DNA of 33,890 nucleotides from a virus, in IMG/VR virus record IMGVR_UViG_3300025889_000474, positions 1 to 33,890 of that record; one strand, written 5' to 3'. This document shows positions 1 to 33,890 of the stretch, piece after piece. The notes beneath the pieces are model-generated. The model ran no database searches. It was not told where the DNA came from and saw nothing but the letters and a program-made list of their open reading frames with translations. A program made the position numbers and the translations under genes. How positions within the stretch are numbered: the stretch's first letter is position 1; each line of letters begins with the position of its first letter.

Positions 1-50
1 TTGAGCGTCTTGGTTTAATTAAAGCTGGTTGCGTTTTCGTGGAGAGTTAA
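1..50 (+). CDS. C-terminal end of an upstream gene (partial)
   Basis: An open frame beginning at base 3 reads ERLGLIKAGCVFVES and stops with TAA at 48-50, directly abutting the next ATG. The gene body lies outside the window. The ribosome-binding sequence GGAGAG of the next gene lies inside its last codons, as expected within a compact late operon. Its product cannot be identified from 15 residues. Confidence 0.45.
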   Translation, partial: ERLGLIKAGCVFVES

Positions 51-1040
51 ATGGGCGGTTTATGTACAACTGGGGTTGAGACCCTACCAGATCCAAAACT
101 GGTTATTACCGGAACAGAGATACCTGAATGGGTATCGGCTGGCGGTCAAAAACTTTTCCAACAGGCAGCATCACTAGCTGAAAGTCCTTATCCGGCTTAC
201 ACAGGTCCAAGAGTCGCAAGCTACGACGGCTCGAAGCTGACCGCCGAGGAACGGCAAGCTGCACAAATGCTGACCGAAGGGGCAACAAGCTACCAGCCTT
301 ATATTGATGAGTCTTATGCGAGGAGTATGCAGTTAGGTCAGGGCTATAACCCGATGACTGCTGAACAGCTCACAGGACAGCAATTTAGTCTTGAAGAGGC
401 ACAGCCTTATATAGATATGTACCAAAGGGCGATGGACCCTGCGGTCGAAGAGATACAAAGACAGTTGGATCGTAAACTGATCGCTGACCGAGCAAAGGCA
501 GTAGGGTCAGGCGCATTTGGCGGATCTCGAGCATACATCGGTGAGATCGAGTCAGCTGGTGAGGCAGCAAGGTCAGCTGCACAGTTAAGAGCACAGGCTG
601 GGGTTGAAGGTTTAGGATTCGCAGCTCAGCAACGCGAACAAGATCGAGCAGCTAGGTTTGCAGCAGAACAGGCTCGACGCGGTGCTTATGAAACAGAAGA
701 ATCAGCCAGAATCAGTGCAGCTCAACAGATCGGGCAGTTTGCTCCGGTGCTGCAAGGTTTACAACAACAAGCAGCATCTGGACTTTTGAGCGCGGGTGAA
801 GCAAAACGAACGCTCGATCAGATGGCTCTCGACTTGGCATATGCAGATTATGTCGAGCAACGTGAGTATCCGTTCCAGATGGTTAACTATGCGCTGGGCG
901 CATTGAAGGGTGTTCCATATGAAACAACCCAGACCAGCTTGCAACAAGGCCAGCAATATATTCAAACGCCTAGCATCTACGGTCAAACAATTGGTGGACT
1001 TGGATCTCTCGCTAGTGCTTATTTCTTAGCGAACCGATAA
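51..1040 (+). CDS. Putative virion/DNA-ejection protein, 329 aa
   Basis: A 329-residue protein rich in Ala, Gln and Glu, with a long predicted helical middle section (about residues 110-270) and a GSGAFGGSR segment near residue 153. It resembles a class of conserved podophage virion proteins found next to DNA-ejection proteins; I recognise the style but no named domain. Start: ATG after GGAGAGTTAA. It is followed within 12 bp by the next structural gene and is transcribed with it. The C-terminus ends in a hydrophobic Gly/Ala segment (GGLGSLASAYFLA) that could touch a membrane. The ejection role is inferred from position and composition; a tail-adaptor or injection accessory is equally possible. 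Confidence 0.6.
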   Translation: MGGLCTTGVETLPDPKLVITGTEIPEWVSAGGQKLFQQAASLAESPYPAYTGPRVASYDGSKLTAEERQAAQMLTEGATSYQPYIDESYARSMQLGQGYNPMTAEQLTGQQFSLEEAQPYIDMYQRAMDPAVEEIQRQLDRKLIADRAKAVGSGAFGGSRAYIGEIESAGEAARSAAQLRAQAGVEGLGFAAQQREQDRAARFAAEQARRGAYETEESARISAAQQIGQFAPVLQGLQQQAASGLLSAGEAKRTLDQMALDLAYADYVEQREYPFQMVNYALGALKGVPYETTQTSLQQGQQYIQTPSIYGQTIGGLGSLASAYFLANR

Positions 1041-1052
1041 TAAGGAAACACG

Positions 1053-3272
1053 ATGGCTTCATACGAAGATATCAGGAATAAAAGAGACACCCTAATCAGA
1101 ACTGCTCGGGATCTTGATTTCTCATTGAATCAAATAAAACGTAATCTTCCTGTATCGAGGATGGCGATGGGGACTTTTTCTAGCCCAATGCGGTCCAAAG
1201 AAGCTCGTTATGAAACGATGTTGAGGCAATATGAGCTGTTGGAAAATCAATATAAATCTTTGGCACAACGACCAGAAACAAAAGCCCAAGCTGTAGCATT
1301 ACAGCCACAGATATTAGAGTTACGCTCAGAAATCGCAAGGCTATCACCAGATATAAATGTTGGCGGGTATCCTCAAGGAAAATTAAACATTGCCCCAGTT
1401 AAAGCAATGGAAGAGAAAACGCTGGGTGCTCCGGCTCTTGATCAAACTTTCGATCCTGACGATGGGATTGAAAAAACCCATTACTGGGATGAAAAAGAGC
1501 GGATGTGGATTCCTAAAGAGGAAACAAGACAGGCTGAATTAGGCGAAGCAGTCTTACCAACAGAACAAGCTGGATTTACTGGGGACATGGTGTCTGGGTT
1601 AGGCTTGCCAGCGGATTCAAAATTCTCTGGTCAAATGGTATCTGGATTGGGTTTCCCACAATATTCTGATGAAACGCCAATTGAGGATCTAGGGCCAGTA
1701 AGAACTCGAAGAGTTGGAAGCTCAATAAAAGCTGAAGAAATATTTCCAATTCCTGTTCTTAATCAAGCTCGTACTGAAGAAGAGGCTAATCTTTTAACAT
1801 CAGGTGAAGAAGTTAAAGCAGACGGTAGAGACGTTGCTAAAAGATTAGGCGTTTCAGAAACTGATCTTAGCGATCTAGACGAAGGAGCATTATCTGCTCT
1901 TGGTGGATTAAAAAACTTTGAGTCAGCTCTTGCATTAGCCAAAGCATTCCAGCCAAAAGAACAAAAAGTTGACCCTGCTTTGTTGGCATTTCAGTTCTTC
2001 ACAAATATGGCAGCAGAGGCAAGCAAGCCGGGGGCGACCGCGCTTGGAGCAGCCAGCACTGCGTCTCGAGTTCCAGCTGAATATTTGATGCAAGAATTTA
2101 AAGATAAACGAACCAGAGAAGCAGACCTACAAAAGACTGCGCTTCAATTAGCATTGTCAATGAAGCCAGACGCTAAAGATTTTGTAACGCTTTACAACGA
2201 TAAAGGCGAAAGTAGATTAGTTAAAATTGCAAGCCCTGAATTTGAAAAAGCACAAAAAGATGGATTCCTTGCAACCACAAAGCCTGACAAAGCGTCTTTA
2301 TCTACTAAGACTTGGAAATTAAATTCACCATTAACTATTGACGGTGTGGATTATGAAAAAGACGATATCGTTCCTTTAACAGACACACAAGTTGCCTCAA
2401 TAGTAGATAAACGATCTATTAGTGAATGGAAGGCTCCTTCTGATCGAGCACCGGGTACTGCAAAAGATGAATTTGGTGACTTGAGATATACAGAAGGTCC
2501 AAACCAAGGTGAGTTGGTTTTCCCGACATCAAGTAGTGATCTAACAGTTACAGAAGAATCAAGTAAAGATGCACAAGAATCTGGAAAATTAAACAGATTG
2601 ACCGAAACACAATCAACTTTTGCAGCTGCTATGAGAGATGATGTTTCAAAATCCCTTGAAACTTTTAATGAGGTAAGGCAATACTGGAATAATATTCGAG
2701 ATTACTTTAACAACCCCGGAGCAATCAGTGATTACGGTTTAGCTGTTACTTTTGCAAAACTTATCGATCCGGGCAGTGTGGCTCGAGAAGGTGAAGTTAG
2801 AGCAGTTCAAGGCGTTGGTGCTATGTCTCAAAAGGTCAAACAACAAATTATCAATGCTCTTAATGGTCAAGGTGCAATGCCACCTAGAGTTAGAGCTGAA
2901 ATTTATAATGCTGGACTTAGGACTTATAACGCTAGATTGCGAGAGGCATTGCCGAAACTTGAAGGATACAAACAATCAGCTGATGCTCAAGGAATCGATT
3001 TTGGTCACATTTATTTTGGTGGGATGCCAACATATGTACCAGATACAGATTTAGTTAATCCATTAGAGTATTCTTTAGAAGTATTTGAGTTTCCAGACGA
3101 TTTTGATAAAACCCCAACCAGTTCTTTAGATGGCAATCAAATAGATGAGGAAATTGAAAAATTAGCTGGCATTTTAAAAGATGAGTATAAAAGAGGCTTA
3201 TTAAATGGTGAGCAACGCGCAAGAATTAAGAAAAGATTAGAAGAACTTAAAAGTGCTCAAGGCGAACAATAA
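1053..3272 (+). CDS. Putative internal virion/ejection protein, 739 aa
   Basis: A large 739-residue protein without a catalytic motif that I recognise. The N-terminal 100 residues are charged and probably coiled coil. Around residues 174-205 a short internal repeat occurs twice (F-x-G-x-MVSGLG-x-P). The middle is Ala-rich, with a helical stretch around residues 285-370. The last 60 residues are strongly charged (EEIEKLAGILKDEYKR and onward). Start: ATG preceded by AAGGA. Its stop overlaps the next start (TAATG), so translation is probably coupled. Size, composition and place after the 329-aa protein suggest one of the large proteins that podophages eject with DNA. This is inference; no lytic transglycosylase motif was seen. 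Confidence 0.55.
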   Translation: MASYEDIRNKRDTLIRTARDLDFSLNQIKRNLPVSRMAMGTFSSPMRSKEARYETMLRQYELLENQYKSLAQRPETKAQAVALQPQILELRSEIARLSPDINVGGYPQGKLNIAPVKAMEEKTLGAPALDQTFDPDDGIEKTHYWDEKERMWIPKEETRQAELGEAVLPTEQAGFTGDMVSGLGLPADSKFSGQMVSGLGFPQYSDETPIEDLGPVRTRRVGSSIKAEEIFPIPVLNQARTEEEANLLTSGEEVKADGRDVAKRLGVSETDLSDLDEGALSALGGLKNFESALALAKAFQPKEQKVDPALLAFQFFTNMAAEASKPGATALGAASTASRVPAEYLMQEFKDKRTREADLQKTALQLALSMKPDAKDFVTLYNDKGESRLVKIASPEFEKAQKDGFLATTKPDKASLSTKTWKLNSPLTIDGVDYEKDDIVPLTDTQVASIVDKRSISEWKAPSDRAPGTAKDEFGDLRYTEGPNQGELVFPTSSSDLTVTEESSKDAQESGKLNRLTETQSTFAAAMRDDVSKSLETFNEVRQYWNNIRDYFNNPGAISDYGLAVTFAKLIDPGSVAREGEVRAVQGVGAMSQKVKQQIINALNGQGAMPPRVRAEIYNAGLRTYNARLREALPKLEGYKQSADAQGIDFGHIYFGGMPTYVPDTDLVNPLEYSLEVFEFPDDFDKTPTSSLDGNQIDEEIEKLAGILKDEYKRGLLNGEQRARIKKRLEELKSAQGEQ

Positions 3273-5296
3273 TGGCTAATGGAACTGATAGTAGGATTGA
3301 CAATCTTCTTGCAATCTTAGACGCTGAAGAAAAATTAAAAAAATTAAATCCCTATGATAGAGCTAGGCTTATAGCAGCTGGTGCTTCTTTTAATTGGAGC
3401 GATGAGGGAATAGCTGTTATTAAGTCCGCTCTTAGTGATAAGACATATGAGGAAGCGTTATCTGAAGAACGCAAGGCATTAGAGTCTGCTAGAGGCAAAG
3501 AGGGATCTTTAAAGTATGAATTAGGTGGCGCATTGGCAACAGGTCTCGCGACTGCCCCACTTACAATGGGAACTTCTTTAACCCCAACACTTGGTCGAGT
3601 GGCATTAGTTGGAGCCACTGAAGGATTAACCGCTGGGCTTGGTGGATCAGAAGGTGAAGGGTTTGGTCGTTTTACTGAAAATCCGCTTGAGGTTGGTGTT
3701 AGCACCATAGCTGGCGGAGCCTTATCTCCATTGGGCCAAAAGATTGTTACTGGTGTTTCTAATGCTTTAAATAAGGGGCTGATATCCCCTGTATCCACTG
3801 GATCGAGAATGTTAACTGGCAAATTAGCCAAGCCAGCTGAAGATGAATTAATTAGGATTATTAATGAAGGCCAGCTAACTATTGATGAGGTTCTTGAAAG
3901 AATAGCAAATGGCGAAATTATTCCTGACATGAGCGAGCAAGCAGCAAACGCTGTTCGTGCTGTTTATGCAAAAGCCGGAGAAGGATCACAGATCATATCT
4001 GATGTTCTTAATAGAAGAGCCGATGAGCTTCCTGAAGAAGCAAGAATATTTATAAGAACTAATTTAGCTCCTAATATTCAAGAAAAGAATATTTTGAAAT
4101 ATATGGGTGCATCTGAGGCTACTTTAAAGAAAGATGCTGGCGAAGCATATGGTCAAATTTTTGCAGATTATGCTGGTACAGGATCTCAAGAAATAAATGA
4201 CGCTATTTTAGATGCGGTCAAAAGAGCACCAAAAGCTCGAGCAGCATTAAATGAAATGCTAAGAGTTAGAAAATTAGAACCGTTTTTTGAATCTGTTGAT
4301 GGTGAAATTAAATTATTAAGAAATGTCGATTTAGAGACCGCTGAAAATGTTAGGCGTGTTATAAATGATTTGGTTACACAAAATTATAAAGCTGGCAAAG
4401 GCACAGTAGCTGGCGCATACGACGAACTTGAAAAATCATTAAGACAATCAATAAATAAATTTGCTCCAGAATTAGCAGACACTAGAGCATTGTGGAGCAA
4501 AATAGAGAAAGCATCTGAAGCATTTAATGCTGGTAAAACAATTTTTAGTAAGCCTTCAGATGAAGTAGAAATTATATTTGATCGACTTGTAACTTTAGGT
4601 GATCAAGATTTGCTAGATTCTTTTACAGCTGGCGTTGCACAAAATTTAGCAAACAAATATGAATTGAAACGAGGAGTTACCGCTGTTACAAAATCTTTAG
4701 CGGATATAACCAGCAAAGACAGAAAAATTTTAGAAATTATTTATCCAAATGACACTTTTGAAGAAGCAATTAGAAAAATTGAATTAGCAGCAAGAGCACT
4801 TGATACAAAGGGTGCTGTTATCCGAGGATCTCAAACAGCTATAACAGAAGAAAATGTTAAACGAATAGGATCAACTCAAACCTTATCAAATTTGGCATCT
4901 TTTGTTAGCAGTGGTGATATTTTTGCATTAGGAAGAGTTGTAAGAGATGTATTTAAATCACAAGTTAAAGACGGTGGTTTAACACAAGATCAGCTAACAC
5001 AACTTTCAAAAATGTTAGTTTCAGAAGATGCCGAATTGATGCGAAAAGCATTGACCGATGCTTCTGCTAGAAGACAGCTTGTAGAAAAAATAAATAGTTT
5101 AATTGGCAGATTGTCAGGCGGTGCTGTGGCTATATCGGCAGCTGAAGGAGGCCCAGCGGTGGCAAGTGTATTTACGCCATCAGAGGCACAGGCTTCTGAT
5201 GTTGATCAAGCATTGCGAAGAGATATCAAGTCTCTAGCTGAAAGTGTCAGTAAAAAAGGAAGACAAAAGATCATTGATTCTATGATGATGCCGTAA
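3272..5296 (+). CDS. Putative internal virion/ejection protein with Gly/Ala-rich hydrophobic segments, 674 aa
   Basis: A 674-residue protein whose ATG overlaps the previous stop (TAATG). Residues about 85-165 form Gly/Ala/Thr-rich hydrophobic stretches (GALATGLATAPLTMGTSL) that could insert in a membrane. The middle (about 190-560) is helical and charged. Residues about 620-650 are again hydrophobic and end in PSEAQASDV, similar in style to the C-terminal tails of two proteins at 29146-33149. No enzymatic motif was recognised. It is the last gene of this rightward block and runs 17 bp into the 3' end of the convergent nuclease gene. Codon use is AT-richer than in the replication genes. The role in DNA ejection is inferred from context. 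Confidence 0.55.
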   Translation: MANGTDSRIDNLLAILDAEEKLKKLNPYDRARLIAAGASFNWSDEGIAVIKSALSDKTYEEALSEERKALESARGKEGSLKYELGGALATGLATAPLTMGTSLTPTLGRVALVGATEGLTAGLGGSEGEGFGRFTENPLEVGVSTIAGGALSPLGQKIVTGVSNALNKGLISPVSTGSRMLTGKLAKPAEDELIRIINEGQLTIDEVLERIANGEIIPDMSEQAANAVRAVYAKAGEGSQIISDVLNRRADELPEEARIFIRTNLAPNIQEKNILKYMGASEATLKKDAGEAYGQIFADYAGTGSQEINDAILDAVKRAPKARAALNEMLRVRKLEPFFESVDGEIKLLRNVDLETAENVRRVINDLVTQNYKAGKGTVAGAYDELEKSLRQSINKFAPELADTRALWSKIEKASEAFNAGKTIFSKPSDEVEIIFDRLVTLGDQDLLDSFTAGVAQNLANKYELKRGVTAVTKSLADITSKDRKILEIIYPNDTFEEAIRKIELAARALDTKGAVIRGSQTAITEENVKRIGSTQTLSNLASFVSSGDIFALGRVVRDVFKSQVKDGGLTQDQLTQLSKMLVSEDAELMRKALTDASARRQLVEKINSLIGRLSGGAVAISAAEGGPAVASVFTPSEAQASDVDQALRRDIKSLAESVSKKGRQKIIDSMMMP

Positions 5297-5696
5297 TCAC
5301 ATTGGCTAGTTCTTGCCAATCTGAAGCGGTCATCTTGCCGAACTTTTTGTAAACAAGGCAGTCTAGGAACTCTGGAACGTCTACTTTATCGACCAGCTGG
5401 TTGGCACTCGATCCGTTTATCAGTCCAATAAACTCTTTTCCGACTCTGAGCAGAATCCAGCATCTGCCGTTATTTGCAGCGTATTCGTTAAGCCAGAACG
5501 CTTGTTTAAGTCTCAGACCAATCGATAATTTGTTTTGAGGCCAGTCCTCAACGTATTTCAGCTCGATCCATCCGGATGACCCGTTCGAGAGGTAATGTAC
5601 GTCCGGCATGCCTTCTGCCACCTTGTTTTCGACTCGGTACATTTTCTCGATGGGTAATGATGTGCGTACATAATTCCAGAAAGTTCTTTCACTCAT
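5280..5696 (-). CDS. VRR-NUC / PD-(D/E)XK-type nuclease, 138 aa
   Basis: A small nuclease of the VRR-NUC type, a branch of the PD-(D/E)XK superfamily. The core is visible: RVE near residue 23, EGMPDVHYL at residues 28-36 (the G-x-PD motif, D32) and WIELK at 43-47 (E45, K47). Family members cut structured or branched DNA, and phages often pair them with helicases. The ATG overlaps the SNF2 stop by 8 nt (ATGAGTGA), so the two are probably translated together and may work on the same DNA intermediates. Its 3' end overlaps the convergent 674-aa gene. Length is normal for stand-alone phage VRR-NUC proteins. The exact substrate cannot be read from sequence. Confidence 0.85.
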   Translation of the reverse strand: MSERTFWNYVRTSLPIEKMYRVENKVAEGMPDVHYLSNGSSGWIELKYVEDWPQNKLSIGLRLKQAFWLNEYAANNGRCWILLRVGKEFIGLINGSSANQLVDKVDVPEFLDCLVYKKFGKMTASDWQELANVITASS

Positions 5697-7380
5697 CGTC
5701 CATTAAAAACAAAGATATTGGATCTTTGGTGATTATATCCGCTAAATTCTTCTTACTGCGCAAAGCCTTAATAATCTTGGAATCGATGGTTTTCGGTGCT
5801 TCTAGATCGATGTAGGTTACGTTGTTCTTGGTTCCGATCCGGTGACATCGATCCTCAGACTGAAGCCGAGTCTCGAGATCAAAGCTATTTGAGTAATAAA
5901 CTGCGTAATCAGCTGCGGTCAGCGTCAGGCCAATTCCACCAGATTGTGGCTGGCCTATGAAATACCGGATTTTGGGATCATTCTGAAAACGGTCCACAGC
6001 CTCTGCTCTAGCGTCGTTTGATACGTCCCCATGATATGACACTGCCAACTTGCCTAGCTCGCGTTCTATAGCCTTTAAATCGGCTTTAAACCGCGCCCAG
6101 ATAATCACTTTGGAGTCTATATCGCTCAGAATCTCTAAAAGAGCCTGTAAACGTGGGTTCTTGTCATCAATTGGCTTAACCTCGGTCTCGGTCGGGAACC
6201 AGCCACAAACGATCTGCTGCAACCTCAGAATACGGGTTATGGTCGCTGGAGCATCGATCTGCTCGCCTTCCATCTCTGCGATATAGCTTTTTCTGAGCTG
6301 ATCGTAGAGCTTGCGTTGTTTCGTCGATAGCTCGATTGGGTGACGCTGATATATCTTATCTGGCAAGTCGAGACAGTCCTTTTTAAGCACTCGGAAGGAA
6401 TGCCCTTCGATATTCTTGGTCAGCTCGTCCACGTTCTGATAAGCCACAATCTGCTTATTCTCGAACCCACCCATAATGCAATATCTGGCCTTAAACGAAT
6501 AAAAGCTGTCATAGCCCAATATCTGCGGATCGAGAAACTTAAACTGGCTGTAAATGTCCTCTGGGCCTTTTGTGACAGGGGTTCCGGTCATGATTCGGCG
6601 GTATTTGGCCTGTTTCGAGAGCTTGGTGATTATCTTGGTGCGCTCGGCTCCGGGTCTCTTAATCCTCGAGCTTTCATCGACAACGAGCAGCACATCATTT
6701 GTCCACACGATCTTGTCGATCAGTGCGTATGCTTTCTTGCTGACAAAACCCTCGACATTGAACGTGAATATCTTGAGCTTGTCTTGGACTGTCATGATGT
6801 CCTCGAACCGCTCGAGGTCTTTTTTATTCATCCCAGCGTAGTAATACGCAGACTCATACGGACACCACTCCGGCAAATGCTCCGGTATCTCTTTCCGGAC
6901 CCAGTTCCGGTGAACCCCGTTGGGCGCGATCACAACCATGCAATTGATCTTGCCAGCCCCATACAGATACGCAGCGTTGTCGATAATTACCTTGGTCTTG
7001 CCAGTGCCTTGCTCCATCAACAAAGCAAAAGACTCGCTGTCTCGGCTCATGTAAAAGGCTTTGCGCTGATGATCGAACGGCTTGGTCTTAAATTTAAAAT
7101 CGTCGTTATCAGGTGGTGGAGCTTTCTTTGCTTCTCTGATGTCTTCAGCGTTTTTTAACTTTTCGATGTAGGCATCAAGGATATGAGATACAGAATCATC
7201 CCACTCGGCGTTAGGCCAGAACTTGCGGATGTGATCGATATTCGCTCCGGTTGCAGCAAACATTAATTCCCTGCCGATCCACTTTTTAAAGCCGGGCAGT
7301 GCCGAGAGCCTTTGAACCGTCTCGGAATTAAGTTGTGTTTTTGCTAAACAATAATTTTTATTTGCTTTTGTGATCAGCAT
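5689..7380 (-). CDS. SNF2-type (SF2) DNA helicase/translocase, 563 aa
   Basis: An SF2 helicase of the SNF2 class. Walker A is EQGTGKT at residues 123-129. The DEAD-box equivalent is VVDESSR, with DES at 235-237 (DESS in place of the usual DEAH). Motif III is MTGTP near 264-268. The C-terminal lobe has GGIGLTLTAAD (motif V) and RCHRIG (motif VI, near 515). The first 95 residues are a family-variable extension. Phage relatives are thought to act in recombination or fork remodelling. The ATG overlaps the preceding stop (TAATG) and the stop overlaps the nuclease start, making a coupled helicase-nuclease pair. Function as an ATPase is well supported; the DNA target is not. Confidence 0.9.
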   Translation of the reverse strand: MLITKANKNYCLAKTQLNSETVQRLSALPGFKKWIGRELMFAATGANIDHIRKFWPNAEWDDSVSHILDAYIEKLKNAEDIREAKKAPPPDNDDFKFKTKPFDHQRKAFYMSRDSESFALLMEQGTGKTKVIIDNAAYLYGAGKINCMVVIAPNGVHRNWVRKEIPEHLPEWCPYESAYYYAGMNKKDLERFEDIMTVQDKLKIFTFNVEGFVSKKAYALIDKIVWTNDVLLVVDESSRIKRPGAERTKIITKLSKQAKYRRIMTGTPVTKGPEDIYSQFKFLDPQILGYDSFYSFKARYCIMGGFENKQIVAYQNVDELTKNIEGHSFRVLKKDCLDLPDKIYQRHPIELSTKQRKLYDQLRKSYIAEMEGEQIDAPATITRILRLQQIVCGWFPTETEVKPIDDKNPRLQALLEILSDIDSKVIIWARFKADLKAIERELGKLAVSYHGDVSNDARAEAVDRFQNDPKIRYFIGQPQSGGIGLTLTAADYAVYYSNSFDLETRLQSEDRCHRIGTKNNVTYIDLEAPKTIDSKIIKALRSKKNLADIITKDPISLFLMDDE

Positions 7381-7577
7381 TAATGCACCAGTCGTATATC
7401 TTCAAAAGAATGCTCCCACTCTTGTGGTTCCTCGAACCCAGAAGTTACTTGCAGCTCCATCTGATCAGCGATTTCTTTCTCGCTCGGCATATTGTCTGGG
7501 TCGCACTCGATCTCGACTAGAACGTCATAGTAAACATGCTTAACCACAGTGCCAGTAAATTTATGTAATTTTTTCAT
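7380..7577 (-). CDS. Small conserved-type hypothetical protein, 65 aa
   Basis: A 65-residue acidic protein (MKKLHKFTGTVVKH start; DPDNMPSEKEIADQM in the middle) with no recognised domain. Pattern of alternating beta-type residues then a helix suggests a small folded domain. Start is firmly set by a strong GGAGG 6 bases upstream of the ATG. The stop overlaps the SNF2 start (TAATG). It sits between the DUF3223-HNH gene and the helicase in the leftward operon and is probably co-translated with the helicase. Confidence 0.7.
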   Translation of the reverse strand: MKKLHKFTGTVVKHVYYDVLVEIECDPDNMPSEKEIADQMELQVTSGFEEPQEWEHSFEDIRLVH

Positions 7578-7585
7578 AGTACCTC

Positions 7586-8293
7586 CTAAGCCATCTTAGC
7601 TTTGTGTGCCATCTGCAAGTTTGTCTTTGCAGAAATAATTCGTAATTTAGCTTTCTGCTTATGATACTCCCTGAATTCTTCAGCTACGGCAAGGTCACTG
7701 AAAGCAGTGATGGGCTGTGCATCGGTGGCATCGGTAACGATCCCTTCTGGGATCTTATGTGACCAGCCTTTTGAATGTCTAAACTCAACCACGATTTTGC
7801 CGAAAGTCGGGATCTCATGATCAACATGCGCCTCTCGGTCGAATAATCTTTTATGCGTTATGTCGCAGATAAACATCCCCTGCTCGTCACGCTTGCTTTC
7901 TCGAAATGCGTCGATATCCGTTTTTACAATATTTCGACAAGCATCATAAAAACATTGAATCCTAGTCTTTAGTCTTCGAGGGCCATCAACCGCTAAGATA
8001 TAGCTAAAGTCGGTTGCCGATCCATCTTCTCGAACCAGCCAAAACCCAGCGGTCCCGTAAGGCTGATTGATCCGCTTCTCGAAATGGTGAATAGGCTGTG
8101 ATCCCTTTGGCTCTTCTCCGCCCTCGATCAAGACTTGGTCTAGGCAATCAACTAGGGCGACGAGATCATCGTGATCGTCAGCGTTATCGATTTGTTGACC
8201 AGCCTTATATCTGCCAAGCATATCTTGGAAATGTTTCTTTGCGGTTTTCTTCGAGTGAAACTCTCTCGAGCCGATGATCGTTTTCTTATACAT
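7586..8293 (-). CDS. DUF3223 (DCL-like) domain protein with HNH-like C-terminus, 235 aa
   Basis: The first ~105 residues match the DUF3223/DCL pattern: an early GSREFHSKKTAKKHFQ, then a Gly-Thr-Ala-Gly-Phe strand (YGTAGFWLVREDG) and a C-terminal FSYILAV. The second half has an HNH-like arrangement: ICDITHKR, then AHVDHEIP (H156, D158, H159), then TNLQMAHK (N225, H230). HNH modules cut DNA; DCL domains are known in plants for organellar rRNA processing and are of unknown role in phages. I chose the ATG at 8293 because GGAG lies 6 nt upstream. Two earlier in-frame ATGs (8305, 8299) lack such a site. It overlaps the preceding gene by 8 nt. Confidence 0.7.
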   Translation of the reverse strand: MYKKTIIGSREFHSKKTAKKHFQDMLGRYKAGQQIDNADDHDDLVALVDCLDQVLIEGGEEPKGSQPIHHFEKRINQPYGTAGFWLVREDGSATDFSYILAVDGPRRLKTRIQCFYDACRNIVKTDIDAFRESKRDEQGMFICDITHKRLFDREAHVDHEIPTFGKIVVEFRHSKGWSHKIPEGIVTDATDAQPITAFSDLAVAEEFREYHKQKAKLRIISAKTNLQMAHKAKMA

Positions 8294-8759
8294 CCACATC
8301 TCCATAAAGTGATGGCTCAAACATAATGTCCGGAGCATTGATCTTGAAGTATCGCTTGATCTGCTTGTTCTTATGCTTGAACTCACTGACCGGACACCAC
8401 TCGAGGGTTTGGTTGTCGATAGCTGACATGTCTCGAGTGTCGAGAACAAAGTAATGCTTCGATATCGCCACAACGTATAAACAGTCTTTGTCCATCTTCT
8501 CAACGTAATTGATGAACTTCTGACGTTTATCGAGAACGGTCCAGTGACCGATAATCCCAAAATCATTTAGTGCTTTCTCGAGGGCAGTGTAAGTAACGCC
8601 CTTAACGTGACGTTTCTTAACAATGCTTTTGATGTATTGGTAGGCTTCCTCGTAGCTACGTTTAGCAACAGTGGCGAGGGCATAAGGCCCACACCATGTG
8701 ACACGCCACCGACCAGCTGAGTCGGTGACTTCTCTTTTCTCAACAGTGAATTTATCCAT
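8286..8759 (-). CDS. Putative C39-like/papain-fold cysteine peptidase, 157 aa
   Basis: The N-terminus carries TWCGPYALA (Cys23), the layout of the catalytic-Cys motif of C39-like peptidases (CGP-x-ALA). A later SKHYFVLD (His102, Asp107) resembles the His strand of the same fold. Length of about 157 residues fits a single papain-like domain. Start at 8759 is preferred because GGAG lies 8 nt upstream; it overlaps the upstream gene by 8 nt (ATGGATAA). No signal peptide, so it would act in the host cytoplasm. Catalysis is inferred from motif spacing; a non-proteolytic relative is possible. What it would cleave in the replication module is unknown. Confidence 0.55.
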   Translation of the reverse strand: MDKFTVEKREVTDSAGRWRVTWCGPYALATVAKRSYEEAYQYIKSIVKKRHVKGVTYTALEKALNDFGIIGHWTVLDKRQKFINYVEKMDKDCLYVVAISKHYFVLDTRDMSAIDNQTLEWCPVSEFKHKNKQIKRYFKINAPDIMFEPSLYGDVDV

Positions 8760-8940
8760 TTGCTTCACTCCATAATTTAAAAATTTTTTCTTGGGTCGAT
8801 TCAATCACATGAAAAACATTTTCATCTTTGACTAATTCTGGTGGATAGAAATCATTTAGTGCTTCGTAAAGACTGTGTGTGCCTTCTGAATAACACCAAT
8901 TCAACACATTTAATTCGTTCTTGGTAAGTTTTAAATTCAT
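8752..8940 (-). CDS. Small hypothetical protein, 62 aa
   Basis: A 62-residue protein (start MNLKLTKNELNVLNWCYSEG), mainly helical, with no recognised domain. Start is fixed by a strong GGAGGTTGCC site immediately upstream of ATG 8940. The stop overlaps the peptidase-like gene start by 8 nt. The N-terminal KLTKNELNVLNW segment has the look of a small helical or winged-helix-like protein, but this is only an impression. Confidence 0.65.
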   Translation of the reverse strand: MNLKLTKNELNVLNWCYSEGTHSLYEALNDFYPPELVKDENVFHVIESTQEKIFKLWSEANG

Positions 8941-8950
8941 GGCAACCTCC

Positions 8951-9223
8951 TTATGCAGCTGCTTTACGGCTATAACCGTAGAGCCTGATTTGTAAACCTT
9001 CGGTGACTTTGGTGTGAGCCTTGATGAATTGGCGTGATAGCTTTTCTCGAACCGCATCCATATCAAGGGTCTCTCGGCTGAACTCAGAAACTACAGCGTA
9101 GTGCGTCGTGCCATCGTAAGTGCCAGTGCCAGATTGTTTTAGTTCGTCAACCAAAAGCGTTTCTAATTTTTTAAGGTCAGCAATTTTTGCTCTGATCTCT
9201 GCTAATTTATCTACTGTGTTCAT
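8951..9223 (-). CDS. Small conserved-type phage protein with N-terminal coiled coil, 90 aa
   Basis: Residues 3-30 (VDKLAEIRAKIADLKKLETL) form a short coiled coil. The rest follows a pattern I associate with small conserved phage proteins: a TYDGTTHYAVVSEFSRETLD stretch, then REKLSRQFIKAH. No enzymatic function is known to me. The ribosome-binding site is the extended CTGAGAAAGGAAA motif, preceded by a C(UUCG)G hairpin at 9246-9261. This is the same leader arrangement as seen before the rightward early gene at 21305. Confidence 0.7.
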   Translation of the reverse strand: MNTVDKLAEIRAKIADLKKLETLLVDELKQSGTGTYDGTTHYAVVSEFSRETLDMDAVREKLSRQFIKAHTKVTEGLQIRLYGYSRKAAA

Positions 9224-9228
9224 TTTAA

Positions 9229-9261
9229 TTTCCTTTCTCAGAAGAGAGGGCCGAAGCCCTC
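9229..9261 (-). promoter_or_regulatory. UUCG-tetraloop intercistronic hairpin plus extended RBS
   Basis: On the transcribed (minus) strand GAGGGC-TTCG-GCCCTC (9246-9261) forms a perfect 6-bp stem closed by the very stable C(UUCG)G loop. It is followed by CTGAGAAAGGAAA (9229-9241), the ribosome-binding region of the 90-aa gene. There is no U-tract, so it does not look like a terminator. Comparable CUUCGG hairpins in phage T4 intercistronic regions are established; a role in mRNA stability or decoupling here is inferred. Confidence 0.75.
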
Positions 9262-9264
9262 GAT

Positions 9265-9531
9265 TTAGAATATGTATGACTTAACACTTTTTGGAGTGTT
9301 GGCTTTTGTGCCGTAGAACCCGAGGCACATTTTCTTGAGAATCGACTTGGCCTTTCTGACCGAGTAATCGATCTCGACAAAGTCGTCAGCAATTTTGTTG
9401 TCAACTTTCTCGATACGAATGGGGTGCTGCACGAATACAACTTTGGACCACTTGCGACCGCGCTCGACAAGCAAAGCATGGCGATGCTCACAGCTGTCTT
9501 TCCTAACAAAAAATGTGCGTACAACTTTCAT
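9265..9531 (-). CDS. Small basic hypothetical protein, 88 aa
   Basis: An 88-residue Lys/Arg-rich protein beginning MKVVRTFFVRKDSCEHRHAL, with no recognised domain. Start is supported by TGAGAAAGGAACGCAT directly before the ATG, the extended RBS motif shared by many genes of this operon. It is the first gene after the 141-bp gap at 9532-9672 that contains a promoter-like sequence, so it may begin a separately transcribed sub-operon running to 5280. Confidence 0.65.
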   Translation of the reverse strand: MKVVRTFFVRKDSCEHRHALLVERGRKWSKVVFVQHPIRIEKVDNKIADDFVEIDYSVRKAKSILKKMCLGFYGTKANTPKSVKSYIF

Positions 9532-9577
9532 ATGCGTTCCTTTCTCAAAAAACGAAGTAAATTAACTCCATCTAGTA

Positions 9578-9605
9578 ATTATACATTTCTGGTCAGAAAA
9601 TACAA
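9578..9605 (-). promoter_or_regulatory. Candidate internal sigma-70-type promoter (leftward)
   Basis: On the minus strand a perfect TATAAT lies at 9583-9578, with TTGTAT 16 bp upstream at 9605-9600. Only three of six -35 bases match consensus. It lies in the 141-bp AT-rich gap (9532-9672) between the AT-rich 241-aa gene and the 88-aa gene, about 46 bp before the latter's ATG. This would let 9531-5280 be transcribed separately. No terminator was recognised in the gap. Confidence 0.4.
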
Positions 9606-9672
9606 TAGTTTATTTCATCATATAAATCAAAGACTTGCGAGGGCTTTTTCTACGATTTATAAAATTTATTAG

Positions 9673-10398
9673 CTAAATATCTTTTTTAAAGCCCAAATTC
9701 CTGAGTAGACCGTCCAAAGAGTCGTAAAGTTTGTTTAAAGGTATGAATGTTTTATAACGCTTTACATCTGTGCATGTTCTCATAGCCCTTAATATTTTTT
9801 CGTCTTCATAGACTCTTTTTAATTTTATCTCTTGATCTCGCGAACTGAACCTAACCACAAACAACGGGTCATTATGTTTGATTTTTATTTCTGTTACTCC
9901 CGAAATAATTTCTCCACTTACGTCAATTGGTCTTATCCATTTGCCAATATCATAAACTCCAGAAACGAAAGCAATTTTATTATGTATAGGGTTTATCTCC
10001 GGTAAAAAGTAAAACGGTATTGATTCCATTTTTACAGATTTATCAGAAAAAAATAATAATTTCGGCATTGTGGTAATTCCAAATTTATTTTTGCCAAAAT
10101 AATCTTCATCTCTGAGCATAAAAAAATTATCGTAAAAATCTTGATCTAATCTATCAAGTTTTAAAGATGGTGGGTTACGACCAACTGTTATGATTACATC
10201 TACTGGGGATTTTATGACAAAAGAATTTTTGCAATAATCCATGAAAGCGTAACATTTAAGATGCCGAGGTAACCCATCGTAATTTAATTTTTTATATTGT
10301 TCTTTTAGATAATTGAATAAAGGTTCTGGTTCCGGTTGTGTGGACTCCAAACCTAAATGCCCATAAGTGACAACGCACCATTTAACTTCGGTCATCAT
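9673..10398 (-). CDS. AT-rich hypothetical protein, 241 aa
   Basis: A 241-residue protein (MMTEVKWCVVTYGHLGLES start) with no domain that I can name. Segments such as PSLKLDRLDQDFYDNFFM, PKLLFFSDKS, IPFYFLPEINPIH and YDIGKWIRPID recall unassigned conserved proteins of marine phages. The ATG overlaps the dnaE stop (ATGA at 10395-10398), arguing for coupled translation. Its base composition is clearly AT-richer than dnaE and the helicases, with few CGA codons and no CTCGAG that I found, which may mark a recent acquisition. It is the last gene before the 9532-9672 gap. Confidence 0.6.
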   Translation of the reverse strand: MMTEVKWCVVTYGHLGLESTQPEPEPLFNYLKEQYKKLNYDGLPRHLKCYAFMDYCKNSFVIKSPVDVIITVGRNPPSLKLDRLDQDFYDNFFMLRDEDYFGKNKFGITTMPKLLFFSDKSVKMESIPFYFLPEINPIHNKIAFVSGVYDIGKWIRPIDVSGEIISGVTEIKIKHNDPLFVVRFSSRDQEIKLKRVYEDEKILRAMRTCTDVKRYKTFIPLNKLYDSLDGLLRNLGFKKDI

Positions 10399-13205
10399 AA
10401 TTTTTTCCACTTCTCGATATGAATTTTTCTATAATTTGAATTTAGATAGCCTTTTATTAAATACCAATCGCCTATTTCTCCGGACTCTGCAATCGGTTTT
10501 CCAAGCTGAGAATATTTAAATCTATCGACCGTACACATGATCGGGCCAGTGTCATCCTCGACGGTAAGATTCAGCCAGATGTTGTTGGTCTCGATTCGAC
10601 GACCGTTGCGCTTTGAAACGCTCGAGGATTCGTTAAGGTCTTTGACAATCTTTTCTTTGATCTTGCCGAAGAATACAAATGTGCCGGGATTCTCAGTGCT
10701 CAGATCGACAATGTCTGTTATCGGGGTTCTGATATTGTATTTCTCCGGCTCACGTTTAATGTGACCGAATCGACGCTCGCACTCAAAAATATCGTCGTAT
10801 GCCGTCGATCCCTCATCGAGCAACGTCTCTTGCCTTGGGGTCAATGGCTGTTTTAGCTCTCGACGCTTGATAATGTCATCAGCCATTTTCGGGCCGATCC
10901 CTTTAATGCCAGATAGTCCACCGATCAGCTCACCGTCTTGAACCGACCAGTTTTGCTTTGATTTGAGCTTATCGAACGGCTTGTAGGTTAAACCTTCAGC
11001 CACGACCTCACGCAACAAACGAATCGCTTGTTCATCATCTTTAACATTACGCAAACACGCAGCAGCAAATTCAAGAGGAAATTTAGATTTAAGAACACAA
11101 GCCCAATAAGACACAAGACCATAAGCAATGGCATGAGAGCGATTAAAAGCCCAGCCTCCCATAGTATTAATTTGATCCCATATGAACCTTGCTTGATCTT
11201 CATCGACTCCATTTTCCGCAGCTCCTGATTTAAATTTGTCAAAGTAACGATCAAAGAACTCTTTCCCGAGCGACTTACTCATCGCCTTACGCAAGGCAGA
11301 AACGTCTTCCCAAGATAATTTACCAATTTCCCTGCCGATGTTCATTACCTGTTCTTGGTAAACCACAACCCCGTAAGTTACCCTTGTCGAGTCCTCGGTC
11401 ATCGGGTGGAGATACTGGATCGGTGCGTCACCGTTATGTCGGCGGATGAATTCGTTGGTTCCACCGGATTGAAGTGGTCCGGGTCTTGCTAGAGCGGTCA
11501 GCGCAGCAATGTCCTCGAACTTGCTGATCGTGATCTGTCGAGATACGGACTGTAATGCATAGCCCTCGAACTGGAAGATTCCAGCAAACTTCTCATCGTT
11601 TAGGATCGCAAATGCGCCTTCGTCATCCATCGGATGTTTCATTAACTGATCTCGAGACCAGCCAACCTGATCCAAAACATCTTGTAAAACAGACAGCGTT
11701 CTCAGCCCTAACGCATCAATCTTCAGCAAATTTAACTGTTCTGCGTCTCTCTTATCGATCTGAGCTGCACCAGTTTGCTCTGAAACCGAACAATATTGGC
11801 TCACTGGCTTTTCAGTGACGATAATCCCAGCTGCATGAACCCCGTTGTGTCGAGCGTGGTTTTCCATTTGTCCAGCGACCTTAATCTGTGGGTACTTCTC
11901 GACAACTTTCTTGCCCACATCTAGATCGTTTAACGTGTCCTCGATGCAGTTATTGATCCGAGGATCGCCCCAGTCACGCTCGATGATCGACTCTTTTAAG
12001 TCTTTGACTTCCCAAGCCGGGATCCCAAGCTCCTTGGCAACCTCACCGATTGTGCTCTTGGCCTTGTATCTCGAGACCGTTCCCAAGTGTGCGACCTTGT
12101 CAGAACCGTACTTATTTCTCAGGTACTCGAACACCATCTCTCGGCGGTCATCCTGAAAATCAATATCGATATCTGGCATATCAGCTCGGCTAATATCGAT
12201 GAACCGCTCGAACAAAAGATCATGCTCGATGGGGTCGATATCGGTAATCCCGATCAAATAACAAACCAATGAACCGCCGGATGAGCCTCTGGCTGGGCCG
12301 ACCAGCATCTTACGTTTTGCGTAATTGATCATATCGGCTATGACGTAGAAGTAATCCTCGAACTTCTTTTCTGCGATCATTGCCAGCTCACGCTCGACTC
12401 GAGGGCCGTAAACATCGTCAGTCAGATCGATGCCCTTTTGTTTTGCGCCTTCTTCACACATCTCTCGAAGGGTTTTATCTGGCGTGATCTTGATCATTTC
12501 AGCGGTTGGCAACTCTGCGTTGCACATCTGAGCGATCTTGTAAGTGTTCTCGAGCGCAATATCCGGCCCCCAAGGAACCGCTTCTCGCCATTCCCACTCA
12601 TCGAGGATATGCATTGGAGCGGTTCGATCCGTTCGATTGATGCCTACCAAAACCTCATAGGCTTTCTTATCTTGAACCGTTGGATAAAAATTATCCGAAG
12701 TAGCGACCACCTGAAAGCCCTTACTTTCAGCAAACTCGAGAGCTTTCTTAGAACTCATCGGGTTTAGCTCAATGTATAAATGATCTTTCTTGGTTCTCGG
12801 CAGCAGACTCCAATCTGGGTTCGATCCACTTAACATGATGATGTTCTCGCTCACATCGAACAGGTCTTCATATCCCAATCGAGGGTAATAATAAAAATGT
12901 TCTTTGTTTGTGCTGCGAGTTACAAGCTGGTAAAGCTCGGTCAGCCCATCATTATTCTTGGCGATAAACGCCATACTGTTAAATGGCTGTTTTGATTTGT
13001 CAGTTGCATCTGCGACTACTGCGATCTCGACACCGAGCAATGGTTTCTTTCCAGCTTTCTTACATGCTTTACTGAAATTAACATGGCCCCAAGTGCCAGT
13101 GTCACAAATTCCAATTGTGTCACCACCTACAGTATTGAGAACTTTATCGACAGAGCCAAATGCTTTTCTGAAACAATATTCAGTACGGACTCTAAGATTA
13201 ATCAT
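10395..13205 (-). CDS. dnaE: DNA polymerase III alpha (DnaE)-type polymerase, 936 aa
   Basis: A C-family DNA polymerase. From the ATG at 13205: a PHP domain begins at residue 1, GPARGSSGGS lies at 303-312, the catalytic MPDIDIDF at 343-350 and the third catalytic Asp in LKIDALGL (D497). A helix-hairpin-helix (GIKGIGPKMADDI) and a C-terminal OB-like region (about 845-936) follow. It is shorter than cellular DnaE (~1160 aa) and appears to lack the tau-binding end. The PHP entry strand reads NLRVRTEYCF where active enzymes have HLHxH, so PHP metal chemistry is probably lost; proofreading is likely supplied by the adjacent exonuclease. The start is chosen because PHP homology begins there. An in-frame TTG upstream (13289) would extend it by 28 residues. 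Confidence 0.92.
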   Translation of the reverse strand: MINLRVRTEYCFRKAFGSVDKVLNTVGGDTIGICDTGTWGHVNFSKACKKAGKKPLLGVEIAVVADATDKSKQPFNSMAFIAKNNDGLTELYQLVTRSTNKEHFYYYPRLGYEDLFDVSENIIMLSGSNPDWSLLPRTKKDHLYIELNPMSSKKALEFAESKGFQVVATSDNFYPTVQDKKAYEVLVGINRTDRTAPMHILDEWEWREAVPWGPDIALENTYKIAQMCNAELPTAEMIKITPDKTLREMCEEGAKQKGIDLTDDVYGPRVERELAMIAEKKFEDYFYVIADMINYAKRKMLVGPARGSSGGSLVCYLIGITDIDPIEHDLLFERFIDISRADMPDIDIDFQDDRREMVFEYLRNKYGSDKVAHLGTVSRYKAKSTIGEVAKELGIPAWEVKDLKESIIERDWGDPRINNCIEDTLNDLDVGKKVVEKYPQIKVAGQMENHARHNGVHAAGIIVTEKPVSQYCSVSEQTGAAQIDKRDAEQLNLLKIDALGLRTLSVLQDVLDQVGWSRDQLMKHPMDDEGAFAILNDEKFAGIFQFEGYALQSVSRQITISKFEDIAALTALARPGPLQSGGTNEFIRRHNGDAPIQYLHPMTEDSTRVTYGVVVYQEQVMNIGREIGKLSWEDVSALRKAMSKSLGKEFFDRYFDKFKSGAAENGVDEDQARFIWDQINTMGGWAFNRSHAIAYGLVSYWACVLKSKFPLEFAAACLRNVKDDEQAIRLLREVVAEGLTYKPFDKLKSKQNWSVQDGELIGGLSGIKGIGPKMADDIIKRRELKQPLTPRQETLLDEGSTAYDDIFECERRFGHIKREPEKYNIRTPITDIVDLSTENPGTFVFFGKIKEKIVKDLNESSSVSKRNGRRIETNNIWLNLTVEDDTGPIMCTVDRFKYSQLGKPIAESGEIGDWYLIKGYLNSNYRKIHIEKWKKL

Positions 13206-13258
13206 AGAATCAACAATGAAATGGTCACAACGATAATCTGAATTACGATTGGGTCCAT
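13202..13258 (-). CDS. 18-codon hydrophobic mini-ORF coupling exonuclease to polymerase
   Basis: Reads MDPIVIQIIVVTISLLIL and stops. It has a strong AGGAGG upstream of its ATG. Its ATG overlaps the exonuclease stop (TAATG) and its TGA overlaps the polymerase ATG (ATGA). This exact double overlap spans the whole gap between the two genes. The polymerase ATG itself has no recognisable ribosome-binding site, so ribosomes may arrive by translating this mini-ORF. The peptide is almost entirely aliphatic and could be a single membrane helix, or its sequence may be incidental to the coupling. Confidence 0.55.
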   Translation of the reverse strand: MDPIVIQIIVVTISLLIL

Positions 13259-13791
13259 TATAGATGCCCCTCCTTTTTGTACCATTCAACGATTCTCCAA
13301 GTCGCCTCTACATCACTTATTGATCGGTGAGCATCAGTGATTTTCTCGCCGAACAATTTTTCATGTATCACGCCAAGTTTCATTCGTTGTCCCCAAACCT
13401 TTTGGCAAATCTCTAATGTGCAGATATGCTCCGGAGGCCAAGGGAACTTGGTTAATTTATCAATCCTTTCTAACTCGAACCTCAATATCTTACTATCAAA
13501 CGGTAAATTATGAGCAACTAATTCACGTTCACCTAAAAAGAAATCGCAAAGTTCTTTGTAATACGCAATGAAAGGTTTCTCATTGGCTACCATATCGTCA
13601 GTAATGTTCGTGATCTTTGCAATTTTTTCTTCGATCTTTTCTCGAGGGTTACAAAGAAATTGCAAACGGCTGACTTCTTTTAAATCATCATCTAACTTGA
13701 TCGCACCAAACTCAATGATCTTGGGTTGGATGTCGAGGTCAGAACCTTCCGCTTTTGGTAAGCCAGTTGTTTCTAAGTCGAATATGATCAT
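13258..13791 (-). CDS. DnaQ-like DEDDh 3'-5' exonuclease, 177 aa
   Basis: Exonuclease of the DnaQ/epsilon class. Motif I is IIFDLETTGLP (D5, E7), motif II HNLPFDSKILRFE, and motif III DAHRSISDVEATW with the catalytic His and Asp. It would provide proofreading for the neighbouring DnaE-type polymerase; in cells the same pairing forms the Pol III core. The ATG at 13791 overlaps the zinc-ribbon gene stop (ATGA) and places motif I at the N-terminus, as usual; an in-frame ATG at 13836 would add 15 residues. Its stop overlaps the mini-ORF start. Confidence 0.9.
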   Translation of the reverse strand: MIIFDLETTGLPKAEGSDLDIQPKIIEFGAIKLDDDLKEVSRLQFLCNPREKIEEKIAKITNITDDMVANEKPFIAYYKELCDFFLGERELVAHNLPFDSKILRFELERIDKLTKFPWPPEHICTLEICQKVWGQRMKLGVIHEKLFGEKITDAHRSISDVEATWRIVEWYKKEGHL

Positions 13792-13949
13792 TTTCTTTTC
13801 AAAGTTAGTATTGGTCTTTTCTTCATACTTAAACAAACATCACAACGCCATTGTTTAGTGCCATTGCTGATGATTATTAGTTTTACTCCGGGTCGAGTCC
13901 TGCAACACTGACAATTTTTTTTAGTTTCGCCATTAAGAATTAGCGTCAT
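13788..13949 (-). CDS. Small zinc-ribbon protein, 53 aa
   Basis: A 53-residue basic protein with two CxxC pairs, CQCC (in NCQCCRTRPG) and CDVC (in QWRCDVCLSMKK), about 20 residues apart, the spacing of a zinc ribbon. It may bind nucleic acid or a partner protein. Start at ATG 13949 is chosen for GGAG 7 nt upstream. The start lies inside the 3' end of the 76-aa gene (overlap 17 nt), and the stop overlaps the exonuclease start (ATGA). Confidence 0.65.
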   Translation of the reverse strand: MTLILNGETKKNCQCCRTRPGVKLIIISNGTKQWRCDVCLSMKKRPILTLKRK

Positions 13950-14163
13950 TTTTAACTCCTTCCTGATAACCGTCATGCCATCCAGTTATATAAGTTCGTT
14001 GATATTCTGCGTCTACTTCTCTTAATCGCATCTCAAAACTTTTATTAAAAACTTGGATAACCGTTTGTAATTGAAACATCGACTCTTCTGATAAATCAAA
14101 AAGCCTTGCAACTTTTGTATCGTCTAACTCTAAATCGTTGCCTTTGATTTTTAATTTAAACAT
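13933..14163 (-). CDS. Small hypothetical protein, 76 aa
   Basis: A 76-residue helical protein (MFKLKIKGNDLELDD start; later EMRLREVDAEYQRTYITGWHDGYQEG) with no recognised domain. ATG 14163 is preferred, with AGGTG six nt upstream; an in-frame GTG at 14172 is the alternative. It overlaps the 88-aa gene by 8 nt and the zinc-ribbon gene by 17 nt, in a string of overlapping small genes. Confidence 0.6.
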   Translation of the reverse strand: MFKLKIKGNDLELDDTKVARLFDLSEESMFQLQTVIQVFNKSFEMRLREVDAEYQRTYITGWHDGYQEGVKNDANS

Positions 14164-14422
14164 TTTTGTCACCTACAATCTCGACTCTGCCGTATTGGAT
14201 ATCCCAGACTAAGTCTCGTCGATTGCCTCCTCGAGCCATAAACTCTTCGTAAAGAATTGGCTCACCAGCATCCAGCAAAATTTGTAATGATTTAAACCCA
14301 GAAGATTTTTTCCTTCTTGGATTCCAATCGATCAGGCAACGGATCATGCATCCTTCAAAGCTGGATCGCCTTCCTCGTTTCCTTTCCTTTGCGGATGAAA
14401 CATAAACGGTTATGTCTGTCAT
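14156..14422 (-). CDS. Small basic hypothetical protein, 88 aa
   Basis: An 88-residue Arg/Lys-rich protein (MTDITVYVSSAKERKRGRRS start, DWNPRRKKSSGFKSLQILLD in the middle) with no recognised domain. The charge pattern would suit nucleic-acid binding. The ATG follows AGAAAGGAAAAAA, the operon's recurrent ribosome-binding motif. It lies directly downstream of the UvrD-like helicase gene. Confidence 0.6.
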   Translation of the reverse strand: MTDITVYVSSAKERKRGRRSSFEGCMIRCLIDWNPRRKKSSGFKSLQILLDAGEPILYEEFMARGGNRRDLVWDIQYGRVEIVGDKNV

Positions 14423-14437
14423 TTTTTTCCTTTCTGA

Positions 14438-15898
14438 TTAAAGTTCGTAATATCTTAAACTTCTTGGCCTTACTACAAAAAGATTCTGTTTTGCTCTGGT
14501 GACGGCAACGTACCAGACCCTGTTCTCTTCATCTCGATGCGAGTTCTCCCAGCTCAATCGTCCCATGTCTGATATCAACGCAACATTATCTGCCTCACCA
14601 CCTTTTGATTGATGAATGGTTGAGATCGTGATCCTTGGCTTCTCGGAAAACTTCTCACCGTTTCGCAAACAAGATCGCAAGTATTCACGCTCATCCGGTG
14701 CAATCCCACGAAGCATTCGCATCCAGTCGAATGATCGAGCTGCATCAGGCAATCCCAAGTCTTTGAAAAAGTAATAGTCTTTTTTCTTGAGCCTCGGCTT
14801 ATCTGAGAAGAACTGCAACATGTTCTTGCACTCGAACAATGTGATCCGGTCACCTTTCCTGACTTTCTCCCAACTCACAATCGCTCTGGTCTCTTCAGAC
14901 TCGAGAGAATGCTGACCACTAAACGTGTAAGCGTATCCTTGTTGCCGAGCGACATGTTTAAATCGGTTCAACAAATATTTACTACGGCTCATACAAAGCC
15001 ATGTGCCTTGTCGAGAGAAATCAATTTCTTGTTCATCGGCAATGTGCTCGACTGCTCCTTGATCGATGCGCGGGGACCAAGGCTTCTGGTATCGATTCTT
15101 GATCCGGCTAACAATCCCCAGTGCGACTTTGTGAACCGCTCGAGGGATGCGATAACTTTGCGGAAGGATGCGTCGATCACCAGCCAGATTCAAAAACTTG
15201 TTTAGATCCGCGCCAGCCCAACTGAAAATTGCCTGATCATCATCGCCAGCAATGTAGACCTCTTTGGCATTCGCCGATGCCTTAATCGCCATTTTGTATT
15301 GAAGCGAACTCAAGTCTTGGGCCTCGTCGATGATGCAGATATCTACATCTAGCTCTGAGTTATACGCCTCGAGCATATCGGTAAAGTCGAACAGTCCAAG
15401 CTGGTGCTTATATTTTCGCAATGCTTGGTCATATTGTTTCACCGCGTGGAACGTCAGGTCATTTACCGAGGTCAAATTGTATTGGGCGTTGATAGATCGA
15501 AGACCGACCCGAGCCAAACTCTCGACCCTCGAGCACTTATCCCCTAGCCCATCCCCAACATGAATGCCCAAGTCTTCATCGTAGATCCCACGAAACTCGA
15601 TCCCTAGAGCCTTGCCTAGCTTGCGGTAATGGGTATTGGTCATGACCTCGTCACGCTGTATCCCCAGCTCTCGAAACGCTAACGAGTGCAATGTCCTGAA
15701 GAACGGGAAACGTATCTCATCGAATCCGAACTGTGCCATTGCTCGCTCTTGCGCTTCATACGCTGCTTTTCTGGTAAACGCCAGATATGCAATGCGCTCT
15801 GGTGGGACTCCACGACTTAGCGCACCCTCGACGATTTGTAGTAGCGTCGTGGTCTTGCCAGTGCCGGGTGGTCCGAGGATTAGCTGAACGTGTCTCAT
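14438..15898 (-). CDS. UvrD/Dda-like SF1 DNA helicase, 486 aa
   Basis: An SF1 helicase with a full motif set: Walker A GPPGTGKTT at residues 9-17, LAFTRKAA (Ia), DEAQD at 191-195 (II), GDDDQAIFSWAGAD at 218-231 (III), QSYR at 247-250 (IV), ISTIHQSKGGEADNV (V) and WYVAVTRAK (VI) near the C-terminus. At 486 residues it is smaller than cellular UvrD (~720 aa) and nearer phage Dda in size. The ATG overlaps the stop of the HTH gene (ATGA). As no DnaB-type helicase is visible in the window, this or the SNF2 protein may open the fork; that is inference. Confidence 0.93.
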   Translation of the reverse strand: MRHVQLILGPPGTGKTTTLLQIVEGALSRGVPPERIAYLAFTRKAAYEAQERAMAQFGFDEIRFPFFRTLHSLAFRELGIQRDEVMTNTHYRKLGKALGIEFRGIYDEDLGIHVGDGLGDKCSRVESLARVGLRSINAQYNLTSVNDLTFHAVKQYDQALRKYKHQLGLFDFTDMLEAYNSELDVDICIIDEAQDLSSLQYKMAIKASANAKEVYIAGDDDQAIFSWAGADLNKFLNLAGDRRILPQSYRIPRAVHKVALGIVSRIKNRYQKPWSPRIDQGAVEHIADEQEIDFSRQGTWLCMSRSKYLLNRFKHVARQQGYAYTFSGQHSLESEETRAIVSWEKVRKGDRITLFECKNMLQFFSDKPRLKKKDYYFFKDLGLPDAARSFDWMRMLRGIAPDEREYLRSCLRNGEKFSEKPRITISTIHQSKGGEADNVALISDMGRLSWENSHRDEENRVWYVAVTRAKQNLFVVRPRSLRYYEL

Positions 15899-16509
15899 TT
15901 TTGTTCAGCGTGGTAAGAATTGTTTTTGATCCATCTCATGAAAGAAATGAATTTATAAATTGAATGTTTTAAATCTTCATTATTTTCAAATTGCATAACG
16001 CCTAATGTTGTATCCATTTCTAAAAACTTCACAACATGTTCCATATGACCAATGATTTCTGTAACTTGCCTTGGTGATAAACTGCCCCACAACTCGTGAT
16101 AAGTTCTCATGGTGTTAATCTCCCAAATCATTTTCTGAATTACTGATCTCTCTTCGCCATTAAAATTATCAATTTTTTTTGTTTTATTTTCTTTATCTCT
16201 TATCTCATTTAAATCTTTAATAATAAATTTGTAGTTGTATTTAGTATAATTTGGTCTATCAGAAGCAATAATTTTTTCAACTTCATTAATACAAAGTTCT
16301 GTAAAAGTATCATCATTTAAATGTTTGCATACATTAACTAAATGTTTAACAGGAACAGTATTATCTAATTGAAACCAAGAATTAAAAGAAGAAATTTTTA
16401 CATTAAGTTTTTTAGCAAAATCTTTTCTTTTAATTTTTTTTGTACTTAAACATGAATGAAAATACCTAATAACATTTTTAGTTAATGGATTTCTTGAAGT
16501 TCTTGGCAT
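15895..16509 (-). CDS. Putative helix-turn-helix regulator, AT-rich, 204 aa
   Basis: The first ~70 residues look like an XRE-type helix-turn-helix (RKDFAKKLNVKISSFNSWF, then PVKHLVNVCKHLN). The remainder is helical, with no recognised domain. The ATG is preceded by AAGAAAGGAACAAT. The stop overlaps the helicase start (ATGA). Its base composition is far AT-richer than the primase and helicase on either side, with no CTCGAG seen, which suggests separate ancestry. A DNA-binding regulator sitting inside a replication operon could control the divergent region at 20067-20407. The HTH call is from residue pattern only. Confidence 0.55.
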   Translation of the reverse strand: MPRTSRNPLTKNVIRYFHSCLSTKKIKRKDFAKKLNVKISSFNSWFQLDNTVPVKHLVNVCKHLNDDTFTELCINEVEKIIASDRPNYTKYNYKFIIKDLNEIRDKENKTKKIDNFNGEERSVIQKMIWEINTMRTYHELWGSLSPRQVTEIIGHMEHVVKFLEMDTTLGVMQFENNEDLKHSIYKFISFMRWIKNNSYHAEQK

Positions 16510-16521
16510 ATTGTTCCTTTC

Positions 16522-18060
16522 TTAAAATTGCTCCGTCACAGTTGTTGGAATGTCGAGGTCATCTTCATCATCAAAGAACTCTGGTGCTGGAACTGACCAC
16601 ACTTTAACGGGTTTGGATTTAATGCGAAATGTCTTTCGATCTCCGCCCACCTCTCGAAGCCAGCTCCATATCTGATGTTGCGACGGATACCGGAAACGTC
16701 GAGCGTCAAGATAAATAAACAAATCCTCTGATCGAAAGTAAACCTTTGACTCGTCTGGGTCATGCCAAGGCTTGGCGTTCATGATCTCGTCTCGATGTCG
16801 AGCCTGAACCTTTCCGGTCAAGAACGTATCGAGCATCTTGGCAAATTGTCCTTGTGGAGATGCGTCATCGGGATCTTGAATTACCTCAACTGAATTGAGT
16901 AGCTCGTTGATCCGTTGCTCCCAGCGTTGCGCTGGCATTGTGCTCGGACACTTATTTAGTTTCTCGACACAAATCTTTTGGAGCTGACGCTGGTCGAGGA
17001 GCTGCTGAGTAGATACTTCAATCCTCTCCCCTTGGATTTCGATGTACCACCTTACCGAACTTCGGTTCTCGGTTTCGTACTTCGTGATTGCATCAATCTC
17101 AATTGCAGCTCCTCCACCAATTCTTCCAATTCCAAACTCACGCTTCATACACTTAGACTTCTCGCAATAGTTACAGATCGGAGACTGTTTGCATGTGTAT
17201 GCGTAATCTTTTTTACTGACTGACTTAACCAGTGCGTTTACTTCGCCAGATGGTAATGGCGTAGATAAATGCTCGTAATTAAATCGCATCAAATCTTCTT
17301 GCCAATCGTCAGGGTTCTTCTTGCGAAAGTACACGCCGACATTGAACAAAGAAATGTTTCGACCGCCCTCGGTAAATCCCATCGTCATAATGTGCTGAAG
17401 GCATGGTGGCCCATCAGCAAATAGATTGGTTAACTCTGGCTCATACCCTTGTAGGTTTTCCCAGCTAATTGTTTTCTTTTCTGCGAGTTCAACGAACTCT
17501 GCGAACGATAGCTTTTTGCCTTTGTGAATTGCATAACGCTCAGTGTTGTCTCCATCCCAATAACACAAGTTGATCCAGTTGCCTCGGTCTCGCTCATTTG
17601 CTCGGGAGATTTGTTTGGGGAATATCTCTGCCCCACCGTAACCTAGCGTCGCTGCGAATTCGTTTAGCTTTGCGACAATGTCTATAGCTGCGACCGCTGG
17701 TTCACAGAACAAATACAAATGTGCGCCACCACTTTTAGATCGGCACAATATCAATGGTGTCTTGCGTATCTTCTTCTCGAGCGAATCGAGAGTCTCGTTT
17801 AACTTCACCTCGCCTCGGATATCGATGTCGATCACGCCGAAGTTACAAGAGTTGTCATCTCTGAGCATGATGATGCCGAGAATGTAATCGCCCCCTGAGA
17901 TGTGTTGCTCGAAATGATGAAGTGTTGCTGGTTCTGAAATCGTTAATGCTCTTCCTGACATCTTGCCATCGGCTTCACGTTTCTTAACTCTGTATTGTCC
18001 GTGCGCTGACGAGTAGCCACGAAACAATTTCATGAAGCGTTTAACGAGTGCTTCTTCCAT
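16522..18060 (-). CDS. Archaeo-eukaryotic-type primase (AEP), 512 aa
   Basis: AEP-superfamily primase-polymerase. Motif I is NFGVIDIDI (D78, D80), motif II SKSGGAHLYLF (H114), and further elements are EIFPKQ near 145-150 and GNWINLCYW near 160-168. A Cys cluster, C290, C296, C299 and C304 (within KQSPICNYCEKSKCMKREFG), with C220 upstream, could bind zinc or an Fe-S centre as in PriL-like domains. It resembles the primase domain also used in TOTE-type conflict systems. The C-terminal ~180 residues have no recognised catalytic motif. It probably primes DNA synthesis for the DnaE-type polymerase. The ATG follows AGAAAGGAACGGTTCCTG, itself preceded by a UUCG hairpin. Confidence 0.85.
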   Translation of the reverse strand: MEEALVKRFMKLFRGYSSAHGQYRVKKREADGKMSGRALTISEPATLHHFEQHISGGDYILGIIMLRDDNSCNFGVIDIDIRGEVKLNETLDSLEKKIRKTPLILCRSKSGGAHLYLFCEPAVAAIDIVAKLNEFAATLGYGGAEIFPKQISRANERDRGNWINLCYWDGDNTERYAIHKGKKLSFAEFVELAEKKTISWENLQGYEPELTNLFADGPPCLQHIMTMGFTEGGRNISLFNVGVYFRKKNPDDWQEDLMRFNYEHLSTPLPSGEVNALVKSVSKKDYAYTCKQSPICNYCEKSKCMKREFGIGRIGGGAAIEIDAITKYETENRSSVRWYIEIQGERIEVSTQQLLDQRQLQKICVEKLNKCPSTMPAQRWEQRINELLNSVEVIQDPDDASPQGQFAKMLDTFLTGKVQARHRDEIMNAKPWHDPDESKVYFRSEDLFIYLDARRFRYPSQHQIWSWLREVGGDRKTFRIKSKPVKVWSVPAPEFFDDEDDLDIPTTVTEQF

Positions 18061-18087
18061 CAGGAACCGTTCCTTTCTAAATATGCA

Positions 18088-18105
18088 GGAGGGCCGAAGC
18101 CCTCC
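18088..18105 (-). promoter_or_regulatory. UUCG-tetraloop intercistronic hairpin before the primase
   Basis: On the minus strand GGAGGGC-TTCG-GCCCTCC is a perfect 7-bp stem with a C(UUCG)G loop. It lies between the secreted-protein gene and the primase gene. It is followed by AGAAAGGAAC, the primase ribosome-binding region. There is no U-tract, so a terminator is unlikely. It is the longest member of the hairpin set. Confidence 0.75.
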
Positions 18106-18115
18106 CGTTGATTAC

Positions 18116-18304
18116 TTAAATGTTATATGGGCAATAGCTTGCGAAAACATAACGCTGGACATACTTGCACTGCGTGTCCATACAATACGTTCCGACATAT
18201 CTGTACCCATCCGCTGTCATGACCCCGTCGCATTTCAATAATCGTCCTGCAAGCGCGGTCAACGGCAACGCAATCAGCAAAGCTGCTATGACTTTCTTTA
18301 CCAT
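18116..18304 (-). CDS. Small exported Cys-containing protein, 62 aa
   Basis: Residues 1-20 (MVKKVIAALLIALPLTALAG) form a typical Sec signal peptide: basic start, hydrophobic core and an ALA-G cleavage site. The ~42-residue mature part has four cysteines (C25, C41, C46, C58), which could form two disulfides in the periplasm. Strong GGAGG before the ATG. No lipobox Cys at the cleavage point. An exported protein inside a replication operon is unexpected; a role in superinfection exclusion or envelope modification is speculation. Confidence 0.7.
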   Translation of the reverse strand: MVKKVIAALLIALPLTALAGRLLKCDGVMTADGYRYVGTYCMDTQCKYVQRYVFASYCPYNI

Positions 18305-18313
18305 GTTGTCCTC

Positions 18314-19102
18314 CTAAAAAGTTTCGCCGTCTGTGTCTTGGGAAACTTTTACTTCCCCTGCTTTTATTTGTTCTCTGAACGCTCGAGCTGCGAGGTAAAT
18401 CTCTTTGCCGTTCGGCAAGTTCTGAATGATTCCTCCGCTTTGTGCGTCGTACAACATTTTGATCGACCACCCAAACCACGAACCCTGATCGTTTTCTTCT
18501 GGGACTGTGGAGAGTAAGTATGCGGTCCAGAAACTTGCAGCTGGTACTCGCTGACCATTCACGTCGATTTGTAATCGTGTCATCATCGCGTTCCACTGTC
18601 GAGCCTTTTTACTCTGACTCTTTGACATGCTGATCGATGCGGATGTGAAAGAACCATCTTCTCCGACCACGAACACATAAAACTCTGATGTTGGAACGAT
18701 CTCGTTTCCTTCAGCGGTCAGATACTCACCGCGTGATCCTCGAGTTAAACCTTCGAGGCAAGAGCTGTCCGGACCATGATCCGCAACAAATCCTCCACGA
18801 TCCGCTTTCCACTCGAGATGTGCTTTACGGAAACTAATTGGCACGACGATCAAACCTGTTGCGCCATCGTGAACGCTGTTCGCTACGTTGTCGAAGATCG
18901 AGCCTTGCTCGGCTCCCTCGATGTATGCGCCGTCACGTTTGTTGACTTGGGGACTCAACGCTTGAAGGATGCTCAGTCTCGGGATGATCAAATCGTCACG
19001 AGTGACGTTTTCTAGACCAGCCCCTGCATCGGCTAAAAGAATCGACTCATCGAACACCGCAACTTCGGTGTTTTGTTTCTTTGCTACTTCGTTTTTTGCC
19101 AT
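18314..19102 (-). CDS. Conserved phage protein, possible ssDNA-binding role, 262 aa
   Basis: A 262-residue protein with features I associate with a widespread phage replication-module family: PRLSILQALSPQVN, GAYIEGAEQGSIFDNV, GLIVVPISFRKAHLEWK, then KSQSKKARQWNAMMTRL and STVPEENDQGSWFGW. Relatives are usually unnamed; an ssDNA-binding role has been guessed from context and is not shown here. Start at ATG 19102 is chosen for GGAG 8 nt upstream, and it lies 4 bp past the previous stop. Placement directly before the secreted protein and primase fits a role in replication. Confidence 0.6.
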   Translation of the reverse strand: MAKNEVAKKQNTEVAVFDESILLADAGAGLENVTRDDLIIPRLSILQALSPQVNKRDGAYIEGAEQGSIFDNVANSVHDGATGLIVVPISFRKAHLEWKADRGGFVADHGPDSSCLEGLTRGSRGEYLTAEGNEIVPTSEFYVFVVGEDGSFTSASISMSKSQSKKARQWNAMMTRLQIDVNGQRVPAASFWTAYLLSTVPEENDQGSWFGWSIKMLYDAQSGGIIQNLPNGKEIYLAARAFREQIKAGEVKVSQDTDGETF

Positions 19103-19106
19103 GATG

Positions 19107-19700
19107 TTATCTCCTAATGTTGGCACGACGACCTGTGTAGATGCGGAATAAATCCATTGGAACTTCCTTTCCGTCACTGAGCCTTTCCCTCATGAAGCTA
19201 TTTAAGGTCTGGGGATGAACGGATGTTGCACGTTTGTAGTTGAGATGTTGATCCCGTAACGACTCCGTAAAGGCCGTCGCTATCGCGTCTTCGTCTCGCC
19301 CAAATTGGACCTCAACAGAGCTTTTGATCAGGTCTGCGCCACCATTGGCGCGAAGCCAGTCAAAGCACTGGGCTTGCAGAACGAGCAACTCGGCTCGCAC
19401 ACTTTCCTCTTTTTGACGCTCAATCGAGCTTGAGGAAGGGATGCTTGCTTGGATCACATCCTTCACTTCTACCTTCGAGCCATCGTTCAGCTCAAAGCTC
19501 CGGATGTTGAGTTCCTGCATCAGATCGGGTAGATCGTGTTCCGCCAACATTTTGAGTTCCTGCTTCTTTTGCTTAATGGTCTCTTCGAGTTGCAGGATCT
19601 CAGCCTCGAGATCATTCATTCGTTGAGCCATGTCAGCCACTGCACCAAGTTCTTGTGACGCTGGTGCTACGTCCATGAGCAGATCAATATCGGTTGACAT
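19107..19700 (-). CDS. Conserved phage protein with coiled coil, 197 aa
   Basis: Residues about 25-60 (QRMNDLEAEILQLEETIKQK and on) form a coiled coil. It is followed by a stretch typical of a phage replication-module family of unknown function: DLPDLMQELNIRSFELNDGS, then VHPQTLNSFMRERL near residue 160 and PMDLFRIYTGRRANI at the end. ATG follows TAAGAAAGGAACAGTAA, the extended ribosome-binding motif. Its constant partnership with the next gene (possible ssDNA binder) suggests a joint role in DNA metabolism, which remains inference. Confidence 0.6.
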   Translation of the reverse strand: MSTDIDLLMDVAPASQELGAVADMAQRMNDLEAEILQLEETIKQKKQELKMLAEHDLPDLMQELNIRSFELNDGSKVEVKDVIQASIPSSSSIERQKEESVRAELLVLQAQCFDWLRANGGADLIKSSVEVQFGRDEDAIATAFTESLRDQHLNYKRATSVHPQTLNSFMRERLSDGKEVPMDLFRIYTGRRANIRR

Positions 19701-20066
19701 TTACTGTTCCTTTCTTAATTCGAGAGCAACGGGCATGTACCACCCTTTGCGCCTGTCACGCTCGCCTTCTTCTAGATTGCGCTCCCATCGGAGCACCCTG
19801 ACTGTGGAGGCTCGCTCGCTGGCGATCATACAAACGATCATGACGGCGATTGGGTCTCCACCTCCGGGCCAGAGGATATAATCATCCGGCCCAAAGTCTT
19901 TCATCACCCTACGAGCCTTCTGGATGCTCGGGATAGGTAAAAATTGCGGTCGGTCGTTTTCCTCGAATATGACCTCAAGGGTTCCGTACCGAGCAGCGTC
20001 GCTTAAATCTGGGGTCCAGCCGAACTTATTACGGGTCGGGCGGTTTACCACATATACCTTTGGCAC
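19701..20066 (-). CDS. First gene of the leftward operon, hypothetical, 121 aa (GTG start)
   Basis: A 121-residue protein (PKVYVVNRPTRNKFGWTPD after the start) with no named domain. Its N-terminal pattern, with KARRVMKDFGPDDYILWPGG in the middle, is like small conserved phage proteins at the head of early operons. The start is GTG at 20066 with AGAAAGGACAG just upstream. As the first gene after the divergent region, it should be expressed earliest among the leftward genes. Confidence 0.6.
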   Translation of the reverse strand: MPKVYVVNRPTRNKFGWTPDLSDAARYGTLEVIFEENDRPQFLPIPSIQKARRVMKDFGPDDYILWPGGGDPIAVMIVCMIASERASTVRVLRWERNLEEGERDRRKGWYMPVALELRKEQ

Positions 20067-20197
20067 TTTCTGTCCTTTCTAACTTTCTCGTGATTTTCGC
20101 TAGTATGAACGACATCGGGAGGGATTGGAAGCGTTAGTTTTTATATATAAGAAAAATATTTTGAGAAAAAAATTTTGTGTTCAAAATTTGCGAAAAT

Positions 20198-20301
20198 GCG
20201 GTAACAGCGGTAACGCATGATCATTTGTTTAATAAAAACAATAAGTTACGAGTGTTACCTAGAAACTACTTTAACGGTAACGTATACCGGACTTTGGTTA
20301 C
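20198..20301. repeat. Iteron-like GTAAC/GTTAC repeat array
   Basis: Six copies of GTAAC or its complement GTTAC lie within about 100 bp: GTAAC at 20201 and 20210, GTTAC at 20245 and 20254, GTAAC at 20277 and GTTAC at 20297. The first pair is a direct repeat GCGGTAAC with 9-bp period. The second pair also has 9-bp period but opposite orientation. This suggests two facing dimer sites for a sequence-specific DNA-binding protein. Spacing and orientation are directly visible; the binder is unknown. Confidence 0.65.
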
Positions 20302-20332
20302 ATTTATTTATTGACCAGAGAACGCAAAAGTG

Positions 20333-20361
20333 TTGACTCGAAATGTTAAAAAATAGATAAT
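20333..20361 (+). promoter_or_regulatory. Near-consensus sigma-70 promoter for rightward early genes
   Basis: TTGACT at 20333-20338 and GATAAT at 20356-20361 are separated by exactly 17 bp. Five of six bases match consensus in each box. Transcription would start near 20368, giving a leader of about 40 nt to the ATG at 20408. It points right, into the early block 20408-22092, and implies use of host RNA polymerase. Confidence 0.75.
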
Positions 20362-20407
20362 TACTAAATCGGGAGACCAAATCCCAATAACTGAGAAAGG
20401 AAGAAAA

Positions 20408-21259
20408 ATGTTTATCGAAAGAAACTGGAAAGAAATCGTTGATCGGCAAGGCACTGCTTACATTTCAACTGGTGACCTTAATGGTTTCTACACATTAAAA
20501 GTTTACACGCTCACTATCTTTGATGATGGTTCAGCTGAGACTAAAGATCATTACATCAAGAACCTTTCAATAGACCCTAAAAAAGCTGACCAGATGCTTA
20601 AAGAGTACGCTCAGATTCATGGATGTGATATCGGTGCTGGTGCTGATTTTAAACTTGATGAACATAACAAGTGGTCTTTCTTTAGCAGTGTCACGATAGA
20701 CTCAATTAAAAAAGATCGAGTGTTTCGGTTTGGTAAATACTCAGGACAATCATTTGATGCAATCATAAAAAATGATTTGCGCTACATGCAGTGGTTGGCT
20801 TTTGATGAGGATTTCCCTGATCTAACAAAAAGACAATCTATTTTCAGATTGACCATTGCTGCAATTCAACAGCTTGTTGAAGAAGGTTCCATTTCTATCC
20901 CAGAAAAAGTTGAAGTTGTCGAAGAGCCAGTTGTTGAGAAAAAGACTTCAGAGTTCGTCGGCACAGTTGGCGAGAAGATCGAGCTTGATCTAGAGGTTGT
21001 TTACCGCACTTTTGTTAACAACAGGTTTGGTGGCTCTACATTGTTAATCATGGTCGATAAAGATGACAATGTGTTCAAAACATTTACCAATGCAAGCTGG
21101 TTATACGAGCCAATAACTGATGTTAATGAAGGACTGGTTAAAAGAGTTGTTAAAGGTGACAAGATCAAGATTGCTGGGCTTGTAGCCAAACACGAGACTT
21201 ATAACGAAGAAAAATCAACTTTGTTAAAAAGACCCAAATTAATAGAAATACTTGTATAA
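20408..21259 (+). CDS. Early protein with DUF3820-like and OB-fold-like parts, 283 aa
   Basis: The first rightward early gene. Residues about 105-140 (RFGKYSGQSFDAIIKNDLRY and on) resemble the small DUF3820-type module (FGKYKG...YLxWL) seen beside exonucleases. The C-terminal ~100 residues (SEFVGTVGEKIELDLEVV, later AKHETYNEEKSTLLKRPK) look like an OB-fold repeat found in several phage and plasmid proteins that handle nucleic acid. The N-terminal ~100 residues are unassigned. Driven by the promoter at 20333-20361. The ATG follows AACTGAGAAAGGAAGAAAA. Nucleic-acid binding is a reasonable inference; no catalytic residues were recognised. Confidence 0.6.
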   Translation: MFIERNWKEIVDRQGTAYISTGDLNGFYTLKVYTLTIFDDGSAETKDHYIKNLSIDPKKADQMLKEYAQIHGCDIGAGADFKLDEHNKWSFFSSVTIDSIKKDRVFRFGKYSGQSFDAIIKNDLRYMQWLAFDEDFPDLTKRQSIFRLTIAAIQQLVEEGSISIPEKVEVVEEPVVEKKTSEFVGTVGEKIELDLEVVYRTFVNNRFGGSTLLIMVDKDDNVFKTFTNASWLYEPITDVNEGLVKRVVKGDKIKIAGLVAKHETYNEEKSTLLKRPKLIEILV

Positions 21260-21269
21260 TTCATCACAT

Positions 21270-21299
21270 GGGTCTTCGGACCCTTAACTGAGAAAGGAA
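21270..21299 (+). promoter_or_regulatory. UUCG-tetraloop hairpin plus extended RBS
   Basis: GGGTC-TTCG-GACCC at 21270-21283 is a 5-bp stem with C(UUCG)G loop, followed by AACTGAGAAAGGAA at 21286-21299. The same 14-mer occurs at 20389-20402 before the preceding gene, and 13 nt of it (CTGAGAAAGGAAA) recur before the leftward gene at 9223. This is part of a repeated leader unit. Confidence 0.75.
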
Positions 21300-21304
21300 A
21301 ATTT

Positions 21305-21628
21305 ATGAAAAAATTTTGTAATCAGCACCTTTATACAGATATTGAGCCATTTGAAGTGATCCGAGTCATTTCGGAAAAGACCATTGAGATCCGTAAAATG
21401 AAGTGCGTAGAGCTGGATTGGGGCAAGCATTTTATCCCCGGTGGCTTTGCTTTCCACGTTCCTGATCAACAAAATCAAAAGTGGATTATCACTTCTGATG
21501 AGACACAGCCAGTAGTTAGAGCAAGACTAAATAAGCCAAAAGGCTATAAGCATGGTTTCTGGAGAAGTGACTACGGTCGGCACTACCTAGCCGATGAGCC
21601 AATTAAATTCTACGACTACAACTTTTAA
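21305..21628 (+). CDS. Conserved phage protein of unknown function, 107 aa
   Basis: A 107-residue protein ending in PIKFYDYNF, with HLYTDIEPFEVIRVISEKTI near the start, FIPGGFAFHV in the middle and QNQKWIITSD after it. This pattern is familiar from small phage proteins found widely, for which no function is known to me. The ATG lies 5 nt after the extended AGAAAGGAAAA site. It sits between two UUCG hairpins in the early block. Confidence 0.7.
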   Translation: MKKFCNQHLYTDIEPFEVIRVISEKTIEIRKMKCVELDWGKHFIPGGFAFHVPDQQNQKWIITSDETQPVVRARLNKPKGYKHGFWRSDYGRHYLADEPIKFYDYNF

Positions 21629-21632
21629 TAAA

Positions 21633-21648
21633 AGGGGCTTCGGCCCCT
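21633..21648 (+). promoter_or_regulatory. UUCG-tetraloop intercistronic hairpin
   Basis: AGGGGC-TTCG-GCCCCT forms a perfect 6-bp stem with the C(UUCG)G loop. It starts 5 bp after the previous stop and is followed by CGAGGAGAAG, the ribosome-binding region of the 75-aa gene. The three bases TCT follow rather than a U-run, so it is not a standard terminator. Confidence 0.75.
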
Positions 21649-21665
21649 CTTTCGAGGAGAAGAAA

Positions 21666-21893
21666 ATGGAAACCACATTTAAAGAAAAGCAGGACTTCAA
21701 TCGAGCGCTTGAGATTTCCTTGGATGTTGATAAGCGCGTTAGAGTCGTTGAATGGTTGTTGACTGGTGGCAGCGGTCATTTCGCCAAGGGTCTTGGGGAA
21801 GCTCTTCGTCACGCAGACTCCAACAACATAAACAAGATTGCCAAGACATGGCCATGGATCATCCTGAAAGCCTACGACCTTTCAATCAGATAA
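21666..21893 (+). CDS. Small conserved-type early phage protein, 75 aa
   Basis: A 75-residue protein with the pattern VEWLLTGGSGHFAKGLGEAL, then HADSNNINKIAKTWPWI. This resembles a small phage family (helix, Gly-Ser turn, 'ADxxN' motif) without known function. Start at ATG 21666 is chosen for GAGGAGAAG upstream; a longer frame from 21594 would run through the hairpin and is unlikely. Flanked by UUCG hairpins on both sides. Confidence 0.65.
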   Translation: METTFKEKQDFNRALEISLDVDKRVRVVEWLLTGGSGHFAKGLGEALRHADSNNINKIAKTWPWIILKAYDLSIR

Positions 21894-21897
21894 CTTA

Positions 21898-21913
21898 GGG
21901 GGCTTCGGACCCT
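21898..21913 (+). promoter_or_regulatory. Imperfect UUCG-type intercistronic hairpin
   Basis: GGGGGC-TTCG-GACCCT (21898-21913) keeps the C(UUCG)G loop and three G-C pairs but has one G/A mismatch next to the closing pair. It occupies the same place as the other members, just after a stop and before a GGAG ribosome-binding site (of the 53-aa gene). The mismatch makes it the weakest of the set. Confidence 0.55.
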
Positions 21914-21930
21914 CTTTAATGGAGAATAAA

Positions 21931-22092
21931 ATGGATAAAAGCAATTGGACACTACGTTATAACAGAACCGCTCGGGATATTTACGGCAAGAGCCTAACCA
22001 GATCAGACTTCGGTGAGCACAAAGATGAGCGCATTGTGGAGTTGTTTATCTGGTGCATGATCGGGATCTTTCTTGGAGCTTTGATTTTTTAA
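21931..22092 (+). CDS. Small protein with C-terminal membrane helix, 53 aa
   Basis: A 53-residue protein, MDKSNWTLRYNRTARD at the start and a single hydrophobic C-terminal segment (LFIWCMIGIFLGALIF) that should span the membrane with a short N-terminal cytoplasmic domain. ATG follows GGAGAATAAA. It is the last gene before the terminator near 22152. No recognised family; a tail-anchored early protein acting on the host membrane is possible. Confidence 0.7.
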   Translation: MDKSNWTLRYNRTARDIYGKSLTRSDFGEHKDERIVELFIWCMIGIFLGALIF

Positions 22093-22115
22093 AAAAGAGG
22101 CGCATAATTCGAGGC

Positions 22116-22132
22116 GAGAATTTCTCATTCTC
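22116..22132 (+). repeat. Short inverted repeat upstream of terS
   Basis: GAGAAT-TTCTC-ATTCTC makes a 6-bp stem with a 5-nt loop in the 156-bp gap before terS. The gap (22093-22248) otherwise holds the terminator near 22152 and no clear promoter. Because it adjoins terS, a packaging-site role is conceivable but not supported by any sequence known to me. Confidence 0.35.
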
Positions 22133-22151
22133 TCCTCCCCTAGAAGGTATT

Positions 22152-22182
22152 GGGCTACTGAAACTGGTAGCCCTTTTCTTTT
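22152..22182 (+). terminator. Rho-independent terminator after the early block
   Basis: GGGCTAC (22152-22158) pairs perfectly with GTAGCCC (22167-22173) across an 8-nt loop, and TTTTCTTTT follows at once. It lies 59 bp after the last early gene and 66 bp before terS, separating early from late transcription. Confidence 0.85.
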
Positions 22183-22248
22183 GCCTCAAATTAATTCATA
22201 CTGCGGTCAATTAAATAGCGTTCATTGGCGTAAACAAAAGGATTTAAG

Positions 22249-22824
22249 GTGGAAGAACCAAATTCAGAAACCAAGAAAAAACGAGGGCGACCGCCAAAGC
22301 CTCGAGAAGAACAGATTATTGTCAAAAGACCAGTGAAAGCCGGGCCTCCGGTCAAGCCCGAAGATTGGAATGGTCGATTTAAATCGGTGGAGCCTATGTC
22401 TAATCAAAGAAGAGCAAGATCAAAGCCTTATAAATGGAATCATCCAGCCGTAATCAATTGGATCATGGGTCAGGCAGACCCCGTCGGCTTCCTCGCAGCT
22501 GTTATGCAAGGTAAAGAAATGTTTCCCGTTTACACGAAAGACTCACAAGGGCTGGCAACCAAGTCCGGTCATATTGCAGCTGATCCCGAACTTAGGGTCA
22601 TGGCAGCTCGAACCTTGTTGGGCAAGTGCATTCCAGACTTGAAAGCAGTCGAAGTTAAGGCTCAGATTGAAGAGCGGAAGGTTTTGGACATAAATAAGCT
22701 AACAGATAATGACCTCAATACAATTGAACGAGTTCTTGAACACGCTGTCATTGACGGAAGTTCGAGCGGAGAAGATGAGGAGGTCTCTGAAGGAATTTAC
22801 CAAGAACTCTTGGCAGACGATTGA
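22249..22824 (+). CDS. Putative small terminase subunit, 191 aa (GTG start)
   Basis: Immediately upstream of the large terminase and overlapping it. The basic N-terminus has an AT-hook-like KKKRGRPPKP (residues 9-18), suited to DNA binding. The middle has a helical region (NHPAVINWIMGQADPVGFLA, residues ~64-83) and AADPELRVMAARTLLGKCIP (~110-130). The C-terminal ~50 residues are acidic. Small terminases recognise the packaging site and present DNA to the large subunit. The identification rests mainly on position and layout. GTG 22249 is used, with AAGGA about 5 nt upstream. The first gene of the late block. Confidence 0.65.
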   Translation: MEEPNSETKKKRGRPPKPREEQIIVKRPVKAGPPVKPEDWNGRFKSVEPMSNQRRARSKPYKWNHPAVINWIMGQADPVGFLAAVMQGKEMFPVYTKDSQGLATKSGHIAADPELRVMAARTLLGKCIPDLKAVEVKAQIEERKVLDINKLTDNDLNTIERVLEHAVIDGSSSGEDEEVSEGIYQELLADD

Positions 22825-24220
22825 GCCGGGAAGGGATTTCTACGACAACTGGCACATAGACGCAATCAGCGAACATCTGCAAGCGGTTGTAGAAGGTAAG
22901 ATCAAGAGACTAATCATCAACATACCGCCGAGACACATGAAGTCGATCTCGGTGGCAGTAGCTTTGCCAGCTTGGACTTGGACTGTCCAGCCAGAGAAGC
23001 GATTTCTTTTTGCATCCTATGCGTCATCTTTGTCGATCAGAGACTCGGTCAAATGCCGTCGATTGATTGACAGCCCTTGGTATCGAATGCATTTCGGGGA
23101 CACTTTCCATCTGACTGGCGACCAGAACCAGAAACAAAGGTTTGAGAACAACAGGACCGGATCGAGGATTGCGACCTCGGTCGATGGTGCGTTGACGGGT
23201 GAAGGTGGAGACATAATCGTTATCGACGATCCGCATAACGTCAGGGAAGCTGAATCATCTGCCGTTCGAGAGGGTGTTCTTGAATGGTGGGATCAGGCCA
23301 TGCAGTCTCGATTGAACGACCCAAAGACTGGCGCATTCGTGATCATCATGCAAAGAGTTCACGAAAGAGATTTAACCGGACATATATTAAGTAATGAGCT
23401 GGGAGATGAGTGGGATCACCTTTGTTTGCCAGCCAGATACGAGATCGGGCATCCGACGCACACTCGATCTTCGCTAGGATTTACTGATCCTCGGACCGAG
23501 GAAGGCGAGCTGTTGTGGCCTCAAAGGGTCGATGACGATACGTTATCGCAGCTCGAGCGGTCGCTCGGGAGCTATGCGTCAGCTGGTCAGTTGCAACAAA
23601 GACCAATGCCAAAGGGCGGTGGAATCTTGAAGGCGGAATGGTGGGTTCCTTGGGAGAAGCCCGATCTACCAGAGATCGAATATGTGATACAGAGCTGGGA
23701 TACGGCTTTTAGCACCAAAGAGAAAACCTCGTATTCCGCCAGAACGACTTGGGGCGTGTTCCGGAGCCGAGGCCAGATGAACGCCATCGTTCTAGATATG
23801 TGGTATGACCGAGTTACATATCCGGAGTTGAGAAGAATTGCACAAGACGCTTATAATGACTACGAACCTGACGCGGTGCTTATTGAAAAGAAGGCTTCGG
23901 GCCAAAGTCTGATCCAAGACTTGAGGGTTGCCGGAGTGCCTGTGATTGAATACATGCCAGACCGCGATAAAGAAGCACGAGCACATGCCAGTTCTGCGTT
24001 GCTCGAAGACGGCAGGATTTATTACCCAGCAGATAAAATGTGGGCAAAAAACCTGATTGATATTTGTTCAGCCTTTCCAGCTACAGAAAATGACGATATA
24101 GTTGACACCTGTACACAGGCTTGGCTGAGATTACGCAAAGGATGGTTCGTTACGCACTCTCAAGATTATGATGACGAAGACGATGAACTACCTAAACAGA
24201 GGGTAACAATGTATGGCTGA
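22709..24220 (+). CDS. terL: Large terminase subunit (packaging ATPase-nuclease), 503 aa
   Basis: Motor and nuclease of DNA packaging. A Walker-A-like NIPPRHMKS lies at residues 71-79 and Walker B GDIIVIDDP at 167-175. The C-terminal RNase H-like nuclease shows IQSWDTA (D331), LIEKKASGQ (E393) and DDIVDTCTQ (D462/D463, D466). The long overlap with terS (116 nt) is unusual; I kept ATG 22709 because residues 15-35 (LTEVRAEKMRRSLKEFTKNSW) look like genuine terminase N-terminus, although no ribosome-binding site precedes it. A later ATG at 22775 is possible. Its stop overlaps the portal start by 8 nt. Confidence 0.95.
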   Translation: MTSIQLNEFLNTLSLTEVRAEKMRRSLKEFTKNSWQTIEPGRDFYDNWHIDAISEHLQAVVEGKIKRLIINIPPRHMKSISVAVALPAWTWTVQPEKRFLFASYASSLSIRDSVKCRRLIDSPWYRMHFGDTFHLTGDQNQKQRFENNRTGSRIATSVDGALTGEGGDIIVIDDPHNVREAESSAVREGVLEWWDQAMQSRLNDPKTGAFVIIMQRVHERDLTGHILSNELGDEWDHLCLPARYEIGHPTHTRSSLGFTDPRTEEGELLWPQRVDDDTLSQLERSLGSYASAGQLQQRPMPKGGGILKAEWWVPWEKPDLPEIEYVIQSWDTAFSTKEKTSYSARTTWGVFRSRGQMNAIVLDMWYDRVTYPELRRIAQDAYNDYEPDAVLIEKKASGQSLIQDLRVAGVPVIEYMPDRDKEARAHASSALLEDGRIYYPADKMWAKNLIDICSAFPATENDDIVDTCTQAWLRLRKGWFVTHSQDYDDEDDELPKQRVTMYG

Positions 24221-26681
24221 ACCGCTAGAAGATAACGTGATTCCTTTTGCCGAGGGATCTCCCTCGGATAATTTACAGGTCGAGATGTTCGGTGAGGATG
24301 AAGTCCTGATCGGAGACCCAGAGCTAGACGCAATCGATATGGAGCCAGAGGTCGAGTTCGACGCGAACTTGGCAGAAGTTATTGATGAGAGGACGTTGGG
24401 TCGGAAGGCTTCTGATCTGATCCATTATTTCGAGTCTGATAAGTCTGCTCGAGCCGAATGGGAGATGCGTTATAAAGAAGGACTGAAGACGCTCGATCCT
24501 GACGGCGGATTGATGGAATCCGAAGAAGAGCGAGCCAGCCGAGGATTGAGCACAGTCGTTCATCCGCTGATCGCTGAAGCTGCAACTCAGTTCAATGCTC
24601 GAGCCATTGCCGAGCTTTACCCATCCGGCGGACCAGTAAAGACGGTTATTGTTGGGAATCCTGACGAAGAGACCGAAGACCAAGCTCGTCGAGTTCGAGA
24701 ATTCATGAATTACCAGATTACCGAGGAAATGCCAGAGTATTTCCCTGATCTGGATCAAATGCTGTTCCAGTTGCCACTTGTTGGTCAGACATTTAAAAAG
24801 GTTTGGTGGGATGCGACCCTCAATCGCCAGTGCTCACAGTTCGTGAACGCCGAAGACTTTGTTGTCGCTCCGGAAAGCAAAGACCTTTATACATCTCCCA
24901 GATACACACAGTTGATCAGGCTTCCGCGCAACGACTTTAATAAATACGTTCAGGCTGGCTGGTACTTACCAGTTGAGTATTCTGGTGACGGGATCGACCC
25001 ATCTGGGAGCACGACCGATGACATCGAGGGCGTAAATCCATACGCCGATGACCAGCAAGACGAGGTCATGAACCTTTTGGAGATGCACGTTTACGATACT
25101 TTTGATGGAATCGACGGGATATCCAAAGAAGACGAAAACGAAACCAATACCAATATGGTCGCGTTCCCTTATGTGGTAACGATTGACTATGACTCGCAGA
25201 AAATCGTATCTGTTCGACGTAACTGGTACGAAGGCGATGAGAAAAAGAAGCGTAGAGATTGGTTTGTGAGCTATAAGTTCTTGCCGGGCGTTGGATTCTA
25301 CGGATTTGGCTTGTATCACATCATCGGTGGACTTGGAAAAGCTGCCACCGGATCGTTGCGAGCACTTCTCGATTCAGCTGCTTTTGCCAATATGCAAGGC
25401 GGTTTCAAGCTAAAAGGCCGAGTGAGTGGTGGTGAGATCGATGTTAATCCCGGCGAATTTATAGATTTAGACTCGACCGTTGACGACGTAAACAAGGCAA
25501 TCATGCCGTTGCCGTTCAAAGAACCGTCGAGCACCTTGTTCCAGCTACTTGGCTTTATCGTTGAAGCTGGTCGAAGGTTCGCAAGTACAGCAGACCTACA
25601 AGTTGGGGACGTAAACCCGAACGCACCAGTTGGATCTACCGTTGCCTTGATCGAGCAAGGATCGAAGTCATTCTCAGCGATTCATAAGCGGTTGCACTAT
25701 TCGCAGGGTCAAGAGTTTAAGATGTTGGCGAAGCTCAACTCGCTTTATTTGCCAGAGCAGTTTGAATTTGCTGTTTCTGGTCAGAGCGAAATAATCTTTG
25801 CAGCAGACTTCAATGACCGTATCGATGTGATCCCGGTCAGCGATCCGAACATATTTAGTAGTTCTCAGCGTATCGCCCAAGCTCAAGCCATTCTTCAAAT
25901 GGCACAAACCGCTCCACAGCTTCATGATATGTACGAAGCATACAAGCGGATGTACGAGGCGATCCGAATACCGAACATTGACCAGATTCTGAAGAAACCA
26001 GAAGAAGCTCCGAGGCTCGACCCAATCGATGAGAACATGTCGGTGCTATACGGCAAGCCGATCCGAGCGTTCCCAGAACAGGATCATGACGCACATATCG
26101 CGGTTCACATGCAATTTATGCAAGATCCGTCGTTGGCTGGTAACCCCGGCGCGAAAGCGTTGCAACCAGTGCTGATCGCTCACATTGCGGAGCACGTTGC
26201 GTTGTTATATCGAACCAGAATGGAGGCCAGCATCGGAGTTCCGTTGCCAGCTCTTCCAGACTTGGGCGATAAGAAGTTTGAGTTCGAGGACATCAATCCG
26301 CAGCTCGATAACATTATTAGCCAGCGAGCAGCTCAAGTTGTTCAGCAAGCTCCGCAGATGCAACAAATTCAAGCACTCATGCAAGCCGGACAGCAACAGG
26401 GTCAGGGAACCGAGCTTCAATACGCACAACAATTGGCGCAGCTCGAGGCTCAAGCACTTCAGGCCAGAACCCAGTCTCAGATTCAAGCTGATCAAGCTCG
26501 AGCACAGTCTGATATTCAGATAGATAAGGCAAAAGCACAGCAAGATATCGAGATTCAGAAGGCTAAGACACAAGCGGACCTCGAAGCGAAGATCGCCAAG
26601 TTACAGGCAGAGCTTCAAATTGAGCGTGAAAAGAACATTATGAAAATGCAAATGGAGGCTCAACGTGGCGGTGATAGATGA
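24213..26681 (+). CDS. P22-like portal protein, 822 aa
   Basis: Portal of the P22 type: the dodecameric ring through which DNA enters and leaves the capsid. Features include an N-terminal acidic arm (residues 1-60), a core with STVVHPLIAEAATQFNARAI near 114-133, AKLNSLYLPEQFEF in the stem region, and a long Gln/Ala-rich coiled coil at about 725-815 (repeats such as QADQARAQSDIQIDKAKAQ). The coiled coil is like the C-terminal barrel of P22-group portals, which helps DNA ejection. The family call comes from size, coiled-coil tail and gene order after terL. The ATG overlaps the terL stop by 8 nt. Confidence 0.85.
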   Translation: MAEPLEDNVIPFAEGSPSDNLQVEMFGEDEVLIGDPELDAIDMEPEVEFDANLAEVIDERTLGRKASDLIHYFESDKSARAEWEMRYKEGLKTLDPDGGLMESEEERASRGLSTVVHPLIAEAATQFNARAIAELYPSGGPVKTVIVGNPDEETEDQARRVREFMNYQITEEMPEYFPDLDQMLFQLPLVGQTFKKVWWDATLNRQCSQFVNAEDFVVAPESKDLYTSPRYTQLIRLPRNDFNKYVQAGWYLPVEYSGDGIDPSGSTTDDIEGVNPYADDQQDEVMNLLEMHVYDTFDGIDGISKEDENETNTNMVAFPYVVTIDYDSQKIVSVRRNWYEGDEKKKRRDWFVSYKFLPGVGFYGFGLYHIIGGLGKAATGSLRALLDSAAFANMQGGFKLKGRVSGGEIDVNPGEFIDLDSTVDDVNKAIMPLPFKEPSSTLFQLLGFIVEAGRRFASTADLQVGDVNPNAPVGSTVALIEQGSKSFSAIHKRLHYSQGQEFKMLAKLNSLYLPEQFEFAVSGQSEIIFAADFNDRIDVIPVSDPNIFSSSQRIAQAQAILQMAQTAPQLHDMYEAYKRMYEAIRIPNIDQILKKPEEAPRLDPIDENMSVLYGKPIRAFPEQDHDAHIAVHMQFMQDPSLAGNPGAKALQPVLIAHIAEHVALLYRTRMEASIGVPLPALPDLGDKKFEFEDINPQLDNIISQRAAQVVQQAPQMQQIQALMQAGQQQGQGTELQYAQQLAQLEAQALQARTQSQIQADQARAQSDIQIDKAKAQQDIEIQKAKTQADLEAKIAKLQAELQIEREKNIMKMQMEAQRGGDR

Positions 26682-26994
26682 ACTCGCACAAAGATTTAAC
26701 CAGCAACAAGGTTTGCCACCTGTTAACCCCGAAGCATTTAGCGGTCGGCAACAACAGGCGGGTGCTCCGGCAGGAATGCCACCCCAAGGACCACAGCAAG
26801 CTGGCGGTTTTGATCCGACCTCGCAAAACAGTATGCAAGAGTACCTGATCAACAAAGTGATGGAACTCAAAAGAAATATGAGGCCAAATATGGGAGCCTT
26901 AGATAGTTTCACGAGTAACATGAGAGACATGAGGCGTGTTGCCTCACCTAATCCTCCGGCACAACCGGAACAAATGAACCGTCAGCAAGGCTGA
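26665..26994 (+). CDS. Small Gln/Pro-rich protein following portal, 109 aa (GTG start)
   Basis: A 109-residue, low-complexity protein rich in Gln, Pro, Gly and Met (GAPAGMPPQGPQQAGGFDPT) with a helical EYLINKVMELKRNM segment around residue 60. Start is GTG 26665, with GGAGG 7 nt upstream inside the portal gene; overlap 17 nt. No domain recognised; such short disordered genes after the portal may be scaffold or assembly accessories, inferred from position. Confidence 0.6.
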   Translation: MAVIDELAQRFNQQQGLPPVNPEAFSGRQQQAGAPAGMPPQGPQQAGGFDPTSQNSMQEYLINKVMELKRNMRPNMGALDSFTSNMRDMRRVASPNPPAQPEQMNRQQG

Positions 26995-27015
26995 CAAAGA
27001 AAAGGAGAACGGGAA

Positions 27016-27375
27016 ATGCCGGGATACAAAGAAACTGGGGCGTTAGCATCATTGGGAGCAGCTTCTCCCTCACCAGAAATGGACGCTTTTAGACAAAGAC
27101 AAATGCAAAATGGCATAGGTGCATCTATTAATCCAAATGCCATGAGTGTTATGAATGAAAGATATGGCGCAGCTATTGCTCCAAATGAACAACCTAAATA
27201 TACGGCAGAGAATTTGCAACTTATGATGCAACAGCCAGAGATGATAAGCATTATGGAAGAAATGTCAGCGAACTCAGGGGTCCCAATGGAAGACGTTATA
27301 AGATATCTTCCAGAGCTACCTCAAGACACGCTCGAGATGATCATGAATGATGTTTTTGAAAAGATGAAGAAATAG
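27016..27375 (+). CDS. Hypothetical late protein, 119 aa
   Basis: A 119-residue protein with a disordered, Met/Gln-rich first half (MQNGIGASINPNAMSVMNER) and a helical second half (QPEMISIMEEMSANSGVPME, then VIRYLPELPQ). Strong GGAG 9 nt before ATG. No recognised domain. It sits between portal and the acidic 105-aa gene in the head module. Confidence 0.6.
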   Translation: MPGYKETGALASLGAASPSPEMDAFRQRQMQNGIGASINPNAMSVMNERYGAAIAPNEQPKYTAENLQLMMQQPEMISIMEEMSANSGVPMEDVIRYLPELPQDTLEMIMNDVFEKMKK

Positions 27376-27384
27376 GAGATCAAA

Positions 27385-27702
27385 ATGGCTGAAGTCAATG
27401 TAGCGAGTATTGAAGAACAAAGAGAGATGTTCGAGATGCAGATGGGATTCCCAGCTGATTCAGAAGGCCTCGACCTGACCGATGAGCAAGTTGTCAACTT
27501 CATGTTGCTTTGTCACAAAGAGATGGTAGCCCCAGAAGAGATGGAAGAAGAGGAAGGCTACGAGCATGAAGAGATGGAAGAAGAAATGATGCCAGAAGAA
27601 GGCGAGATGAAAGTTAAAGTCATCAAGCTCGGAGCTGGCGACATTCAGAATGTGATGGACGAGATCCTAGGAGCTGGTGGGCCAAAGGTCGAAGGCTATT
27701 AA
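27385..27702 (+). CDS. Acidic late protein, possible scaffold/assembly factor, 105 aa
   Basis: A 105-residue protein with a very acidic middle (EEMEEEEGYEHEEMEEEMMP, about residues 51-70) and a short folded-looking C-terminus (MKVKVIKLGAGDIQNVMDEI). ATG follows GGAGATCAAA. The acidic stretch next to a run of very basic small proteins suggests charge pairing during head assembly; this is inference. No recognised family. Confidence 0.6.
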   Translation: MAEVNVASIEEQREMFEMQMGFPADSEGLDLTDEQVVNFMLLCHKEMVAPEEMEEEEGYEHEEMEEEMMPEEGEMKVKVIKLGAGDIQNVMDEILGAGGPKVEGY

Positions 27703-27704
27703 CT

Positions 27705-27866
27705 ATGCCCGTTCGTAAAGTTCCGGGCGGATATCAGTGGGGTAAAAGTGGCAAAGTCTACAAAAATAAGTCTGATGCAGAAGCTCAAGCTCGCGCTATT
27801 TACGCTTCTGGGTATACAAAAGCCAAAACCAAAAAGGAAAAGAAACGTGGCAGCAAAAAAGCCTAA
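27705..27866 (+). CDS. Small basic conserved phage protein, 53 aa
   Basis: Reads MPVRKVPGGYQWGKSGKVYK and continues with an ADA-type helix (SDAEAQARAIYASG) then a Lys-rich end (KKEKKRGSKKA). The GGYxWGKSGKVY...AQARAIYASG pattern is familiar from many phage small proteins of unknown function. The ATG lies 2 bp after the previous stop with no strong ribosome-binding site, so it may rely on coupling. Confidence 0.75.
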   Translation: MPVRKVPGGYQWGKSGKVYKNKSDAEAQARAIYASGYTKAKTKKEKKRGSKKA

Positions 27867-28038
27867 ACCAGTGTGGGACAAGAAACGACCAAAAGATGTT
27901 GGGAAGCCGAAGGCATTAACGTCGAAGCAAAAGACAAAAGCCAAGGCAGCAGCTAAAAAAGCTGGTAGACCTTACCCAAACATGGTTGATAATATAAATG
28001 CAGCCAAAAAAACATCAGGAGCAAAGAAACGTGGCTAA
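27847..28038 (+). CDS. Small basic conserved phage protein, 63 aa (GTG start)
   Basis: From GTG 27847: Lys/Ala-rich, with LTSKQKTKAKAAAKKAGRPY leading into PNMVDNINAAKK. The AGRPYPNxVDNxxAAKK pattern recurs in small late proteins of podophages. It overlaps the preceding gene by 20 nt. GTG is preferred because upstream in-frame starts lie deep inside the neighbour and GGA sits 9 nt upstream. Confidence 0.7.
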   Translation: MAAKKPKPVWDKKRPKDVGKPKALTSKQKTKAKAAAKKAGRPYPNMVDNINAAKKTSGAKKRG

Positions 28039-28204
28039 GGGTGTAAGGCATTTCTTCCGAGACGGCACTGAGCATAAAGGTGGAACGCATAAAGATGCAA
28101 AAGGCAAATTAATGTCTGGTGCTAGTCATACGGCAAATAGCAAATATTTGTATCACATGAGAGACCTTTCTGATCGAGCAAAAGCAAAAGCGAGGAAATC
28201 TTAA
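28031..28204 (+). CDS. Small basic conserved phage protein, 57 aa (GTG start)
   Basis: From GTG 28031: AKGVRHFFRDGTEHKGGTHK, then GASHTANSKYLYHMRDLSDR and AKAKARKS. The pattern (DGTEHKG...HT.SSKxLxH...LS..AKAKARKS) is a recurring podophage small protein without known role. The GTG context AAAGAAACGTGGC is identical over 13 nt to that of the preceding gene (27839-27851 and 28023-28035). Its stop overlaps the next ATG (TAATG). Confidence 0.75.
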   Translation: MAKGVRHFFRDGTEHKGGTHKDAKGKLMSGASHTANSKYLYHMRDLSDRAKAKARKS

Positions 28205-28461
28205 TGGCAACTTACAAAGGTAAGAGCGTTACACTCAATAAACCGCGCAGAATCGCCAAAGGCGAAACAAGTTACGGCAAAAAGAAGTCTGTCGTTTTTG
28301 TGAAGGATGGTGATCGAGTGAAGCGAGTTACTTTTGGTGATCCGAACATGTCGATTAAGAAAACACAGCCGGGCAGACGAAAAAACTTCCGAGCAAGACA
28401 CAATTGCGAGAACCCCGGACCAAAGACAAAAGCTCGTTACTGGTCATGTAAGGCATGGTGA
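28204..28461 (+). CDS. DUF6321-like small phage protein, 85 aa
   Basis: An 85-residue basic protein with VTFGDPNMSIKKTQPGRRKN, then FRARHNCENPGPKTKARYWS and a C-terminal CKAW. The RFGDP...FRARHNC...YWSCKAW pattern matches a well-conserved phage family (I recall DUF6321). Two cysteines and a histidine (RHNC...SC) could bind metal. Start overlaps the previous stop (TAATG). Function unknown; conserved place in late operons suggests a virion or assembly role. Confidence 0.75.
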   Translation: MATYKGKSVTLNKPRRIAKGETSYGKKKSVVFVKDGDRVKRVTFGDPNMSIKKTQPGRRKNFRARHNCENPGPKTKARYWSCKAW

Positions 28462-28466
28462 TTTAG

Positions 28467-28661
28467 ATGGCAGATAAAGCAGCAGTCAAAAAAGTAGCAG
28501 CAGCTGAGATCAGAGCAGCGAAAAGTTTCCTCGAGCGCAGAGGCATTACATCCGATGACGTTAGTCCGAAGAAGTTTGCCAAGGCAGCCAAGCAACTCGA
28601 CAAGAGTTTCAAGGAAACGCTCCAAATATTAGCTCGAGAGCTGTCCGGCGGACAGGTATAA
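28467..28661 (+). CDS. Small Lys/Ala-rich helical protein, 64 aa
   Basis: A 64-residue, highly helical basic protein (ADKAAVKKVAAAEIRAAKSF, later KAAKQLDKSFKETLQILARE). No named domain. The ATG comes 5 bp after the preceding stop, with only weak GGTGATTTAG upstream. Part of the row of tiny basic late genes at 27705-28661. Confidence 0.65.
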   Translation: MADKAAVKKVAAAEIRAAKSFLERRGITSDDVSPKKFAKAAKQLDKSFKETLQILARELSGGQV

Positions 28662-28663
28662 CA

Positions 28664-29146
28664 ATGGAAATGAATGATTTCTTGATGTCTCTCGGAGAAA
28701 AAATATCGAGAGCGAAAGAGGGAACCGATAACATTGATCAACGCTACGTTGACGAGCTAACAAGATATTACGATCAGGAAGACAAAAGGAAAGTCTTTGA
28801 TTTTGGCGCATTTCAACTTATCCCTGACATTAACATTAGTGGCGGTCGAACCACGAGCATGGGCGGTGAAGAAGGGAACACTAGGTTTGTAGAAGATGAA
28901 GGTGGTGGCAGGATTGGTGGCAATGTTATTTTGCCAAGCGGAACCAGCTTTGGTGGTGGGATCAGCGGTAATTATTACCGAGGCAAGGAAAGCAGCCCAT
29001 ATCACAGCGCGAAGTACGGGCCGGGCGGATCTGTCGAGGAATACGACGCATATGTAAGCACTCCAAGCGGAATAACCGCGACTGGTAGATATAATCCGAC
29101 TAACGATGACTATATGATTCAGTTGCTTTACGGGAAGCAGTTCTAA
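28664..29146 (+). CDS. Glycine-rich beta-type late protein, 160 aa
   Basis: A 160-residue protein with a short helical N-terminus then a Gly/Ser/Tyr-rich, probably beta-structured body (GGNVILPSGTSFGGGISGNYY, residues ~85-105). The alternating pattern (SGITATGRYNPTNDDYMIQLLYG) resembles an outer-membrane-like or porin-like beta strand repeat, but no signal peptide is present. Start is ATG 28664 after ACAGGTATAACA. Its stop overlaps the next ATG (TAATG), linking it to the 406-aa protein. Function unknown. Confidence 0.6.
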   Translation: MEMNDFLMSLGEKISRAKEGTDNIDQRYVDELTRYYDQEDKRKVFDFGAFQLIPDINISGGRTTSMGGEEGNTRFVEDEGGGRIGGNVILPSGTSFGGGISGNYYRGKESSPYHSAKYGPGGSVEEYDAYVSTPSGITATGRYNPTNDDYMIQLLYGKQF

Positions 29147-30366
29147 TGCCAGTAGCTAAATTACTAAAAAGCATAGGTGAAAAAGCATCACGATCAACGA
29201 TAAGAGGCGCACAACGTAAAGCGTTTCCTAGAATTTATGATGATCCAAGGGTAATCGCACAAAGAGCAGCTGCTTATTCAGCCCCAGAGTCTGGTGCAAT
29301 GAAGGAATTGTTCGGGGTCAGCAGAGACGATCTTTATAATTTAACAAAATCAACTCGAGGTCTTGGCGGGGAGCCAGCATTTATTCCACCATTGAAGGCT
29401 CGAGGATCAGAAGCAGCCGAGCAAGTGATGGGCAAGGCAAACACCCAGAGGCTAGTAAATACTTTGATTGAATCTAGCAACTACCCAGAAATATATAAAG
29501 GGATGGATGCTTGGTACAACATGGACCCTGTTTATAAAAGATACGTTGAGATTTACGGTCCAGAGGAAGGCGCAAAGAAATTTAAGCAGTTTAATGCTTT
29601 GACAGGGATGGCTAGTCCCGGATCTTCTGTTCCAGTGGAAATAAATCGAGGGACCGCTGCGAATTGGTTAGCGACTCAAGGAAGGTTTGATGATTTTTCC
29701 ACTTACGCCGGAAGAGGTGAAGGACAATATCGACCAGAAGACTTGAGGGAAATTAAGGGGCATCCTTATCATTCGACCGCTCAAGTCCCAGCTATGGAAA
29801 ATTATTTAGAAACTGGCGAAGTCATGATGAAAGAGCCAAAGGTAAAGACTTACATTAGTGCTTTACTGCCGGAAGAGCTTGGCGGATCTTGGAGAGTCCC
29901 AGTTGGTGATGCTCATTTTTCAAGAGGCATTGGACTTGCTGATACAAGAAACATAAGAACAGTTAAAGGTAAAGAAAAAATACCTGATGCTTCGATTAGC
30001 AATCCAGAGCTTGGAACGATAACGGACTGGTGGGCAAAAATCTCTGATGAGGTTGGTCTTACGCCAGTTGAGGCGCAGGCAAGATTGTGGGGAACGCTTG
30101 GTCATGCGACTGGTGTTGATTCGCCAATTGGATCATCGAAGCTCGAGATTCTTGCAAATCAAATAATGGATCAGTCAAGAAGGCGAGGCATTGATCCTAA
30201 GTTGTTCAGAGATTATGTTTTATCTGGTGGTGATATAAAGGCATTAGGGATAAGCGCATCGACCGCTGCATTGTTACTTGGCATGCCAGCGTTTGCTGAA
30301 GAAGAGGTTCGAGACCCTAAAAAATACATTGATAAAGAAATAGGTCCAGAGACTTTTGGTGGGTAA
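29146..30366 (+). CDS. Large late protein of the DUF7178/polyvalent-associated type, 406 aa
   Basis: A 406-residue protein with several conserved-looking blocks: RYVEIYGPEEGAKKFKQFNA (~130-150), ASPGSSVPVEINRGTAANWL (~156-175), IKGHPYHSTAQVPAM (~204-218), VPVGDAHFSRGIGL (~251-264) and VEAQARLWGTLGHATG (~309-324). I associate these with phage polyvalent-type proteins of unknown function (possibly DUF7178). VGDAHFSRGIGL faintly recalls the VDTHVxR segment of HhH-GPD DNA glycosylases; this is weak. The C-terminal ISASTAALLLGMPAFAEEE is a hydrophobic tail ending in an AxA-like site. Start overlaps the previous stop (TAATG). Confidence 0.55.
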   Translation: MPVAKLLKSIGEKASRSTIRGAQRKAFPRIYDDPRVIAQRAAAYSAPESGAMKELFGVSRDDLYNLTKSTRGLGGEPAFIPPLKARGSEAAEQVMGKANTQRLVNTLIESSNYPEIYKGMDAWYNMDPVYKRYVEIYGPEEGAKKFKQFNALTGMASPGSSVPVEINRGTAANWLATQGRFDDFSTYAGRGEGQYRPEDLREIKGHPYHSTAQVPAMENYLETGEVMMKEPKVKTYISALLPEELGGSWRVPVGDAHFSRGIGLADTRNIRTVKGKEKIPDASISNPELGTITDWWAKISDEVGLTPVEAQARLWGTLGHATGVDSPIGSSKLEILANQIMDQSRRRGIDPKLFRDYVLSGGDIKALGISASTAALLLGMPAFAEEEVRDPKKYIDKEIGPETFGG

Positions 30367-30368
30367 AA

Positions 30369-30434
30369 ATGAAAGAGTTAATCCCTGCAATTGTTTTAAT
30401 CTTATTAGGATTAATGTTGTTAATCATTATCTAA
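30369..30434 (+). CDS. 21-residue single-membrane-helix peptide
   Basis: ATG 30369 opens 2 bp after the 406-aa gene stop and encodes MKELIPAI followed by VLILLGLMLLIII, then TAA. It is a short charged start plus a pure aliphatic helix, ideal for one membrane span. It sits exactly in the only gap between the two large polyvalent-type genes. No strong ribosome-binding site (GGTGGGTAAA upstream). Whether it is translated is unknown. Confidence 0.45.
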   Translation: MKELIPAIVLILLGLMLLIII

Positions 30435-30446
30435 GTATGAGTTTTT

Positions 30447-33149
30447 ATGGCTGAAAAATATTCTATTTATGATTACACCGACTATATCCCTTCCGAGGAT
30501 ATTGTTAATGATTATTTGAGTGCCATTCCTCAGAATGAATTGCTTGGATCTGTTTCTAGTGGATTAAGAAGTGCTCGTGAATTTGGTAACAGAGCTACGA
30601 TACCAGAATCTATTCCGTTGATTGGTGGAACGGGTGTTGGTGATTTAATTTTAGGAGAGTCACCAGAAGAAGTTGAAAATTGGTCTTATGGGAATTACCC
30701 GATGTATTTGCCAGAATACTCTGGAATCGGTGGATATATTCCAGTCATGAAGGGAAATAGACAATCTAGTCTTGCTGATACTTTATTTTTAGGTGCAGAC
30801 GTTTCCCCACTTATTAAACCAACCACCACATCAGTCAATAGATTTGTACAATCGCTTGGTAAAAAATTACAAGAGTCAGGAGTAAGTGACGTTGCTGGCG
30901 AGATGGTCGAGAACAGGATGCGCCAGCTCGGTGCTTTGACTGATATTGTTCCCCCCGGTCCAAAACCAGAAAGAATTGAGGCTCCGGCAAATGAAATGGG
31001 ATTCTATTCTCCAATCGAAGAGGCAGGACTTAATTTAAAAAGGAAGTCTGGCTCCGGTCAGGCGTTCTTAAACGAATTAAAGTCTAATCCAAATGTAAAA
31101 GGGACTGATCTAGATTGGATGGGACTTACCGATTTCTTATCAGATAAAAAGAATATAACTCGGGAAGAAGTTCAACAATATATTAATCGCAACAAAATTG
31201 AATTTACAGAAGAAGTTTACAAGCGTGTGCCTGTTGAAATAGATATGGAGCAAGCAATTGGAAACTTCCCTGATCTGAGGTACATGCCAGATGTCCGAAG
31301 ACTCATACAAGAAGCATCTCAAGATTGGAATCCTAATAATAGCTATTTAAGTGAATGGGTAATGAACGATGAACGAGCATACGAGCAATTGCGTGATACG
31401 CTTATAGCTAGAAAAGAAGAAGAATTGACTAGACAACTAGGAACAGACTTATCTGGTTTCTTCGATGATTTAGACGCTCAATATCAATACCGCAAGCAGT
31501 TAGAATCTTATATAGAAGATGGACAACTTGATGATGAGATGTATCAATACCTTAGTGAACTTGACGATAGTGTAATTGATCCCGCCGTTCAATCCGTTCA
31601 AGAGTTGGGCTTCAAGCGACCAATGTATAAACAATATACATTCCCAGAGGGAATCGATAATACAGAGATTGCATTTAGGATAAGCGATCAAGCTCTTCCT
31701 CCATACCTAGAAAATCTTAATGGATTCCCCGAGAACTATAGTGTTAAAGAAATCCCGATTACATCAATTGATGAAGGCGATTCGGTATTCACACGCTTTG
31801 TAGTTTTTGATGAACAAGGAAAACCGGCAACAGTCGGCAAAGATGGTTTGCAATTTGGATATTCAAGTGAAGAGCAGGCAAGAGAGCTATTTGCTAGGGA
31901 CTATAACAGTGAGGTTGACGCTACAATAGAAAAATATACAGACCCTTTCCCATCACGCAATGCTCATTATTATGGTGACAACACCATAGCTCATCTTAGA
32001 TTTAATACTCGGCTTGGTCCAAATAATGAAAAAATTCTTTTAGTTGAGGAAATGCAATCAGATTGGATTCAAAAAGGTCGACAGATTGGATTTGATAATG
32101 CAAAAGATAAACAGAAAATTTTGCAAGTTAAAACAAAGTTAAGTGATTTAAATCAAGAAGAAACTAGACTGGGTGGGTTAGTAGAGAAGGCCAGAATTAA
32201 AAGTGATCAATTATATAAAGAATTAAAAGAGTTCCAAAGGAATAATTATCCGGACTTTGGTTTAGCCGAAAATTCTCCAGAGTATAAAGCATATACAGAA
32301 GCGAATACTAAACTTTTTAAACTTAGAGAAGAATTTTACACAGCTCAGCAAGAAAGAATATCTTTTGTTGAAAAGAATAAAGACCTTTTGAATAAAAGTA
32401 GCATAGTTAAGGATGCCCCTGAGTCTATGAAAAAGGGATGGTACGAGGCTGTATTAAATCGTGTTATGAAAATAGCAGTCGATGAAGGGTTTGACCAGAT
32501 AGCTTTAACTCGTGGCAAAGATCAAATAACAAGATATCAAAATATTAGTGAAGACCCAAAAAGTGTAAGGACAAATGTTAATAGGATTGACTATAAAGTA
32601 AGAGGTGATGTAGACAGCGAAGGGAATCCAATAGAAAGATTTAGTATCACTGGTTCAGCTCCAATTCCTCCTGATACAGATTTGGGATGGAGCCAAAACA
32701 GAGAATCAATGATTCATTTTAATGACTTATCATACAAAGAACTAAAAGATTTGGTTGGTGACGATGTCGCACAAATGATAAGAGAGAAAGGAAGAACTGC
32801 AACATATGGAACCGGAACTATTACTGAATCGTCTATTACTAAAAAAGACGTTGATAATTTATCAATTGGTGGTAAAGGCATGAAGCGTTATTACGATGAA
32901 ATTTATCCAGAAACTTTAGAAAAATTAGCCAATAAATATGATTCAAGCATGAGTGATTCAATAATTGTAGGGGACGACAATATTTCGGTTCGTAAGATTG
33001 ATGTGACCCCAAAAATGAGATATGAACTCGGCGATAAACGAAGAGGTGGTCGAGATCGAGGTAGTCCGTTGTTTGGTGTAGGCGGAGCAGGGGTTGGGGC
33101 GTTATCGACGCTTAATCAAGATAACCAAACAATTCCGGTGATGCCATGA
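30447..33149 (+). CDS. Large polyvalent-type phage protein, 900 aa
   Basis: A 900-residue multidomain protein. Residues ~188-260 (MGFYSPIEEAGLNLKRKSGS, later DWMGLTDFLSDKKNITREEV) match a module familiar from phage 'polyvalent' proteins. Residues ~504-550 (NAHYYGDNTIAHLRFNTR, LLVEEMQSDWIQKGRQIG) and ~660-690 (GWYEAVLNRVMKIAVDEGFD, IALTRGKDQ) form a second such unit, ending near 810 with GGKGMKRYYDEIYPETLEKL. A coiled coil lies at ~555-655. The C-terminus has a Gly-rich hydrophobic PLFGVGGAGVGALSTL. Polyvalent proteins are thought to be delivered with phage DNA and act early in the new host. No catalytic motif was identified. Start lacks a strong ribosome-binding site. Confidence 0.65.
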   Translation: MAEKYSIYDYTDYIPSEDIVNDYLSAIPQNELLGSVSSGLRSAREFGNRATIPESIPLIGGTGVGDLILGESPEEVENWSYGNYPMYLPEYSGIGGYIPVMKGNRQSSLADTLFLGADVSPLIKPTTTSVNRFVQSLGKKLQESGVSDVAGEMVENRMRQLGALTDIVPPGPKPERIEAPANEMGFYSPIEEAGLNLKRKSGSGQAFLNELKSNPNVKGTDLDWMGLTDFLSDKKNITREEVQQYINRNKIEFTEEVYKRVPVEIDMEQAIGNFPDLRYMPDVRRLIQEASQDWNPNNSYLSEWVMNDERAYEQLRDTLIARKEEELTRQLGTDLSGFFDDLDAQYQYRKQLESYIEDGQLDDEMYQYLSELDDSVIDPAVQSVQELGFKRPMYKQYTFPEGIDNTEIAFRISDQALPPYLENLNGFPENYSVKEIPITSIDEGDSVFTRFVVFDEQGKPATVGKDGLQFGYSSEEQARELFARDYNSEVDATIEKYTDPFPSRNAHYYGDNTIAHLRFNTRLGPNNEKILLVEEMQSDWIQKGRQIGFDNAKDKQKILQVKTKLSDLNQEETRLGGLVEKARIKSDQLYKELKEFQRNNYPDFGLAENSPEYKAYTEANTKLFKLREEFYTAQQERISFVEKNKDLLNKSSIVKDAPESMKKGWYEAVLNRVMKIAVDEGFDQIALTRGKDQITRYQNISEDPKSVRTNVNRIDYKVRGDVDSEGNPIERFSITGSAPIPPDTDLGWSQNRESMIHFNDLSYKELKDLVGDDVAQMIREKGRTATYGTGTITESSITKKDVDNLSIGGKGMKRYYDEIYPETLEKLANKYDSSMSDSIIVGDDNISVRKIDVTPKMRYELGDKRRGGRDRGSPLFGVGGAGVGALSTLNQDNQTIPVMP

Positions 33150-33193
33150 TTAACAGAAGTGCAGTCTCATCTTTAATTTCTAAAGGAGGTTTT

Positions 33194-33325
33194 ATGAAAA
33201 AGCAAAAATACAAGGACAAGAAAGACGAGTCATTAGGAATGCGTAATGGCAAGCAAAGCACAAAGAAAGTCAGCATGAAAGGCAGACGCAAGCAAAGCTA
33301 TGGTGCTAAGAAGGCGATGGGCTAA
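33194..33325 (+). CDS. Small very basic late protein, 43 aa
   Basis: Begins MKKQKYKDKKDESLGMRNGK and ends GRRKQSYGAKKAMG; about a third Lys/Arg. The DESLGMRxGK...GAKKAMG pattern recurs in small phage late proteins. ATG 33194 has an excellent AAAGGAGG upstream. An alternative in-frame ATG at 33146, overlapping the polyvalent gene stop (ATGA), would add 16 residues. Its stop overlaps the next ATG (TAATG). Confidence 0.7.
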   Translation: MKKQKYKDKKDESLGMRNGKQSTKKVSMKGRRKQSYGAKKAMG

Positions 33326-33474
33326 TGGCTGACGAAGAACAAAACGTCGTAAACATTTTCGTAACTGGGGTTTCGATGAAAGGAAAGTCGAAGCTGAATA
33401 AAGATGACAGTGATAGACCTACTGAAGAAAATCAAGAGCAACCTGAAGAACGAAAAGACGGCGATAGCGAATAA
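33325..33474 (+). CDS. Small charged hypothetical protein, 49 aa
   Basis: From ATG 33325 (overlapping the previous TAA): ADEEQNVVNIFVTGVSMKGK, followed by an acidic Glu/Asp-rich end (ENQEQPEERKDGDSE). No recognised family. Its last 71 nt overlap the start of the 65-aa gene in another frame, so one of the two starts may be wrong. Confidence 0.5.
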   Translation: MADEEQNVVNIFVTGVSMKGKSKLNKDDSDRPTEENQEQPEERKDGDSE

Positions 33475-33601
33475 TATGGTTGAAGGTCGTATGAGCGACT
33501 TTCAATCGTATTCTCGAAACGTTGGTTATGCAGAAGGTCTTGAAAAAGCCTGTGAGCTGATCGACGAAACTTTAAAACAACTAGACGAAGAGGATGATTA
33601 A
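33404..33601 (+). CDS. Small conserved-type phage protein, 65 aa
   Basis: A 65-residue protein: helix, then MVEGRMSDFQSYSRNVGYAE, then GLEKACELIDETLKQLDEED. The MVEGxxxDFxxYxxxVGxAxGLxxA pattern is common in small phage proteins just before the capsid genes. ATG 33404 is inside the 49-aa gene; a later start would remove a family-typical N-terminal helix, so the overlap may be real. It ends 3 bp before the GroES-like gene. Confidence 0.65.
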   Translation: MTVIDLLKKIKSNLKNEKTAIANNMVEGRMSDFQSYSRNVGYAEGLEKACELIDETLKQLDEEDD

Positions 33602-33604
33602 CGC

Positions 33605-33890
33605 ATGTCTCATCAGCATGAAGAAACGCAGTTGGAAGCAACTGAATATCCCAAACCAATGGGATGGAAAGTTCTAGTCAAACCAAACGAAGTCAAGAAA
33701 ACGACCAAGGGTGGCATTATTCTTTCAAACACCAGTCAGGAGAATGAAGAATATTTGACCGCACATGGGCATATTCTGGCGATGGGCGATTTGGCTTATC
33801 GAGACCGAGATTCTGGTCAGTCATGGAAAGGCTCATGGCCCAGTGTCGGTAACCGAGTTACCTACGGCAAGTATGCCGGACAGAAGCTCG
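33605..33890 (+). CDS. GroES-like co-chaperonin (Cpn10), partial, first 95 aa
   Basis: The N-terminal 95 residues of a GroES-type protein, cut by the window end. YPKPMGWKVLVKPNEV (15-30) is the first beta strand with the usual P-x-GxxVLVKP. TTKGGIIL (33-40) is the mobile loop with the IIL tripeptide that contacts GroEL. HILAMGDLAY (56-65) and PSVGNRVTYGKYAG (79-92) correspond to the G-x-V-xAxG and VGxxVxYxKYAG strands. Phage co-chaperonins redirect host GroEL toward folding the major capsid protein, which would be expected just downstream, outside the window. Confidence 0.85.
   Translation, partial: MSHQHEETQLEATEYPKPMGWKVLVKPNEVKKTTKGGIILSNTSQENEEYLTAHGHILAMGDLAYRDRDSGQSWKGSWPSVGNRVTYGKYAGQKL

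Follow-up and report, generated by a model that had tools for sequence, protein, structure and literature searches.

Early-type genes of an uncultivated phage family carry an AGAAAGG Shine-Dalgarno sequence, in part combined with a conserved leader hairpin and an early promoter

Early-type genes of a viral DNA and of its relatives are preceded by AGAAAGG, an early-class Shine-Dalgarno sequence that is scarce in front of late genes. In a subset of these leaders, a hairpin conserved by base pairing as a structured RNA is found just upstream of this sequence. The constituents are variants of known elements. What is new is a conserved early promoter, found in many leaders, together with a hairpin that fills the space between this promoter and AGAAAGG, an arrangement missed by the sequence-only reading that had first described the leaders. 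The early-class specificity, the position, the compensation at the RNA level and the tie to a promoter family are directly supported by the comparisons reported here. We consider it probable, though by no means certain, that a 5' stem-loop and an extended Shine-Dalgarno sequence form an early-gene leader module, which would serve message protection and/or ribosome access.

The window, i.e. the whole stretch analysed, corresponds to positions 1 to 33,890 of the IMG/VR virus record IMGVR_UViG_3300025889_000474 (33,890 bases). Its replication genes are read on the minus strand from 20066 to 5280 and include a primase (16522-18060, -; phrog_21866, E 2.7e-98), a helicase, an exonuclease, DNA polymerase III alpha and a second helicase. 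On the plus strand, small genes (20408-22092) are followed by the terminase, the portal and further structural genes. By terminase, the closest named phages are Roseobacter phages CRP-901/902 (77%), which have terminase and portal in common with the window. Their replication module differs from that of the window (PMC10149686). A nucleotide search of known phages using the region gave no match, and a search of bacterial genomes with the primase found no relative. Three side features of the gene map can be mentioned: a co-chaperonin GroES-like gene (phrog_3188; 33605-33889, +) lies in the structural block, likewise in CRP-901/902; three consecutive early genes within 18314-20066 (-) match the Pfam families of cyanophage Pam3 gp32-gp34, in identical order; and a weak HTH protein is encoded at 15895-16509. 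Relatives were taken from IMG/VR (159 related loci), and a 12-genome set consisted of the window and 11 near-complete syntenic relatives. Genes were classed by gene content, "early" meaning the replication strand plus the small genes before the terminase and "late" the terminase onward, and it is from this gene content that we infer early timing.

Eight exact copies of AGAAAGGAA and the one-base variant AGAAAGGAC are positioned 5-12 nt upstream of nine early-type genes, the same nine that had been named from the sequence alone. On the minus strand, exact copies precede the primase gene (18070-18078), gene 8951-9223 (9230-9238) and gene 9265-9531 (9537-9545). Those before genes 14156-14422 (14427-14435, -) and 15895-16509 (16514-16522, -) have no hairpin, and the one before gene 19107-19700 (19707-19715, -) is inside the end of the upstream gene. 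On the plus strand, copies precede genes 20408-21259 (20394-20402) and 21305-21628 (21291-21299). The variant AGAAAGGAC (20072-20080, -) belongs to gene 19701-20066. A ninth exact copy of AGAAAGGAA (32785, +) is within a late gene. With at most one mismatch allowed, 26 copies are found in the window, 16.3 being expected.

Across the related loci, a start codon follows within 2-12 nt after 756 of the 773 copies of AGAAAGGAA, as compared to 31/59 for the reversed motif. AGAAAGG is retained gene by gene, before 82/95 homologues of the primase, 75/99 of the helicase, 71/74 of gene 19107, 64/70 of gene 19701 and 11/12 of gene 8951. Gene 18314, in the same operon, has it in 0/80 homologues and keeps AGGAG, and essentially no homologue of a structural gene carries it. 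In the 12 genomes, AGAAAGG is found upstream of 127/326 early genes versus 8/508 late genes (odds ratio 40, p 2.5e-49); p values overstate the independence of the data, several of the 11 relatives being close to one another, and the split is present in every genome. Tight packing of the late genes is ruled out as the cause, since among genes with an upstream gap of at least 30 nt AGAAAGG is found at 90/121 early and 2/66 late genes (p 1.3e-23). AGAAAGG is enriched before early genes, and not within genes or before late ones, in agreement with the early-class ribosome-binding sequence postulated by the sequence-only reading.

The class split is extreme, a shortage of space does not explain it, and conservation of the motif reaches beyond the AAGGA core. 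These features would also be expected if AGAAAGG were the site recognised by a phage factor, be it a repressor resembling RegA, an RNase resembling RegB or an antisense RNA, that targets the early messages all together. The result would be a post-transcriptional early-late switch, and this switch would be the reason why late genes avoid AGAAAGG. T4 provides a precedent, with RegB cutting GGAG in early leaders (PMC3014915). In 50 kb of annotated Ruegeria megaplasmid sequence, moreover, AGAAAGG is atypical (0/52 genes), which fits such a factor and also rejects the megaplasmid as the source of AGAAAGG usage. However, no RegA/RegB-like protein was found among the scanned proteins of the window, itself an incomplete genome, and GGAG-type sites are found at 27% of early genes, including gene 18314 of the same operon. 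Such a factor is possible but, in our view, rather unlikely. Slightly less likely again is a system in which two Shine-Dalgarno classes (AGAAAGG early, GGAG late) are read by a dedicated trans-acting factor, early messages being switched together and the 5' hairpin acting as a modulator. If true, it would be the mirror image of the T4 RegB logic.

AGAAAGG could also be the mark, with no regulatory role, of a replication module acquired from a lineage whose Shine-Dalgarno preference was different. CRP-901/902, which share terminase and portal with the window but have another replication module, are in line with this history; AGAAAGG usage is not typical of them, CRP-902 having only 5 AGAAAGG-ATG sites, and they are rejected as its source. 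On the other hand, no donor was found, as distant phages sharing a related primase have 0-5 sites each. In addition, the small rightward genes by the divergence point are also marked (20/47), and gene-specific retention of AGAAAGG is long-standing. A purely historical origin therefore appears unlikely. The early use of AGAAAGG may thus reflect strong early translation, a T4-like trans-acting switch or module history.

Hairpins are found in the window where the sequence-only reading had located them, four perfect C(UUCG)G hairpins and an imperfect one, intergenic and in sense orientation, and hairpin and ribosome-binding sequence do occur together on both strands. The primase gene leader contains the CGGGAGGGC(UUCG)GCCCUCCUG hairpin (18086-18107, -; 9 pairs, -18.7 kcal/mol, z -3.73), whose directly intergenic position presupposes that the 62-aa ORF 18116-18304 is a true gene. 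The GAGGGC(UUCG)GCCCUC (9246-9261, -; 6 perfect pairs) and GGGUC(UUCG)GACCC (21270-21283, +; 5 perfect pairs) hairpins both have AGAAAGG 7 nt downstream; at the place of the latter, relative G001 (29843) has GAGGGGGG..CCCCCUC. The AGGGGC(UUCG)GCCCCU hairpin (21633-21648, +) and the imperfect GGGGGC(UUCG)GACCCUC hairpin (21897-21915, +; one bulge) precede the genes at 21666 and 21931, which have a GAGGAG-type (21654-21659) and a GGAG-type site (21921-21924), respectively, instead of AGAAAGG. Stems of at least 5 pairs with a TTCG loop number five in the window: four are intergenic and on the transcribed strand, and one (9426-9441, -) is intragenic, contains two G-U pairs and lacks the closing C-G pair. 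CTTCGG itself occurs 23 times (14.8 expected), and what sets these copies apart is that the stem-forming ones are intergenic. As compared to shuffled sequences, z is -3.7 at 18086, -1.4 at 9246, -0.6 at 21270, -0.7 at 21633 and -0.2 at 21897. Hence, the hairpin at 18086-18107 alone stands out against its base composition, the other UUCG-type hairpins being ordinary by energy. Since most stems are unexceptional when taken singly, the case rests on their position and on the relatives. A search with Rfam covariance models gave no match at the gathering score.

In relatives, the hairpin is conserved as an RNA structure. Folding of 44 non-redundant primase leaders gave a mean z of -3.9, with z < -2 in 39 of them. 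The 3' end of the hairpin is 5-12 nt from AGAAAGG (mode 8), the 5' arm is G-rich and the loop varies from 3 to 34 nt. Pair types vary at every stem position, and the inner pairs include all four Watson-Crick types. Because an unanchored MAFFT alignment of the primase leaders left the stems poorly aligned, we used an arm-swap test, which is independent of stem choice. The AGAAAGG-proximal arm is complementary, at a mean of 7.68 of 8 positions, to the region upstream of it in the same leader, compared with 5.96 for the regions of other leaders; none of 20,000 permutations reached the observed mean. Mismatches inside the primase stems are of the G-U type in 11 cases and of the A-C type in none. 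This self-specific complementarity, together with the preference for G-U over A-C, indicates that the hairpin is conserved as RNA through pairing, and the stems are thus compensated in relatives, as the sequence-only reading would have it. A palindromic DNA operator is disfavoured, the stems being variable and G-U outnumbering A-C by 18 to 2 in all (p 4e-4). The proposal that the C(UUCG)G loop is the shared element did not hold, as it is found in only about 5/95 primase leaders.

The idea of a single leader cassette is retained in part. Its class specificity and structural conservation stand, but hairpin and ribosome-binding sequence are not a fixed unit. By a strict criterion, a hairpin is present at 19/70 of the early AGAAAGG genes that have a same-strand gap, at 9/52 late GGAG genes (2.4 expected) and at some early GGAG genes. 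Since hairpins precede GGAG genes and are absent from many AGAAAGG genes, the two elements are class associated but separable.

Among late genes, we also observed a two-hairpin leader, in which a G+C-rich stem is followed by TGACTGC-UUCG-GCAGACA or TGACAGC-GAAA-GCUGACA and finally by GGAG. It was found at L166 9627 (-), L169 15279 (+), L172 11952 (-), L174 9110 (-), L177 5063 (-), L180 5589 (-), L186 1535 (-), L191 832 (-), L192 13310 (+) and L197 2990 (+). The swap of stem pairs and of stable tetraloops looks compensatory. The protein that follows starts with MxxTTFSGPV and has 145-174 aa in 9/10 cases (371 aa in L177); the two tested belong to unknown PHROGs.

A de novo search of AGAAAGG leaders with gaps identified the motif TTTACT/TTGCCT-17-GATAAT/GATACT in 151/277 of them. 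Scanning both strands of the 12 genomes with the derived promoter matrix (34 columns, fixed 17-nt spacer, cut-off 17 bits) gave 53 matches; 45 of these precede early AGAAAGG genes, and the reversed sequence gave no match. The distance from the -10 box to AGAAAGG is bimodal: it amounts to 7-19 nt in one class and to 24 nt or more in the other, and no value falls in between. Leaders of the long class have a hairpin between the -10 box and AGAAAGG in 31/41 cases, versus 4.2 expected from shuffles, with a mean energy of -9.2 versus -3.7. In these 31 leaders, the place of the stem-loop fits the predicted transcript starts. In the window, a promoter-like TTGACT-N17-GATAAT (20333-20361, +; 10/12 consensus matches) precedes the rightward early genes, and a pattern scan gave a candidate early promoter, TTGTAT-N16-TATAAT with the spacer palindrome TTTCTGACCAGAAA (9578-9605, -); both are below the matrix threshold. 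These promoter-like sequences of genes 20408 and 9531 are 32 nt from AGAAAGG, and the hairpins there are weak: a short GGGA-N7-UCCC hairpin for the former (20371-20385, +; -5.7 kcal/mol, z -0.62, weak alone) and a 9-pair G-U-rich hairpin for the latter (9550-9573, -; -8.2 kcal/mol, z -1.76). No early promoter was detected with the matrix upstream of the primase leader.

The spacer of the early promoters is often palindromic (TTCTCTGGCCAAATAAGAGA, TTTTCTGCCAGAAAG), as in L053, L099, L178 and many other early leaders, and a phage repressor could use this palindrome as its operator. Elsewhere in the window, a terminator-like hairpin with a TTTTCTTTTG tail (22152-22173, +) separates the small genes from those of the terminase, and just after it an early-promoter matrix match of 14.7 bits is found at 22171-22204.

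Could the leader hairpins be intrinsic terminators or attenuators that set expression ratios, and be close to ribosome-binding sites through compact packing? The window hairpins begin 3-10 nt past stop codons, similar hairpins are found at late genes, and at least 5 T are present within the next 8 nt at 9/44 primase hairpins. However, the T-run is absent from 35/44 primase and 40/41 promoter-leader hairpins (present at 1/41), and no terminator-like call was made for the window hairpins at 21270, 21633 and 21897. Moreover, a terminator placed after a gene's own promoter but ahead of the start codon would silence the gene, which makes this function unlikely for hairpins so placed. Termination is rejected for most copies, and as a general explanation we regard it as doubtful, a shade more so than module history. 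It is highly improbable that the hairpin serves an early replication protein as a sequence-specific translational operator, as at T4 gene 43: the hairpin does adjoin the Shine-Dalgarno sequence of a replication gene, but neither the sequence of its stem nor that of its loop is constant, loop length ranges over 3-34 nt, and the same arrangement precedes unrelated genes.

In the early-gene leader module that we favour, leaders dedicated to early genes would recruit the 30S subunit through the extended Shine-Dalgarno sequence AGAAAGGA, whose AAGGA is able to base-pair with the 3' end of the 16S rRNA. In a subset of leaders, the stem-loop is 1-12 nt upstream of the Shine-Dalgarno sequence, just beyond the expected initiation footprint. 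The predicted promoter-proximal order is promoter, start, stem-loop, AGAAAGG and start codon, so that the stem-loop would form the 5' end of the message. In bacterial mRNAs, 5'-terminal stem-loops stabilise the message by impeding RppH and RNase E (PMC3997798). The promoter-proximal stem-loop most likely blocks attack of the 5' end by these enzymes, and most likely also keeps the Shine-Dalgarno sequence unpaired, with predicted effects on both stability and translation. As no early promoter lies upstream of the primase leader, a 5'-end role there would require processing, or else the hairpin would act on translation only. Inside an operon, such a stem-loop would set the gene apart from the one upstream of it, shield any 5' end produced by processing and leave the ribosome-binding site accessible. 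Strength and position of the stem would be all that matters, which would let stem and loop letters drift with compensation.

The leaders resemble several known systems. CUUCGG hairpins were reportedly described in T4 intercistronic regions by Tuerk et al. in 1988; as here, UUCG-capped stable stems follow a stop codon and precede a Shine-Dalgarno sequence in sense orientation. However, UUCG is incidental across the present relatives, and the hairpin is tied to an early Shine-Dalgarno sequence and partly to promoters. Like the 5' stabilisers of the ompA/papA type (PMC3997798), the promoter-proximal hairpin is a short predicted 5'-end stem-loop, free in sequence, just before the ribosome-binding site. 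Unlike them, it would serve many genes of one inferred temporal class in a phage family, with operon-internal copies as well. As with T4 RegB/RegA (PMC3014915), it is the translation initiation region that distinguishes early from late messages. In T4, however, early GGAG is cut, whereas here AGAAAGG is early and GGAG late, and no homologue was found among the scanned window proteins. The T4 gene 43 operator (PMC3014915) is also a hairpin adjoining the Shine-Dalgarno sequence of a replication gene, but in T4/RB69 the sequence of its loop and of its upper stem is conserved, whereas here the stem alone is kept.

Overall, a 40-fold odds difference in Shine-Dalgarno type across a widespread family of uncultivated phages means that the leader by itself suffices to tell the temporal class of a gene. 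Whether the timing of phage genes is encoded in the ribosome-binding site is now directly testable. The leaders also constitute a natural series, different in sequence and conserved in shape, for the effects of 5' stem-loops on mRNA life and translation.
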